Origin: Candidatus Planktophila dulcis
Lineage (GTDB): Bacteria; Actinomycetota; Actinomycetes; Nanopelagicales; Nanopelagicaceae
Assembly (NCBI RefSeq): GCF_002288225.1
Contig: NZ_CP016777.1
Coordinates: 992,001-1,056,000 of the forward strand
Direction of reading: 5' to 3'
DNA: 64,000 nucleotides
Position 1 is the stretch's first letter, and each line of letters begins with the position of its first letter. The notes beneath the pieces were generated by a model. That model was not told where the DNA came from. It saw only the letters and a program-made list of their open reading frames with translations, and searched no databases. Below are positions 1 to 64,000 of this stretch, in pieces. The translations under genes and the position numbers were made by a program.

Positions 1-368
1 CCACCAGTAAGTTTGACGAAGAATGCAGCAAAGATTGGTTGCGTTGCAACGATTGCAGTTCCAGCAGTCACGCTCGTCATGCGCATCGAGAGGAAGAATC
101 CAACAAAGTGAACTGCAAGCACGATGCCAGCTAATACCGCCCACTTCACACCAGTGCGATCTAATTTATGGCGAAGAGCGAATGGAAGAGTCATGAGAGA
201 GCCGCCGAGATTGCGCCAGAAAATTAAGGTCGGAACAGGCATGGCGCTCAAGGCGATGAGAGGGCCAGATGAGCCAATTCCAAATATGCCAATAATCAGG
301 CGAATGAGGTCAGGTCGTGCGGGCAGCTCAGTGTGATTATGAACTGTTGCTTTCTGGGCCTCGGACAT
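1..368 (-). CDS. EamA/DMT-family transporter, N-terminal part
   Basis: Partial gene; the coding frame runs off the left edge, leaving about 122 codons from the start. After a short hydrophilic N-terminus come alternating hydrophobic segments with the EamA pattern: residues around FGIGSSGPLIALSA, then PVPTLIFWRNLGG, then a positive loop (RHKLDRTG), then a second segment and the VTAGTAIVATQPIF stretch typical of the end of the first EamA repeat. Members are inner-membrane metabolite or drug exporters; the substrate cannot be told. The start is the ATG at 366-368, placed 6 nt after a TAGGTT box, which suggests a leaderless transcript divergent from the MgtE-like gene. Confidence 0.85.
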   Translation of the reverse strand, partial: MSEAQKATVHNHTELPARPDLIRLIIGIFGIGSSGPLIALSAMPVPTLIFWRNLGGSLMTLPFALRHKLDRTGVKWAVLAGIVLAVHFVGFFLSMRMTSVTAGTAIVATQPIFAAFFVKLTG

Positions 369-374
369 AAGGCA

Positions 375-380
375 AACCTA
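375..380 (-). promoter_or_regulatory. -10 box of a leaderless promoter (EamA gene)
   Basis: TAGGTT on the minus strand lies exactly 6 nt before the ATG at 368, so the predicted transcript starts at the start codon. No Shine-Dalgarno sequence or clear -35 box is present in the 41-bp divergent gap. Confidence 0.5.
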
Positions 381-397
381 GTCGATACCTCAACGGT

Positions 398-403
398 TAC
401 TCT
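398..403 (+). promoter_or_regulatory. -10 box of a leaderless promoter (MgtE-like gene)
   Basis: TACTCT followed by 6 nt and the ATG at 410. It mirrors the opposing box at 375-380 in the same 41-bp gap; no ribosome-binding site precedes the start. Confidence 0.5.
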
Positions 404-409
404 TATCCC

Positions 410-1711
410 ATGAGCGGAAATAACATCAATCGCATATTTCTCGCCCGTCTTGCTGGAACTGCTGTCTTTGACCCAAATGGGGATCCTGTTGGCAAGGTGC
501 GCGATGCTGTCGCGACCCTTCGTTCCAATAACCAATCACCACGCGTACTTGGTTTAGTTGTTGAAGTTCCTCTACGCCGTCGAGTCTTTGTTCCTATTAC
601 TCGAGTTACCTCTATTGAATCTGGCTCCGTTGTCATTACAGGGTTGCTCAACATGCGCCGCTTTGAAACTCGCACTGGTGAGATGTTGGTCCTTGGAGAT
701 TTACTTGACCGCACTATTTCACTGACTGAAAATAGTGAAGATGTTCTTGTCGAAGATATGGGCATGGAGCAGAACCGCACTGGTGATTGGCTCATCACTC
801 GCGTTCACATCATGCGCAAAGGACGTGGGCTACGCCGCAAGGGTGCAACATCAACTGTCGCGTGGGAAGAAGTCACTGGCTTTACTCAACACGAAACTAA
901 TCAAGGTGTGTCAAACCTTCTCGCAACGCTCAGCAACCTGCGCGCTGCTGACTTAGCTGCAGTGATTCAAGATTTGGCGCCTAAGCGTCGCGTTGAAGTA
1001 GCGCGCGCACTCGATGACGAACGTCTTGCAGATGTTCTTGAAGAGATGGATGAGTCCGAGCGCGTTGCACTGATGGCAGAACTTGAAGGCGAACGTGCTG
1101 CAGATATTCTTGAAGAGATGGATCCAGATGATGCAGCTGACTTGCTGCGCGAAATTGGCGAAGAGCGTGCTCAAGAATTGATCGGGTTGATGGATCCTGA
1201 AGATGCTGAAGATGTTCTGCGCTTGATGACATATGAAGATTACTCAGCAGGCGGAATGATGACGACTGAGCCAATTGTGATGTCCGCTGATTACACAGTT
1301 GCAGATGCACTCGCTGCTGTTCGACAGAGCGAAATATCTCCAGCACTTGCATCCCAAGTTTTTATCGCTCGCCAGCCACTAGAGACTCCTACGGGTCGCT
1401 TCATTGGAATGGTGCATTACCAGCGCCTCCTACGTGAACCACCTTCAACACTTCTAGGCTCAATCGTCGATACCAATACGCAGGGCGTTAATCCCGATGC
1501 ATCCTTGCATGCTGTTTCGTCATACTTAGCTAGTTATAACTTGCTCTCACTGCCTGTTATCGATGCCAATGATCGCCTACTCGGTGCAGTCACTGTCGAT
1601 GACGTGCTCGATCACTTGTTGCCTACCAACTGGCGTCACGATCACAGAGATTCAGCAGCTGCTACAGCTGCTCTTGAAAGTATTGACACTAATTTCACCG
1701 AGGAGGTGTAA
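410..1711 (+). CDS. MgtE N-domain/CBS protein without channel domain
   Basis: 433 aa, soluble throughout. Residues 1-100 form a PRC-barrel-like region. Residues 165-285 are the MgtE N-terminal superhelical domain, a series of helical hairpins with repeated L-EEMD and MDP-DAAD motifs; the DNA itself repeats (near 1028 and 1097). Residues 283-405 form a CBS pair ending in LPVIDANDRLLGAVTVDDV. The C-terminal five-helix Mg channel of MgtE is absent, so this is probably a regulatory or Mg-sensing protein, not a transporter by itself. The DUF1003 membrane protein follows after 2 nt and is probably its partner; the same pair stands beside mrp in mycobacteria (from memory, Rv1232c/Rv1231c). Confidence 0.85.
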   Translation: MSGNNINRIFLARLAGTAVFDPNGDPVGKVRDAVATLRSNNQSPRVLGLVVEVPLRRRVFVPITRVTSIESGSVVITGLLNMRRFETRTGEMLVLGDLLDRTISLTENSEDVLVEDMGMEQNRTGDWLITRVHIMRKGRGLRRKGATSTVAWEEVTGFTQHETNQGVSNLLATLSNLRAADLAAVIQDLAPKRRVEVARALDDERLADVLEEMDESERVALMAELEGERAADILEEMDPDDAADLLREIGEERAQELIGLMDPEDAEDVLRLMTYEDYSAGGMMTTEPIVMSADYTVADALAAVRQSEISPALASQVFIARQPLETPTGRFIGMVHYQRLLREPPSTLLGSIVDTNTQGVNPDASLHAVSSYLASYNLLSLPVIDANDRLLGAVTVDDVLDHLLPTNWRHDHRDSAAATAALESIDTNFTEEV

Positions 1712-1713
1712 CG

Positions 1714-2208
1714 ATGGCACGCAACTTTGGTTTGGATACACCGCGCGAGACTCGTCGTTCGCTTCGCGGAAATATTGACCCTGAGACTTTTGGTCGCCTC
1801 TCAGAACGTTTTGCACGTTTCTTAGGCACCGCTCGCTTCTTGGTCTATATGACAGCCTTTGTTCTCACATGGGTTCTCTGGAACACATTGGCACCGCGAG
1901 ATATTCGCTTTGATAATTATCCATTTATCTTCTTGACGTTGATTCTTTCACTTCAAGCATCGTATGCAGCTCCATTGATTTTGCTTGCCCAAAATCGCCA
2001 AGCAGACCGTGATCGCATTGCTCTTAATGAGGATCGCGCTCAGAATGCACGAAGTATTGCTGACACCGAATATCTCACTCGCGAGCTTGCAAGTCTTCGT
2101 ATCGCTTTAGGTGATGTTGCAACTCGTGATTACCTACGTAATGAGCTTGGTGATATGGCGAAAGAAATCGTTGTAGAACTACGCAAGCCCGAGTCTGACG
2201 CCAAGTAG
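1714..2208 (+). CDS. DUF1003 membrane protein
   Basis: 164 aa with two membrane segments, about residues 42-62 (FLVYMTAFVLTWVLWN) and 70-93 (PFIFLTLILSLQASYAAPLIL), followed by a charged coiled-coil tail rich in R, D and E (QNRQADRDR). This matches the DUF1003 family, whose function is unknown. A strong AGGAGGTG site at 1701-1708 overlaps the end of the MgtE-like gene and fixes the ATG at 1714, implying coupled translation. Its 3' end overlaps the convergent mrp gene by 30 bp. Confidence 0.88.
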   Translation: MARNFGLDTPRETRRSLRGNIDPETFGRLSERFARFLGTARFLVYMTAFVLTWVLWNTLAPRDIRFDNYPFIFLTLILSLQASYAAPLILLAQNRQADRDRIALNEDRAQNARSIADTEYLTRELASLRIALGDVATRDYLRNELGDMAKEIVVELRKPESDAK

Positions 2209-3297
2209 AGATTTTTCGCGCACAATCAACTGAGAAACAATTGCTTCGATTGCCTTAGCACTTGGGCTATCAGGTGCTGAGATCACCACAGGAGCGCCCG
2301 CATCTCCACCTTCGCGAAGATCTGGGCTAAAAGGAATCTTTCCTAGTAGCGGCACATCAGATCCCACTAATTGTGAGAGACGTCGAGAGGTTTCTTCTCC
2401 CCCGCCTTCACCAAAGAGTGAAGTGAGTTCGCCACATTTTGCACATGGATAGGCAGACATATTCTCAATCACGCCGATAACACGTTGGTGAATTTGATGC
2501 GCAATACGTCCTGCACGTTCTGCAACTTCAGCTGCTGCAACTTGTGGGGTAGTCACTACAACGATCTCTGATGAAGGAACTAATTGACCCAATGAGATTG
2601 CAAGATCGCCTGTTCCAGGCGGAAGATCGATATAGAGAAGATCAAGATCGCCCCAATATGCATCAGAGAGCAACTGCTCAAGAACGCGGTGCAGTAGCGG
2701 TCCACGATATGCGATGGCATCGGAGCGCTCTGGCTTAAACATCTCCATGGAGACTGTCTTCACACCGAAAGATTCCAGAGGAATAAACATCTGATCAATT
2801 GCTGTGGGGCGCTGACCAATCAGGCCCATCAGACGAGGAATCGAGTGTCCGTATACATCAGCATCAAGAATTCCGACTCGCAAGCCCTTTTGCGCAGATG
2901 ACACTGCAAGATTGGCAGTCAGTGAAGATTTACCAACGCCGCCTTTGCCGGATGCAACTCCAATGACACGAGTGAGTGAATCCTTTTGAGCAAAGGAGAT
3001 AAAACTTTCACGGCCATTACGAAGAAGCTTTTTAATATTGGCCCGCTGCTCTTCATCCATCACACCAAATGTGAGCTCTATGGCAGAGATGCCTTCCACT
3101 GCAGTCACAGCACTTTCAATATCTTTCTGCAGGCGATCGCGCATAGGACATCCTGAAATGGTCAGGAGAATTTCTAAGTGGGCAATGGAGCCTTTGATTT
3201 CAACAGATTTAACCATCCCAAGCTCAGGGAGAGCTCTGTGAAGTTCAGGGTCCTGGACAGTTGCAAGCGCTGCGTGGACTGACTCAAGAGTTGTCAT
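2179..3297 (-). CDS. mrp: Mrp/ApbC-type iron-sulfur carrier ATPase
   Basis: 372 aa. Residues 1-95 are a DUF59/FeS-assembly domain (PELGMVKSVEI, SGCPMRD). A P-loop NTPase follows with a deviant Walker A GKGGVGKS at 117-124, DADVYG at 146-150 and LPPGTGD near 225-231. A CxxC pair (Cys285, Cys288) is the motif that bridges a [4Fe-4S] cluster in Mrp/NBP35 dimers. The protein delivers Fe-S clusters to cytosolic apo-proteins. It overlaps the upstream tatB by 4 bp, so translation is probably coupled. Confidence 0.95.
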   Translation of the reverse strand: MTTLESVHAALATVQDPELHRALPELGMVKSVEIKGSIAHLEILLTISGCPMRDRLQKDIESAVTAVEGISAIELTFGVMDEEQRANIKKLLRNGRESFISFAQKDSLTRVIGVASGKGGVGKSSLTANLAVSSAQKGLRVGILDADVYGHSIPRLMGLIGQRPTAIDQMFIPLESFGVKTVSMEMFKPERSDAIAYRGPLLHRVLEQLLSDAYWGDLDLLYIDLPPGTGDLAISLGQLVPSSEIVVVTTPQVAAAEVAERAGRIAHQIHQRVIGVIENMSAYPCAKCGELTSLFGEGGGEETSRRLSQLVGSDVPLLGKIPFSPDLREGGDAGAPVVISAPDSPSAKAIEAIVSQLIVREKSLLGVRLGLA

Positions 3298-3602
3298 AGC
3301 AGATCAGGATCTATTGTGCTTGTGCGCTTAGAAGTTGCTGGAGTTGAATCATCATCATCTAAGACGCTAGAGAGCTGCTTCTTAATAAAACTCTTTGGGT
3401 TCAAATCGGTAGGTTTGAGATCTTCAAAACCCGGCCCTAGATTATCTTTGAGCTCTTCTGTGGCCTTAGATGCCATTTCGCGGATGCGCTTTACAAACTT
3501 TGCAGCATCAACGGCCAAATTCGGCAGGCGCTCTGGGCCGATAAGAATCATCGCAAGAATCGCAAGGCCAACTAACTCGCCCGCACCAAAATCGAAGAAC
3601 AT
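3294..3602 (-). CDS. tatB: Twin-arginine translocase subunit TatB
   Basis: 102 aa. One N-terminal membrane helix carries the TatA/B pattern (FGAGELVGLAILAMILIGPERLP), followed by an amphipathic helix (AAKFVKRIREMASKATEEL) and a disordered acidic tail. The GPERLP hinge and conserved Glu8 favour TatB over TatA. TatB and TatC form the receptor for folded Tat substrates in the membrane. tatA and tatC are not in this window. In mycobacteria tatB also sits between htrA and mrp (from memory), which supports the assignment. Confidence 0.88.
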   Translation of the reverse strand: MFFDFGAGELVGLAILAMILIGPERLPNLAVDAAKFVKRIREMASKATEELKDNLGPGFEDLKPTDLNPKSFIKKQLSSVLDDDDSTPATSKRTSTIDPDLL

Positions 3603-3621
3603 AGTGGTGAACCTTACTCTG

Positions 3622-4740
3622 CTACTTCGAAGCCGTCAGCGTCAAAGTTGCTGACTTAGATTCAGAGCCACGCTTATATGTCACAACGACTGAATCTCCG
3701 ATGTTAAGGGATCGAATCGTCACGATGAGCTCTTCGGGAGAAGTAATGGGGCGGCCATCTATCGCTGTGATGATGTCACCTGATTTCAAGCCAGCTTTGG
3801 CTGCAGGCCCACCTGGCAAAATTGCCTGTGCATTCTTTGCAATCATCGCGCCATCGCCTGAGAAATTCATATCGACAGAGATTCCCATAACTGGATATGT
3901 CGCTTTGCCATTCTTAATCAATTGATCTGCAGTCTTACGTGCTTGGTTGATGGGGATTGCAAATCCCAAACCAATGGAGCCCGTCTGCGAGCTAAAGCTT
4001 GAACCAAGAGATGCAATCGCAGAGTTAACGCCAATAACCGAACCCGTTGCATCTACAAGTGGTCCTCCAGAGTTTCCTGGATTAATAGCTGCATCTGTTT
4101 GCAGAGCATTGATAAATGAATTCTCAGAGCTGGATTCCCCAGCAGTAACGGCGCGGTCTTTTGCGCTAATGATTCCGAGTGTGACAGTGCCTGTTAATCC
4201 CAGTGGTGAACCGATTGCTATAACTGAATCTCCGACTGCAACCTTGTCGCTATCGCCAAATTGAAGTGCTTTAAGTGATGCGCCAACAATTTTAAGGACG
4301 GCCAAGTCATAGGAGCTATCGCGTCCAACAACTTTTGCATCAAAAGGTGATCCGTCATTGAGGCGAACAGTGATATCTCCCCCGCTCGTTACGGAGGATG
4401 CAATTACATGGTTATTGGTAAGAATGTATCCGCTGCTATCGATGACAAAACCTGATCCAGTTGAACCACCATTGGAAGATTTGGCCTCGATTGAGACTAC
4501 TGATGGCAATACGCGCTGTGCTATTTCTGCAACAGAACCAGCTGGTCTCTCAATGGCAGATGTGGATTTCACTAAGTTCACTGAGCGACCAAAGAGTGAT
4601 CCAGATGATGAAGCACCAAAAGCTCCAGCGATGACACCAACGACAAGGGCTAAAACAATGGCAGAACGCACAGTGATGTTCTTGCCAAGTCCACTCTTAC
4701 TGGGAGCATCCCACCAAGGGCCACCGTTATTTATGCTCAT
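3622..4740 (-). CDS. htrA: HtrA/DegP-like membrane serine protease with PDZ domain
   Basis: 372 aa. A short cytosolic N-terminus with a WWDAP motif is followed by one membrane segment (about 27-44), so the protease faces outward. The trypsin-like domain shows His111 (LTNNHV), Asp145 (SSYDLAV) and Ser224 (GNSGGP). One PDZ domain occupies about 285-365 (LPGGPAAKAGLKSGDIIT). The family degrades or refolds damaged envelope proteins. In mycobacteria the homologue is preceded by sigE and rseA; here only 12 bp separate it from the methyltransferase gene. Confidence 0.93.
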   Translation of the reverse strand: MSINNGGPWWDAPSKSGLGKNITVRSAIVLALVVGVIAGAFGASSSGSLFGRSVNLVKSTSAIERPAGSVAEIAQRVLPSVVSIEAKSSNGGSTGSGFVIDSSGYILTNNHVIASSVTSGGDITVRLNDGSPFDAKVVGRDSSYDLAVLKIVGASLKALQFGDSDKVAVGDSVIAIGSPLGLTGTVTLGIISAKDRAVTAGESSSENSFINALQTDAAINPGNSGGPLVDATGSVIGVNSAIASLGSSFSSQTGSIGLGFAIPINQARKTADQLIKNGKATYPVMGISVDMNFSGDGAMIAKNAQAILPGGPAAKAGLKSGDIITAIDGRPITSPEELIVTIRSLNIGDSVVVTYKRGSESKSATLTLTASK

Positions 4741-4752
4741 AGGATTATTCTG

Positions 4753-5379
4753 CTACAACTTAGTTGCGAGCAATAATCCATCACCCGTTGGGATGAGTGA
4801 GCTCACCCACGAATCCGTATCGCCCTTAATCAACTTCCCGGCTTCGCGCAGAGCAATGGTCTTTGGATCACGTTGAGCTGGATCGTGAACCTTTGAACCA
4901 CCGAAGAAGTTATCGATAACAAAGACTCCACCGCTTCGCAGAATGCGATGTGCTTCAGAGATTGCAAAGGATAAATCCTCAGGATTATGGCGGTATACAA
5001 CTAAGTCATATGCGCGATCAGTGAGCTTTGTCATGACATCCATGACTGAATTGGTAATGAATCGATAGCGTGATTGAGCAATGTCAGCATCTGCCATTGC
5101 AAGCTTTGCAATAGATGTATGTTCCATCTCGTCATCGATTGAAGTAAGAGTTCCGCTTGCAATCATTCCTTCAAGAATCCAGAGTGAACCCACACCAGAA
5201 CCAGTTCCGATTTCAACAACTGATTGCGCATCAAGGAGATGGGCAAGGTGGCGAAGATATGCGCCTGTGCCTTGAGATGCATCGAGGGTGCCGAGTTCTA
5301 GCCCACGTGCACGTGCAGCAATCTTTACCGCATCTTCTGCAATGAAGGATTCTGCATAAGAGTGCGGGTTGTTGTTCAT
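4753..5379 (-). CDS. O-methyltransferase family protein (Rv1220c-like)
   Basis: 208 aa from the ATG at 5379, which forms an ATGA overlap with the stop of pepA; an upstream in-frame start at 5397 would add six residues. The SAM-binding motif is VVEIGTGSG, followed by a helix with LWILEGM and an acidic residue after the next strand (TSIDDEMEH). The position corresponding to the divalent-metal Asp motif of cation-dependent catechol-type O-methyltransferases (usually IDAD) reads VVYRHNPEDL here, so metal binding may be lost. The substrate is unknown. It resembles the mycobacterial protein encoded next to sigE. Confidence 0.8.
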   Translation of the reverse strand: MNNNPHSYAESFIAEDAVKIAARARGLELGTLDASQGTGAYLRHLAHLLDAQSVVEIGTGSGVGSLWILEGMIASGTLTSIDDEMEHTSIAKLAMADADIAQSRYRFITNSVMDVMTKLTDRAYDLVVYRHNPEDLSFAISEAHRILRSGGVFVIDNFFGGSKVHDPAQRDPKTIALREAGKLIKGDTDSWVSSLIPTGDGLLLATKL

Positions 5380-6857
5380 GAGAGAGACAATATCCAATCG
5401 ATGAAGAAACGCACGCCGAATCCAGTGCCGCCTTTAGCGTTTTCTCCAGAATCAGTTTCGCTACGGCCAGTTCCTGCAATATCTAGGTGGACCCAGCGAG
5501 AATCACCAACAAAGTGCTCGAGATAGAGAGCTGCAGTGACAGAACCAGCTGAGTAATCGCCCTTATCTGCAGCATGGTTGAGATCTGCAACATCACTTTC
5601 AAGTGAATCTTGGTAATCATCTATCAATGGCATATGCCAGACGCGTTCGCCGGAAGATTCACCAACTGAGACGAGCTCTTTGGCGAGTTTTTCATCGCGC
5701 GTGTACAGAGCGGCATATTGGCGACCAAGGCCAAGAGTTGCCGAACCTGTCAAAGTTGCAATATCAAATAGGTAATCAGGATCGAGATTTTCGACGGCAT
5801 AGGCCAAACCATCTGCAAGAACGAGGCGACCTTCTGCATCGGTGTTAATGATTTCAACAGTTGTTCCACCATATTGTGTAATGACATCAGATGGACGCTG
5901 TGATGTGCCAGAGAGTGAATTCTCAGCACACATCATCAGCACTGTGACTTTTACCTGCGGTTGTAAATCTGGAAGTGCACTAATGGTTGCAAGGGCTGCA
6001 GCAGCACCTGCCATATCGCTCTTCATTGCTGTCATAAACTCATAAGGGCGCTTGAGTGAAATACCACCAGTATCGAAAGTAATTCCTTTACCAACAATGA
6101 CAACATGAGGTAGCGCTGCAGCCGAACGTGCCTTGCCCTTGGGGATATATGTAATCTCGATAAATCGTGGGCCTGGCTTAGGTGATGAATTACCTACCGC
6201 TCGAAGACCGCCAAATTGTGAAAGGTCTTTACCTGCAAGAACGGATATTGATAAACCTTTTTCTTCGGCAATCTTCTTGGCCTCTTGCGCCATCCATAAT
6301 GGATTCTTGATATTTGCTGGCGTGTGGATTAAATCGCGCGCTGTATAGAGGGCTCGAGCAATAACACCTGCTTCAGAGACCGATGCGCCATCTTTAGTTG
6401 CAATTGCAATCGTGGCAATTTCTGCTGGTTTTCCAGTCTTGAGATTCCACGTATATGCACCCAGAAGAATTGAGACTCCGTGGGCGCGAATTTCTGCTCG
6501 AGATTGGCAGACAAGTGAGATGAGTTCAATCGCCTTGCCACGCACTTTACGGCCAAGTGATGCCCCTGCTGCGCGAAGTGAGGCAAGTGAGCCATCTCCG
6601 ACTGCAACGAGATAGAGGCGATCTACCGTGGAATCTTTATGGAGGACGGGGATTTCAAAGAGCTCCCCCGCTTTTCCAGAAGGTGCAAAGAAAGTGATTT
6701 CATCAATGAGGTTGATTCCAAAGTACTTTTCAAGTGATGAAATTAAGCGAGCGCTACCAACGAGCTCAATGTTTTCATCGTTCTTCTTTGTAAAACCCAG
6801 TGCAAGGACATCTGCGCTAATAAGCGCTTCGAGGTCAGGTGCAACTGTGTGAAGAAT
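5376..6857 (-). CDS. pepA: Leucyl aminopeptidase (M17), probable ATT start
   Basis: Cytosolic, two-metal aminopeptidase of peptide turnover. The catalytic domain shows GKGITFDTGGISLK, SDMAGAAA and NTDAEGRLVLADGL, the M17 metal and active-site signatures. The first ATG/GTG/TTG in frame is a GTG at 6545, which would give 389 aa and delete the N-terminal domain. The frame upstream of it stays open to 6872 and encodes a convincing N-terminal domain (DVLALGFTKK, VDRLYLVAVGDG), giving the usual length of about 490 aa. The only plausible start there is ATT at 6857, after a GGA/AGGA-rich stretch and 15 nt beyond the in-frame stop of DUF3117. The gene is certain; the start is not. Confidence 0.9.
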   Translation of the reverse strand: MLHTVAPDLEALISADVLALGFTKKNDENIELVGSARLISSLEKYFGINLIDEITFFAPSGKAGELFEIPVLHKDSTVDRLYLVAVGDGSLASLRAAGASLGRKVRGKAIELISLVCQSRAEIRAHGVSILLGAYTWNLKTGKPAEIATIAIATKDGASVSEAGVIARALYTARDLIHTPANIKNPLWMAQEAKKIAEEKGLSISVLAGKDLSQFGGLRAVGNSSPKPGPRFIEITYIPKGKARSAAALPHVVIVGKGITFDTGGISLKRPYEFMTAMKSDMAGAAAALATISALPDLQPQVKVTVLMMCAENSLSGTSQRPSDVITQYGGTTVEIINTDAEGRLVLADGLAYAVENLDPDYLFDIATLTGSATLGLGRQYAALYTRDEKLAKELVSVGESSGERVWHMPLIDDYQDSLESDVADLNHAADKGDYSAGSVTAALYLEHFVGDSRWVHLDIAGTGRSETDSGENAKGGTGFGVRFFIDWILSLS

Positions 6858-6872
6858 TTTCCTAAATCCGCT

Positions 6873-7052
6873 CTACTTCTTAATGAGGGCAACAGCGGCT
6901 TCAAGAGCTGCGCTGAGGTTATTTGCTTCCTGTGGGTTGAGTTCAACTACCAGGCGCCCGCCGCCTTCGAGAGGAATTCGCATAACGAGTGAGCGTGCTT
7001 CCTTAGTTACTTCCATTGGTCCATCACCGGTACGAGGTTTCATAGCTGCCAT
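6873..7052 (-). CDS. DUF3117 small conserved actinobacterial protein
   Basis: 59 aa beginning MAAMKPRTGDGPMEVTKEA and containing RIPLEGGGRLVVELNP, the hallmark of DUF3117 (mycobacterial Rv1211 is similar, from memory). Function unknown. An AAGGAG site lies 8 nt before the ATG at 7052. Its TAG stop at 6873-6875 is in the same frame as pepA downstream, so the two genes form one reading frame interrupted by a single stop. Confidence 0.9.
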   Translation of the reverse strand: MAAMKPRTGDGPMEVTKEARSLVMRIPLEGGGRLVVELNPQEANNLSAALEAAVALIKK

Positions 7053-7090
7053 GGTGGGGACTCCTTGTTGGTCTGACTTCGGGCGGGGAA

Positions 7091-7108
7091 ACTTTCCTCA
7101 GGGAAAGT
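7091..7108. other. 7-bp perfect inverted repeat in the DUF3117 leader
   Basis: ACTTTCC-TCAG-GGAAAGT, a perfect hairpin with a 4-nt loop in the 112-bp gap upstream of DUF3117. No T-run follows on either strand, so it is not a classical terminator. It may shape the DUF3117 5' leader or be a protein-binding site. Confidence 0.35.
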
Positions 7109-7164
7109 CGAGGGGAGAAGTATCTCGCAGAATGAGCCGAGGGTGAAATCGGCAATAGCGGGCT

Positions 7165-7365
7165 TTAGAGGCCCAATATCGCCTTTAGGCGCGTCTTTCC
7201 AGACTCAATAACGACAATAACGGCGCGCTCTGGGACAGAGAGCAAGGTTGCAATCTCTCCACTTGATTTAGATCGAAGGTAATGCAAGGTCAAAATGATT
7301 CGCTCTTCTTCAGGAAGAGATGCGAGCAGTTCAGCAAGGGTTTGAGGATTGCTTGAGCTGCTCAT
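7165..7365 (-). CDS. Stand-alone sigma-70 region 4-like helix-turn-helix protein
   Basis: 66 aa from the ATG at 7365; an in-frame upstream start at 7437 would overlap the SRPBCC gene. LASLPEEERIILTLHYL followed by SSGEIATLLSVPERAVIVVI-GKTRLKAIL matches the -35-binding region 4 of ECF sigma factors (the LP-ER..L.L-y and EIA..L..p...V patterns). No region 2 is encoded nearby, so it cannot act as a complete sigma factor. It could be a small DNA-binding regulator or a remnant. Moderately sure of the fold, unsure of the role. Confidence 0.65.
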   Translation of the reverse strand: MSSSSNPQTLAELLASLPEEERIILTLHYLRSKSSGEIATLLSVPERAVIVVIESGKTRLKAILGL

Positions 7366-7417
7366 AGGAATAGAGGTTACTCGCTTGATTCTTAAAGAAA
7401 CCGAAGAAAAGGGTGAC

Positions 7418-7873
7418 TTAGGTAAAAGATCGAGCAAATCGTGCCAGGGATATGCGCACGCCTACATAGAGAAAAGGAGCAGCAAGCAGAAATATCGCCT
7501 TAGGGGCCACGATCGTTTCTGACCAGTCAAATCGCGTGGATGAGCCATTTATCTCACTGAGTTGAAATGATCCACTTCCCTTTAACACCTTTCCAACATG
7601 GTCAACATCGCAACGGTGTGGAGGTTGCCACTGTGTCACCACCATGAGATCGAGAAGTCCAAGAGATTTTAAACGTGGATAAAACTTATGTAGTGGTCCT
7701 GTGAAAGCAGCAATTGAAGTTCCCACTCCCTCTACTTGATTAGATGTCACCCATACCTTTGTCTGCAACATCCAGTCACCTTGTGATTTCCAATCTGCAA
7801 TTTTCTTCCACACAACTTCACGTGGTGCATCAATGGTCAGGCTAATCGAAAGCGTGTTACTCGACATTTTCAC
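7418..7873 (-). CDS. SRPBCC/polyketide cyclase-like protein
   Basis: 151 aa. The N-terminus SLTIDAPREVVWKKIADWKSQGDWM is the START/SRPBCC opening (strand, then the P-x-x-V-W helix), and the C-terminus has the long closing helix. The family binds hydrophobic ligands in a helix-grip cavity; no substrate can be proposed. A GTG at 7873 overlaps the stop of the upstream LOG gene as GTGA; an ATG two codons later is an alternative. It lies in an apparent operon with the LOG protein and the sigma-like gene. Confidence 0.75.
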   Translation of the reverse strand: MKMSSNTLSISLTIDAPREVVWKKIADWKSQGDWMLQTKVWVTSNQVEGVGTSIAAFTGPLHKFYPRLKSLGLLDLMVVTQWQPPHRCDVDHVGKVLKGSGSFQLSEINGSSTRFDWSETIVAPKAIFLLAAPFLYVGVRISLARFARSFT

Positions 7874-8409
7874 TTTTTACCGTAAGCAATAGCAACAGCT
7901 TCTTCAACTGTTGTAGTCCAATGCAAGAGATCGCGCATTCCTGGCTTCACAAAATTCTCATTTTCAAGATGCTCAACGAGTGCATGAAGTGGTTGAAATA
8001 CACCATGTGGATCAAGAATGATGACTGGCTTATCGTGAAACTTAAGATAGCGGCCAACCCAAATCTCAAAGAGTTCTTCAAGGGTTCCAAGACCACCGGG
8101 AAGGGTTATGAAGGCATCTGATAGATCTTCAATCTTCGCCTTTCGGGTGCGCATGGAATCAACAACGATGAGTTCATCGCTATCGTGATCTGCAAATTCA
8201 ATATCAACAAGTTTCTGAGGAATGATGCCAATTGTCCGGCCACCTTGACTGCGAGCACCTCGAGAGATGGCGCCCATTGCAGAGATATGGCCCCCGCCGG
8301 ATACGAGTTCAGCGCCGCTTTGTGCAATGCCAGCGCCAAGTTCAAATGCCAAATCGATAAATTTGCTATCAATCGTGGGTGATGAGGAACAAAATACTGC
8401 AATGCGCAT
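7870..8409 (-). CDS. LOG-family (TIGR00730) nucleotide 5'-monophosphate phosphoribohydrolase
   Basis: 179 aa Rossmann-like protein. SGGGHISAMGAIS at 37-49 and PGGLGTLEE at 104-112, with MRTRK at 86-90, are the lysine-decarboxylase-like/LOG signature motifs. Bacterial homologues hydrolyse AMP or cytokinin-riboside monophosphates to base plus ribose-5-phosphate. It is divergent from dapD, as LOG and dapD are also neighbours in mycobacteria. The ATG at 8409 follows TATCCT by 7 nt, so the transcript is probably leaderless. Confidence 0.87.
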   Translation of the reverse strand: MRIAVFCSSSPTIDSKFIDLAFELGAGIAQSGAELVSGGGHISAMGAISRGARSQGGRTIGIIPQKLVDIEFADHDSDELIVVDSMRTRKAKIEDLSDAFITLPGGLGTLEELFEIWVGRYLKFHDKPVIILDPHGVFQPLHALVEHLENENFVKPGMRDLLHWTTTVEEAVAIAYGKK

Positions 8410-8416
8410 GAGGGAC

Positions 8417-8422
8417 AGGATA
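8417..8422 (-). promoter_or_regulatory. -10 box of a leaderless promoter (LOG gene)
   Basis: TATCCT on the minus strand, 7 nt before the ATG at 8409. It is packed into a 30-bp divergent gap with the dapD box. Confidence 0.5.
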
Positions 8423-8427
8423 GGGGT

Positions 8428-8433
8428 TAGGCT
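8428..8433 (+). promoter_or_regulatory. -10 box of a leaderless promoter (dapD)
   Basis: TAGGCT, 6 nt before the ATG at 8440; no Shine-Dalgarno sequence is present. Confidence 0.5.
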
Positions 8434-8439
8434 TAGAAC

Positions 8440-9357
8440 ATGTCTTCTTTAGCTCATGGCCATGGAATCGCAACACTTGCGGGTTCAACAGTTCTCGATG
8501 TGTGGTTTCCATCCCCTGCTTTAGGAGCACTTGCTGGCACACCTGATGCAACCCTGACTTCGATGGTCGGAAGCGATGAAGCGCGCGGTGTCACACGCGA
8601 ATTAGTCTCAATTGAAATTGATCTCACCGTTGCACCAAAAGATGCAAAAGATGCTTATCTTCGACTTCACCTACTTTCACATCGACTTGTTAAGCCGCAT
8701 GGTCAATCCCTTGAAGGGATCTTTGGGTTACTGACAAATGTTGTCTGGACATCTGCTGGAGCTTGCGCAGTCGATGGTTTTGAAGCCACACGAGCAAAGC
8801 TCAAAGCTAAACATGGACATGTCTCAGTATTCAGTGTCGATAAATTCCCTCGCATGGTTGATTACGTCATTCCTTCCGGGGTTCGTATTGCCGATGCAGA
8901 CCGCGTTCGACTCGGTGCATACCTTTCCTCTGGTACAACTGTGATGCATGAAGGCTTTATCAACTTCAATGCTGGAACTCTCGGTACTTCAATGGTGGAA
9001 GGACGTATTTCAGCAGGAGTGGTTGTTGGGGATGGAACAGATGTTGGTGGCGGTGCATCCATCATGGGCACTCTCAGCGGTGGTGGTAAAGAGGTAATTT
9101 CAATCGGTGAGAAGTGTCTTCTCGGTGCTAATTCAGGACTTGGAATCTCACTCGGAGATAACTGCGTTATTGAAGCAGGTACATACATCACAGCTGCAGC
9201 AAAGGTGAAGCTGCCTGATGGCGAGATCGTAAAAGCTGGAACTCTCTCTGGTGCTAATAATCTTTTATTCCGTCGTAACTCACTTACTGGTGGACTTGAA
9301 GCGGTAATGCGTACCGGCACCTGGGGCGGATTGAACTCAGTTCTTCACGCTAATTGA
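8440..9357 (+). CDS. dapD: Tetrahydrodipicolinate N-succinyltransferase (actinobacterial type)
   Basis: 305 aa. The N-terminal alpha/beta domain starts MSSLAHGHGIATL. The central part is a left-handed beta-helix of hexapeptide repeats (VRLGAYLSSGTTVMHEGF, IMGTLSGGGKEVISIGEK, LLGANSGLGISLGDN). This is the long actinobacterial DapD form that transfers succinate from succinyl-CoA to tetrahydrodipicolinate in lysine and meso-diaminopimelate synthesis, feeding peptidoglycan. The gene ends 3 bp from the convergent SpoIID-like gene with no visible terminator. Confidence 0.95.
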   Translation: MSSLAHGHGIATLAGSTVLDVWFPSPALGALAGTPDATLTSMVGSDEARGVTRELVSIEIDLTVAPKDAKDAYLRLHLLSHRLVKPHGQSLEGIFGLLTNVVWTSAGACAVDGFEATRAKLKAKHGHVSVFSVDKFPRMVDYVIPSGVRIADADRVRLGAYLSSGTTVMHEGFINFNAGTLGTSMVEGRISAGVVVGDGTDVGGGASIMGTLSGGGKEVISIGEKCLLGANSGLGISLGDNCVIEAGTYITAAAKVKLPDGEIVKAGTLSGANNLLFRRNSLTGGLEAVMRTGTWGGLNSVLHAN

Positions 9358-9360
9358 TAT

Positions 9361-10548
9361 CTATTGCGCTAGCTGAAAATATGGCGAAGGAATCTTCGCA
9401 CGGCTTCTGAAGGTATCTCCTCGCAGTAACTTTGTGGATCCGTTACTGCTTGTTCCTTTGATATAGGTAACTGCTCCTGCGCTATTGCGTGAGATTATCT
9501 CCAGAGAAATAACATCAGGAAGTAGAAATGCTGCTGCAACTAAATGTTGTGTTGAACTTGCCTTCCATGAGGCAAATCGAGGATTAAGTTTGGGATCAAG
9601 GCCAGCTGGATCTGCCACAGATTGGGTATAGGAGGTTGCCTGTCCCCATGCATCAAGAGTTGTCTGTGTAGCGCCACCAGATGATGATGAGTAGTAAGCC
9701 TGTATGGGCTTGCCGTTAGCAAGAATTACCAAACTAGTTGATGAGTCAATATTGGTACGAGTAACCGCGGCCTTCCACAACGCACCAATCTTTGGCTCAG
9801 CCTCTTTTGAATATCCTACAAAGTTTTGATCTGCGATATGTGAATACACGTGGCAATCACACGATGGCTTGAGAACACTGACCTTTGATAAAGCATAGGA
9901 GCGAGATGCAATCACTTGCGCTTCAAGTGCTGCTGTTGGCCATGCAGATGACATCTCACTGATACCCCATAAATATTCATCATGAATGCTCAGAGAGTTA
10001 GTTACTTCGATTGCGCCTTTTACTACCTTCATCTGCATCTGCCCGTAGCGATACTTCACAGCACTGCCCGGTTGAGAAAAAGTGATGACCGAATTGGGCC
10101 CAGTCCATCGAATAGTGAAGCTCTTTCCAGATACTGGCCCAGTGATAACGCCACTGGCATCGAGCCTGAAGGATGCTTTCTGCCGTGTAGAAAAAGTTGC
10201 TAGGGGTGCGATATCTGTAGGACCTACTACTTCACCTGCATAGATTTGAATGAGTGAATCTGGTGTTGCCGAGACAAATGAGACTGAGCGGAGCAGATGA
10301 CCAATATTGACTCTCACAGTGTGTGTATCAACTGCTGGAGCAATCACAACATCTTTGTAGTAGAAATTAAGAATGGTAGTTGCACTCTCGCCAGCTAGTG
10401 CATGAGCTCGTGCACCCATCTGGCTCATGCCAACACCATGGCCATAGCCCGCACCAGTAAATGAAAAGGATTGCGGCGTTTCTGCCTGAGCTGTAGGAAT
10501 GAGAGAAAAAGTTAGAAGTGAGAAAAGAAGGGCTTTATACATCCTCAT
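9361..10548 (-). CDS. Secreted SpoIID/LytB-domain protein
   Basis: 395 aa from the ATG at 10548; a start at 10572 would add a charged stretch before the signal, and an ATG at 10542 is also possible. The signal peptide LLFSLLTFSLIPTAQA has an AQA cleavage site and no lipobox. GYGHGVGMSQMGARAHA just after it, and EVIASRSYAL-type spacing around AQVIASRSYALS, are SpoIID/LytB signatures (peptidoglycan stem-stripping lytic transglycosylase or amidase enhancer). The start overlaps the Wzt-like ATPase gene, placing it in the polysaccharide-export operon. A role in opening or trimming the wall around the exported polymer is inference. Confidence 0.85.
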   Translation of the reverse strand: MRMYKALLFSLLTFSLIPTAQAETPQSFSFTGAGYGHGVGMSQMGARAHALAGESATTILNFYYKDVVIAPAVDTHTVRVNIGHLLRSVSFVSATPDSLIQIYAGEVVGPTDIAPLATFSTRQKASFRLDASGVITGPVSGKSFTIRWTGPNSVITFSQPGSAVKYRYGQMQMKVVKGAIEVTNSLSIHDEYLWGISEMSSAWPTAALEAQVIASRSYALSKVSVLKPSCDCHVYSHIADQNFVGYSKEAEPKIGALWKAAVTRTNIDSSTSLVILANGKPIQAYYSSSSGGATQTTLDAWGQATSYTQSVADPAGLDPKLNPRFASWKASSTQHLVAAAFLLPDVISLEIISRNSAGAVTYIKGTSSNGSTKLLRGDTFRSRAKIPSPYFQLAQ

Positions 10549-11341
10549 CAGATGACGCGCTCTTTCTTGCATCTACGAATTCACGATAGGCGGCAATAAC
10601 ATCCGATGGATTACCTCGCATCATGAGTTTGCCCTTATTAAGCCAGATCACTTCATTACAAATATCTTCAATAGTTGCCAGCGCATGGCTAACAAGGATG
10701 AGTGCACGATCTGCAGTACGTAACTCTTTAATGCGATTAAGGCTCTTCTCCTTAAACTTCGCATCTCCCGTGCTGAGCGCCTCATCGATAATCAAAATAT
10801 CGGGTTCAACCACAGCAGCTACAGAAAAAGCTAGACGCGCATACATACCTGATGAATAGGTGCGCATTGGTGCATCAATTGATTCTCCAAGTTCAGAGAA
10901 CTCTGCAATGGAATCAAAGCTTGCATCAATTTCCTCACGAGACATACCTGCGGCGAGCCCACCTAAATAAACATTATCGCGGCCAGTCATTGAAGGATTA
11001 AAGCCAACACCTAAGGCAAGGAGTGTGCTGACACTTCCAAACACTTCCACGCGGCCTTGTGTGGGTGGAACAATTCCTGAAATCACACGCATAAGTGAGG
11101 ACTTACCAGCACCATTTGAACCAATAATGCCAAGCACTGTTCCGTAATGAACATCGATTGAAACATCATTAAGTGCGCGGACAATGCGTGTGTGCTTTTT
11201 CCCTCGTCCAAGAGTTTTTAAACGAGCTTTCAGAGTTGGCTTCTTATCAATAGATGTTGTGTAGGTAAGGCCGAGATCTTTCACCGAGACAGCGATGCTG
11301 TGGGGAGAATGTTCGTGGTTATAGTCGGACAGCGAAATCAC
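10535..11341 (-). CDS. Polysaccharide ABC exporter ATPase (Wzt/TagH-like)
   Basis: 268 aa from a GTG at 11341. Walker A GSNGAGKSS, signature YSSGMYARL, Walker B ILIIDEALSTGD and the switch His in VSHALATIED are all present. Sequence style (GIVPPTQGRVEVFGSVSTLLALGVGFNP) matches Wzt/TagH/RfbE exporters of O-antigen, teichoic acid or mycobacterial galactan. There is no C-terminal carbohydrate-binding domain. It overlaps the Wzm-like permease gene by 23 bp and the SpoIID-like gene at its other end. Confidence 0.92.
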   Translation of the reverse strand: MISLSDYNHEHSPHSIAVSVKDLGLTYTTSIDKKPTLKARLKTLGRGKKHTRIVRALNDVSIDVHYGTVLGIIGSNGAGKSSLMRVISGIVPPTQGRVEVFGSVSTLLALGVGFNPSMTGRDNVYLGGLAAGMSREEIDASFDSIAEFSELGESIDAPMRTYSSGMYARLAFSVAAVVEPDILIIDEALSTGDAKFKEKSLNRIKELRTADRALILVSHALATIEDICNEVIWLNKGKLMMRGNPSDVIAAYREFVDARKSASSDEDV

Positions 11342-12146
11342 GCTCCCTCGATAGGAAGAAATAAGTTCCTGTTAAGAAGATAAAGAGAGCCCAGGCGGTT
11401 GCATGTAAGAGGCCATTCATTGAGGGTGCCTCGGCATGCACGATAACTCGTGACCAAGCATCAAGTAAATAGAAGATTGGGTTTGCAATCTCAAGAGTTC
11501 TTATTCGATCAGAAACACTGGATGCCTCATAGAGAATCGGTGATAAGTAGAGAAGGCTTCGAGTCAGGTATGGAAGCATGCTTGAAATATCACGGAAGTA
11601 GACATTGATGCATGAAATCAAAATAGCCATACCCAGCGCCATGATGAGCGCAATCAGAAGAATTGGTATCGCCCACAACATCTGCCATGAATATGGGAGT
11701 CCGATTACTGCATGGATGATGACGAAAACAAAGAGAGTTGGAATAAATTTAAAGAGGGCAATGACTGTTGCAGAAATTGGCAGCATGATGCGAGGAAATG
11801 AAGTGTTGAGAATCAAACGCTGACCCGAAGTAATTGCCTTCACTCCCCCAGTCAAGCTATTTGCAATGAGATAGAAGAGAAAGAGGCTGGCAGTCAGGTG
11901 GCCAAATCGAATTGCATCGCTACTTCCTCCGATTACATAGATCAAAAGGAAATAGACGCCAGAGAGCAGTAGAGGGTTAAGAACTAACCAGAGCTGACCG
12001 AAGATAGAACCGTAATTCTGCTCACGAAGTTCAGAGCGGGAAAACTCGGCGATAAAGGTGCGCCGGCTCCAGAGTGAGCGCATGTACTCGCGCATGGGAG
12101 GTAATCCCGCGCGGAATGGCTCGTAAACAACTACTGGTTTCTCCAC
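11319..12146 (-). CDS. Polysaccharide ABC exporter permease (Wzm-like, ABC-2)
   Basis: 275 aa. An amphipathic N-terminus containing RSLWSRRTFIAEFSRSELR is followed by about six membrane helices, with the ABC-2 feature YGSIFGQLWLVLNPLLLSG and an RDISSMLPYL loop before the last helices. It pairs with the ATPase encoded immediately downstream to flip a lipid-linked glycan across the membrane. The glycosyltransferase gene starts upstream, 30 bp away. Confidence 0.92.
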   Translation of the reverse strand: MEKPVVVYEPFRAGLPPMREYMRSLWSRRTFIAEFSRSELREQNYGSIFGQLWLVLNPLLLSGVYFLLIYVIGGSSDAIRFGHLTASLFLFYLIANSLTGGVKAITSGQRLILNTSFPRIMLPISATVIALFKFIPTLFVFVIIHAVIGLPYSWQMLWAIPILLIALIMALGMAILISCINVYFRDISSMLPYLTRSLLYLSPILYEASSVSDRIRTLEIANPIFYLLDAWSRVIVHAEAPSMNGLLHATAWALFIFLTGTYFFLSRERDFAVRL

Positions 12147-12176
12147 GTGCGAAAGGCTACCGCAGTAGCCACCTCG

Positions 12177-13175
12177 TTATTCAGATGAAGGGACGAGAGT
12201 CTTTGGTGATGAGATAAATCCTGCTCCCCATGCGAAGTGCATGGTCGGAATCACTGCCAGGAGTAGGAAATATTCTCGAATGGAGGATGCAATTCTGACC
12301 GATGCTGCAAGGACAAAGAGAAGATAAATCCATGCTGGAATAAAGAGAATCGGTAGAAAGAATCCTGCAATCACGGAAAGTGAGAAACCAACAAGTGCAA
12401 AAGGTGGAGCAAGGTAGCGATAATTAATTGTCCCGCTATGTCGACGAGAGACAACGCGGCGCCAACGCCCATATTCAAAATATTGTTTCGCAAGTGCTCT
12501 CACCGTTGATCGCGGTCGATATGTCACATGAAGGCGAGGATCGAAATACACGATGCCTCCTTTTTCACGCAGTCGAAAATTAAGTTCCCAATCTTGTGCA
12601 CGAGTAAATCGTTCATCGAATCCACCGATAGCAACGAGTGCTTCTCGTCTAAATGCACCGAGATAGACAGTATCTACAACTCCAGCTTCTCCACCTGTGT
12701 GAAAGCGTGATGCGCCTACTCCAAGTGGGCTGCGCATTGCACCTGCAACTGCTCGCTCAAACGGTGTGGTGCCAACAGCTGCCATGACTCCACCGACGTT
12801 GACCGCCCCAGTTTTATTCAGAATTTCAACAATAAGTCTGAGATAGTCATTTGGAATTTGCGCATGTCCATCCACACGAACAACTACCGGACTCTGAGAT
12901 TTGTTGAGCGCAAGATTCAGGCCTGCGGCTGTGCGACCACTGGGATTATCAACTAAGACAACTCGTGAATCTCGGCGTGAGATGGATTGAGCAATTTCTA
13001 AGGTGCGATCATGTGAAGGTCCAACTGCAAGAATTACTTCAATCTTTCCCTGATAATCCTGAGAAAGAATTGAGTGCACTGCATCTTCGAGATGTGCCTC
13101 TTCATTTAAAACAGGAAGAATGACGCTGATGGATGGGTGTGGTGAGCCAAATAACTCAGGAGTCTGTGTCGCCAT
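12177..13175 (-). CDS. Family 2 glycosyltransferase with C-terminal membrane helices
   Basis: 332 aa. The GT-A fold starts with ISVILPVLNEEAHLEDAV; the nucleotide-sugar region reads VVRVDGHAQIP, and the acceptor-side motif is FTRAQDWELNFRLREKGG. Hydrophobic helices from about residue 250 anchor it in the membrane. It resembles succinoglycan ExoA-like transferases that add sugars to lipid-linked glycans. The sugar is unknown. Its position beside Wzm/Wzt and the LCP gene supports a role in cell-wall polymer synthesis. Confidence 0.88.
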   Translation of the reverse strand: MATQTPELFGSPHPSISVILPVLNEEAHLEDAVHSILSQDYQGKIEVILAVGPSHDRTLEIAQSISRRDSRVVLVDNPSGRTAAGLNLALNKSQSPVVVRVDGHAQIPNDYLRLIVEILNKTGAVNVGGVMAAVGTTPFERAVAGAMRSPLGVGASRFHTGGEAGVVDTVYLGAFRREALVAIGGFDERFTRAQDWELNFRLREKGGIVYFDPRLHVTYRPRSTVRALAKQYFEYGRWRRVVSRRHSGTINYRYLAPPFALVGFSLSVIAGFFLPILFIPAWIYLLFVLAASVRIASSIREYFLLLAVIPTMHFAWGAGFISSPKTLVPSSE

Positions 13176-13199
13176 AACCCCTCCACGCTATCGTCCAAG

Positions 13200-13205
13200 T
13201 ACCCT
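13200..13205 (+). promoter_or_regulatory. -10 box of a leaderless promoter (LCP gene)
   Basis: TACCCT, 6 nt before the GTG at 13212. It supports the GTG as the true start in the 36-bp divergent gap. Confidence 0.5.
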
Positions 13206-13211
13206 ACGGAT

Positions 13212-14312
13212 GTGAAATCATCTCGTGCAATTCGAATTATTACATCACTCTCTGTGGGTGTTGTCCTGATTGCATCCCTTTCATGGCTCGGATTGGGTCA
13301 GGTAAGTGGGCAAATTTCACGCATTGATGTCTTCGGTTCACTCAAAGATCGTCCGGAGAAAACCTCGCGCGCCCTCAATTACCTCGTCGTTGGTTCTGAC
13401 ACCCGTGAAGGACTTACTAAAGCGCAGATTAAAGCGCTGCGTGTAGGAAGTACGGCGGTAGCAGCAGGTGGGCGTTCTGACACAATGTTGCTTGTTCATA
13501 TTTCAAAAGCGCGTGATGCTGCATTTATCGTCTCAATTCCACGTGACACGTTGGTAACAATCCCTGCTCACCGAAGCCAAGATGGGACAAGAGATATCCC
13601 GGCTCGTCCTGGAAAAATCAATGCGGCCTTTGCATTTGGTGGCGCACCTCTATTGATTCAAACTATTGAAGATAAAACGAACCTCAAGATTGATCACTAT
13701 GTTGAAGTCAGCTTTGCTGGCTTTACGGGAGTTGTCGATGCACTGGGTGGCATTGAGGTCTGTTCTAAGGTTGCCATCAACGACCCAAAGAGCCACCTTG
13801 TGATGGCTGCAGGCACGCATGTACTCGATGGCATTGAAGCTCTCAAATATGTTCGAACACGTGATTTCGATGGTCGCGGAGATATTGGTCGCATGGAACG
13901 TCAACAACAATTTGTGGGCGCAGTGCTTCGCAAGGCAACAAGTAGCGGAGTGCTACTCAACCCAATCAAACTCACTCGGTTCTATAACGCAACCATTTCA
14001 ACAGTGAAGATGGATTCATCCGTGAATAAGAATGACCTGCTTACACTTGCAAAGCAGATGCGTAATCTCTCATCAAGCAGTGTCCGCACATTGACTGTGC
14101 CACTTTCAGATCCCAACGGAAGCTATCCAGGAGTTGGATCTGTAGTGATTTGGGATGAAGAGCTTTCAAATGATTTATGGACTCGTATCCGGGGCGATGA
14201 AGTGCTCGTTGAGACGATCAAGCCAACAGCTAAAGCAACCACAAATGCTGTGATCATCGACAAATTTAAGAGTAAAACAGCGGCTGATAATCCATGTGCA
14301 CCCTCGAAATAG
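13212..14312 (+). CDS. LytR-CpsA-Psr (LCP) family glycopolymer ligase
   Basis: 366 aa from GTG. One N-terminal membrane helix (about 8-27) precedes an extracytoplasmic LCP domain: NYLVVGSDTREG, GRSDTMLLVHI, VSIPRDTLV, KINAAFAFGG, YVEVSFAGFTGVVDALGGIEV and DGIEALKYVRTRDF-GRGDIGRMERQQQF. The conserved Arg and Asp residues bind the polyprenyl-pyrophosphate substrate. LCP enzymes attach glycopolymers to peptidoglycan (arabinogalactan or teichoic acid type). It probably finishes the polymer made and exported by the neighbouring genes. Confidence 0.93.
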   Translation: MKSSRAIRIITSLSVGVVLIASLSWLGLGQVSGQISRIDVFGSLKDRPEKTSRALNYLVVGSDTREGLTKAQIKALRVGSTAVAAGGRSDTMLLVHISKARDAAFIVSIPRDTLVTIPAHRSQDGTRDIPARPGKINAAFAFGGAPLLIQTIEDKTNLKIDHYVEVSFAGFTGVVDALGGIEVCSKVAINDPKSHLVMAAGTHVLDGIEALKYVRTRDFDGRGDIGRMERQQQFVGAVLRKATSSGVLLNPIKLTRFYNATISTVKMDSSVNKNDLLTLAKQMRNLSSSSVRTLTVPLSDPNGSYPGVGSVVIWDEELSNDLWTRIRGDEVLVETIKPTAKATTNAVIIDKFKSKTAADNPCAPSK

Positions 14313-14345
14313 CCTCAAATTTTCGGAATTCAAATAGCTCTGCAA

Positions 14346-14351
14346 TAGACT
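14346..14351 (+). promoter_or_regulatory. -10 box of a leaderless promoter (ugd)
   Basis: TAGACT, 7 nt before the ATG at 14359; no ribosome-binding site lies in the 46-bp gap after the LCP gene. Confidence 0.45.
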
Positions 14352-14358
14352 GCCACTT

Positions 14359-15669
14359 ATGACTCTGAAGCTTTCAGTAATTGGTTGCGGCTACCTCGGT
14401 GCAACACATGCGGCATGTATGTCCTCTCTCGGTTTCGAAGTAATTGGTATCGATACCGATCAGAGCAAGGTTGATCTCCTGTCTAACGGCGAGCTCCCTT
14501 TCTACGAGCCAGGGCTAGACACACTGCTTGCTGCAGAGATGAAGACCGGTCGACTCTCATTCACAACTGATTTCTCAGCTGTTGCTGATGCTGATGTTCA
14601 CTTCATCTGCGTGGGTACACCGCAGAGTAAGGATGGGCTTGCTGCAGATCTAACCTATGTAAAGTCTTCTGTCGCAGCGATTGCACCATTTCTTAAAGAA
14701 GGTTCACTCGTTGTGGGAAAGTCCACAGTTCCAGTTGGAACGGCCCAATTGCTACGCGATCAGCTTTCTACGACTGCTCCTCAAGCAGATCTTGCATGGA
14801 ACCCTGAGTTCCTTCGTGAAGGTTTCGCTGTTGAAGATACTTTGACTCCAAATCGTTTGGTTGTTGGCGTTGCCAATGATCGCGCTGAAGAGATTCTTAA
14901 AGAGGTTTATAAGCCAATCATTGATCTTGGCACTCCGTGGATTCGTGCAGATCTACCAACAGCTGAACTCGTCAAGGTCGCTGCAAACTCATTTCTTGCC
15001 ACAAAGATTTCATTTATCAATGCCATGGCTGAAGTGTGTGAAGCAGCAGGAGGAGATGTCACTGTCCTTGCTAAGGCAATTGGCTATGACCCACGTATTG
15101 GAAGCCGCTTCTTGCAGGCAGGTATTGGTTTTGGTGGAGGCTGCCTACCTAAAGATATTCGTGCATTTATGGCGCGTGCTCAAGAACTGGGTGCAGATCA
15201 AGCTCTCGAATTCTTACGTGAAATTGATGCAATCAACATTCGTGCACGTCAGCGTGTTATCGATGTAGTGCGTGCAGATTTATCTCATGACCTTACTCAA
15301 TACAAGATTGCTGTTCTCGGTGCAACATTTAAGCCCGACAGTGACGATGTGCGTGACTCTCCGGCACTTGATATCGCTGCACAACTTCAAGAAGCAGGTG
15401 CACAAGTTGTTGTTCATGATCCTAAGGGCATCGAACCTGCACGCAAGCGCTTTCCTAATCTTGATTACCAGGAGAAGGTCGTTGATGCAGTTAAAGGTGC
15501 AGATGCAATCTTGCACCTTACTGAATGGAAGGAATATCGCGAGCTCGATCCTTCAGTCATTGGTCAACTAGTAAAGTCAAAATTCCTTATTGACGGTCGC
15601 AATATGTTAGATCGCAATAAATGGCGCGCAGCTGGCTGGCGCGTACATGCACTGGGAAGAACTGACTAG
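14359..15669 (+). CDS. ugd: UDP-glucose 6-dehydrogenase
   Basis: 436 aa. NAD-binding motif [12 protein letters not shown] at the N-terminus, [17 protein letters not shown], the catalytic Cys in [10 protein letters not shown] and the C-terminal [13 protein letters not shown] identify the UDP-glucose/GDP-mannose dehydrogenase family. The KSTVPVGT and NPEFLREG forms favour UDP-glucose. It oxidises UDP-glucose to UDP-glucuronate with 2 NAD+, a precursor for acidic wall or capsule glycans. It overlaps the convergent purE by 4 bp. Confidence 0.92.
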
Positions 15670-16181
15670 AAACCAGTTTTAGTATTGCGACGGGCGCTCA
15701 ATTGAGCGCCTTTTGCTTTTGCCTCATCTGTCAGTTCAGACAGTTGAGCCTCAATCTTCTTTGATACAGATGCATCTGATGATCCAATGATTCGTGCCGC
15801 AAGAATTCCAGCATTTTTTGCATTATCAATTCCCACAGTTGCTACTGGGATTCCACCAGGCATTTGAACGATGGAGAGAAGTGAATCCATTCCGTCCAAG
15901 TTCTTAAGAGATACGGGAACTCCGATAACAGGAAGTGTTGTGAGTGCTGCAACCATCCCCGGAAGGTGCGCTGCTCCCCCTGCGCCAGCAATGATTACTC
16001 TGTAACCCTTTGGTGCAGCGCTCTTTGCAAACTCAACCATCTCTTCTGGCATGCGATGAGCAGAGACAACATCAGCGCTATAGCTAATGCCAAATGAATC
16101 AAGTGCCTTTGCAGCTTCCTCCATGACTGGCCAATCAGAGTCAGAGCCCATGATGATTGCGACATCTTTACGATCACTCAT
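15666..16181 (-). CDS. purE: N5-carboxyaminoimidazole ribonucleotide mutase
   Basis: 171 aa. The class I PurE signature [25 protein letters not shown] and [17 protein letters not shown] is intact. It converts N5-CAIR to CAIR in de novo purine synthesis. It overlaps purK by 8 bp and acts directly after it in the pathway. Confidence 0.96.
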
Positions 16182-17286
16182 CGATTACTCCGCTCATGTA
16201 GTCACGTGCATGCTGCACATCAGTGGTTAATTGTAGGAGGTCTGAACCAACTGCGGTGACATGGCCAATCTTGCGCCCAGCGCGAACTTCCTTCTTGTAG
16301 TGATGAAATTTGAGGTCTGGATTGCGCGCCATGAGATGCAGGTATGGGCGATACATATCCGTCTTATCGCCACCCAGGATATTTCCCATGACTGCAAAGT
16401 CGGCGGTCATCGAAGGATCGCCAAGCGGGAGATCAAGAATTGCTCGCAAGTGTTGTTCGAACTGACTTGTCACAGAGCCATCAATAGTCCAATGGCCAGA
16501 GTTATGTGGGCGCATTGCCAGCTCATTGATATAAAGATGTTCACCTTTTACAAACATCTCCACAGCCATAACGCCAATAACTCCAACTTCTTGTGCAATA
16601 TCGAGTGCAATCTTCTGCGCCTTTTCAGCTAGCTCGGCAGAAATACTCTGGGCAGGAGAGATTGTCATCGTGCAGATTCCATCCTCTTGAACAGTCTCTG
16701 TTGGCGTCCATGATGTTGCTTGTCCATGAGGTGAACGTGCGACCATCACAGCAATCTCGGTATCAAATGAGATGAGTTCTTCAATCAGTAATTGTGGCGT
16801 TGTCTTAAGCACCTCGCCCAGCTCGTCTTGGGAGTTAATCTTCCAGACTCCGCGTCCGTCATATCCACCTGAAATTGCCTTTGCAATAAGTGGATAGCGA
16901 TCAATATCTGCAGTTGATGTAACAACTTTCCAGGTTGGAGATGGGAATGAACTGAGCTTCTCGCGCATCTGCGCCTTGTCTTGTGAATAGATAAATGCTG
17001 ATGATGGTGGATAAACCTTTACACCCGTTGCTTCAAGACCTTTGATGACCGATAGCGGCACAAGCTCGTGTTCGAATGTAATGACATCGCATGAGACTGC
17101 AAATTTCTTGAGAGCTTCCAAGTCTGTGTAATCACCAACAACGTGATGGGTGATCTGGGCACCAGAATCTTCGGCGCTTTGTGCAAAGAGAAGAAGATCA
17201 ATTCCAAGTGCGGTAGCTGGCGCAACCATCATCCGTGCCAATTGTCCTGCACCTATAACGCCAACACGGGGGAATCTTTCGTTCAC
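16174..17286 (-). CDS. purK: N5-carboxyaminoimidazole ribonucleotide synthase
   Basis: 370 aa ATP-grasp enzyme. [13 protein letters not shown] opens the N-terminal domain, [12 protein letters not shown] is the glycine-rich ATP loop, and [16 protein letters not shown] is the PurK active-site motif. It uses ATP and bicarbonate to carboxylate AIR. The GTG start at 17286 lies 7 nt after a TACGAT box inside the end of birA, suggesting a leaderless purK-purE message. Confidence 0.96.
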
Positions 17287-17291
17287 GGAAG

Positions 17292-18059
17292 CTATCGTAG
17301 ATGAACGATGTCCCCCACTGTTACTCGAGAACCATCTTCCAGAATGAGTTCGCCAGTAAGCGTGACATCAACGGCCTTGCCCGTCTTATAGCTTCCATCA
17401 GGATGTTCAATTCGAACTTGCTGACCCATGGTTGATGAGCGTTCGCAGTAGAGATGGCGCAGATCTTCACCGCATTGCCACCTTTCAAAGAGTTCTTCAA
17501 AGGTGGTTAGAAATGAGGCAAGTATCAAATTGCGATCAAGAATTGGAAATTGATGGAGTGCAAGTGATGTCGCATGCGCAACAGGAAGTTCTTCCTGTGT
17601 CATTCCAACATTAACTCCAACTCCAATTATGACTCCATCTCCACTTACTTGGGCAATGATTCCGCCAACTTTGCCATCACCGATCACAATGTCATTCGGC
17701 CATTTAAGAGTCGGAGTAAATCCTGGATTAAGTTTTGTGAGTGCGAAGATCGCACTCAGTCCTGTGAGTAATGTGAGAAATGACCAATCAGATTTATCAC
17801 GTTGTGGTTTTACATAGAGAGAGAACATGAGAGCAGATGAAGAAGCTGCATCAAATTTTCTATCGAGTCGACCACGTCCTGCACTTTGATATTCCGTTGC
17901 AATCACTTCGCCATGCTGCGCTTTTTCTTCTGCGGCCAATTGAGCAATATCGTCTTGTGTGGAACCCGTGACTTCAACCACGCTTACTCGCCAGTACCGC
18001 GAGATATTTTCTGAGATCACCGAACTATCAAGCGGTGGTCTTGGCGCAACTGTGCTCAC
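17292..18059 (-). CDS. birA: Biotin-[acetyl-CoA-carboxylase] ligase
   Basis: 255 aa from the GTG at 18059. TGSTQDDIAQLA, the biotin loop AGRGRLDRKF, LKWPNDIVIGDGKVGGI and the C-terminal SH3-like domain are those of the BirA/BPL family. No N-terminal helix-turn-helix exists, so it is a ligase only, not the repressor type. It biotinylates the carrier domain of the alpha subunit encoded 2.4 kb away, and sits divergent from accD as in mycobacteria. The frame stays open further upstream, but that would overlap accD; the GTG lies 7 nt from a TAAGGT box. Confidence 0.92.
   Translation of the reverse strand: MSTVAPRPPLDSSVISENISRYWRVSVVEVTGSTQDDIAQLAAEEKAQHGEVIATEYQSAGRGRLDRKFDAASSSALMFSLYVKPQRDKSDWSFLTLLTGLSAIFALTKLNPGFTPTLKWPNDIVIGDGKVGGIIAQVSGDGVIIGVGVNVGMTQEELPVAHATSLALHQFPILDRNLILASFLTTFEELFERWQCGEDLRHLYCERSSTMGQQVRIEHPDGSYKTGKAVDVTLTGELILEDGSRVTVGDIVHLR
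17294..17299 (-). promoter_or_regulatory. -10 box of a leaderless promoter (purKE)
   Basis: TACGAT on the minus strand, 7 nt before the GTG at 17286, lying inside the last codons of birA. Confidence 0.4.
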
Positions 18060-18065
18060 GACTAG

Positions 18066-18071
18066 TACCTT
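18066..18071 (+). promoter_or_regulatory. -10 box of accD, shared with birA
   Basis: TACCTT, 6 nt before the ATG at 18078. A TTGGCG lies at 18041-18046, 19 nt upstream, a weak -35 candidate. The spacing favours the ATG at 18078 over the one at 18072. Confidence 0.5.
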
Positions 18072-18072
18072 A
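18067..18072 (-). promoter_or_regulatory. -10 box of birA, shared with accD
   Basis: TAAGGT on the minus strand, 7 nt before the birA GTG. It is the same DNA, shifted by one base, as the accD box on the other strand (TACCTTA). Confidence 0.5.
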
Positions 18073-18077
18073 TGTTC

Positions 18078-19649
18078 ATGAGCCCTGATCTGCACACTAC
18101 CGCGGGAAAAATCGAAGACCTCCGCGAAAGAATTGATGAAGCTGTCAACGCTGGTTCTGCCCGAGCAGAAGAGAAGCAGCATGCAAAGGGCAAGGGCACC
18201 GCTCGCGAACGTATCGAGATGCTTGTGGATCCTGATTCATTTACAGAAATCGATGAGTTTGCTCGCCACCGCGCACAGAACTTTGGCATGGAGAAGAACC
18301 GCCCCTATGGCGATGGAGTAATCATCGGAACTGCAACAGTAGATGGGCGACCAATTGCACTCTATTCACAAGACTTCACAGTCTTTGGTGGATCACTCGG
18401 TGAAGTACACGCAGAAAAGATTGTAAAGATTGCTGAGTTTGCGCTGAAGTCAGGAATTCCACTGATTGGAATTAACGATTCAGGTGGAGCTCGAATCCAA
18501 GAAGGCGTTGCCTCACTTAATGGTTACGGAAGAATCTTCCGCCTTAACACTCGTTCATCAGGTGTCATTCCTCAGATTTCACTCATCCTCGGTCCATGCG
18601 CAGGTGGATCTGCATATTCCCCAGCGCTGACTGACTTCACCGTTATGGTGAAGGAGACTTCAAACATGTTTATTACTGGTCCTGATGTGATCAAGACTGT
18701 TACGGGTGAAGATGTTGATATGGAAGAGCTCGGTGGAGCATTCACTCACAGCACCAAATCCGGAAATGCTCATTACATGGCAGATTCTGAAGCTGATGCC
18801 ATCGACTACGTGAAAGCACTCTTGTCATATCTTCCATCAAATAATATGGATGGATCTCCGGTTCTTCCTCCTACTGAGACTCTCGATAAGAGCGCATCCG
18901 ATACTGCCCTCAACACATTGATCCCTGATAGTCCTAACCAGCCTTATGACATGAAATCCCTGATCCAGGCCCTTGTTGATGAAGGTGAATTCCTAGAGGT
19001 ACATGCGCTCTATGCACCGAATATTGTTGTTGGATTCGCGCGTATCGAAGGTCAATCCATCGGAATCATTGCTAACCAGCCATCACAACTTGCTGGAACA
19101 CTGGATATCAACTCATCTGAAAAAGCAGCGCGCTTCTTGCGTTTCTGCGATGCCTTTAATATTCCAATTCTTACTCTCGTCGATGTGCCTGGATTTATGC
19201 CTGGAACAGAGCAAGAGTGGAACGGCATCATTCGCCGCGGCGCAAAGCTTCTCTACGCATACGCTGAAGCATCAGTGCCTCTTGTAACACTTATTACTCG
19301 TAAGGCATACGGTGGAGCATTTATCGTGATGGGTTCTAAATACCTTGGTAGCGATATCAACTTTGCGTGGCCTAGTGCTGAAATTGCCGTCATGGGTGCA
19401 CAAGGCGCGGTCAACATTCTCTATCGTAAGGATTTAGCGGAAGCTAAAGATCCAGATGCAAAGCGTGCAGAGTTAATTACTGAATACACCGAAAAGTTCT
19501 CAAATCCATACTTGGCCGCAGAGCGTGGAACCATCGATAGCGTCATTGAGCCTGAAGATTCACGTCAATACATCACCAAGGCTTTTCGCACGTTAAAGAC
19601 TAAGCGCGATACCTTGCCAGCTCGTAAGCACGGAAATATTCCTTTATAA
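18078..19649 (+). CDS. accD: Acyl-CoA (acetyl/propionyl) carboxylase beta subunit
   Basis: 523 aa from the ATG at 18078 (18072 is an alternative). Carboxyltransferase crotonase folds: N-half with [25 protein letters not shown]-half with [26 protein letters not shown] and [14 protein letters not shown]. This is the AccD5/PccB type that transfers carboxybiotin to acetyl- or propionyl-CoA. The epsilon subunit, maf and the biotin-carrying alpha subunit follow in one tight operon (order as mycobacterial accD5-accE5-maf-accA3, from memory). Confidence 0.95.
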
Positions 19650-19651
19650 GA

Positions 19652-19834
19652 ATGAAATTCACTGTTACAGCAGGCAATCCAACGCCTGAAGAACTCCTTG
19701 CGCTCCAAGCGGTATTGGCGCACCACAAAGCAGTCGACATCAAACCTGTCATTAAGCGAAGTGTCTTTGCACTTCCTCAACTCCGCCAGCCTCTGCCACA
19801 TCAACTTACCTTCAGCGCACGAAAGCACCGCTAA
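19652..19834 (+). CDS. accE: Acyl-CoA carboxylase epsilon subunit
   Basis: 60 aa. FTVTAGNPTPEELLALQAVL is the core of the actinobacterial epsilon subunit family, which binds the beta subunit and raises carboxylase activity. It lies 2 nt after accD and directly abuts maf. The C-terminal part is short and basic. Confidence 0.85.
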   Translation: MKFTVTAGNPTPEELLALQAVLAHHKAVDIKPVIKRSVFALPQLRQPLPHQLTFSARKHR

Positions 19835-20437
19835 ATGCCTCGTATTGTCTTAGCATCACAATCAACCTCTCGACGTCGCCTGCTTGAAGATGCAGGGCTT
19901 AAGCCAACGATCATCGTCAGCAATGTTGATGAAGAGACTGATTTCTTCAATGCCATGCCTCCTACAGATATGGTCATTGCTCTTGCAATATCGAAGGCTC
20001 ACACTGTTCGCGAGATGCTTGATTACCCAGCAATTATCATCGGGTGTGATTCCACATTTGATGTCGATGGAGTCTCCTTCGGTAAGCCAGGAACACCTGA
20101 GATTGCAATCGAGCGCGCGCAGAAGATCAGTGGTCGAACAGGCCTTCTCCACACAGGTCATTGCATTATTGATACAGAGCAAGGAATAGAGATTGCTGAT
20201 CGCGTGACTACAAAAGTCACCTTTACAGATATGACAGAAGAAGAGATTGCTGATTACGTGGCATCTGAAGAGCCTTTGCATGTCGCCGGAGGATTTACTC
20301 TCGATGGCTTCGGAAGTCCATTTATTCCCGTGATTGAGGGCGATTACACCAATGTTGTAGGTATATCGATGCCATTTCTTCGTAGCGCCATGAAGCAACT
20401 TGGTTATTCTTGGCCTCAAGTCAAGGAGATGTCATGA
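19835..20437 (+). CDS. maf: Maf-like nucleoside triphosphate pyrophosphatase
   Basis: 200 aa. It opens with [17 protein letters not shown], the Maf signature, followed by [13 protein letters not shown] and a C-terminal [16 protein letters not shown]. The family hydrolyses non-canonical or pyrimidine NTPs to NMP and is linked to cell-division arrest. It lies inside the acyl-CoA carboxylase operon, an old actinobacterial arrangement, and overlaps accA by 4 bp. Confidence 0.92.
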
Positions 20438-22152
20438 AACGTGTATTGATAGCAAACCGAGGAGAGATTGCTCTTCGCGTTATACGTGCTTGTAAAGACC
20501 ACGGACTTGAATCTGTAGCGATGTACTCTGAAGAAGATCGCGATGCACTGCATGCACAAAGTGCAGATTTTGCTTATTCACTCAAGGGCACAGTTGCTAA
20601 AGATACTTACCTCAACATCCCTAAAATTATTGCTCTTGCAAAAGAGTCTGGTGCTGATGCTGTGCACCCTGGATATGGATTTCTTTCAGAGAATGCACAT
20701 TTTGCTCAAGCAGTTCTCGATGCTGGACTGATCTGGATCGGTCCCCCACCTGAAGCAATTAGCGCACTCGGAGATAAAGTCTCGGCTCGTCGCATTGCAG
20801 CTAAGGCGGGTGCGCCACTTGTTGCAGGCACGAAAGATCCTGTTACTGGCCATGAAGAAGTTACCGCCTTTGCAAAGGAACATGGACTTCCTATTGCTAT
20901 CAAGGCTGCATTTGGTGGCGGAGGCCGCGGACTTAAAGTTGCGCGCACTATGGAAGAAATTCCTGAGCTCTATGCATCTGCAGTTCGTGAAGCTATTGCA
21001 GGCTTTGGGCGCGGTGAGTGCTTTGTTGAGCGCTATCTCGACAAACCTCGCCACGTTGAGACTCAAGTTCTCGTTGATAAACATGGCCATGCAGTGGTTG
21101 TTTCAACTCGTGATTGCTCATTGCAACGTCGCCATCAGAAACTTGTAGAAGAAGCACCTGCACCATTTCTTACTGATGCGCAGAACGAGGAGCTTTATCG
21201 CTCTAGTAAAGCAATCATGAAGGAAGCCGGTTACATCGGCGCCGGCACATGCGAATTCCTTGTTGGACTTGATGGAACTATCTCATTCCTTGAAGTAAAT
21301 ACCCGTCTACAGGTTGAGCACCCCGTCTCTGAAGAGGTAACAGGAATAGATCTAGTGCGCGAACAATTCCGCATTGCAATGGGCGAAAGTCTCGGTTTTG
21401 ATGATCCGGTTATTCGTGGGCACTCCATTGAGTTCCGGATCAATGGTGAAGATCCTGGACGATCATTCTTGCCAGCTCCAGGTCGCATTACTGCTTGGAA
21501 TATCCCAACAGGTCCTGGTGTCCGAGTTGATGCGGGTTTCCGTAATGGTGATGTTATTGGTGGAAATTTCGATTCACTACTTGCAAAGTTGATTGTCACT
21601 GGTGCAACGCGCAAAGAGGCAATTCAACGTGCTCGTCGTGCTTTGGCTGAATTTGAAGTGGGCGGACTTGCAACAGCTATTCCATTCCACCGCGCCATTG
21701 TTGAAGATCCTGCATATACAGAAGATTTCAAGATCTACACAAGCTATATCGAAAATGAATTTAAGAACGATATTCCTGCCTTTGAATCAAGTGCTGCAGA
21801 GATCCAGACTCACGTTGCTGCTGAAAAGCTAGTCGCTGAAGTCAACGGAAAGCGTTTTGAAATCCTTGTTCATGCACCAGAACCTGTAGTCAAGCGCCAT
21901 CGTGCCAAGCAATCATCAGGTGGTGGGTCATCGGGTACAGGACTCTCAAGTCCGATGCAGGGTACTGTCGTAAAGATTGCGGTTGAGGAAGGCCAGAGCG
22001 TTGAAGCAGGAGATCTCATCATTGTTCTTGAAGCGATGAAGATGGAGCAACCTCTCAATGCTCATAAGTCAGGTGTGATTAAGAACCTAAAAGCTGTTAT
22101 CGGTGAGACCGTGGCCAGCGGAACAGTTCTCTGTGACATTATTGAGGCATGA
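20434..22152 (+). CDS. accA: Acyl-CoA carboxylase alpha subunit (biotin carboxylase + carrier)
   Basis: 572 aa from the ATG at 20434, chosen because AAGGAG at 20424-20429 precedes it and it forms an ATGA overlap with maf. Biotin carboxylase: [30 protein letters not shown] (ATP loop), [16 protein letters not shown] (catalytic). After a Gly/Ser linker ([10 protein letters not shown]) the carrier domain ends with EAMKMEQPL, whose Lys is biotinylated by BirA. Together with AccD/AccE it makes malonyl- or methylmalonyl-CoA. Confidence 0.95.
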
Positions 22153-22979
22153 CCTCAACCGAACTTCTCTACTCTGATCCACTTGCTGCAGCCACTAAGG
22201 CAGCGGCAGAAATCGCAGAACGCACAGGTGTCACTTCCCACGATGTCGCCCTCGTGATGGGTTCTGGTTGGGTAACGGCAGCTGATGCACTGGGTGCTCC
22301 TGCATACGAGTGTGATGCACATGAAATCACTGGTTTTTTTGCACCAGCAGTTGAAGGTCATTCAGGAAAAGTTCGCTCTTATGAGATCGTTGAAAATGGA
22401 AAGACTATCCGCGCACTTGTATTTCTTGGTCGCACACACTTGTATGAGGGCAAAGGTATGGAGCCTGTTGTGCACGGAGTCCGTACAGCGGTAAAGGCAG
22501 GCTGCAAAGTTGTCATCCTTACCAATGCATGTGGCGGTATCAATACTTCTTACAAGGTAGGCCAGCCAGTCATCATTCGCGATCACATCTCTCTTACCGC
22601 CGCATCTCCACTATCTGGTGCAACATTTATCGATCTCACCGATCTCTATAACAAGCGCATTCGTGAGATTGTAAAGAAGGAAGATTCTTCACTCTCTGAA
22701 GGTGTCTATGTGCACTGGCGTGGACCTACATATGAAACACCTGCTGAAATCTTGATGATGCGCACCATGGGTGCTGACCTTGTTGGAATGTCTACAGTTC
22801 CTGAAGCAATTGCAGCACATGCACTCGGTGCAGAAGTTTTAGGTATCTCACTCGTTACCAATGCTGCTGCTGGTGTTACCGGCGAGAAGTTAAACCATGA
22901 AGAAGTAATTGCTGCTGGAAAAGCTGCAGCAGATCGCATGGGAACGCTCCTCAAGAACACTATTCCTAAACTCGTCTAA
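22149..22979 (+). CDS. punA: Purine-nucleoside phosphorylase
   Basis: 276 aa, the trimeric class II PNP type. [13 protein letters not shown] (phosphate loop), [34 protein letters not shown] and [14 protein letters not shown] with LVTNAAAG are present. It phosphorolyses (deoxy)inosine and guanosine to base and (deoxy)ribose-1-phosphate. It overlaps accA by ATGA and begins the nucleoside catabolism block. Confidence 0.95.
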
Positions 22980-22985
22980 CGCGAT

Positions 22986-22991
22986 TAAACT
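22986..22991 (+). promoter_or_regulatory. -10 box of a leaderless promoter (phosphomutase gene)
   Basis: TAAACT, 6 nt before the ATG at 22998, in the 18-bp gap after punA. It suggests a separate start for the mutase-deoC-aldehyde dehydrogenase message. Confidence 0.45.
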
Positions 22992-22997
22992 TCATTT

Positions 22998-24614
22998 ATG
23001 AATCCCACTCTGCGCGCTGAAGTTCAGGCGTGGATTGCTGACGATCCAGATCCCAAGACAGCTGCGCAGCTTCAATCGCTGCTGGATGTAGAAGATGAGA
23101 GCACATTAGGTAAGTACTTCAATGGTTTTCTTCAATTCGGAACTGCTGGCCTTCGTGGTCCTATAGGTCCTGGACCCTCCTGCATGAACCGCGCAGTTGT
23201 CGGTCGCACCGCAGCAGGCATTGCTTCCTATATGAAAAAGCGTGGAATGACGAAGGTAGTTATCGGACGTGATGCTCGTTATGGATCAGAGGATTACACC
23301 ATTGAAACAGCTGAAATCATGAGTGGTGCTGGAATGGATGTCTACGTACTTCCGCGCCCGCTACCCACCCCTGTACTTGCCTTTGCAACAGCACATCTTG
23401 GATGCGATATCGGAATCATGGTGACTGCTAGCCATAATCCACCGCAAGATAATGGTTATAAAGTTTATGTGGGACCCGTTGCTGATGGAATTAACTACGC
23501 TTCATCACAAATTATTAGTCCAACTGATAGTTTCATTGCAACAGATATTGATGCAGTCACATCGCTAAAGTCACTTCCTCGTGGGAGTAAATGGACAGAG
23601 TTAAGCGAAGAAGTTATCACTGAGTATGTAAAGCGAACCTCAGCTCTTGCTCCACGCCCTGGTGATCTCAAGATTGTTTATACCGCTATGCATGGCGTGG
23701 GAACAGAGACAGTCCAACGAGTCTTTAACCATGCAGGATTTGCCACTCTGATTCTTGTAGATGAGCAATGCACTCCTGATCCAGATTTTCCTACCGTTGC
23801 ATTTCCCAACCCTGAAGAACCAGGAGCAATTGATTTAGCTCTGAAGAAAGCTCGTGATTTTGGTGCAGACCTTGTTATTGCAAATGATCCCGATGCAGAT
23901 CGCTGTGCTGCTGCATTCAAGGACCCTCTGGTTGGCTGGCGCATGCTACGCGGTGATGAACTCGGCATTGTTTTTGGTGAATGGATTGCTCGTTCAAAGC
24001 CTAAGGGAAGCTTTGCTAACTCCATCGTGTCATCTTCCGCTCTTCGAAAAATTAGCAGTCATTACGGTATAGATTTCCAAGAAGTACTCACAGGATTTAA
24101 GTGGATTGCAAAGATTGAAGATCTCGCCTTCGGATATGAGGAAGCAATTGGTTATGCCGTTGACTCTGATAACGTCAACGATAAAGATGGAATATCTGCA
24201 GCAGTCTTCTTGGCTCAAATCGCCATGGATCTCAAGCGTGATGGTTTAACAATCTCTGATTTGCTTAATCAGGTGTGGGAGCGACATGGTTTCCATGGCA
24301 CTGAACAGATTTCAATCCGAGTAACAGATATGTCTGCGATTACGAATGTACTGACAGGCCTGCGCGCTAACCCTCCACGTGAAATTGCAGGCCGCGCAGT
24401 CGAATCTATTGATGACTTGGCAGCACCCAGCGATGGCCTTCCTCCAACAGACGGTCTTCGCATCTGGTTAGCAGGAGGCATCCGCATCATTGTGCGTCCA
24501 TCAGGCACTGAGGCGAAGATGAAGTGCTACATAGAGGTTGTCACTGCGACGTCAGATGAATCACAGAAATTGCTCGACGAGATTCGCCAGCCTCTGAAAG
24601 AATTACTTTCATGA
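22998..24614 (+). CDS. Phosphopentomutase-like phosphohexomutase (PmmB/ManB type)
   Basis: 538 aa alpha-D-phosphohexomutase. QFGTAGLRGPIGPG opens the family, VTASHNPPQDNGYKVY holds the phosphoserine, NDPDADRCA the Mg-binding Asp triad, GFKWIAKIED and YEEAIGYAVD the sugar loop, and RPSGTEAKMK the phosphate loop. Between punA and deoC the likely reaction is (deoxy)ribose-1-phosphate to 5-phosphate; phosphomannomutase or phosphoglucomutase activity cannot be excluded. ATGA overlap with deoC. Confidence 0.88.
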   Translation: MNPTLRAEVQAWIADDPDPKTAAQLQSLLDVEDESTLGKYFNGFLQFGTAGLRGPIGPGPSCMNRAVVGRTAAGIASYMKKRGMTKVVIGRDARYGSEDYTIETAEIMSGAGMDVYVLPRPLPTPVLAFATAHLGCDIGIMVTASHNPPQDNGYKVYVGPVADGINYASSQIISPTDSFIATDIDAVTSLKSLPRGSKWTELSEEVITEYVKRTSALAPRPGDLKIVYTAMHGVGTETVQRVFNHAGFATLILVDEQCTPDPDFPTVAFPNPEEPGAIDLALKKARDFGADLVIANDPDADRCAAAFKDPLVGWRMLRGDELGIVFGEWIARSKPKGSFANSIVSSSALRKISSHYGIDFQEVLTGFKWIAKIEDLAFGYEEAIGYAVDSDNVNDKDGISAAVFLAQIAMDLKRDGLTISDLLNQVWERHGFHGTEQISIRVTDMSAITNVLTGLRANPPREIAGRAVESIDDLAAPSDGLPPTDGLRIWLAGGIRIIVRPSGTEAKMKCYIEVVTATSDESQKLLDEIRQPLKELLS

Positions 24615-25558
24615 GTTTCTACGGTCTAGTTGATGGATCAGAGAAATCTCTTATCCACTTCCTTGATCAACTCTCTGGCGTTGATCAAGTTGGCGCAGAG
24701 GCACGAGCTGCGATGCTTGCAACTCGAAGCATTAAGACTTCGAGTAAGAAGTGGGCTATCGAAACTGCAATATCCATGGTTGACCTCACGACTTTAGAAG
24801 GTGCAGACACACCAGGCAAAGTCCGAGCGCTCTGTTCTAAGGCTGTGCGACCAGATCCCACAGATCCAACCGTTCCAAGCGTTGGTGCTATCTGTGTCTA
24901 TAACGATATGGTCGCAGTTGCTCGCACACATCTTGATGCAATCGGTGGAAAACACGTTCCAGTTGCTGCAGTTTCCACTGCATTCCCATCTGGGCGTGCA
25001 TCCATGGAAGTAAAGATTCAAGATACGCAGGATGCAATTGATGCAGGTGCTGCCGAGATCGATATGGTGATCGATCGTGGAGCATTCCTTGCTGGCAAAT
25101 ACGGATTAGTTTTCGATGAAATTGTGAAAATCAGAGAAGTCTGTGGAGATAAAGCCCACCTCAAAGTTATCTTTGAGACAGGCGAGCTAGTCACCTATGA
25201 CAACGTTCGCAAAGCTTCTTATCTTGCAATGCTTGCAGGCGCTGATTTCATCAAGACTTCAACCGGCAAAGTTGCCCCAGCCGCAACGCCTCCCGTAGTC
25301 CTCGTGATGTTAGAAGCAGTCCGCGACTTCTACTCGATCACTCAACGCAGAATTGGTGTGAAGCCTGCAGGTGGTATCCGCACTACAAAGGATGCAATCA
25401 AGCAACTTGTTCTGGTCAATGAAACGGCTGGTCCCGAATGGTTGACACCCGAGCTCTTCCGTATCGGTGCCAGCGCTCTTCTCAATGACTTGCTGATGCA
25501 ACGTATGAAAATGTCAGATGGCTACTACGCTAGCCCTAACTACGTCACGATTGATTAG
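24611..25558 (+). CDS. deoC: Deoxyribose-phosphate aldolase
   Basis: 315 aa. The Schiff-base Lys lies in ADFIKTSTGKVAPAATPP and the second conserved Lys in GVKPAGGIRT; EIDMVIDRGAFL holds the catalytic Asp. It cleaves 2-deoxyribose-5-phosphate to glyceraldehyde-3-phosphate and acetaldehyde. It is longer than E. coli DeoC because of an N-terminal extension of about 60 aa, as in eukaryotic-type and actinobacterial forms. The aldehyde dehydrogenase downstream is well placed to oxidise the acetaldehyde. Confidence 0.95.
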   Translation: MSFYGLVDGSEKSLIHFLDQLSGVDQVGAEARAAMLATRSIKTSSKKWAIETAISMVDLTTLEGADTPGKVRALCSKAVRPDPTDPTVPSVGAICVYNDMVAVARTHLDAIGGKHVPVAAVSTAFPSGRASMEVKIQDTQDAIDAGAAEIDMVIDRGAFLAGKYGLVFDEIVKIREVCGDKAHLKVIFETGELVTYDNVRKASYLAMLAGADFIKTSTGKVAPAATPPVVLVMLEAVRDFYSITQRRIGVKPAGGIRTTKDAIKQLVLVNETAGPEWLTPELFRIGASALLNDLLMQRMKMSDGYYASPNYVTID

Positions 25559-25569
25559 AAGAGGCCAGA

Positions 25570-27018
25570 ATGACTTTCGAATACGCACCAGCGCCTGAAT
25601 CTAGATCAATCGTCTCTATCAAGCCTAAGTATGGCCACTTCATCAATGGCTCCTTTGTCGCTGGAAAGAAGCATTTTCCCACCATCAATCCTGCAACTGA
25701 AGAGATCCTGAGCCATATCGCATTAGGTGGAGCATCTGATGTTGATAAAGCTGTGATGGCTGCGCAGAAGGCATATACAAAGACATGGTCAAAGTTATCT
25801 GGCAAAGAGCGAGGGAAGTACCTCTATCGCATTGCACGCATTCTTCAAGAGCGAGCACGTGAGTTCGCAGTTCTTGAAACTCTTGATAATGGAAAGCCAA
25901 TTCGCGAAACTCGCGATATCGATATTCCACTCGTTGCAGCACACTTTTTCTATCACGCAGGGTGGGCAGATAAATTAGATTATGCCGGCCTTGGCCACTC
26001 CCCTAAGGCATATGGTGTTGCAGGACAGATCATCCCGTGGAATTTCCCGCTACTTATGCTTGCATGGAAAGTTGCACCTGCACTTGCAACAGGTAACACG
26101 GTAGTTCTTAAGCCAGCTGAAACCACATCTCTTACCGCACTTCTCTTCGCTGAAGTCTGCCAGCAAGCAGAACTTCCAGATGGTGTTGTAAACATTGTTA
26201 CAGGCGATGGTTCTACGGGTAGTGCAATTGTTAATCACCCAGGAATCCACAAGATTGCATTCACAGGCTCGACTGAGGTTGGTAAGAAGATTGCTCGCGC
26301 AATAGCTTCCACTGATAAGAAGGCAACTCTTGAGCTTGGTGGCAAAGGTGCAAATATTGTCTTTGATGATGCGCCTGTCGATGAAACAGTAGAAGGCATA
26401 GTTAACGGAATCTTCTTCAATCAAGGCCATGTCTGCTGCGCAGGCTCACGTCTGATTGTGCAGGAAAGTATTGCTGAAGAGATTATTGAAAAGCTCAAAG
26501 TGCGAATGGCAAAGATTCGTGTGGGCGATCCCCTTGATAAGAACACAGATCTCGGTGCAATCAACTCCAAAGAGCAGCTCATTAAAATCAAGGAGCTCTC
26601 TGCCATTGGAGATGCTGAAGGCGCTGAAAGATGGAGCCCACAGTGCAATCTCTCCAATAAGGGTTTCTGGTTTGCTCCCACTATTTTTACTGGTGTCACA
26701 CAAGCCAATCGCATTGCTCAAGAAGAGATTTTTGGTCCCGTCCTTTCAGTCTTAACCTTTAGAACTCCACAAGAGGCGATGGATAAGGCAAATAACACTC
26801 CCTTTGGATTATCGGCAGGAATCTGGAGTGAGAAAGGCTCACGTATTTTCTGGGCAAGCCAACACCTCAAGGCCGGAGTTATCTGGGCCAATACCTTTAA
26901 TAAGTTTGATCCAGCATCTCCCTTCGGTGGTTATAAAGAATCTGGCTGGGGCCGCGAAGGTGGCAAGCATGGCTTAGCTGCATATTTGAAAAATGGTAAA
27001 GAAACGGGGGCGAAGTAA
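25570..27018 (+). CDS. Aldehyde dehydrogenase (catalytically complete)
   Basis: 482 aa ALDH superfamily enzyme. PWNFPLLMLAWKVAPALA, KPAETTSLTAL, FTGSTEVGKKI, the catalytic Glu in LELGGKGANIV and catalytic Cys in NQGHVCCAGSR are intact, with QEEIFGPVLSV and NTFNKFDPASPFGG at the C-terminus. Directly after deoC, it probably oxidises acetaldehyde from deoxyribose breakdown to acetate; the substrate is inference. An AGAGG-like site precedes the ATG. The truncated paralogue follows with no gap. Confidence 0.92.
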   Translation: MTFEYAPAPESRSIVSIKPKYGHFINGSFVAGKKHFPTINPATEEILSHIALGGASDVDKAVMAAQKAYTKTWSKLSGKERGKYLYRIARILQERAREFAVLETLDNGKPIRETRDIDIPLVAAHFFYHAGWADKLDYAGLGHSPKAYGVAGQIIPWNFPLLMLAWKVAPALATGNTVVLKPAETTSLTALLFAEVCQQAELPDGVVNIVTGDGSTGSAIVNHPGIHKIAFTGSTEVGKKIARAIASTDKKATLELGGKGANIVFDDAPVDETVEGIVNGIFFNQGHVCCAGSRLIVQESIAEEIIEKLKVRMAKIRVGDPLDKNTDLGAINSKEQLIKIKELSAIGDAEGAERWSPQCNLSNKGFWFAPTIFTGVTQANRIAQEEIFGPVLSVLTFRTPQEAMDKANNTPFGLSAGIWSEKGSRIFWASQHLKAGVIWANTFNKFDPASPFGGYKESGWGREGGKHGLAAYLKNGKETGAK

Positions 27019-27870
27019 ATGGCTACTAAAAAAGAGTCTCGCGTAGAAGTGAAGAAGACATACAAGCTATTTATCAATGGTGCATTCCCCCGCAGTGAAT
27101 CTGGTCGCGTCTTCGAAGTCACTGCAAAAAATGGTGACTTCATTGCAAATCCAGCACTTGCATCCCGTAAGGATCTGCGTGATGCAGTCACCGCAGCTCG
27201 CGCAGCGCAATCTGGATGGTCAAAAGCAACTGCCTATAACCGCGGCCAGATTCTCTATCGCATTGCAGAGATGCTTGAAGGACGAGCAGATCAATTCGAA
27301 GTAGAGATTGCTCTCACCTCTCAGGTAACTCCCACAAAAGCGAAGGTGCTAGTTGCTGAAGCAATCGATCGATGGGTTTGGTATGCGGGTTGGAGCGACA
27401 AACTTCAAGCTGTCAGCGGTGCAACGAACCCGGTCTCGGGTCCATACTTTAACTTCTCTATCTCTGAACCTCAAGGTGTGGTTGCAATCGCATCCTCAGA
27501 TAGCTTCCTTGAATTTATCGATGCGATTGCTGCAGCAGTAGTTTCAGGAAATACCTCTGTTGTGCTTGTTCCAGGTGGCTTGGCAGTTCCTGCAATGTCA
27601 TTTGCTGAAGTTCTTGCCACAAGTGACCTTCCTGCTGGTGTCATCAATATTCTCACTGGCTCACTTGATGAACTTGCTCCATGGGCTGCATCTCACATGG
27701 ATATTGATGGCTTTGATATCTCTGGAATACAGAAGAAGAAGCATGGTGGACTCAAAGAAGCTGGCGCTGAGAACCTCAAGCGGATTCACTCATTTGGATC
27801 AGGCAAGACTCCTGCGCGCATTCTTGCATTTATGGAATCTAAAACTGTCTGGCATTCAGTAGGAGTTTAA
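27019..27870 (+). CDS. Truncated aldehyde dehydrogenase-like protein, no catalytic half
   Basis: 283 aa. It aligns with the first half of ALDHs (KLFINGAFPRSESGRVFEV, GRGQILYRIAEML-like NRGQILYRIAEMLEGRA, SEPQGVVAIASSDSFLEFIDA, ASDLPAGVINILTGS), then diverges; neither the ELGG Glu nor the catalytic Cys region exists. The frame is intact, codon use matches its neighbours and it abuts the complete ALDH gene, so it is probably a real non-catalytic partner rather than a pseudogene. It ends 4 bp from the convergent add. Confidence 0.8.
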   Translation: MATKKESRVEVKKTYKLFINGAFPRSESGRVFEVTAKNGDFIANPALASRKDLRDAVTAARAAQSGWSKATAYNRGQILYRIAEMLEGRADQFEVEIALTSQVTPTKAKVLVAEAIDRWVWYAGWSDKLQAVSGATNPVSGPYFNFSISEPQGVVAIASSDSFLEFIDAIAAAVVSGNTSVVLVPGGLAVPAMSFAEVLATSDLPAGVINILTGSLDELAPWAASHMDIDGFDISGIQKKKHGGLKEAGAENLKRIHSFGSGKTPARILAFMESKTVWHSVGV

Positions 27871-27874
27871 GCTC

Positions 27875-28969
27875 TTACTCTCCAGAAATCTTTAGGTAGG
27901 CAGGCTTCACAACGCTTTCAATAATGGCAAGTCGCTCTTCAAATGGAATAAATGAGCTCTTGAGTGCATTAATGGTCACACGCTGTAAGTCCTGGAAGGT
28001 CCAATCGCATTGATTGACCATCTCCGTCATTTCGCGAGTCATAGACGTTGCTGACATCAGGCGATTATCAGTATTGATTGTGACTCGGAAGCGAAGCTTT
28101 GCAAGGCGCGCAAGCGGGTGGTGAGCAAATGAATCTGCAACACCTGTCTGAATATTTGATGATGGACACATCTCAAGAGGAACGCGGCGATCGCGAACAT
28201 ATGCAGCAAGCCGACCAAGGCGCGGTGGCGTGTGATTGAAATCGATATCGTCAGTGATGCGAACTCCGTGGCCTAAGCGCTCAGCACCACATAATTGAAT
28301 TGCTTCCCAGATAGAAGGGAGTCCATATGCCTCACCAGCATGGATGGTGAAGTGTGCATTTTCACGACGCAGGAACTCAAAGGTATCGAGCTGATCACTA
28401 GGTGGGAATCCGTCTTCAGGGCCAGCGATATCAAATCCCACAACACCTTGATCGCGATACTTCACTGCAAGTTCTGCTACTTCCTGCGAAAGTTCATTCT
28501 GGCGCATTCCACAAAGCAGAGTCATCACACGGATAACACTTCCTTCAGTCTTTGCTTCAGCTTCTCCCTCACGGAATCCTTCAAGAATTGCTTCAATAGC
28601 TTGTGAGAGCGTTAAACCCTTTTCTGTAATGAGTTCAGGTGCCATACGTACTTCGGCATAGACAACGCCATCACGCGCTAAATCAACTGCGCATTCACGA
28701 GCTACGCGCACGATGTCCTGCTTACGTTGCATCACAGCAACAGTGTGGGCAAAAGTTTCAAGATAGAGAACGAGTGAACCTGAATCACATGAGCTACGGA
28801 ACCATTCAGCAAGTTCAGCTGGGTCATAGGTTGGAAGCTCATGGCCAATTTCCTTGGCAATATCAATAATTGTTTGAGGACGCAGCCCACCATCAAGGTG
28901 ATCATGCAGAAGTGCTTTAGGTAAACGCTTTACCTGCTCCGCTGTTGGCTTCTTTGTTAAGTCACTCAT
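27875..28969 (-). CDS. add: Adenosine deaminase
   Basis: 364 aa TIM-barrel metalloenzyme. His22 and His24 in LLHDHLDGG bind zinc; [17 protein letters not shown] and [10 protein letters not shown] supply the remaining metal and catalytic residues. It deaminates adenosine and deoxyadenosine to inosine forms, which punA on the facing strand can phosphorolyse. It is the last gene of the minus-strand cluster, 3 bp after deoA. Confidence 0.95.
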
Positions 28970-28972
28970 TAC

Positions 28973-30256
28973 TTAAATTCTCTCTAACACTAGAGGCAGA
29001 CGATTGACCGTTCCACCTTCAACTATTGTGACAGCACCTTCGAGAATTTCCAGAGCGCGAGGGAAGCGGGCACCTTCATCGGTGTGCAAGGTCATCAGCG
29101 GTGCGCCAGCTGCGATGTAATCCCCAGGCTTTGCATGCAGTTCGATTCCAGCACCAGCTTGGACCTTCTCGCCCTGCTTAGAGCGTCCTGCGCCTAGTCG
29201 CCAAGCGCTGACACCAACCTTCATCGCATCCATCGTTGTAATCGTTCCGCTATTTCCTGCCTTCACAACGTGGGTCTCACGTGCCACAGGAAGCGCTGCA
29301 TCAGGATCTCCACCTTGTGCACTAATCATGCGACGCCAATGATCCATCGCACTTCCATCTTTAAGCGCTGTCTCCGGATCTTTACCGACAATTCCTGCTG
29401 CATCAATCATTTCTCGTGCAAGGATAATTGTTAACTCAACAACATCAGATGGACCTCCACCTGCAAGTACTTCAACAGATTCACGGACTTCAAGTGCATT
29501 GCCAGCAGTAAGTCCAAGTGGAACATCCATAGCTGTTACTAATGCGCGAGTCTTCACGCCTGCATCTTTGCCCAGCTGAACCATTGTGCGAGCCAGTTCA
29601 GATGCCTTTGCAGGATCTGACATAAATGCTCCACTTCCAGTCTTCACATCCAGAACGAGTGCCGAAGTGCCTTCAGCAATCTTCTTGCTCATAATCGATG
29701 ATGCAATCAGAGGAATCGCCTCGACAGTTGCTGTGACATCTCGTAGTGCATAGAGCTTCTTATCTGCAGGAGCTAACCCAGCACCTGCAGCACAAATGAC
29801 TGCACCTGTCTCTTGAAGAACTTTCAACATCTCATCATTTGTTAATGATGCGCGCCATCCAGGAATAGATTCAAGTTTGTCGAGAGTTCCACCTGTGTGG
29901 CCAAGTCCGCGACCAGAGAGTTGAGGTACTGCTCCCCCGCATGCTGCAACAAGGGGTGCAAGAGGTAGAGTGATCTTGTCTCCAACTCCACCCGTTGAAT
30001 GCTTATCTGCAGTCTTACGATCTAACTTCGACCAATCCATACGTTCGCCGCTATTGATCATCGCATTGGTCCAGCGAGAAATCTCGCGAGAGTTCATACC
30101 ATTTAGAAGAATGGCCATAAGAAGTGCTGACATCTGTTCATCTGCAACAGCACCCCGCGTGTAAGCGTCGATGATCCAATCGATTTGTGGATCTGTTAAC
30201 TCGTTGTGATCACGTTTAGCGGCAATAATTTCAACGGCTGCAAAAGGCTCAATCAT
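28973..30256 (-). CDS. deoA: Thymidine (pyrimidine-nucleoside) phosphorylase
   Basis: 427 aa. The family signature DKHSTGGVGDKITLPLAPLVAACG is split here as KHSTGGVGDKIT and PLVAACGG; SGRGLGHTGGTLDKLE and LVLDVKTGSGAFM follow, and the C-terminal domain is complete (GAGIELHAKPGD). It phosphorolyses thymidine or uridine to base and sugar-1-phosphate. ATGA overlap with cdd, so the two are translationally coupled. Confidence 0.95.
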   Translation of the reverse strand: MIEPFAAVEIIAAKRDHNELTDPQIDWIIDAYTRGAVADEQMSALLMAILLNGMNSREISRWTNAMINSGERMDWSKLDRKTADKHSTGGVGDKITLPLAPLVAACGGAVPQLSGRGLGHTGGTLDKLESIPGWRASLTNDEMLKVLQETGAVICAAGAGLAPADKKLYALRDVTATVEAIPLIASSIMSKKIAEGTSALVLDVKTGSGAFMSDPAKASELARTMVQLGKDAGVKTRALVTAMDVPLGLTAGNALEVRESVEVLAGGGPSDVVELTIILAREMIDAAGIVGKDPETALKDGSAMDHWRRMISAQGGDPDAALPVARETHVVKAGNSGTITTMDAMKVGVSAWRLGAGRSKQGEKVQAGAGIELHAKPGDYIAAGAPLMTLHTDEGARFPRALEILEGAVTIVEGGTVNRLPLVLERI

Positions 30257-30651
30257 GACAAACGTTCGTTCATCTCTTCAGGGCCAAATGCCCATGGGAG
30301 TAAATCACCAAGAGTCTTAATGCCTTCATTGGTAGCCATCTGCAACTTAGATCCACCGTGTTCTTGCAAGAGCTGGCGACAGCGGCCACATGGCATCAAA
30401 GGATTTCCTGCAATATCAACACATGCAAATGCCACAAGACGACCACCACCGGAAGCGATCAGAGTAGAGACCAATCCGCACTCAGCGCAGAGAGTTAACC
30501 CATAACTAGCATTTTCAACATTGCACCCTGTAATGATGCGACCATCATCGACAAGAGCTGCAACACCGACAGGAAACTTTGAATAGGGGGCATAAGCCTT
30601 CTTCATCGCACCGAGTGCTTCTGTGCGAAGCAAATCCCAATTGATGTCCAT
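30253..30651 (-). CDS. cdd: Cytidine deaminase
   Basis: 132 aa. The zinc site is complete: CAECG with the catalytic Glu, and PCGRCRQLL; NVENASYGLTL contacts the ribose. It converts (deoxy)cytidine to (deoxy)uridine for DeoA. It overlaps the upstream permease gene by 1 nt (TAATG). Confidence 0.95.
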   Translation of the reverse strand: MDINWDLLRTEALGAMKKAYAPYSKFPVGVAALVDDGRIITGCNVENASYGLTLCAECGLVSTLIASGGGRLVAFACVDIAGNPLMPCGRCRQLLQEHGGSKLQMATNEGIKTLGDLLPWAFGPEEMNERLS

Positions 30652-31928
30652 TAGTGAGAACCGCCTCCACGTTTATAAGCGACGCCATCGGCTGCCGGCG
30701 CTCGAACCCTGCCGACAAAACCTGATACAGCGATGATCGTTGCAATATAAGGAGCCATCAACATAAATTCAGATGGAATTGGTGTGCCTGTGATGGTGAG
30801 CAATCCTTGCAAGTTATCGGCAAAGCCGAAGATAAGAGCTGCAGCTACTGCTCCAAGAGGACTCCAGCGACCAAAGATGAGAGCGGCAAGTGCAATAAAT
30901 CCCTTACCTGCAGTCATCTCCTTACTGAAGGAGCCAACTGCTCCGAGTGTGAAGAATGCCCCACCCAGACCTGCGACAGCACCCGCAATAAGAACATTGC
31001 GGAAACGAATTTTGTTGACATCAATACCAACAGATTCGGCAGCCGTTGGATGTTCTCCAACAGAGCGAGTACGAAGGCCCCACTTAGATTTAAAGAGAGC
31101 TACGTGAATAACAATCACAGCCACATACATCAAATAGACAATGATGCTCTGTGCAAAGAGAGTCGGTCCAATGACAGGGATTTTCGAAAGTATCGGAATT
31201 TCAATAGGTGCAAAGGTGCCGCCTGAATTCCATGTGGATTGATACGGGATAAGCAATCTCTTATAGAGGAAGCCAGTAAGACCAATGACAAGAACATTGA
31301 GCACGAAGCCTAGAACAACTTGATCTATTCCATACTTAATCGCAAAGACTGCAAGTAACCAAGCGATAGCCATACCCGCAAATGGGGCGATGATGAGTCC
31401 AGCAATCTTGTTTTGTGTCAGGGAGGCAATGACGCCTGACATAAATGCACCAGCAAGTAACTGACCTTCAATGGCGATATTGATAACACCAGAGCGCTCT
31501 GAGAGAACACCTGCCATCGCTCCAAAGATCAATGGAACGGAGAGGAAGAGCGCACCTTGCAAAAGCCCTGTGAATGGAATGAACTTACCTGCAGCTGCCC
31601 AGCAGAGAAATGACATGAGGAAAGTGGCGCCAAAGAGAGCACTCGCTGCGCGGCTTGTCTTGCGAGCACGGAACTGTAGCGTTGCAATTCCCACGGCCAA
31701 CAAGGAAATTACTGCAAAGAGAAGTCCGCCGGTCTTTGAATTAACAATAATCTCTTTTGCAAGTACCCATTCATTACCTAAGACAAAGCTATAGGTGACA
31801 GGTTGTCCTGTCTTTGGAAGCAGACCAAAGATCGCAAGAGCAAATGCTCCAAGGCTTGCCATCGTGATGATTCCGCGCTTGCGGCGACGTTCTGGCGCAG
31901 AGAGTGCGCGCACTTCAACAGTACTCAT
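30651..31928 (-). CDS. nupQ: Nucleoside ABC transporter permease 2 (NupQ-like)
   Basis: 425 aa from the ATG at 31928, which makes a TAATG junction with nupP (a GTG-type start four codons upstream is less likely). Long N-terminal membrane region, then the BPD_transp_2 core: GVLSERSGVINIAIEGQ, GFVLNVLVIGLTG, VGEHPTAAESVGIDV, GLGGAFFTLG. It is the second permease of a BmpA-type nucleoside importer. The family motif ERSGVxNIAIEG is intact. Confidence 0.9.
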   Translation of the reverse strand: MSTVEVRALSAPERRRKRGIITMASLGAFALAIFGLLPKTGQPVTYSFVLGNEWVLAKEIIVNSKTGGLLFAVISLLAVGIATLQFRARKTSRAASALFGATFLMSFLCWAAAGKFIPFTGLLQGALFLSVPLIFGAMAGVLSERSGVINIAIEGQLLAGAFMSGVIASLTQNKIAGLIIAPFAGMAIAWLLAVFAIKYGIDQVVLGFVLNVLVIGLTGFLYKRLLIPYQSTWNSGGTFAPIEIPILSKIPVIGPTLFAQSIIVYLMYVAVIVIHVALFKSKWGLRTRSVGEHPTAAESVGIDVNKIRFRNVLIAGAVAGLGGAFFTLGAVGSFSKEMTAGKGFIALAALIFGRWSPLGAVAAALIFGFADNLQGLLTITGTPIPSEFMLMAPYIATIIAVSGFVGRVRAPAADGVAYKRGGGSH

Positions 31929-33079
31929 TAGCCATTCCATCCCTTCGAAGCAACGGTTGTGCCCTCATCGACATTCTTAAGACGGAAGAGAGATTTAATC
32001 AGCGCAGGTGCTGCAATAAAGAGAACTACCAACGCCTGGATCACCAAGACAAGATCAAGTGGCGTTTCAGTACTTGCCTGCATCGTTAATCCACCAGCGC
32101 GTAGTGCGCCAAAGAGAAGCGCTGCAAAGACGGTTCCGATGGGTGTTGCGCGACCAAGGAGAGCCACAGTGATTGCATCAAAGCCAAAACTTCCACCCAC
32201 ACCTGAAGTCATCGCAGGTTCTGATCCAAGAATTTGAACTGCTCCACCAAGACCGGCAAGTGCTCCTGCAATAAACATTACGGAAGTTGTCACGCGAGCG
32301 ACAGAGATACCTGCGGTACGAGATGCTGCTGCGTTTGCACCAACTGCACGGAATCTAAATCCCCACGTACTGCGGCTAAGGAGCCACCAGATTGCAGCTG
32401 CTGCGATTAGTGCAATGATGAAACCTAAATTAGCGCGCAGGTCAGGACCGAATAGATGCGGCAATTGCGCACTCTCTCGCACATCAGGTGCCAATGGATC
32501 TTGTCGACCTGGACGCAAGAACGCAGTTGTACTGAGCAACCAGAGCAAGAAGTAGCCTGCAACATAGTTGAGCATGATTGTCACAATAACTTCATGGGCA
32601 CCGGTTCGAGCTTTGAGTAATCCAACAAACCCGCCATAGAGTCCTGCAAAGAGCATTGCAACCACAATTGCTGCAATTGTGTGGATGACAATGGGAAGTT
32701 CGAATGTGAAACCAATCCAGCTTGCTCCTATTGCACCAGCAATAAATTGACCTTGTGCACCGATATTAAAGAGCCCTGCGCGGAAGGCCAGTGCCACAGA
32801 TAAACCAGTAAGGATCAAAGGAGAGGCTGCAACAAGAGTTTCAGAAAGCGGATAGAAACCTTGGAAGAAATGTCCTTCTGCAAGTTGCGGATCAAAGATT
32901 GATCCGCGAAAGAGCGCCCAATAGGCGCCAGCTGCAGTTGAAAATCCTTTACCAATCATTGATAGAGGTTGATCCTTAAGCGCTAATACCTTGGAATCAG
33001 AGAGTGCAACAAGTAAGCCACCCACAAAGAGCGCCATTCCAAATGAGAGTGCAGGAAGAATGAGTTTCTTTAACTTCAT
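31928..33079 (-). CDS. nupP: Nucleoside ABC transporter permease 1 (NupP-like)
   Basis: 383 aa, about ten membrane helices. LTGLSVALAFRAGLFNIGAQGQ is the typical NupP motif; EVIVTIMLNYVAGYFLLWLL and FRAVGANAAASRTAGISVARV (conserved loop) follow. It partners nupQ and the tandem ATPase. It overlaps nupO by 4 bp and nupQ by 1 nt. Confidence 0.92.
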   Translation of the reverse strand: MKLKKLILPALSFGMALFVGGLLVALSDSKVLALKDQPLSMIGKGFSTAAGAYWALFRGSIFDPQLAEGHFFQGFYPLSETLVAASPLILTGLSVALAFRAGLFNIGAQGQFIAGAIGASWIGFTFELPIVIHTIAAIVVAMLFAGLYGGFVGLLKARTGAHEVIVTIMLNYVAGYFLLWLLSTTAFLRPGRQDPLAPDVRESAQLPHLFGPDLRANLGFIIALIAAAAIWWLLSRSTWGFRFRAVGANAAASRTAGISVARVTTSVMFIAGALAGLGGAVQILGSEPAMTSGVGGSFGFDAITVALLGRATPIGTVFAALLFGALRAGGLTMQASTETPLDLVLVIQALVVLFIAAPALIKSLFRLKNVDEGTTVASKGWNG

Positions 33080-34575
33080 GGCTTCACCCCTGCCATCAAT
33101 AGACCTAGATCTTCGCGAGAAGTAGTTGCGGGAACAATTGCGATAAATTCTCCGCGATACATCACAGCGATTCGATCTGCGAGTGCTGACACTTCATCGA
33201 GTTCGGTACTGAAGAGAAGTACTGCTCGACCAGAATCGCGCTCAGCGATAATGCGCTCATGCACAAATTCAATAGATCCCACATCAAGGCCACGTGTTGG
33301 TTGAGAAGCAACGACAAGCTTGACCGGACGCGATAGTTCTCGTGCAAGAACTACCTTCTGCTTATTTCCACCCGATAGTGATGATGCACTGTCTTTTGCT
33401 GACTGAGTACGAATATCAAACTCGGCAACGAGCTTTTGCGCCTCTTGTGAAACAACGCTCTGGGAGATGACAGGTCCTTTTGCATAAGGAGGCAAGTCAT
33501 GAAGATCAAGGATGAGATTCTCCTCAATACTAAATGAACCAATAAGTCCATCCTCTTCGCGTGATTCAGGCACAAATGCGATCCCTGAGTGCAAGGCTTC
33601 ACGCACGGATGCCTTAGTGATATCAATGCCATCAAGTGCAATAGAGCCATGAACATGCTCTTGCAGACCCACGATGGCTTCAGCTAATTCAGTTTGCCCA
33701 TTACCTTGCACTCCTGCAACAGCGAGTATCTCTCCCGTATGGAGCTCGAATGAAACATTCTTCACAAGAGAGCGCCCTGTGTGATCTGAAATATTGAGAT
33801 TCCTTACATCAAGCATGACCTTGCCCAAATTTGGTGCTTTCTTTTCGACATCCAGAGAAACCGGACGACCCACCATAAGAGATGCCAGTTCTTCTTGTGA
33901 GGCACTTGGGGAGGCTGTTCCTACAACTTTTCCACGGCGGATAATGGTGATCTTGTCGGCTGCTTCCTTCACTTCACGTAGTTTGTGAGTGATAAAAACA
34001 ATTGAAGTTCCCTTTGCTTTGAGCTTTTTCATATTACGCAGCAGCTCATCAGTCTCTTGTGGGGTGAGAACTGCAGTTGGCTCATCAAGGATTAAGACCT
34101 TTGCGTCATAGATCAGTGCTCGAATGATTTCAACCCGCTGTTGAAGTCCAACTGGAAGATTCTCAACGAGTGCATCAGGATCGATATCAAAATTGTATTC
34201 AGCCGAGACGCGCAAGATCTCTTTCCGCGCAGCCTCAAGATCTAGTAGTCCAGGTCCTTTGGTTTTCTCATGTCCTAGGACAATGTTTTCTGCAACAGTA
34301 AACACTGGAATAAGCATGAAGTGCTGATGAACCATTCCAATACCTGCAGCGAGAGCATCTAATGGAGAATCAATAGAGACGACTTTGCCATCAACACTAA
34401 TCGTTCCTTCATCAGGGGCAAGTAAGCCATAAACAATATTCATTAGAGTTGATTTGCCTGCACCGTTTTCACCAAGGATTGCGTGAATCTCACCATCACC
34501 TACTGCAAGATCTATTCCATCGTTTGCGGTGAGGGACCCAAAGCGCTTGGTGATACCGCGCAATTCGAGTGACAT
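33076..34575 (-). CDS. nupO: Nucleoside ABC transporter ATPase with two ABC domains (NupO-like)
   Basis: 499 aa. Domain 1 has Walker A GENGAGKST, DEPTAVLTP and an H-loop in FITHKLREV; domain 2 has GVQGNGQTELAE in place of a canonical Walker A, signature SLSGGNKQKV and SQPTRGLDVG. This asymmetric tandem is typical of BMP/ribose-type importers. It starts 105 bp after the terminator that ends the binding-protein gene, so transporter expression depends on read-through or a promoter in that gap. Confidence 0.94.
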   Translation of the reverse strand: MSLELRGITKRFGSLTANDGIDLAVGDGEIHAILGENGAGKSTLMNIVYGLLAPDEGTISVDGKVVSIDSPLDALAAGIGMVHQHFMLIPVFTVAENIVLGHEKTKGPGLLDLEAARKEILRVSAEYNFDIDPDALVENLPVGLQQRVEIIRALIYDAKVLILDEPTAVLTPQETDELLRNMKKLKAKGTSIVFITHKLREVKEAADKITIIRRGKVVGTASPSASQEELASLMVGRPVSLDVEKKAPNLGKVMLDVRNLNISDHTGRSLVKNVSFELHTGEILAVAGVQGNGQTELAEAIVGLQEHVHGSIALDGIDITKASVREALHSGIAFVPESREEDGLIGSFSIEENLILDLHDLPPYAKGPVISQSVVSQEAQKLVAEFDIRTQSAKDSASSLSGGNKQKVVLARELSRPVKLVVASQPTRGLDVGSIEFVHERIIAERDSGRAVLLFSTELDEVSALADRIAVMYRGEFIAIVPATTSREDLGLLMAGVKP

Positions 34576-34624
34576 GTGCGTAAATCTACTAGTTTTCGTT
34601 CACTTTAGAAAGTTAAATCAAAAT

Positions 34625-34660
34625 AAAACTGGGCTAGCACCGAAGTGCTAGCCCAGTTTT
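34625..34660 (-). terminator. Strong hairpin between the binding-protein gene and nupO
   Basis: Perfect 16-bp stem (AAAACTGGGCTAGCAC with its complement) and a 4-nt TTCG loop on the minus strand, followed by a T-rich run. It can end most transcripts of the upstream BMP gene while allowing some read-through to nupO, so the binding protein would exceed the transporter. Confidence 0.88.
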
Positions 34661-34680
34661 ATAACTGATTGGTCAACTAA

Positions 34681-35742
34681 TTACTTAGCTGAGACCTTTC
34701 CGTTGCGAATATCTGCACCAAGCTTTGTAACTTCTGTACGAAGCTTTGTTGGAACCATACGGATTAGGTCATGGTAAGGAGCTAGGAATGTTCCTGCATT
34801 CTTGAGGTTACCGTTGTAACCTGTTGCAGAGAACTTTCCATCAGCTTGGTCCTTGATGACAGCCTGTACAGAAGTTCCAACACCCTTAACTACTGATGTA
34901 AGGAGAACCTTCTTGTACTGTGGAGCTGCAACGTAACCATCTGTATCAACCCAGATAACTACTGACTTCTTTGAAGTAAGTGAGTTTCCTGCTGTTGCTC
35001 CACCAAGTCCACCAGCAACAGGGAAGATTACATCTGCACCCTGCTGCTCGAAGTTCTTAGAGATCTGAAGAGCCTTCGCTGAATCTGAGAAGCCACCGAC
35101 GAATGTTCCGTCCTTCTTAGCTATATCCCAGCCGAGAACTGTGACTGACTTGCCCTTTGCCTTGTTGTAGTGAGCTACACCCTTAGCAAAGCCATCCATG
35201 AAGATTGTGACTGGTGGAATATTAAGTCCGCCGTATGTTGCAACCTTGCCGGTCTTTGAAACACCAGCTGCTACATAACCAGCCTGGAATGCTGATTCAT
35301 TTGTAGAGAACTGAATTCCCTTCAAGTTAGCAAACTTTGTACCTGGGTAGACGGAACCGTCTGCACCGTGGTCTTCGCCATCCTGATCAACAATTGCAAA
35401 GTTAACTGTTGGGTTTGCCTTAGCAGCTGCAACGATTGCATTGTTAATAAGGAAGCCAACGCCAATGATGATGTTGCACTTCTCGTCTACAAGCTTCTTA
35501 ATGTTTGGTGCGTAATCTGCATCTGCCGCAGCCGCAAGATACTTAACTGTTACGTTCTTATCTGCCTTTGCTGCAGCCTGTGCGCCTGACCATGCTGATG
35601 CGTTAAATGACTTGTCGTCAACGCCGCCTGTATCGAGTGCAAGACATGCCTTTGTTGGTGTTGATGCGGTTGCAGCTGGAGCTGCACCGAATGCAAGTGC
35701 TGCAGCAGCGAAAACTGCTACAAACTTAAGTGTCTTCTTCAA
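34681..35742 (-). CDS. BMP-family nucleoside-binding protein 1
   Basis: 353 aa. A GGAGG site 5 nt upstream selects TTG at 35742 as start, giving MKKTLKFVAVFAAAALAFG; an upstream in-frame TTG at 35754 overlaps that site and is rejected. Signal peptide ends APAATA; there is no lipobox Cys, unusual for a binding protein of a one-membrane cell. LALDTGGVDDKSFNASAW is the BMP/Med family nucleoside-binding loop. It is probably the high-expression binding protein for NupOPQ. Confidence 0.9.
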   Translation of the reverse strand: MKKTLKFVAVFAAAALAFGAAPAATASTPTKACLALDTGGVDDKSFNASAWSGAQAAAKADKNVTVKYLAAAADADYAPNIKKLVDEKCNIIIGVGFLINNAIVAAAKANPTVNFAIVDQDGEDHGADGSVYPGTKFANLKGIQFSTNESAFQAGYVAAGVSKTGKVATYGGLNIPPVTIFMDGFAKGVAHYNKAKGKSVTVLGWDIAKKDGTFVGGFSDSAKALQISKNFEQQGADVIFPVAGGLGGATAGNSLTSKKSVVIWVDTDGYVAAPQYKKVLLTSVVKGVGTSVQAVIKDQADGKFSATGYNGNLKNAGTFLAPYHDLIRMVPTKLRTEVTKLGADIRNGKVSAK

Positions 35743-35879
35743 GGTTTCCTCCAAGGAATAAATTGAGTGTTTCTGTATCGGTGAGCCTAGTAGTTAGGGG
35801 TGAGAATGGTAAAAAATGCTGCCTATTTCGAGGGTGTGGCATATAACATTTGAGAAAACTCTCAAGTTCAACTTTAAAG

Positions 35880-36866
35880 CTATGCGAGGATTTTCTCCGC
35901 GGTTGCAGCAGCCAGATTGATGGAATCGCTCATGGCTGCAAGCTCCTTGGAGCGAATCGTGAATTCGATTCCCCCGCCTGTAATGCCATAGCGGCGCCCG
36001 TAGATACCGGCATCGCCATCAAGAATATCCAGGTATGCCTTCTTGGCAACAGAGAGTGCGATGACATCGTAGATCGCTTTATCAACACGCTTAACAACAG
36101 ATGCAAAAAGGAACTTCTTTGTTGCACTTGTCACTGTGATGTACTGATCAGGTTCAATATTGATAAGGCCAATATTTGAGCCCTTCTTCTTCGCATTGCG
36201 AGAGACGATGACTTTGAAAATCTCTGAGTTCGACCCATGAGTTGCTGCAAAGACAACATCGGCACCCGCATCTAGGACCTGAGTAGTTGCAAGTGAATAC
36301 GAGCCAGAGACATATTTAACAATGGGAATCACTTTTTTCTTGCTGGCAAATACTCCAGCCGAAAATCCATCCTTATAGAGATCTGCTTGATCAGGATTGG
36401 CAATCATGGCAACTTTGCCGCTCTTGCTTACTTGAGCTGCGCTAAAGCCTGCAAGGTACGCGCCTTGAGTATCTGCAAAGACCACAGAGGTCACATTAAG
36501 AGCTGCAACGCTTGCATCATTAATGATTGCGAATTGAGTGTTAGGAAATTCAACAGCGAGTGCCTGCAAGGTTGCTGCATATCCAGCGCCAATTGCGATG
36601 ATGGGATTGCACTTCTTTGTAATTAATGAGCGAATACGTTTTTCGCGATCGGCACTTGTTCCATCGGTTACTACTGCTTCAAGGTTGAAATCGAATTGCT
36701 TTTGAGCCTTCTCAAGTCCTGCAGCGGAGGCATCATTGAAGGATTTATCTCCACGGCCACCAATGTCATAGGCGACTCCCACGCTGAGTTCAGGCGCAGC
36801 ATGAGCAGGAGCTGAGACAAGTGATGCCCCAAGCACCACTGCAAGGAGGATGGAGCGAATCTTCAT
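35880..36866 (-). CDS. BMP-family nucleoside-binding protein 2
   Basis: 328 aa. Signal peptide [19 protein letters not shown] ending in AHA, again without a lipobox. GVAYDIGGRGDKSFNDASAAG is the family nucleoside-binding loop, and TDGTSADREKRIRSLI follows. It diverges clearly from protein 1, so ligand range may differ. Its ATG overlaps the stop of trpS by 1 nt (TAATG), so it is translated from the trpS message. A 137-bp gap with no strong terminator separates it from the next binding-protein gene. Confidence 0.9.
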   Translation of the reverse strand: MKIRSILLAVVLGASLVSAPAHAAPELSVGVAYDIGGRGDKSFNDASAAGLEKAQKQFDFNLEAVVTDGTSADREKRIRSLITKKCNPIIAIGAGYAATLQALAVEFPNTQFAIINDASVAALNVTSVVFADTQGAYLAGFSAAQVSKSGKVAMIANPDQADLYKDGFSAGVFASKKKVIPIVKYVSGSYSLATTQVLDAGADVVFAATHGSNSEIFKVIVSRNAKKKGSNIGLINIEPDQYITVTSATKKFLFASVVKRVDKAIYDVIALSVAKKAYLDILDGDAGIYGRRYGITGGGIEFTIRSKELAAMSDSINLAAATAEKILA

Positions 36867-37858
36867 TAAAGAACCACGCCTAAATTCTTATAGGTGGTTG
36901 CAATCGTCTCTTGCGCAACCGCCCGAGCTTTCTCAGATCCTTGATGCAAAATCTGTAAGAGGTGCTTTTCATCTTCAAGCAACTCCATTGCCCGTGCGCG
37001 AATAGGGCGTAGGTATTCAACAACCACATCTGCAACTGCTGCCTTAAAGTCTCCATAGCCCTTGCCATCAAATTCATTTTCGAGCTCTGCAATTGTGCGC
37101 CCTGAGAGCGCTGAATGGATCGTAAGAAGGTTACTGATGCCAGGCTTTTGCGCCACGTCATACTTCACTTCGCGCCCCGCATCAGTCATCGCACTCTTAA
37201 TCTTCTTCAAGTTTGCCTCTGGTGTATCCATGATTTCAATAACGCCTGCAGCCGATCCTGCAGATTTACTCATCTTTGCAGTTGGTTCTTGAATATCGTT
37301 GATCTTTGCAGCTGTCTTTAAAATATATGCCTCAGGTAATTGGAAGGTCTGTCCATAGCGCGCATTAAATCGTCCAGCTAAATCGCGAGTGAGTTCAATG
37401 TGTTGTCGTTGATCCTCGCCCACAGGAACGAAGTGCGCTTGATAGAGCAGGATGTCTGCAGCCTGCAACATCGGATAGGTAAAGAGCCCAACCCTTGCAG
37501 AATCAGCTCCTGCCTTAGAAGACTTATCTTTAAATTGCGTCATGCGACTTGCTTCACCGAAACCAGTCAGGCACTCCATGATCCAACCCAATTGATTGTG
37601 CTGCGGAACTTGTGACTGCACAAAGAGCGTGGACTTCTCGGGTGAGATGCCGAGTGCAAGCAATTGTGCTGCAGATGCCAGAGTGCGCTTACGAAGTAGA
37701 GCAGGATCGGTTTCGATAGTGAGCGCATGCAGGTCCACGATGCAATAGAAAGCATCGTGACCGTCCTGGAGTTCCACCCATTGCTTTACAGCACCTAGAT
37801 AATTTCCCAGGTGGAAAGAATCACTGGTTGGCTGAATGCCAGAGAGAACGCGCTTCAT
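36866..37858 (-). CDS. trpS: Tryptophanyl-tRNA synthetase
   Basis: 330 aa class Ib synthetase. The HIGH variant is HLGN in [12 protein letters not shown] and the KMSKS loop is [24 protein letters not shown] is the tryptophan-site motif. It charges tRNA-Trp. Its stop overlaps the BMP protein 2 start (TAATG). Confidence 0.96.
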
Positions 37859-37878
37859 AGTTGTAATTCTCGCACGAC

Positions 37879-39174
37879 TTAGTAGTTACGCGAGATCAAT
37901 AGTCGGCCAGCGCGCTTTCCTTCCATAGAAAGCACTGTGATTCGGACTCCATTAACTCCAACAATGTCGCTAATAACCGGTATTCGACCGAGGAAATGCA
38001 TCACAAAACCGCTTGCGGTTTCATAAGGCCCTTCTGGGAGTTCGATTCCCGTCTGCTCTAGAAGGTCTTCCAGGGAGATCAGGCCATCAATTTCGAAGTC
38101 ACCTGTGCGAGATTCAAGAGAGACATCTTTCTCATCTCCATCATATTCATCGCGAATATCACCGATAAGGGTTTCGACAAGATCTTCGAGGGTAACGATG
38201 CCATCTGTTCCACCATATTCGTCAAGAACGATTGCTAAATGCTGGCGCTGATTACGCATCTCAGTCAGCGCAGGCAAAATTCCATTAGTTCCAGGTAAAT
38301 ACATAATATTGCGTGCAAGTTCTTGAATCTTTGCATTGGAATTTGCAAGCGAAGTATCGAGCAAGTCGCGCACATGGATAAATCCAATGACTTCATCAGA
38401 TGAGCCACGAACAACCGGATAGCGTGAATGTGCCTTTTCGATAGCGAGCGCAATTGCCTTACTCACCGTCAGCGATGCATCCATAAAATCAACTTCAGTA
38501 CGCGGAACCATCACTTCATGAACCTGGCGCTCTGATGCGTTAAATACTTCTTCAACGATGTCACGTTCTTCATCGGTAAGGGCAGCATGACCTGCAACGA
38601 GATCTAGGAGCTCCTCTTCTGAAATCTGAGCACGTTGCTCTTTAGGGTCAATCCCAAAGAGGCGAACGACAAGACTTGTTGAGTGCGAAAGAATCCAGAT
38701 GATGGGGCGGAAAAGATGGGTAAGGATCTGCACGATTCCAGCGGATGCAAGTGCAATCTCCTCCGCGCGATAGAGAGCAATTCTCTTAGGAACAAGCTCG
38801 CCGAATACAAGTGAGAAGTAAGCGATGATAAGAGTGACACCAACGAGTGATGTTGTATTGGCGGTCCTAGAAGCAACTCCTAGTTCTTCAAGCCAAGGGA
38901 TCACATAGACGCCAAGTTTTTCGGCGCCTAGGGCTGCCGAGAGAAATCCCGTGACTGTTACACCGACTTGAAGGGCTGCTAAGAGTCTGTTGGGATTTGC
39001 TGCAACTTCGGCAACCTTTGCCCCGCGCTTTCCCCGTGTAGCGATCTGCTTGATCTGGCTTTCGCGCAGGGAGATTAGGGCAATCTCAGCTGCGACAAAG
39101 AGTGCTCCCAGAAAGATGAGGCCGACGACAAGGGCTACTGCAGGGAAGATAGATCCCGGGGGGTGGCTTTCCAT
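37879..39174 (-). CDS. CNNM/HlyC-CorC family membrane protein
   Basis: 431 aa. A DUF21 membrane domain with four helices ([21 protein letters not shown] to about residue 175), then a CBS pair ([34 protein letters not shown]) and the C-terminal CorC/HlyC domain. CNNM-type proteins export Mg or Co, but substrate is unproven here. The ATG at 39174 lies 9 nt after TAGACT (39184-39189), nearly leaderless. Confidence 0.92.
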
Positions 39175-39235
39175 GATGTGAGAAGTCTAGCGAAAGCACT
39201 TCCTAAACGCTCCCCTGTGACATAGCCTTGCCCAC

Positions 39236-39305
39236 GCTGGTCAACCGACCAGCACCTTCATCCTCGGACCGTCGGGCACGTACCTGCCCGGATAAGGAAA
39301 TGTAA
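39236..39305 (+). promoter_or_regulatory. Structured 5' leader of the MsiK-like gene
   Basis: Two perfect hairpins stand in the 134-bp gap: GCTGGTC-AACC-GACCAGC (39236-39253) and CGGGCA-CGTACC-TGCCCG (39273-39290). AAGGAA at 39294-39299 is the ribosome site for the ATG at 39309. A minimal ATG-TAA start-stop pair lies between them at 39300-39305. No known riboswitch class is recognised. Confidence 0.45.
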
Positions 39306-39308
39306 AAA

Positions 39309-40391
39309 ATGGCATCAGTTGTATTCGAAAACGCATCACGTATCTACCCAGGCACAACAGCTCCTGCAGTAGACAAGCTCAACCTCACCGTCGCAGATGG
39401 AGAGTTCCTTGTTCTTGTTGGACCATCAGGTTGCGGTAAGTCAACATCACTTCGTATGTTGGCAGGACTTGAAGAGATCGACGGTGGTCGAGTTCTTATT
39501 GGAGATCGTGACGTCACAAACGTTGCACCAAAAGATCGCGATATCGCGATGGTCTTCCAGTCATATGCGCTCTACCCACACATGACCGTTGCAGAGAACA
39601 TGGGCTTCGCACTCAAGATCGCAGGCGTCGATAAGGCAGAGCGTGAGAAGCGAGTTCGTGAAGCAGCTAAGTTGCTCGACCTTGAGCCATACCTAGAGCG
39701 CAAGCCAAAAGCGCTTTCAGGTGGACAGCGTCAGCGCGTTGCAATGGGTCGCGCGATTGTTCGCGAACCACAAGTGTTCTTAATGGATGAACCACTTTCA
39801 AACCTTGATGCGAAGTTGCGCGTTGCAACTCGTACACAGATCGCCGCTCTTCAGCGTCGCCTTGGAATTACAACTGTTTACGTAACACACGACCAGGTTG
39901 AAGCTATGACCATGGGTGATCGCGTTGCAGTTCTTAAGGATGGCTTGCTCCAGCAAGTCGATACTCCTCGTAATCTCTACGATAAGCCAGCAAATGCATT
40001 CGTTGCAGGCTTTATCGGCTCTCCTGCAATGAACCTTCTTACCGCACCTGTATCAGGCGGAAAGGCTCAACTCGGAGATCTCAATATTGATGTTCCAGCA
40101 TCTGCTGGCTCATCTGTCACAGTAGGTATTCGTCCAGAAGGTTGGATCCCTGCAGATAAGGGCTTCCACGTTCTCGTAGAAGTTGTTGAAGAACTTGGTT
40201 CTGATGCATTCGTCTATGGAAAGCCTGCAGATAGCAATGTGAAGTTTGCAAATGCAACTGAAGAAGGCGTTCAAGTAATTGTTCGCTGGGATCCAAAGAA
40301 TCCACCTAAGGCTGGTCAGACAGTCACAGTGGCAAACGTTGCAGGTGCTCTACACCTCTTTGATTCAACAACAGGTCTACGCATTAACTAA
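39309..40391 (+). CDS. Sugar ABC transporter ATPase (MsiK/UgpC-like), orphan
   Basis: 360 aa. Walker A GPSGCGKST at 38-46, Q-loop MVFQSYALYPHMTV, signature LSGGQRQRV, Walker B FLMDEPLSNLDA, His switch VTHDQVEAM, then the MOI/TOBE region with VGIRPEGW. This is the MalK/MsiK group. No permease or binding-protein genes are near, so it may be a shared ATPase serving several sugar importers, as MsiK does in Streptomyces; that is inference. Confidence 0.93.
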   Translation: MASVVFENASRIYPGTTAPAVDKLNLTVADGEFLVLVGPSGCGKSTSLRMLAGLEEIDGGRVLIGDRDVTNVAPKDRDIAMVFQSYALYPHMTVAENMGFALKIAGVDKAEREKRVREAAKLLDLEPYLERKPKALSGGQRQRVAMGRAIVREPQVFLMDEPLSNLDAKLRVATRTQIAALQRRLGITTVYVTHDQVEAMTMGDRVAVLKDGLLQQVDTPRNLYDKPANAFVAGFIGSPAMNLLTAPVSGGKAQLGDLNIDVPASAGSSVTVGIRPEGWIPADKGFHVLVEVVEELGSDAFVYGKPADSNVKFANATEEGVQVIVRWDPKNPPKAGQTVTVANVAGALHLFDSTTGLRIN

Positions 40392-40403
40392 GTCCAACTT
40401 AGT

Positions 40404-40437
40404 AAAAAGCCCGTCGCATCACTGCGGCGGGTTTTTT
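40404..40437. terminator. Bidirectional terminator between MsiK-like and S51 genes
   Basis: AAAAAGCCCGTCGCA-TCAC-TGCGGCGGGTTTTTT, a GC-rich stem with one T-G wobble, a run of T on the plus side and a run of A upstream that becomes T on the minus strand. It serves two convergent genes. Confidence 0.9.
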
Positions 40438-41122
40438 ATTCCTCAAATTCGAGCGAACCACGTAAGACGTGAACTTTGCCGCGACCATATCTACGCCACG
40501 CATCAGTAAGCACAAGGGCGGTGTTCTCATCAATTCCAAGCAGAGTTCCTCTGGTAATGCTCTGTGTAATAAATGCTGCAACGCGGTCAGGTAACCAGCC
40601 AAGCATCTTGTCGTAGTGCGGAATCACTTCAATATCAGGAAGCAGTGCAAGGCCTTCGCTATGTTGAGAGCGGCGCAAACCCATAATGCTTCCACCAAAG
40701 GCCATAGCCCCTGCAGAACATCCAGCAAGGGAAGTGCCGGTTCGCCACTCTTCAACAATCTTCTGCCACACAGGTGAATCTCGATAAATCTCGGCAACGC
40801 GATGAGGGTCTCCCCCAGAGAAGTAGATCAACCCTGCATCTTTTATCGCATCTACAAATTCTGCGTTGAACGCATCATCACGTTCGTGAATCGGCAGGTA
40901 AATACATTCACTACCAATACGATCAGATTGTTCTTGACCCAGACGCTTCCACTTCTCACGGCTTGCATCGCCTTCATGCGAGGAGGCAGTTGGGATCTGT
41001 ATAAAGGTATTTCTCTTACCCTTAGAAATAGCACGATGCAGAAGCTGTGTTTCCAGCTCCTGCATCTGTACTGAATATTCACCAGAACCTACGAGCGCAA
41101 TCGCACCTGGGTTCTGATCCAT
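40436..41122 (-). CDS. Peptidase S51 (dipeptidase E/cyanophycinase-like)
   Basis: 228 aa. The nucleophile elbow SLAGCSAGAMAFGG carries Ser, and IYFSGGDPHRVAEIY and the early IALVGSGEYS are S51 family motifs. Members include aspartyl dipeptidase E and cyanophycinase, and some are type-1 glutamine amidotransferase-like proteins without known substrate. It follows icd by 21 bp with an intervening imperfect hairpin. Confidence 0.85.
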   Translation of the reverse strand: MDQNPGAIALVGSGEYSVQMQELETQLLHRAISKGKRNTFIQIPTASSHEGDASREKWKRLGQEQSDRIGSECIYLPIHERDDAFNAEFVDAIKDAGLIYFSGGDPHRVAEIYRDSPVWQKIVEEWRTGTSLAGCSAGAMAFGGSIMGLRRSQHSEGLALLPDIEVIPHYDKMLGWLPDRVAAFITQSITRGTLLGIDENTALVLTDAWRRYGRGKVHVLRGSLEFEE

Positions 41123-41148
41123 AGGCTTTCTTAAGCCGAAGCTTTAAG
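41123..41148 (-). other. Imperfect UUCG hairpin at the icd-S51 junction
   Basis: On the minus strand CTTAAAGC-TTCG-GCTTAAG with outer GGCTT/AAGCC pairs, spanning the icd stop. No T-run follows, so it is more likely a transcript-stabilising or processing hairpin than a terminator. Confidence 0.35.
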
Positions 41149-42358
41149 CCATCGCCTTCTTAAGATTTTCATCGATTGAGTTAAGGAACTCTTCCGTCGT
41201 TTGATATGGCGCAGTCTTTGAGATCAGAAGCGCGAGATCCTTTGTCATCTTTCCCTGTTCTACAGTCTGAATACAGACCTGCTCAAGAGTCTTTGAAAAC
41301 TTCGCAAGTTCAGCGTTGTTATCAAGCTTTGCGCGGTGAGCAAGACCTTGAGTCCAAGCAAAGATGGATGCAATCGGGTTGGTAGATGTTGCCTTGCCAG
41401 CCTGGTGATCGCGGTAGTGACGTGTCACAGTTCCGTGAGCTGCCTCTGATTCGCAGACCTTTCCATCTGGTGTCATCAATACAGATGTCATCAAACCAAG
41501 TGAGCCGTAACCCTGTGCGACGGTATCTGACTGAACATCTCCGTCGTAGTTCTTACAAGCCCAGACATAGCCACCTTCCATACGAAGTGACATTGCAACC
41601 ATGTCATCGATAAGGCGGTGCTCATACCAAATTCCTGCAGCTTCAAATTCAGCCTTGAACTCTGCTTGATAAATCTCTTCAAAGATATCTTTAAAGCGTC
41701 CGTCATATGCCTTAAGGATGGTGTTCTTTGTTGAAAGATAGACGGGGAACTTACGAAGCAGTCCGTAGTTAAGGGATGCGCGAGCAAAGTCGCGGATGGA
41801 ATCATCGACGTTATACATCGCCATTGCCACACCTGATGATTCAAATTTAAAGACTTCAAACTCTTGAGGTGCAGATCCATCTTCAGGAACGAAAGAGAGT
41901 GTGAGCTTTCCAGCTCCTGGAACCCTAAAATCTGTTGCGCGGTATTGATCACCAAATGCGTGGCGACCGATAACAATCGGCTTAGTCCAATGTGGAACAA
42001 GACGTGGAACGTTGCTGATGATGATTGGTTCGCGGAAGATCACGCCACCAAGGATGTTGCGGATAGTTCCGTTGGGAGACTTCCACATCTTCTTCAGGCC
42101 AAACTCTTCAACGCGTGCTTCATCAGGAGTAATAGTTGCGCACTTAATACCAACGCCATGCTTCTGAATTGCTTTTGCAGAGTCGATAGTGACCTGATCA
42201 TCGGTTGCATCGCGGTGTTCCATGCCAAGGTCGTAGTACTCAAGGTTGACGTCGAGATAAGGCAGGATCAACTTATCCTTGATGAACTGCCACATAATGC
42301 GGGTCATCTCATCGCCATCGAGCTCTACAACTGTGCCTTCTACCTTGATCTTTGACAT
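41144..42358 (-). CDS. icd: NADP-dependent isocitrate dehydrogenase
   Basis: 404 aa, the homodimeric eukaryote-like type (as mycobacterial Icd1): [55 protein letters not shown] and [13 protein letters not shown]. It oxidises isocitrate to 2-oxoglutarate in the TCA cycle. A GGAGA site precedes the ATG. It follows mdh by 26 bp in the same direction. Confidence 0.96.
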
Positions 42359-42384
42359 TATCTTCTCCGGTTAGTTTCTTGTGA

Positions 42385-43335
42385 TTAAAGAGTTAAAACA
42401 TCTGCTTGCTTAGCGCGGACTGCTTCAGCAGCTTCCTTCAGGGATGCAACTTCTGCATCGGTGAGCTTGCTTTCAACAACCTTGCGAATACCACTCTTGC
42501 CAATCTCTGCTTCAACGCCGAGATAAACACCTGAGATTCCGTATTCGCCATCAACCCATGCACACACTGGCATCACAGCACCTGAATCTTCGATAACAGC
42601 CTTTGCCATACGGGCAGCGGCTGCAGATGGTGCGTAATAAGCAGAACCTGTCTTAAGGAGTGCAACAACTTCTGCGCCACCATTGCGTGTGCGATCAACA
42701 AGTTCATCAATCTCAGCTTGTGACAACTTATCCGACAGTGGAACGCCACCAACGGTGCAGCGACTTGGAACTGGCACCATGGTGTCACCGTGTGATCCAA
42801 GGGTCAGAGTCTTGACCGACCCCACTTCAACGCCGAGCTTTTCAGCAACAAAGTTGGTAAAGCGCGCAGTATCAAGCATTCCTGCTTGACCCATCACGCG
42901 GTTCTTAGGAAAGTTAGTAGCAATCTGAGCAAGTGCTGTCATCTCATCAAGTGGGTTTGAGACCACGATAATGACCGCATTCGGTGAGTGCTTAGCGATA
43001 TTTTCTGCAACGCCACGGACGATGCCAGCATTAACGCCAATCAAATCCATACGGCTCATACCAGGCTTACGTGGAAGGCCTGCTGTAATGACAACTACAT
43101 CTGAGTTAGCTGTCTTTTCATATCCAGCGCCTTCAGCAGTTGTGGTTGCTCCAGTGATCTTGGTTTCGAATCCTTCGATGGAACGTGATTGGTTCATATC
43201 GAGCGCCAAGCCTTCAGGCTTTCCCTCGAGAATATCTGTTAATACAACTTCATCGAAGATGTTGTATTCGGCAAGACGAAGAGCTGTTGTTGAACCATAG
43301 AAACCTGCACCTACAACGGTGACTTTCTTTGACAT
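42385..43335 (-). CDS. mdh: Malate dehydrogenase, LDH-like type
   Basis: 316 aa. NAD loop VVGAGFYGSTTALRLAE, VITAGLPRKPGMSRMDLI (Arg pair expected for malate), NPLDEMT, and catalytic His in GSHGDTMVPVPS. This is the lactate-dehydrogenase-like MDH form, whereas most actinobacteria carry a different MDH with a GAAGQIGY NAD loop at the same locus (from memory). It interconverts malate and oxaloacetate. AAAGGAAAA lies before the ATG. Confidence 0.93.
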   Translation of the reverse strand: MSKKVTVVGAGFYGSTTALRLAEYNIFDEVVLTDILEGKPEGLALDMNQSRSIEGFETKITGATTTAEGAGYEKTANSDVVVITAGLPRKPGMSRMDLIGVNAGIVRGVAENIAKHSPNAVIIVVSNPLDEMTALAQIATNFPKNRVMGQAGMLDTARFTNFVAEKLGVEVGSVKTLTLGSHGDTMVPVPSRCTVGGVPLSDKLSQAEIDELVDRTRNGGAEVVALLKTGSAYYAPSAAAARMAKAVIEDSGAVMPVCAWVDGEYGISGVYLGVEAEIGKSGIRKVVESKLTDAEVASLKEAAEAVRAKQADVLTL

Positions 43336-43387
43336 AAAAGTTTTCCTTTTTAGCTAGAACTGGATATATCTTGACGTCGAGAGAACT

Positions 43388-43615
43388 CTACAACCCCTTC
43401 GGAAGGGCTATTGCCAGACCAAAGAGAATGATTGCAATTGCCAGCGGGAGGTAGCGCTCAATTCGTCGCTTATCCCACTGAGAGAGGGCAATCACACCGG
43501 TGCCAGCTGAGATCAGCAGGGCGCCAGTGCGAACAAATCCTGCAATGCCTGCAAGAACGCCGAGTGAAATCGCGATGTATGCAGCGCGAAGTTGAAGGCC
43601 TGTTATCGCTCGCAT
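43388..43615 (-). CDS. DUF3017 small membrane protein
   Basis: 75 aa with membrane helices at about 8-30, 31-45 and 54-70 ([18 protein letters not shown]) and a [10 protein letters not shown] loop. This matches DUF3017, of unknown function, always close to folD in actinobacteria. It overlaps folD by 13 bp. Confidence 0.85.
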
Positions 43616-44445
43616 GCATCAACCACATTCGTCAACAGCATTGCACGCGTCATTGGTCCAACGCCTCCAGGCATCGGTGCAACAAATGCAGCCACATTCA
43701 TCACGCCAGGATCAACATCGCCAAGCAATCCTGCATCTGTGCGAGATATTCCAACATCGAGGACTGTAGCCCCTGGCTTAATCATCTCGGCCTTAAGGAA
43801 ATGCGCCTTGCCAATTGCAGCGACGACAATATCTGCGCGCTTTGTATGAGCTGCTAAATCTTTTGTTCCAGTATGAGTAAGAGTCACTGTTGCATTCTCT
43901 TGCTTACGAGAAAGAAGAAGTCCGAGTGGGCGTCCAACAGTGAGCCCGCGACCAATGACAACAACTTCTGCTCCCGCAAGTGAAATCTTGTAATGGTTAA
44001 TCAGTTCCACGATTCCGCGAGGTGTGCATGGAAGTGGTGCGTCATAACCTGCAACGAGTCGACCTAAATTCATTGGGTGTAATCCATCAGCATCTTTATC
44101 AGGATCAATCGCTTCAAGAATTACTTGAGTATCAATCCCGTTCGGAAGTGGAAGCTGCACGATATATCCCGTGCACTCACTTGCTGAGTTAAGATCTTTA
44201 ATCGCAGCAAGAACATCTGCTTGCGTAGCAGATGCGGGGAGATCAATACGGATGGAGTTAATGCCAACTTCTTGGCAGTCGCGGTGCTTGCCACTCACAT
44301 AGGAGTGTGAACCTGGGTCATCACCAACAAGGACAGTTCCTAGCCCCGGAGTAATTCCCTTAGCTTTAAGAGCGACGGTGCGAGCAGCAAGGACTTTCTT
44401 GATGGATGCGGCAAGTGCCTTGCCATCAAGTACTTCTGCGCTCAT
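43603..44445 (-). CDS. folD: Methylenetetrahydrofolate dehydrogenase/cyclohydrolase
   Basis: 280 aa. [40 protein letters not shown] and [16 protein letters not shown] with [11 protein letters not shown] are FolD signatures. It interconverts methylene- and formyl-THF, supplying PurN and PurH next door. A leaderless-type box stands 6 nt before the ATG. Confidence 0.96.
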
Positions 44446-44451
44446 GAGTGA

Positions 44452-44457
44452 ATCCTA
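44452..44457 (-). promoter_or_regulatory. -10 box of a leaderless promoter (folD)
   Basis: TAGGAT on the minus strand, 6 nt before the ATG at 44445, in the 21-bp gap after purH. Confidence 0.45.
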
Positions 44458-44466
44458 TTGGCTGCT

Positions 44467-46014
44467 CTATGCGTGTGAGAAATGTCGAGTGCCGGTAAAG
44501 AACATTGCCACGCCTGCCTTGGTGGCTGCAGCGATTACTTCTTCATCGCGCACACTTCCCCCTGGCTGAACAATTGCCGTAACCCCTGCTGTGGTGAGGA
44601 TTTCTAGACCATCAGCAAATGGGAAGAATGCATCCGATGCTGCCACACTTCCTGCGACGCGATCTCCTGCGCGATCTACTGCAAGCTTTGCAGAATCAAC
44701 GCGATTGACCTGACCCATACCAATTCCTACTGCTGCACCTTCTTTAGCAAGCAAGATTGCATTGCTCTTCACAGCGCGCACTGAGCGCCAGGCAAATACA
44801 AGATCCTTCATTACATCTGCTGAAACAGGTGAGCCTGTTACCTGATTCCAATTCTTTGCATCATCGCCTTCAGCGCTAATCAAATCTGTCTGCTGCACAA
44901 GCACTCCCCCAGATACTGGGCGAAGTTCAAGTGGAGATATCTGTGTTGTAGGGCATGTGAGAATTCGAATAGATGGCTTCTTCATTAATATTTCACGGGC
45001 TGCTGGTTCATACTCCGGGGCAATAATTACTTCAGTAAAAATCTGTGAAAGTGGCTGCGCCATTGCAACGGTAACTTTTCTATTCGCCGCAACTACGCCA
45101 CCGAAGGCCGACACTGGATCACATGCATGTGCCTTTGCATAGGCATCTGCAATATCTGAACCCACTGCAACTCCACAAGGGTTTGCATGCTTGATGATGG
45201 CAACACAGGGTTCGGAGTGATCAAGGGCTGCTCGCCATGCAGCATCTGCATCGGTGTAATTATTAAATGACATCTCTTTGCCATGTGATTGAACTGCGTT
45301 CACAATTCCGGCAGGGCCGCCTCGATATATCGCAGCCTTCTGATGCGGGTTCTCGCCATAGCGCAATGAATTCTCGCGCTTCCAAATAAGTCCCAGCCAA
45401 TCGAGATCTTCCACCTCATGGCTCATCGTTGATCCAAGCCAGCTTGCGATAGTCAGGTCATATTCAGCTGTTGTGCGAAAGACATCAAGTGCCAAACGTT
45501 TACGTTCTTCATCAGTAAATCCACCAGCTTTAATGGATGTAATGACATGGTCGTATTGAGATTCATTACAAACAACAGCTACAGAACCGTGGTTCTTTGC
45601 AGCTCCCCGCAGCATGGAAGGGCCACCGATATCAATCTGCTCTATGCACTCAGCAAAATCAGCACCTGATGCAATCGTTGATGCGAAGGGGTAAAGATTG
45701 ATGACAACCAAATCAAAGGGAGCGATATCTAGATCTGCAATCGCTTTGAGATGTTCTGGATTATTCTGATCAGCCAAGATTCCTGAGTGGATCTTTGGAT
45801 GCAACGTCTTCACACGACCGCCCATGATTTCTGGGAAACCTGTGTAGTTACTGACTTCAGTAACGGCAATGCCAGCACCAGCTAGAGTCTTTGCTGTAGA
45901 TCCTGTTGAGAGAATTTCAACACCAGCATCTGATAGACACTTACCGAGTTCAAGAAGTCGCTCTTTGTCATAGACGCTGACAAGTGCGCGTCGTATTGGT
46001 TTGCGATTAGCCAT
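44467..46014 (-). CDS. purH: Bifunctional AICAR formyltransferase/IMP cyclohydrolase
   Basis: 515 aa from the ATG at 46014, fixed by GGAGA six nt upstream; an in-frame start at 46056 is rejected. N-terminal MGS-like IMP cyclohydrolase domain ([36 protein letters not shown]) and C-terminal AICAR transformylase ([38 protein letters not shown]). It performs the last two steps to IMP. It overlaps purN by 8 bp. Confidence 0.95.
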
Positions 46015-46567
46015 TGGTCTTCTCCAGAGTTGGTAAGAGTTCTGCAATGGTCGCAACTATGAGACCCCGTTCCACAATCTTAATGCGCTCGTGCAGTGAC
46101 TCCTGCGTATCGCCAGCAAGGATCTCCACGCGCTCCTGAGCAATCACCTGGCCTGTATCAACGCCTGCATCGACCCAATGAATCGTTGTTCCAGTCTGCG
46201 TGGCCCCAGCAGCCAGAGCATCGCGAACAGCATGGGCTCCTGGAAATAGTGGCAAGAGAGCAGGATGGCTATTGATGATCTTAAATTTGCTGGTGATGCG
46301 CTCGGAGAGAATGCGCATAAACCCTGCACTCACAACGAGGTCTGGTTTGAGAGCTGCAATAAGAGTTTCAAGCTCGCGATCCCACTCTGTGCGATCTGGC
46401 AACATGGGAATCGTAAAAGTTTCAATATGTGCTGTGTGTGCGCGTTCTATAACAGCTGCATCTTTCTGATCTGAGATCACCGCAACGATATCTGCATCAA
46501 GCTGTGCGTCAAAGATTGCTTGAGCAAGGGTTCCACTTCCTGATGCGAGGATGACAATCCGTTTCAT
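46007..46567 (-). CDS. purN: Phosphoribosylglycinamide formyltransferase
   Basis: 186 aa. [15 protein letters not shown] opens the fold; [23 protein letters not shown] with catalytic Asn/His, and the Asp motif [15 protein letters not shown] follow. It transfers formyl from 10-formyl-THF to GAR. It overlaps the PerM-like gene upstream by ATGA. Confidence 0.95.
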
Positions 46568-47637
46568 CGCAGATTTCTATTCATAATCAACATCGTTGCA
46601 GCAGCTCCCAGTCCCACTTCAACTGCTATTGAGAGTGCAAATTTCCATATAGAAACTCCCATCGCACCCATCTCAGCTGTCATCAGCGAACCACTTGCTA
46701 GATATCCAATAAGAATGGCTCCCACAACTGTGAAGGTATAACTCTGAATTAGCGCTTGTATTCCATAGACAAGTGACCATCGAGCAAGGAGAACTCCTAG
46801 TCCAATAAATAGAAGAATTCCAAAGAGTGCATATGGTTGCTTACCTGTTGGGAGAATGCCAAGAAGTGGCAGCGCCGGTATTTGTCCCAATTGATACCAC
46901 AATGGTGAAACGAGAGTTCCTGCACCCACAGCCAATCCAGTTCCTGCAAAGTATGAAGCTAGCGCAACTGCGGCATTTGGAAGATAGAGAACGTTGAGGA
47001 AGAGAAGTAATAAGCCACCAAAGAAACCAGGCTGCAGTGTTGTCGTGATGTCTTTTACTTGAGAAAAGTTAATGAAGATCAATATGGTAACCATGGTCAG
47101 AGATGCGCCAAGGATCAAAGCCCATATGCGCGCAGCAATACGAACTGGGCGTGAGAGCGCAACCCGGACGCCTGCAGTGAGAGTGGCAACGAGTGCTATC
47201 AAGAATGCAATCAGAGGAGCTAAATACCACTGCGGTGTGATTGCATCAGACTTACTTAAGAATGAAAGAGCTGTAACAAGGAGTGCATACAACGCCGCGA
47301 AAATGATGCGCACGCCGTTGATATCGTGGAAATCTCCTTGCAGGCGATCTGCTGCACGATTAAATGCAGAGCGAATTGCAATGAATGGAAGAACCACTCC
47401 TCCAATCGGCAGATAGGTCAGATACCCAGCTATTCCTGTTGGTGGAAGTTCTAATTGAAAAGGTATGTGGTGCGCACCAAGCCAAATCCAGACAGCGCCT
47501 CTTATGGGATCTGTCGTACTGCCACTTGCACTACCTGCGGTAGCCCAAGCGATGAGTGCGAGAAATGAAAATGGGAGGAGAAGAAAAGCGGCGCTACGTA
47601 TTACATGAGACAACGAGACCGAGAGGACGCGTTGCAT
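46564..47637 (-). CDS. PerM/DUF6350-like polytopic membrane protein
   Basis: 357 aa, about ten hydrophobic segments and few charged loops. No catalytic motif. The DUF6350 family (including the mycobacterial cell-division protein PerM) occupies this exact place between sucCD and purN in actinobacteria, which is the main support. A role in division or wall integrity is inference from that family. Confidence 0.75.
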   Translation of the reverse strand: MQRVLSVSLSHVIRSAAFLLLPFSFLALIAWATAGSASGSTTDPIRGAVWIWLGAHHIPFQLELPPTGIAGYLTYLPIGGVVLPFIAIRSAFNRAADRLQGDFHDINGVRIIFAALYALLVTALSFLSKSDAITPQWYLAPLIAFLIALVATLTAGVRVALSRPVRIAARIWALILGASLTMVTILIFINFSQVKDITTTLQPGFFGGLLLLFLNVLYLPNAAVALASYFAGTGLAVGAGTLVSPLWYQLGQIPALPLLGILPTGKQPYALFGILLFIGLGVLLARWSLVYGIQALIQSYTFTVVGAILIGYLASGSLMTAEMGAMGVSIWKFALSIAVEVGLGAAATMLIMNRNLR

Positions 47638-47644
47638 AGGAGAA

Positions 47645-48526
47645 CTAGCGACCTAGAACATCGCGCATCAATTGCGCGGTTTCACTTGGTGTTTGTCCAA
47701 CCTTGACCCCAGCTGCTTCTAGCGCATCTTTCTTAGCCTGCGCTGTGCCTGAAGAGCCAGAGACGATTGCACCTGCATGGCCCATCGTCTTTCCTTCAGG
47801 TGCTGTAAATCCTGCAACATAACCAACAACAGGCTTTGTTACATATTCAGAGATGAATGCTGCTGCACGCTCTTCCGCATCTCCGCCAATTTCACCGATC
47901 ATCACAATCGCTGTTGTCTCAGGATCATCTTGGAATGCACGAAGGCAATCAATATGAGTTGTTCCAATAACAGGGTCTCCACCGATGCCAACAGCTGTTG
48001 AGAACCCAATATCACGTAGTTCATACATCATCTGATAGGTCAATGTTCCTGACTTTGAAACAAGTCCAATTGGTCCACGCTTTGTAATATCTGCAGGAAT
48101 GATGCCGACATTAGATTGATCAGGGCTAATTAGTCCTGGGCAGTTTGGCCCAATGATCTGTGTTGTTCCCTTTTGTAGTGAGTATGCATAGAAGTATGCA
48201 GAGTCATGCACAGGAATTCCTTCAGTAATGACAACTACCAGCGGCATCGTTGCATCAATTGCATCAATGACCGCGGCCTTTGCAAACTTAGGCGGAACGA
48301 AGACGACAGAGACATTGGCACCTGTTGCAGCCATCGCTTCAGCAACTGTGTTGAAGACAGGAAGTGATGTTCCATCGATATCGACTACTTGACCACCCTT
48401 GCCCGGTGTTACTCCACCGACGACTTTGGTGCCTGATGCCAACATACGACGTGTGTGCTTAGTTCCTTCAGAGCCCGTCATGCCTTGAACGATGACATTG
48501 CTTGATGAGTTAATAAAAATTGACAT
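47645..48526 (-). CDS. sucD: Succinyl-CoA synthetase alpha subunit
   Basis: 293 aa. [37 protein letters not shown], and the phosphohistidine motif [13 protein letters not shown] are complete. With SucC it makes ATP or GTP from succinyl-CoA. TAATG overlap with sucC. Confidence 0.96.
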
Positions 48527-49692
48527 TACTTTGCCGCCAATTCTGCAGCACGTGATGCTGCTCCATCCATGGTTTCAGCTTGCTCAACCAATGGGTGGTT
48601 TGCAGCGTTAAGAATTGCACGTCCCTCAAGAACATTGTTTCCATCAAGGCGCACAACAATCGGCTTTGTCGCCTTTGGTCCAAGTAGTTCTAGCGCTTGA
48701 ACAATTCCATTTGCCACAGCATCGCATGCTGTAATTCCACCGAATACGTTCACAAATACGCTCTTCACATCAGGATCGCCAAGAATGATCGAAAGCCCAT
48801 CTGCCATCACCTGCGCAGATGCACCGCCTCCAATATCAAGGAAGTTAGCAGGGCGCATTCCACCGAATTTTTCGCCAGCGTAGGCAACAACATCGAGAGT
48901 CGACATCACAAGTCCTGCACCGTTTCCGATGATTCCAACTTGACCGTTATCGAGCTTGACGTAGTTCAGGCCCTTCTCTTTTGCAGCAGCTTCAAGAGCA
49001 TTTGCAGTGTCATGGTCAACGAGTGCTTCATGATCTGGCTGACGGAAATCTGCATTCTCATCGAGAGTGACCTTGCCATCGAGTGCAACAACGCGACCAT
49101 CTTCAGTCTTCACAAGTGGGTTTACTTCAACAAGGGTTGCATCCTCTGATTGGAATGTCTCCCATAGCTTTACCAATACATCGGCAACTTGAGCTGCGAC
49201 ATCTGCGGGAAACTTAGCTTGGGCAACAATTTCTTTCGCCTTTGCAAGTGAGATTCCATCGACCGCACTGACAGGAACCTTTGCAAGTTTTTCAGGAGCA
49301 GTGTGTGCTACCTCTTCAATTTCCATACCACCGGCAACAGATGCCATCACAAGGAATGTGCGATTAGAGCGATCAAGAAGAATGGAGACATAATACTCAT
49401 CAACGATAGGTGCTGCCTGGGCAATCATCACTTTGTGAACTGTGTGGCCCTTAATGTCCATTCCAAGAATGGCACTTGCCTTTTCAAAAGTATCTGCCGG
49501 ATCTACTGCAAGCTTTACGCCACCAGCTTTTCCACGACCGCCCACTTTAACCTGTGCCTTCACGACAACCTTAGTTCCCATCTTCGCAGCAGCATCACGT
49601 GCTTGCTCTGGGGTTGTTGCAACAGCGCCTTGTAATACAGGAACGTTGTGCTTTTCAAAAAGATCGCGTGCTTGGTATTCGTAGAGATCCAC
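48526..49692 (-). CDS. sucC: Succinyl-CoA synthetase beta subunit
   Basis: 388 aa from a GTG at 49692 with GAGGAG 5 nt upstream. [18 protein letters not shown] opens the ATP-grasp domain; [38 protein letters not shown] and [12 protein letters not shown] follow. Operon sucC-sucD. Confidence 0.96.
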
Positions 49693-49753
49693 GTAGGCTC
49701 CTCGTAGGTTCGAGATAAGGGATGCGTTGAGAGCCCAATCCTAAGTGGTTATT

Positions 49754-51997
49754 TTAAAGAGTTGTGACAGGGGCATAGCGCAGCAATAAGCGCTTATCGC
49801 CATATTGGCCGAAGTTGATGGTCGCCTCTGATTTATCGCCTTCTCCAGCAAGTGCCACCACAGTCCCTAATCCGAATGTGTCATGTGACACACGCTGTCC
49901 CACTTCAAGAACCATCGCGGTTGATTTCTTGCCCGTAGCTCGTGGAGGTGGACCAGATGGAAGACGAGATTTCTTCACAGCAGAAGATGTTGTAAATGTG
50001 CTGCGACCTTCATTCTTCCATTCGATCAATTCAGATGGGATCTCATCAAGGAATCGAGAACCTGGATTGTATTTCGGTGTTCCAAAAGTTAAACGATATT
50101 CAGCGCGTGAAATATAGAGACGCTTTTCTGCGCGCGTTAATCCAACATATGCAAGGCGACGTTCTTCTTCAATCTCTTTGGGATCATCGAGTGTGCGTGC
50201 ATGAGGAAAGATTCCATCTTCCATACCTGTGAGAAAGACTGTGGGAAATTCAAGACCTTTCGCAGTGTGCAGAGTCATCAGTGTGACAACTCCCCCGTGA
50301 TCTTCTCCATCAGGAATCTCATCAGCATCGGCAACAAGGGATACCTTCTCCAAAAACCCAGAGAGTGAAATCTCTTCATCTTCACCAAGTTCTTCAAAGG
50401 GGCGCTCTTCATACTCCATCGATGCAGAGACAAGTTCCTTCAAGTTCTCAACGCGCACTTCATCTTGTGGGTCTTTACTTGCTTCAAGCTCTGTCAGTAA
50501 CCCTGACTGTTCAAGGACTGCTTCGATAATCACAGATGGCTTAGTCTTTGCCTCCACCAGTGTCTGCAGCGCAATCAGCATCGAAGTAAAGGAGGCGATG
50601 GATTGCGCTGCCTTATTGGGAACAGATGTTGCCTCTGATACTCGCAGTAGTGCGTTCCAGAAAGAGATTCCTTGAGCTTCGGCGAAGATTTCAACTTCCT
50701 CTAGCGCGCGATCTCCAATACCTCGCTTAGGTAAGTTGATGATGCGACGTATGGAAACTTCATCATCGGGATTAGCTAGAACGCGAAGGTAGGCAAGTAA
50801 ATCCTTCACCTCTTTACGTTCATAGAATCGAAGGCCTCCCACAACTTTATAAGGAATGGCAGCGCGCATAAAGATTTCTTCAAAGATACGAGATTGAGCG
50901 TTGGTGCGATAGAAGACCGCTGTATCTCCTGGATTGGAGTGGCCCATATCCTGTAAGGAACGAATTTCACTCTTAATGAACTCTGCTTCGTCATATTCAG
51001 ATTCAGCAACATAACCAACAAGTGGTGCACCAGATCCTGCATCAGACCAAAGGTTCTTCTCTTTCCGTGATTCATTCTTGGTAATCACAGCATTTGCAGC
51101 GTTGAGAATATTCTGTGTTGAACGGTAATTTTGTTCAAGCAAAACTGTTGCAGCATTGGGGTAATCAACCTCAAATTGCAAGATATTGCGGATGGTTGCA
51201 CCACGGAATCCATAGATAGATTGATCAGCATCTCCCACAACGCAGAGCTCTGCAAGTGGGAAGCCATCTCCTTCAACACCGGTGAGTTCCTTTACCAATT
51301 GATATTGCGCATGGTTGGTGTCCTGATACTCATCGACAAGGATGTGGCGAAAGCGGGAGCGAAAGCGCGCTTTAGCTTCAGGAAACTTCTGCAGAACCTG
51401 CACAGTCTTCATAATCAAGTCATCAAAGTCCATCGCATTTGCCTGCTGCAAGCGCTTTTCATACATCGTATAAACATCGGCGACGATGGTCTCGAATTGA
51501 TTGGTGGCATGGCTTAAATACTCATACGGAGTTTGAAGTTCATTCTTTGCATTAGAAATCAGGTTCTGGAATTGACGGGCTGGATATCTCTTGGAATCAA
51601 TATTGAGAGTCTCCATCACACGTGAGATCAGCTTCTGTGAATCTGCTGAGTCATAGATGCTAAATGTGCTGCTATATCCAAGACGTTCAACCTCTTGGCG
51701 CAGCATGCGCACACAGGATGAGTGAAATGTTGAGACCCACATTGATTTAGCAACCGGTCCCACAAGTTCGCTCACACGCTCTTTCATCTCACCAGCTGCC
51801 TTATTGGTGAAGGTAATTGCCAAGATTTCATAGGGGCGAACTTCGCGACGAGCCATGATGTATGCGATGCGACGAGTAAGAACTCGAGTCTTTCCAGATC
51901 CAGCACCTGCGACTACTAAGAGTGGAGAACCAGCGTGGGCAACGGCCTTTTGTTGCTGGGGATTGAGTCCATCCAGCAATGGGTCGGTCGTGGTCAT
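49754..51997 (-). CDS. pcrA: DNA helicase PcrA/UvrD1
   Basis: 747 aa superfamily 1A helicase from the ATG at 51997; in-frame starts further upstream at 52027 and 52072 would overlap the divergent gene and are rejected. Walker A GAGSGKT at 31-37, LAITFTNKAAGEMKER, Walker B ILVDEYQDTN, VGDADQSIYGFRGA, and motif V/VI TAKGLEFPTVFLTGM and YVGLTRAEKRLY. A C-terminal Tudor-like RNA polymerase-binding domain (VGQRVSHDTFGLGTVV) is present. It works in repair and transcription-coupled processes. TAGACT lies 7 nt before the start. Confidence 0.95.
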   Translation of the reverse strand: MTTTDPLLDGLNPQQQKAVAHAGSPLLVVAGAGSGKTRVLTRRIAYIMARREVRPYEILAITFTNKAAGEMKERVSELVGPVAKSMWVSTFHSSCVRMLRQEVERLGYSSTFSIYDSADSQKLISRVMETLNIDSKRYPARQFQNLISNAKNELQTPYEYLSHATNQFETIVADVYTMYEKRLQQANAMDFDDLIMKTVQVLQKFPEAKARFRSRFRHILVDEYQDTNHAQYQLVKELTGVEGDGFPLAELCVVGDADQSIYGFRGATIRNILQFEVDYPNAATVLLEQNYRSTQNILNAANAVITKNESRKEKNLWSDAGSGAPLVGYVAESEYDEAEFIKSEIRSLQDMGHSNPGDTAVFYRTNAQSRIFEEIFMRAAIPYKVVGGLRFYERKEVKDLLAYLRVLANPDDEVSIRRIINLPKRGIGDRALEEVEIFAEAQGISFWNALLRVSEATSVPNKAAQSIASFTSMLIALQTLVEAKTKPSVIIEAVLEQSGLLTELEASKDPQDEVRVENLKELVSASMEYEERPFEELGEDEEISLSGFLEKVSLVADADEIPDGEDHGGVVTLMTLHTAKGLEFPTVFLTGMEDGIFPHARTLDDPKEIEEERRLAYVGLTRAEKRLYISRAEYRLTFGTPKYNPGSRFLDEIPSELIEWKNEGRSTFTTSSAVKKSRLPSGPPPRATGKKSTAMVLEVGQRVSHDTFGLGTVVALAGEGDKSEATINFGQYGDKRLLLRYAPVTTL

Positions 51998-52004
51998 GGC
52001 GGGG

Positions 52005-52010
52005 AGTCTA
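52005..52010 (-). promoter_or_regulatory. -10 box of a leaderless promoter (pcrA)
   Basis: TAGACT on the minus strand, 7 nt before the ATG at 51997. Confidence 0.45.
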
Positions 52011-52011
52011 T

Positions 52012-52017
52012 TAGGCT
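52012..52017 (+). promoter_or_regulatory. -10 box, near-leaderless promoter (PIG-L gene)
   Basis: TAGGCT, 8 nt before the ATG at 52026. It lies 1 nt from the opposing pcrA box in a 28-bp gap. Confidence 0.45.
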
Positions 52018-52025
52018 TGGCTGTC

Positions 52026-52751
52026 ATGGAGCCTTTAGCAGATTCAGAGATCAAGCGCGTTTTAGTTATCAACGCCCACCCCGATGATTCCGACTTTGGC
52101 GCATCAGGAACTATCGCGCAGTGGGTTCAAAAAGGCATTGAAGTCTCCTACGTTCTCTGCACCAATGGCGACCAAGGTGGCGAAGAGTCAGGTTTTACCA
52201 AGGAAGAGATGCCTGCTGTGCGCCAACGCGAACAACGCGCTGCATGTAAAGCACTTGGAATTAGCGATGTCACATTCCTTAACTATGTCGATGGCCATCT
52301 TGAGCCAACGATTGCGCTGCGTAAAGATATTGTTCGTCAGATTCGTCGCGTGCAACCAGATCGCATCGTCTGCCAATCACCTGAACGCAATTGGGAGCGC
52401 ATCGGTGCAAGCCATCCCGATCACTTAGCTGCAGGGGAAGCAACTATTCAAGCTGTCTATCCCGATGCGCGTAATCCTTTTGCATTCACAGATCTGCTTG
52501 AACAAGAGAATTTGCAACCATGGAGAACGAAAGAGGTATGGATGCAAGGCCATGCCCACCCAGATCACTTCGTCGATATCACAGACACATTCCATTTCAA
52601 GATTGCTGCCCTTAAAGAGCATGCATCACAGACTGGCCATATGGAAAATCTCGAAGAGATGCTTCGTGAATGGGGTCAGCGCAATGCAGGTATGGGGCAA
52701 CTTCCTGAAGGGCGTATTGCTGAAGCCTTTAAGATTGTTAACACCAACTAA
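52026..52751 (+). CDS. PIG-L/LmbE family zinc deacetylase
   Basis: 241 aa from the ATG at 52026; longer in-frame starts run into pcrA and are rejected. VLVINAHPDDSDFGASGTI has the zinc motif AHPDD, and GASHPDHLAAG the second zinc His. The family includes MshB and Mca of mycothiol metabolism and GlcNAc-PI deacetylase. The precise substrate cannot be set; no other mycothiol genes are in the window. It ends 1 bp from the convergent cyclophilin gene. Confidence 0.88.
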   Translation: MEPLADSEIKRVLVINAHPDDSDFGASGTIAQWVQKGIEVSYVLCTNGDQGGEESGFTKEEMPAVRQREQRAACKALGISDVTFLNYVDGHLEPTIALRKDIVRQIRRVQPDRIVCQSPERNWERIGASHPDHLAAGEATIQAVYPDARNPFAFTDLLEQENLQPWRTKEVWMQGHAHPDHFVDITDTFHFKIAALKEHASQTGHMENLEEMLREWGQRNAGMGQLPEGRIAEAFKIVNTN

Positions 52752-52752
52752 A

Positions 52753-53433
52753 TTACTTAGCTGAAGCCTTAACTATTTCAACCATCTGGATGGGAAATCC
52801 ATCTGCTGCATACATCGCCTGAGTTCCACTCATTTGATACGCACCCACTGCGCCAATTTTCTGCACAAGATCTAAGCCTTTGGTGATCTTGCCCCAGATT
52901 GTGTAGTCAGGTCCAAGCGTGGTGTCTTGATAGACAAGAAAGAACTGTGATCCGTTGGTGTTGGGGCCAGAGTTAGCCATAGCCACTGTCCCTGCTGGGT
53001 AATTGATGCCGGCAGCCTTTGGAAGGTTTTCATTGGCATAACCTTTCCATCCTGTTGGAGAACCACTTCCACTTGCTGTGGGATCGCCACATTGCAGAAC
53101 AAAAATTCCTTCCGTTGTTAAACGATGGCAGAGAGACTTGTTGTAGTAACCAGCATTTGCAAGGGATGCAATCGATGTCACTGTGATTGGCGCCTTTGCA
53201 CCAAGGAGTGAAATCACAATAGGGCCGCAGTTAGTTGTAATCGTTAAAGTCTTTGCAGGGCTCTTTGCAGCAACAGTTGGCTGCTTTACCTTGGCCGGAG
53301 CATGTCCCTTAGCGGTGCTCTTTGCGCATCCTGGAACTGAGATGGCACGCTCGGCTGCATGAGCAGGAGCTGTTACCGACGTTGCTGCAAGAAGTATGAG
53401 TGCAATGGCTGCGACCTTCGCGTTCTTAAACAT
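52753..53433 (-). CDS. Secreted cyclophilin-type peptidyl-prolyl isomerase
   Basis: 226 aa from the ATG at 53433, 11 bp after guaA. Signal peptide FKNAKVAAIALILLAATSV ending in AHA, with no lipobox. A linker precedes the cyclophilin domain: SLCHRLTTEGIFVLQCGDP, GTVAMANSGPNTNGSQFF and YTIWGKITKGLD. It should fold secreted proteins outside the membrane. AGGA lies upstream of the start. Confidence 0.9.
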   Translation of the reverse strand: MFKNAKVAAIALILLAATSVTAPAHAAERAISVPGCAKSTAKGHAPAKVKQPTVAAKSPAKTLTITTNCGPIVISLLGAKAPITVTSIASLANAGYYNKSLCHRLTTEGIFVLQCGDPTASGSGSPTGWKGYANENLPKAAGINYPAGTVAMANSGPNTNGSQFFLVYQDTTLGPDYTIWGKITKGLDLVQKIGAVGAYQMSGTQAMYAADGFPIQMVEIVKASAK

Positions 53434-53444
53434 TTCTGTGGTTC

Positions 53445-54995
53445 CTATTCCCATTCAATCGTGCCTGGTGGCTTACTTGTCACATCAAGGACCACGCGGT
53501 TGACCTCGCGGACCTCATTGGTAATTCGTGTTGAAATCTGCTCAAGAACTTCGTATGGCACACGTGACCAATCTGCAGTCATCGCATCCTCACTTGAAAC
53601 TGGGCGCAAAACTATCGGATGACCGTAAGTGCGTCCATCGCCCTGAACTCCAACGCTTCGCACATCAGCCAAAAGCACAACCGGGCATTGCCAGATATCT
53701 CGATCAAGGCCTGCAGCCTTTAATTCATTGCGCGCAATCAGATCGGCATGACGCAAAATTTCTAAGCGCTCAGCTGTTACCTCACCGATAATGCGAATGC
53801 CAAGGCCAGGACCTGGAAATGGTTGGCGCCAGACAATCTCTTCAGGCAAGCCAAGTTCAATTCCAACCTGGCGCACTTCATCTTTAAAGAGAGTGCGCAG
53901 TGGTTCTACAAGTTTGAATTTAAGGTCATCAGGAAGCCCACCAACATTGTGGTGAGATTTGATGTTGGCAGTACCTGTTCCGCCCCCTGATTCAACAACA
54001 TCTGGATAGAGCGTGCCCTGCACAAGGAATTCAACATCTCCGCCCGCTGCAATATCGCGAGCTGCTGCTTCAAAGGAGCGAATGAATTCACGGCCGATAA
54101 TTTTGCGCTTTTCTTCAGGGTCTGTAACTCCAGCAAGTGCGTTCAGGAACTGATCTACGGCATCTACGACGACGAGTTCGACTCCAGTGGAGGCAACAAA
54201 GTCACGCTGCACTTGCTCTGATTCACCACTGCGCAGTAGACCGTGATCTACGAAGACACAGGTCAGTTGCTTGCCCACAGCGCGCTGCACGATTGCAGCT
54301 GCAACTGCTGAATCAACGCCTCCAGAGAGACCACAGATAACGCGCTTATTACCAATAACTTCCCTAGCCTTTGCAACTTCATCTTCTGCGATGTTATGCG
54401 TTGTCCACGTTGGCTTACATCCTGCAATATTGATAAGCCAATTCTTCAAGATTGCTTGGCCATGCTCTGAGTGAAGAACTTCTGGGTGAAATTGCACTCC
54501 TGCAAGCTTTCCGGATGCATCTTCAAATGCTGCAATAGGTGTGTCAGACGTTGATGCTGTCACGCTGAAACCAGATGGAACCTCAGAGACTGCATCACCA
54601 TGTGACATCCACACAGATTGCGCTGCAGGAAGACCTGCAAACATCTTGGAACCAGCTTTTACTGCAAGGGGTGTGCGACCAAACTCTGATTTACCAGTCT
54701 GTGCCACAACGCCAGCAAGGGCTGCAGCCATTGTTTGAAATCCATAGCAAATTCCAAAGACTGGAATACCGAGCGTGAAGATTGCAGGATCGACTTTTGG
54801 TGCGTGATCTGCATAGACCGATGAAGGCCCACCTGACAAGATAATTGCTTCGGGATTCTTTGCACTTACTTCATCTGCAGTAATGGAAGATGGAACAATT
54901 TCAGAGTAAACATTGGCTTCGCGAACACGACGAGCAATGAGCTGTGCATACTGTGCGCCGAAGTCGACGACAAGAACGCCGTGCTTATCGGCCAT
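53445..54995 (-). CDS. guaA: GMP synthase (glutamine-hydrolysing)
   Basis: 516 aa. N-terminal glutamine amidotransferase with the catalytic Cys in FGICYGFQ and [13 protein letters not shown] pyrophosphatase loop [13 protein letters not shown]-terminal dimer domain ending PPGTIEWE. It aminates XMP to GMP, next step after GuaB. It overlaps guaB3 by 11 bp. Confidence 0.97.
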
Positions 54996-56097
54996 GCTGC
55001 ATAATGATTTCTACGCGCTGGAATGACTTCACATCTGAGTATCCGCAGGTGGCCATTGCACGACGTAGTGCACCGAACAAATTCATTGAGCCATCAGAGG
55101 TATGAGATGGGCCGTTGAGAACTTCTTCAAGAGTGCCAACAGTTCCGACATTCACGCGCTGACCGCGTGGAACATCTTGGTGATAGGCCTCAGATCCCCA
55201 GTGCCAACCAAGTCCTGGAGATTCAACTGCCTTAGCAAGTGCTGAACCCATCATGACCGCATCTGCCCCGCATGCAATTGCCTTTGCGATATCGCCAGAT
55301 TTACCAACAGAACCATCTGCAATAACGTGAACATATCGTCCGCCTGATTCATCAAGGTATTCACGGCGCGCTGCTTCAACATCGGCAACCGCTGTCGCCA
55401 TCGGAACCTGAATTCCAAGAACAGTCTGTGTTGTGTGAGCTGCTCCCCCACCAAAGCCAACGAGAACACCAGCAGCTCCTGCACGCATCAAGTGAAGGGC
55501 GCCTGTTGTCGTTGCAACGCCACCAACAATGACAGGAACATCGAGCTCATAGATAAACTTCTTTAAGTTAAGAGATTCACTCTCTGCAGCAACATGCTCA
55601 GCTGAGACAGTAGTTCCGCGAATAACGAAGATATCAACGCCTGCATCGATCACAGCTTTGTGTAGCTGTGCGGTGCGCTGTGGTGAAAGCGATGCTGCAA
55701 CGGTAACGCCCGAGTCGCGGATCTGCTTGATGCGCTCCTTAATCAATTCAGGTCGGATTGGTGCTGCATAAATCTCTTGCATACGTCGCGTTGCATGCTT
55801 ATCTGGCATTGATGCGATTTCACCCAGTGGAATACGTGGATCGTCATAACGAGTCCACAAGCCCTCAAGGTTGAGAACTCCAAGGCCTCCAAGCTTTCCG
55901 ATAGCGATCGCTGTCTCAGGTGAGACAACTGAATCCATTGGAGCTGCAATCAGTGGAAGATCAAACTTATAGGCATCGATCTGCCATGAGGTGCTGACCT
56001 CTTCAGGAGTGCGAGTACGACGGCTTGGAACGATGGCGATATCGTCGAATGAATAAGCCTGGCGGGCGCGTTTTCCGGGAGCGATTTCGTAATCCAT
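54985..56097 (-). CDS. guaB3: GuaB3-family IMP dehydrogenase-related protein
   Basis: 370 aa TIM barrel, without CBS domains. [44 protein letters not shown] and ELPRG-like [18 protein letters not shown] are GuaB3 features. The catalytic-loop Cys of IMPDH and GMP reductase is His here: [11 protein letters not shown] against [11 protein letters not shown] in the neighbour GuaB. Function is unsettled; cyanobacterial GuaB3 has been reported as a GMP reductase, but that form keeps the Cys as far as I recall. It overlaps guaA and follows guaB by 2 bp. Confidence 0.9.
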
Positions 56098-56099
56098 AG

Positions 56100-57245
<1,146 letters not shown>

Positions 57246-57257
57246 CTACCTGCTCAA

Positions 57258-58157
57258 TTACGCGCCTAACGCCTGCGCAATTTCCTCACAGGCATGCTCA
57301 AGGCCCTCGGCCCGCACAACTTGATCACATGAAATTGCATCCCAACCAGGCCCACCCACCACGATGCGAGGAGCTGGGCGGATTGCAGGAATTTCATTCC
57401 AATATTTGCTTTCGGCATTCTTTGGTAATTGTGCCCATAAGAAAATTGCAGGGGGTGCACATCGCGTCACCATCGCAGATAGGGCCTCAAGCGGTGTGCG
57501 AGCACCAAGAACCGATGTCTGGATATTGCGTTCGCAGAGCGCTGCAGCCAGGGCATAGATGGGCAGCGAATGAAGCTCTTCGCCCACTGCGGCCAGTAAT
57601 ACAGGGCGAGGATTGATGGGCTTCTTTAATTCAACTACTCGATTATGCATTGTGCGTTTGAGAATTTCAGAGAAGAGATGCTCAACCTCAATACCCTTCT
57701 GATTGTTCTCCCACTCTTCGCCAATCAAAAAGAGAACCGGCGCAATCACATCAGACCATGCGCCTTCAACCCCGTATGTATCAATTTCATGGGCCAACGT
57801 TGTTTCTACAAATGTATGATCAAAACTTTGTAAGGCTTTATAGAGAGCTGCGACAACTTCTTCGCGGACTTCAAAATCATTCACGATCTTCTTCAGTGGC
57901 ACCGCTGTCTTGCAAGCCTTCGCTTGCTCGGCTGCATCTGCAGGAGTAACCCCAGCAACGATAAGGCGGCGCATCATGGTCAGCTTTGCTAAATCATTGG
58001 GGCAGTAACGGCGATGCTCGCCCTCTTCATGATCGGATGGTCCAAGGCCGTAGCGGCGGGCCCACGTGCGCAGCGTGGCTGGTGCTACACCGATGCGACG
58101 GGCAACTGCTGCCACCGTCAGTTTCTCTTCAGCGTCTACTGAAGCGCTCTTTGCCAT
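57258..58157 (-). CDS. MerR-type regulator with CarH/LitR-like cobalamin-binding domain
   Basis: 299 aa. MerR DNA-binding domain at 11-75 (LTVAAVARRIGVAPATLRTWARRYG), a four-helix bundle at about 95-175 and a Rossmann B12-binding domain at 184-299. The bundle carries W149-x9-E159-H160, the CarH/LitR signature that caps adenosylcobalamin, and His196 (GEELHSLP) stands 36 residues on, matching the lower axial ligand. The residue after Trp is Glu, where Thermus CarH has His132. So it is a candidate B12-dependent, possibly light-responsive repressor. It is divergent from whiB with 143 bp between. Confidence 0.82.
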   Translation of the reverse strand: MAKSASVDAEEKLTVAAVARRIGVAPATLRTWARRYGLGPSDHEEGEHRRYCPNDLAKLTMMRRLIVAGVTPADAAEQAKACKTAVPLKKIVNDFEVREEVVAALYKALQSFDHTFVETTLAHEIDTYGVEGAWSDVIAPVLFLIGEEWENNQKGIEVEHLFSEILKRTMHNRVVELKKPINPRPVLLAAVGEELHSLPIYALAAALCERNIQTSVLGARTPLEALSAMVTRCAPPAIFLWAQLPKNAESKYWNEIPAIRPAPRIVVGGPGWDAISCDQVVRAEGLEHACEEIAQALGA

Positions 58158-58216
58158 GCCCCTATCGTGGCGTGAAGTGGCCTAACTCACCACTCCAAAA
58201 TCGGACATTTCGCACA

Positions 58217-58252
58217 TTGAACAACGCGTGACCCGATAGGTACTTGAACAAC
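58217..58252. repeat. Direct repeat TTGAACAAC in the regulator-whiB gap
   Basis: TTGAACAAC occurs at 58217-58225 and again at 58244-58252, 27 nt apart. The second copy includes the whiB -35 box. It is a possible operator of the divergent MerR-type regulator (CarH sites hold T-x-x-ACA), but part of the match may just be -35 sequence. Confidence 0.4.
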
Positions 58253-58272
58253 CTACGAAACGGTTGTATGGT
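58244..58272 (+). promoter_or_regulatory. whiB promoter (-35 TTGAAC, -10 TATGGT)
   Basis: TTGAAC at 58244-58249, exactly 17 nt of spacer, and TATGGT at 58267-58272, giving a leader of about 22 nt with AAGGAG at 58289-58294 before the ATG at 58301. Confidence 0.65.
58248..58267. promoter_or_regulatory. Dyad ACAACC-N8-GGTTGT inside the whiB promoter
   Basis: Perfect 6-bp inverted arms spanning the spacer from the -35 to the -10 box, a typical repressor operator position. The regulator is unknown; the divergent MerR-type protein is the nearest candidate. Confidence 0.45.
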
Positions 58273-58300
58273 GCAGATATCTAGAACAAAGGAGAACCAC

Positions 58301-58603
58301 ATGGCTGAACTATCACGTCTACCGCAACCTATTGCTGAGCAATGGGAGTGGCAGTATGAAGGTGCATGCCGTTCACTCGATTCAGAGATGTTCTTCCATC
58401 CAGATGGCGAACGTGGTCCACGTCGACGCAATCGTGAGAATGCTGCAAAGGCTGTCTGCGCTTCATGCCCAGTTATTCAAGCCTGTCGCACACACGCCCT
58501 TGCAGTCCAAGAGCCATATGGAATCTGGGGAGGCATGTCAGAAGATGATCGCGCCACTATCCTGATTCAGCGCGGTATTCCTTTGATTTCACACGCTTCA
58601 TAA
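58301..58603 (+). CDS. WhiB-family Fe-S transcriptional regulator
   Basis: 100 aa from the ATG at 58301 with AAGGAG 6 nt upstream; an in-frame start at 58244 lies inside the promoter and is rejected. Four cysteines: GACRS, then CASCPVIQAC (CxxCx5C), then the GIWGGMSEDD turn and a short basic tail. WhiB proteins hold a [4Fe-4S] cluster, bind region 4 of the main sigma factor and respond to redox or NO. Position beside groEL matches mycobacterial whiB3, but the subfamily is not certain. Confidence 0.92.
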   Translation: MAELSRLPQPIAEQWEWQYEGACRSLDSEMFFHPDGERGPRRRNRENAAKAVCASCPVIQACRTHALAVQEPYGIWGGMSEDDRATILIQRGIPLISHAS

Positions 58604-58616
58604 TTTTTGAGTTAAA

Positions 58617-58655
58617 AAAGAAATCCCCCGCACATAATGTGCGGGGGATTTCTTT
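58617..58655. terminator. Bidirectional terminator between whiB and groEL
   Basis: Perfect 14-bp stem AAATCCCCCGCACA with complement around a 3-nt loop at 58621-58651, with A-rich sequence on the left and CTTTCTTT on the right. It can end both convergent transcripts. Confidence 0.93.
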
Positions 58656-58665
58656 CTTTAATTAC

Positions 58666-60303
<1,638 letters not shown>

Positions 60304-60597
60304 CTACTTCTCGATTATCGCGAGAATGTCGCGAGCAGAGAGAACGAGGTAATCCTCGTTGTTGTATTTAACTTCTGTTCCGCCGTACTTGCTGTAGAGA
60401 ACGACATCGCCGACCTTTACATCCATCGGTACGCGAGCGCCATCATCGAAGCGGCCTGGGCCTACTGCAACAACTGTGCCTTCTTGTGGCTTCTCTTTCG
60501 CTGTATCTGGGATGACAAGACCTGATGCAGTTGTTGTCTCAGCTTCATTTGCCTTAACAACGATGCGATCTTCGAGCGGCTTAATGGCTACTGCCAT
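60304..60597 (-). CDS. groES: Co-chaperonin GroES
   Basis: 97 aa from the ATG at 60597 (AAGGAG upstream); a longer frame to 60711 crosses the promoter and CIRCE and is rejected. [32 protein letters not shown] (mobile loop) and [12 protein letters not shown] are family blocks. It caps the GroEL ring. Confidence 0.97.
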
Positions 60598-60650
60598 GGT
60601 GGTACTCCTTTTAGATTCGATATATCCACTTTGTTCGGGGCTCACCTGCT

Positions 60651-60677
60651 TTAGCAGTGTCGACCCTAGAGTGCTAA
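60651..60677. promoter_or_regulatory. CIRCE operator (HrcA binding site)
   Basis: Minus strand TTAGCACTC-N9-CACTGCTAA against consensus TTAGCACTC-N9-GAGTGCTAA: the left arm is perfect, the right arm 7 of 9, spacer exactly 9. It starts at the predicted groES transcription start, so HrcA would block transcription until heat shock. Confidence 0.88.
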
Positions 60678-60682
60678 CGCCA

Positions 60683-60711
60683 AGCCTATGGGGGCTTATT
60701 CCAGCGGGCAA
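60683..60711 (-). promoter_or_regulatory. groES-groEL promoter (-35 TTGCCC, -10 TAGGCT)
   Basis: Minus strand TTGCCC at 60706-60711, 17-nt spacer, TAGGCT at 60683-60688, just upstream of CIRCE. The predicted start falls at the operator's edge, the classic CIRCE arrangement. Confidence 0.6.
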
Positions 60712-60718
60712 ATCGGGC

Positions 60719-61747
60719 CTACAGGCTGACCTGCTCCACCTTCAGGCTGGAATCAGCGTCAAAGGCGCCCTTGGTGGCGGGCCTACCAGCGCTGACCATC
60801 AGGCTGCCCAGGGATGCCACCATCGCCCCGTTATCGGTGCAGAGAGCCGGAGATGGAATACGAAGTGCAATACCAGCCTTCTCACAGCGCTCTGTGGCAA
60901 CGGCTCGAAGACGAGAGTTGGCGGCAACACCGCCTGCGATCACCAACGAATCAATGCCCGTTGATTTACAGGCAGCCAGTGCTTTGAGCATCAAGACATC
61001 AACTATGGCTTCTTGGAAAGATGCTGCAACGTCGGCGCGAATGAAGGATGGAGTTCCTTCAAGATAACGAGCAACCGCAGTCTTTAGCCCTGAGAATGAA
61101 AAATCATAGGGGCGCGTTGCCCAGTCATTTGATGTTGTCAGGCCCCGTGGAAAATCGATGGCGCTCGCAGATCCGCTCACTGCTTCTCGATCTATCGCAG
61201 GACCACCAGGAAAACCTAAATCCAGAATACGTGCAATTTTATCGAATGCCTCACCTGCAGCATCATCCATCGTTGCGCCAAGTTTGGTTATTGAACCTGT
61301 GATGTCATCAACTTGAAGAAGGGATGAGTGGCCACCGCTGACAAGGAGTGCGATAGTGGGATCAGTTGGTTGATCATGAGTTAAGTAATCAACGGATACG
61401 TGAGCTGCTAAATGGTTAACGCCATAGAGCGGACGACCAAGTCCTTGCGCCAATCCACTTGCTGATGCAACACCGACAAGGAGTGCGCCGACGAGTCCTG
61501 GGCCAGCAGTGACCGCAATCGCATCAATATCTGACAGTGAAATCTTCGCATCTGTGAGTGCGCGCTGGATACTTGGCAACATCGCCTCCAAATGAGCACG
61601 CGATGCAATCTCAGGAACTACTCCCCCAAAACGTGCATGTTCATCAACGCTGGATGCAATGACATTGGCAAGAAGTGTGCGACCACGAACAATGCCGATT
61701 GCGGTTTCATCGCATGAAGTTTCAATACCAAGGACTACTGGTTGCAT
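60719..61747 (-). CDS. tsaD: tRNA N6-threonylcarbamoyladenosine transferase TsaD
   Basis: 342 aa. [28 protein letters not shown] (metal His pair), [13 protein letters not shown] and [14 protein letters not shown] identify Kae1/TsaD. With TsaB and TsaE it forms t6A37 in ANN-decoding tRNAs. 1-nt TAATG overlap with rimI. Confidence 0.96.
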
Positions 61748-62199
61748 TAGGCAAAGTCCTTGCGCATCACAAAGGCATCTTTACCGGGGCCGTAGTAATC
61801 CATGCGTACTGAGATCTTCACATAGCCAAGGCCCTTATAGAGCTCGATAGCTGATTCATTACTCTGTTCTACTTCCAGCATCATCGCGCTGGCGCCACGC
61901 TCCATCGACCACTGCTCAATCTGGCGCATAAACTCTTTAGCAATACCTTGTCTGCGATATTCAGGTAGCACTGCCACAGTGAGAATGTCTGCTTCTACCC
62001 CTGGGGCTGGCACAAATACACCGCAATAACCCACGATGGTGTTATCGCTTTCAGCAACAGACATGAAGCGCGTTGTGGGAATACCAGCAAACTCTTCCTT
62101 GAACTGAGCTGTGTTCCAAGGAGAGTAAGGAAATAACTGCTTCTCATAGGATGCAAGAACAGGAATATCGAGAGCAATCGGTTGGCGATAGGTAATCAT
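61747..62199 (-). CDS. rimI: Ribosomal-protein S18-alanine N-acetyltransferase
   Basis: 150 aa GNAT fold. The acetyl-CoA motif is [37 protein letters not shown] is the RimI-type C-terminal motif. Its gene stands between tsaD and tsaB as in mycobacteria. It overlaps tsaB by 4 bp. Confidence 0.9.
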
Positions 62200-62729
62200 G
62201 TGCGCTCCGCAGTTGGAACAGCATCTGGTCTGCGCAAATACATCGGCTCTGTGACATTCTGTGAAGTGGCAAGGGCAACCAACTTCTTCATATCTGGATA
62301 GTGATCGATGATAAATCCATCAACCTCCGCAGGCTTACTTACCAAAGGGCCTTCAACGCGCACACCATCTTTATAGCGAGCCCAGTAAATCTCTTTACGG
62401 CGTGCGTCAATTGCCACGGTGTATTCGCTCTCTTCGATTGCAATTGCATCCAGTGAACACACTCCAATCACAGGGATGGTGCGAGCAAGTCCAAAGGTGT
62501 GAGCAAAGGAGATTCCAACGCGAAGTCCAGTAAATGGTCCAGGTCCCATTCCAACAACAACCTGCTTGGGTGGATGTGAAACCTTGAGGGCTTCTGCCAC
62601 CAACTCCGAAAGAGCACGACCATGATCTGTGGCGCCTTCATGGAACTTTTCAAAGAGAACGCTATCTCCGTCAATGATTCCAACGATGGTGCGCGAAGTT
62701 GATGTATCAATAGCGAGCGTCAGAGTCAT
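62196..62729 (-). CDS. tsaB: tRNA threonylcarbamoyladenosine protein TsaB
   Basis: 177 aa from the ATG at 62729, an ATGA overlap with tsaE; a start at 62747 would overlap further. LAIDTSTSRTIVGI, VGMGPGPFTGLRVGISFA and VIGVCSLDAIA are TsaB blocks. It is a non-catalytic paralogue of TsaD and the TsaD dimer partner. Confidence 0.93.
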   Translation of the reverse strand: MTLTLAIDTSTSRTIVGIIDGDSVLFEKFHEGATDHGRALSELVAEALKVSHPPKQVVVGMGPGPFTGLRVGISFAHTFGLARTIPVIGVCSLDAIAIEESEYTVAIDARRKEIYWARYKDGVRVEGPLVSKPAEVDGFIIDHYPDMKKLVALATSQNVTEPMYLRRPDAVPTAERT

Positions 62730-63163
62730 AGCTTTAACACCTGCCATCGTGTTCCCACAGGAGTAATTGTGACTTCACGAATTTCTTCAGTGCGATCAAT
62801 AACTATCTCAAGGCGCTCTTCACTTAATCGCGCAGATTCTGCCCCACCCCATTCGATAACGGTGACAGCTCCTTCTCGAGGTGAATCAAGATCAAGATCA
62901 TCTAAGTACAGGGCAGCTTTGCCACCTTCTAGTAACCGATAGGCATCGACATGAATTAAGGGAAGTGGCGCCTTATGAATACGAGAGATAACAAAGGTGG
63001 GAGATGTGACATCACCGATTCCGAGGGCATCGCCAATTCCTTGCACCAGAACAGTTTTGCCAGCACCGAGTGGGCCATTGAGAAGGATGAGATCACCAGC
63101 TACGCACTGCGCACCTATGCGTTTACCGAGTGCATGCATATCGGCAGCTGTCGTTATCTTCAC
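62726..63163 (-). CDS. tsaE: tRNA threonylcarbamoyladenosine ATPase TsaE
   Basis: 145 aa from the GTG at 63163, chosen because TATCCT lies 6 nt upstream; a TTG at 63181 (six codons earlier) touches the T-run of the upstream terminator. Walker A LNGPLGAGKTVLVQG, TFVISRIH, HVDAYRLLEG and VIEWGG are TsaE motifs. It energises t6A synthesis. First gene of the tsaE-tsaB-rimI-tsaD operon. Confidence 0.93.
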   Translation of the reverse strand: MKITTAADMHALGKRIGAQCVAGDLILLNGPLGAGKTVLVQGIGDALGIGDVTSPTFVISRIHKAPLPLIHVDAYRLLEGGKAALYLDDLDLDSPREGAVTVIEWGGAESARLSEERLEIVIDRTEEIREVTITPVGTRWQVLKL

Positions 63164-63169
63164 TGGTTG

Positions 63170-63175
63170 AGGATA
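63170..63175 (-). promoter_or_regulatory. -10 box of a leaderless promoter (tsaE)
   Basis: TATCCT on the minus strand, 6 nt before the GTG at 63163 and just past the terminator of the previous gene. Confidence 0.45.
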
Positions 63176-63189
63176 GTTCAATAAAAAGA

Positions 63190-63219
63190 AGAAGGGCCCC
63201 GGTCTCCCAGGGCCCTTCT
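63190..63219 (-). terminator. Terminator after the secreted hydrolase-like gene
   Basis: Minus-strand stem AGAAGGGCCC with its complement (10 bp) and a 10-nt loop, then TTCTTCTTTTTAT. It lies 17 bp past the stop at 63236 and separates that gene from tsaE. Confidence 0.85.
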
Positions 63220-63235
63220 CTACTTAACTTATATG

Positions 63236-64000
63236 TTACGCGAGTGACTTGAATGTCGGAACGCGGAACTTCTTGTCATAAGACAAGCCGACCTTCTTAG
63301 CAGCGGTAACGATTGGTCCCTGGATAGGGAACTTACCTGCATTGACTGCTCCTGCAACCATCTTCGCAGCAGCAAGGTACTGAGCAGATGTGAAGAGGCA
63401 GTGACCTGTACCGGCACCGACTGTGGCACCAAGATCAGGTGAACCAGCAGCAGTGAACTTGGAGTACTTAGGAGCAGTCTTTGCCCAAAGCATGACCAAC
63501 TTATTCACTGGTGCTTGGTAGTTACGTGAGCTCTTTGCAGCAGCAATTGCAGCATCTTTAGCTGCAGCAAATTGTGCGTCGTAGCCATCGATATACCACT
63601 GTGCAATTGATGCAGGTGTGTACTCATCTGATTCAGCAGCCATGATCACTGTTGGCTTTGCAATCGTTCCCTTAAGACCAATGAGTCCAGGAATCTTTGC
63701 AACAGCTGCAGCATCTGCTGTTTCACGCGGAGTTGCAGCTAGTGCGCCAAGCATGGCGTCAACTGCAGAGTTTCCACTGAATGCGAATGAGTAGATATCG
63801 CGATCTGATGCAACACGTGCTGCGTAATCAGTCTTTGAGTTATCAAATACCTTTCCACCAGTGAGCAATTCACCATCTGCGATAAGCAAGCTTCCAGCAA
63901 CTCCGACAGTTCCCATGTTTTCAAGAATTGCCACAGCTGGAGCAACAGCTAATGGATAAGTCTCAGCAGCACCTGCTGGACCTGAAGTTCCATCAACGTG
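63236..64000 (-). CDS. Secreted alpha/beta hydrolase-like protein, C-terminal part
   Basis: Partial: about 254 residues to the stop; the frame continues past the right edge (a GTG at 63934 is internal). KPTVIMAAESDEYTPASIAQWYI resembles the strand and turn carrying the catalytic Asp, and GAGTGHCLFTSAQYLAAAK the catalytic His (GHC-F-T) of secreted esterase/lipase-like hydrolases. The sequence is rich in Ala, Thr and Lys, like exported proteins. The nucleophile region lies outside the window, so family and activity are moderately supported only. Confidence 0.6.
   Translation of the reverse strand, partial: HVDGTSGPAGAAETYPLAVAPAVAILENMGTVGVAGSLLIADGELLTGGKVFDNSKTDYAARVASDRDIYSFAFSGNSAVDAMLGALAATPRETADAAAVAKIPGLIGLKGTIAKPTVIMAAESDEYTPASIAQWYIDGYDAQFAAAKDAAIAAAKSSRNYQAPVNKLVMLWAKTAPKYSKFTAAGSPDLGATVGAGTGHCLFTSAQYLAAAKMVAGAVNAGKFPIQGPIVTAAKKVGLSYDKKFRVPTFKSLA

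Follow-up and report, generated by a model that had tools for sequence, protein, structure and literature searches.

A candidate LitR/CarH-like regulator of a divergent whiB3-type gene and its predicted operator in acI actinobacteria

The window analysed here, a stretch of 64,000 nucleotides from a complete 1.35 Mb genome whose relatives are acI actinobacteria such as Ca. Planktophila, encodes on its reverse strand a 299-residue LitR/CarH-like MerR regulator (57258..58157) and, divergently on the forward strand, a whiB gene of the WhiB3 type (58301..58603). The conservation of an element in the whiB promoter and the repeated joint loss of element and regulator across genera indicate that the regulator very probably binds this element and thereby controls whiB. 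The fuller reading, a LitR/CarH-type regulator gated by adenosylcobalamin (AdoCbl) and light and dedicated to the divergent whiB3-type gene, has about an even chance of being correct.

The MerR-type open reading frame of a preliminary description of this DNA proved to be real, with both B12-binding subdomains recognizable by Pfam; the gene assignment draws on the open reading frame, Pfam, PDB matches and an AlphaFold2 model. All domains lie on the reverse strand: the MerR helix-turn-helix DNA-binding domain (residues 11-80, 57918..58127; PF13411, MerR_1, 3e-13), the four-helix B12-binding_2 subdomain (57648..57851; 3e-7), which contains W149 (57711-57713), E150 (57708-57710) and E159-H160 (57678-57683), and the Rossmann B12-binding subdomain (57303..57602; 6e-5, under the gathering score of the model), which contains E194-x-H196 (H196 at 57570-57572), P199, W241 (57435-57437, at the motif Ser position discussed below) and G268-G269. 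The best PDB sequence matches are to CarH of Thermus thermophilus (TtCarH); the score with the NCBIfam CarH equivalog model is 105.9 bits, below the cut-off of 400. The DNA-binding domain is approximately 65-70% identical to that of distant orthologues, and its recognition motif is RTWARRY, the family consensus being RTWDRRY and the LitR/CarH class I pattern RxWERRY-like. The protein is plausibly a variant of LitR/CarH, and its role as a photoreceptor is a candidate role only.

The whiB gene begins with ATG at 58301, with the ribosome-binding site AAAGGAG just upstream. Its best PDB match is WhiB3 of Mycobacterium tuberculosis (2e-34) and the next-best WhiB is WhiB1 (1e-13), which places the partner closest to WhiB3 among the solved WhiB proteins. 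Downstream of the regulator is guaB (56100..57206, reverse strand), identified by gene-order comparison as a conserved neighbour and probably not a target. The placement of the regulator against whiB and beside guaB, noted previously, was confirmed in the gene order groES-groEL-whiB<>merR-guaB-guaB3-guaA, which is shared by almost every acI locus that was compared and recurs in many further families of actinomycetes; the arrangement is old, and not peculiar to freshwater photoheterotrophs. Mycobacterium whiB3 is likewise located near groES-groEL and guaB2-guaB3, but it is adjoined by sigD and not by a LitR-type gene. No description of a link between a LitR/CarH gene and whiB was found in the open-access literature searched. 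In one family (f9; L302, L304, L305) the regulator is directly beside groEL, and because neither a neighbouring whiB nor an upstream element accompanies it there, it may act on other targets in that family. Between the convergent whiB and groEL genes of the window there is a strong 18-bp hairpin with a T-rich tail (58617-58655), a probable terminator. Eight public metagenome bins labelled as Bifidobacterium breve or Streptomyces griseus (L156, L157, L165, L168, L187, L193, L203, L204) hold acI-type sequence at the whiB-merR locus, and their titles are probably wrong.

The candidate operator/promoter O1 (TTGAACAACCTACGAAACGGTTGTATGGT; 58244..58272, forward strand) consists of a -35-like TTGAAC (58244-58249), a 17-bp spacer (AACCTACGAAACGGTTG, 58250-58266) and a -10 box of the form TANNNT (TATGGT, 58267-58272), and ends 29 bp ahead of the whiB start codon. 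A consensus promoter scan returned no promoter at its threshold, and the assignment of O1 as a promoter is predicted from conservation. Each of the 127 distinct acI intergenic sequences between whiB and merR has the element, and 126 of them score at least 23 of 27 positions. Among syntenic pairs from outside acI, 33 of 34 scored have a match of at least 17 of 27; 25 non-acI loci matched at 16-26 of 27 positions, and nine pairs from distant families that were fetched after the consensus was set matched at 19-24 of 27, against a background whose mode is 15 of 27 and in which approximately 2% reach 19. A second copy without a -10 box, O2 (TTGAACAACGCGTGACCCG; 58217..58235, forward strand), is located 27 bp upstream of O1. 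Of the acI intergenic sequences, 56 have a copy like O2, 55 of these with a spacing of 26-27 bp; such copies score up to 18 of 19 positions, shuffled controls reaching at most 13 of 19. That this second copy lacks a -10 box shows that the role of the element goes beyond that of a promoter. The operators of LitR/CarH class I are tandem 11-bp repeats, nnnnTnnACAn, that overlap the promoter (PMC9304148). O1 contains one TnnACA (TGAACA), which overlaps the -35 box, and 11 bp further on a degenerate TG repeat, a likeness to be read with the caution that any -35 box resembles TnnACA.

Among 121 acI-family genomes, 86 have both the regulator and whiB, none has the regulator only, nine have whiB only and 26 have neither (Fisher p 4e-19). 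The two Fisher values of the analysis, 4e-19 and 5e-13, are optimistic since kinship was ignored. Genomes lacking the regulator belong to at least four genera (g2, g4, g8, g16). One of them (G100) was counted as lacking the regulator because the protein matched there, at 23%, is a separate one of canonical CarH-like type; this protein (L065:3036-3950), with HxxG and the Ser motif, is encoded beside genes for a fasciclin and a pyridine-nucleotide oxidoreductase. All nine whiB-only loci were fetched, of which one is cut by the end of its contig. At the eight readable loci the element is absent (8/8), the best scores being 14-19 of 27, which is the background level. Upstream of one such whiB (L294, genome G076) a promoter-like stretch, TTGACA-N17-TAAATT, has been kept and the left half of the element lost, and another locus (L289) seems to hold a decayed remnant. 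These observations strengthen the earlier proposal that the regulator is linked to whiB. It is very unlikely that the element is a site for RNA polymerase or for some other factor, such as WhiB or a BldC-like protein, with the MerR neighbour as a passenger: the element does include -35 and -10 boxes, and one deletion may remove neighbouring genes together, but many spacer positions in the acI sequences carry 1.9-2.0 bits and are conserved as strongly as the -35 box, a promoter-less second copy exists, and the element is lost with the regulator while whiB remains. Element conservation combined with co-loss that repeats across genera argues instead for action of the MerR regulator on the element, and so on whiB.

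A genome-wide search allowing one mismatch to the element hits the whiB promoter and nowhere else, and in six regulator-less genomes such a search finds no site; two-mismatch matches occur in small numbers comparable to those of a reversed control pattern. The suggestion that rhodopsin or carotenoid genes might share the site was therefore not borne out. The rhodopsin gene (C1:223484) has no two-mismatch match closer than 277 kb, and sharing by carotenoid genes is unsupported, there being no other close site anywhere in the genome.

The residues of the putative cobalamin pocket are located where they had been claimed to be: W149-x9-E159-H160 constitutes a Wx9EH motif, H196 is in the position of the lower ligand, and the residue after Trp is Glu (E150). 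Of the two spacings said to match CarH, that from W149 to H160 (11 residues) is the same as W131-H142, but that from H160 to H196 is 36 residues against 35 for H142-H177; R184 is an insertion in the alignment, and the pocket residues still align despite the difference of one. In an alignment of 70 proteins, approximately 69 of them from acI genomes and one a distant outlier, W149, E159 and H196 are identical in all 70 and H160 in 69. Among 133 class-wide homologues, W149 is found in 123, E159 in 132, H160 in 130 and H196 in 131. Given this near-invariance, the match of Trp, Glu and His exceeds chance.

Two other motifs depart from those of known cobalamin-binding proteins. In the classic B12 motif, D/ExHx2G/Px41SxT/Vx22-27GG, the homologues have Ala or Pro for the glycine of HxxG, a change that the published motif partly allows (PMC9304148). 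The regulator retains ExHx2P, the x41 spacing and GG, and has WxQ (W241, Q243) in place of SxT/V, a substitution unremarked in the preliminary description. Of the 133 class homologues, 128 have Trp for the motif Ser and most of the remainder Tyr or His; for the T/V, most have Gln. Because the motif Ser of B12 domains lines the pocket of the nucleotide tail, W241 weighs most among the sequence features that speak against ordinary binding of cobalamin; with W241 and Gln243, cobalamin may be bound differently or not at all. In light-responsive B12 domains the signature elements GxxW, EH, GxxH and GxxxP are all present (PMC11796333). The regulator has GxxW, EH and GxxxP, and Glu193 replaces the glycine of GxxH, a second sequence argument against ordinary binding.

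The AlphaFold2 model of the regulator (56-sequence alignment, mean pLDDT 85) has full-length TtCarH as its top Foldseek match, and the comparison with CarH that the preliminary description had called for yielded a Z score of approximately 20. Its B12 domain superimposes on those of a photocobilin, CarH and CtMerR of Chloracidobacterium with Z scores of approximately 19-20 and rmsd of 2.5-3.2 Å over approximately 190-205 residues; the placement of W149, H160, H196 and W241 in the pocket was judged from the alignment together with this fold match. The heme-sensing SCHIC domain of AppA also matches the model, with a Z score of 18.5, so the fold by itself cannot name the ligand.

The genome encodes a PduO-type adenosyltransferase, a class II (AdoCbl-dependent) ribonucleotide reductase (NrdJ) and a B12-domain protein of the size of MetH, and AdoCbl should therefore be available to the cell. 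In one finished genome (G326), the syntenic regulator (L117:6223-7332) has lost the W, H and H of the pocket and has no B12-domain match, but its helix-turn-helix and the whiB element are kept; this genome has no PduO and five control genomes have it, a single case in which only the PduO type was searched. Two genomes with an intact pocket and no PduO match (G124, G187) are drafts whose kin are PduO-positive. Across 297 genomes of the class, PduO is present in about 164 of 167 with the regulator versus 112 of 130 without (p 6e-5), a weak association because a single family (f31) accounts for many of the genomes without PduO. Within acI, co-occurrence with PduO was rejected as proof of AdoCbl use: PduO persists in genomes without the regulator, where NrdJ needs it, and its distribution is uninformative.

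It is improbable that the C-terminal domain has given up cobalamin, as in CarA or class II LitR, or has another ligand such as heme or a tail-less corrinoid, with a partner protein or another signal setting DNA binding. Such a domain would fit W241, the retention of gene and element without a pocket in G326, and the resemblance to the AppA domain. It is difficult to reconcile with the near-invariance of the adenosyl-side residues and the lower His in approximately 130 proteins and with the absence of the adenosyltransferase where the pocket is lost; moreover, CarA lacks the Trp of Wx9EH (PMC9304148), which is present here as W149, and the Rossmann B12-binding domain that class II LitR lacks was detected by Pfam and by fold match. 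Cobalamin is the probable ligand of the regulator, judging from the conserved pocket residues.

Whether cobalamin would confer a response to light is an evenly balanced guess from relatives. His was not seen at position 150, the equivalent of His132 of CarH, in the 70 aligned proteins or the 133 class homologues of the clade; the commonest residues there in the alignment include Glu, Ala, Gln, Val, Lys and Ser. CtMerR (with Arg) and photocobilins (with Gln or Tyr) are light-responsive without an equivalent of His132 (PMC11796333), and TtCarH with the H132A substitution mostly remains tetrameric under light (PMC10442372). By analogy with CtMerR and the photocobilins, the absence of this His is by itself less telling than W241. 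The possibility that the regulator senses AdoCbl without photoreception, connecting coenzyme B12 status to whiB and redox regulation with light irrelevant in vivo, is unlikely, although the lack of His at position 150, the conservation of the pocket residues and the need of the cell for AdoCbl (NrdJ) and for B12 (the MetH-like protein) are all compatible with it. AdoCbl is normally photolabile when bound in a CarH-like pocket, LitR-like members of the clade are encoded beside a photolyase and an ECF sigma factor, and the light-responsive relatives named above also lack the His.

In the mechanism proposed for an AdoCbl- and light-gated regulator, the protein would bind an element of approximately 25 bp in the whiB promoter, spanning its -35 box and spacer, and, in the genus of the host, the second copy O2 as well. 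In the AdoCbl-bound state the adenosyl group would lie against W149, E159 and H160 with cobalt on H196, and the protein would oligomerize on O1 (and O2) in the manner of CarH and occlude the promoter. If light removed the adenosyl group, or AdoCbl ran short, the regulator would be released and whiB made. Because Glu replaces His132, a bis-His light state would not be formed in the way of CarH, and the light state is predicted to resemble that of CtMerR or photocobilins. Repression of whiB is somewhat favoured over activation, as a guess from relatives and because a spacer of 17 bp is close to the optimum, whereas classical MerR activators work at promoters with long spacers.

In a quick tree, the LitR-like proteins of Streptomyces cluster with the whiB-linked proteins, apart from TtCarH; the order of descent within the clade is only suggested, because many deep branches of the tree are unresolved. 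In Streptomyces-type genomes, members of this clade stand divergently to a gene for an ECF sigma factor, with a DNA photolyase close by, as illustrated by the neighbouring ECF sigma factor in Streptomyces sp. KN37, and one related protein (L108) is encoded near a lycopene cyclase. LitR and LitS of S. coelicolor have a comparable divergent arrangement. The whiB element was looked for in Streptomyces litR-litS intergenic regions and is not there; four such regions (L104, L105, L123, L299) have a conserved element of their own, roughly CAACTYGCATCGNTTCTGCGTCGTATAGT. A broader possibility, advanced tentatively and somewhat less probable than its negation, is an ancient actinomycete-wide LitR/CarH subfamily that connects light and/or B12 to WhiB3, with a tail pocket rebuilt around Trp, a light state without bis-His ligation and streptomycete LitR as an offshoot. 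The value of the system is that it offers a testable wiring of regulator, operator and target from coenzyme B12 or light to a WhiB3-type redox regulator in a freshwater lineage that ranks among the most abundant, that the same wiring appears in many further actinomycete families, that it hints at the origin of streptomycete LitR, and that the altered tail-pocket motif is a test case for how B12 domains hold their cofactor.

Compared with known systems, the regulator shares with CarH of T. thermophilus the MerR helix-turn-helix, the four-helix and Rossmann B12 domains, Wx9EH, the lower-ligand His, the fold (Z approximately 20) and an operator, here predicted, that overlaps the -35 box. It is only approximately 25% identical to CarH, however, and differs in lacking His132, in having Trp for the motif Ser and Glu for the GxxH glycine, in one glycine of the dimer-dimer interface (aligned with N211) and in its predicted target, which is whiB and not carotenoid genes. 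The Streptomyces LitR-like proteins belong to the same clade, have Trp in the B12-tail motif and are divergent from a gene for a transcription regulator, but an ECF sigma factor replaces whiB and the conserved intergenic element is another one. CtMerR and photocobilins have the same B12-domain fold and no equivalent of His132, but CtMerR keeps SxT and GxxH, and photocobilins do not belong to the MerR regulators. In Myxococcus, CarA likewise combines MerR and B12 domains, but is without the Trp of Wx9EH (PMC9304148) and works without B12, and the partner of the regulator, whiB, has a clear sequence match in WhiB3 of Mycobacterium.
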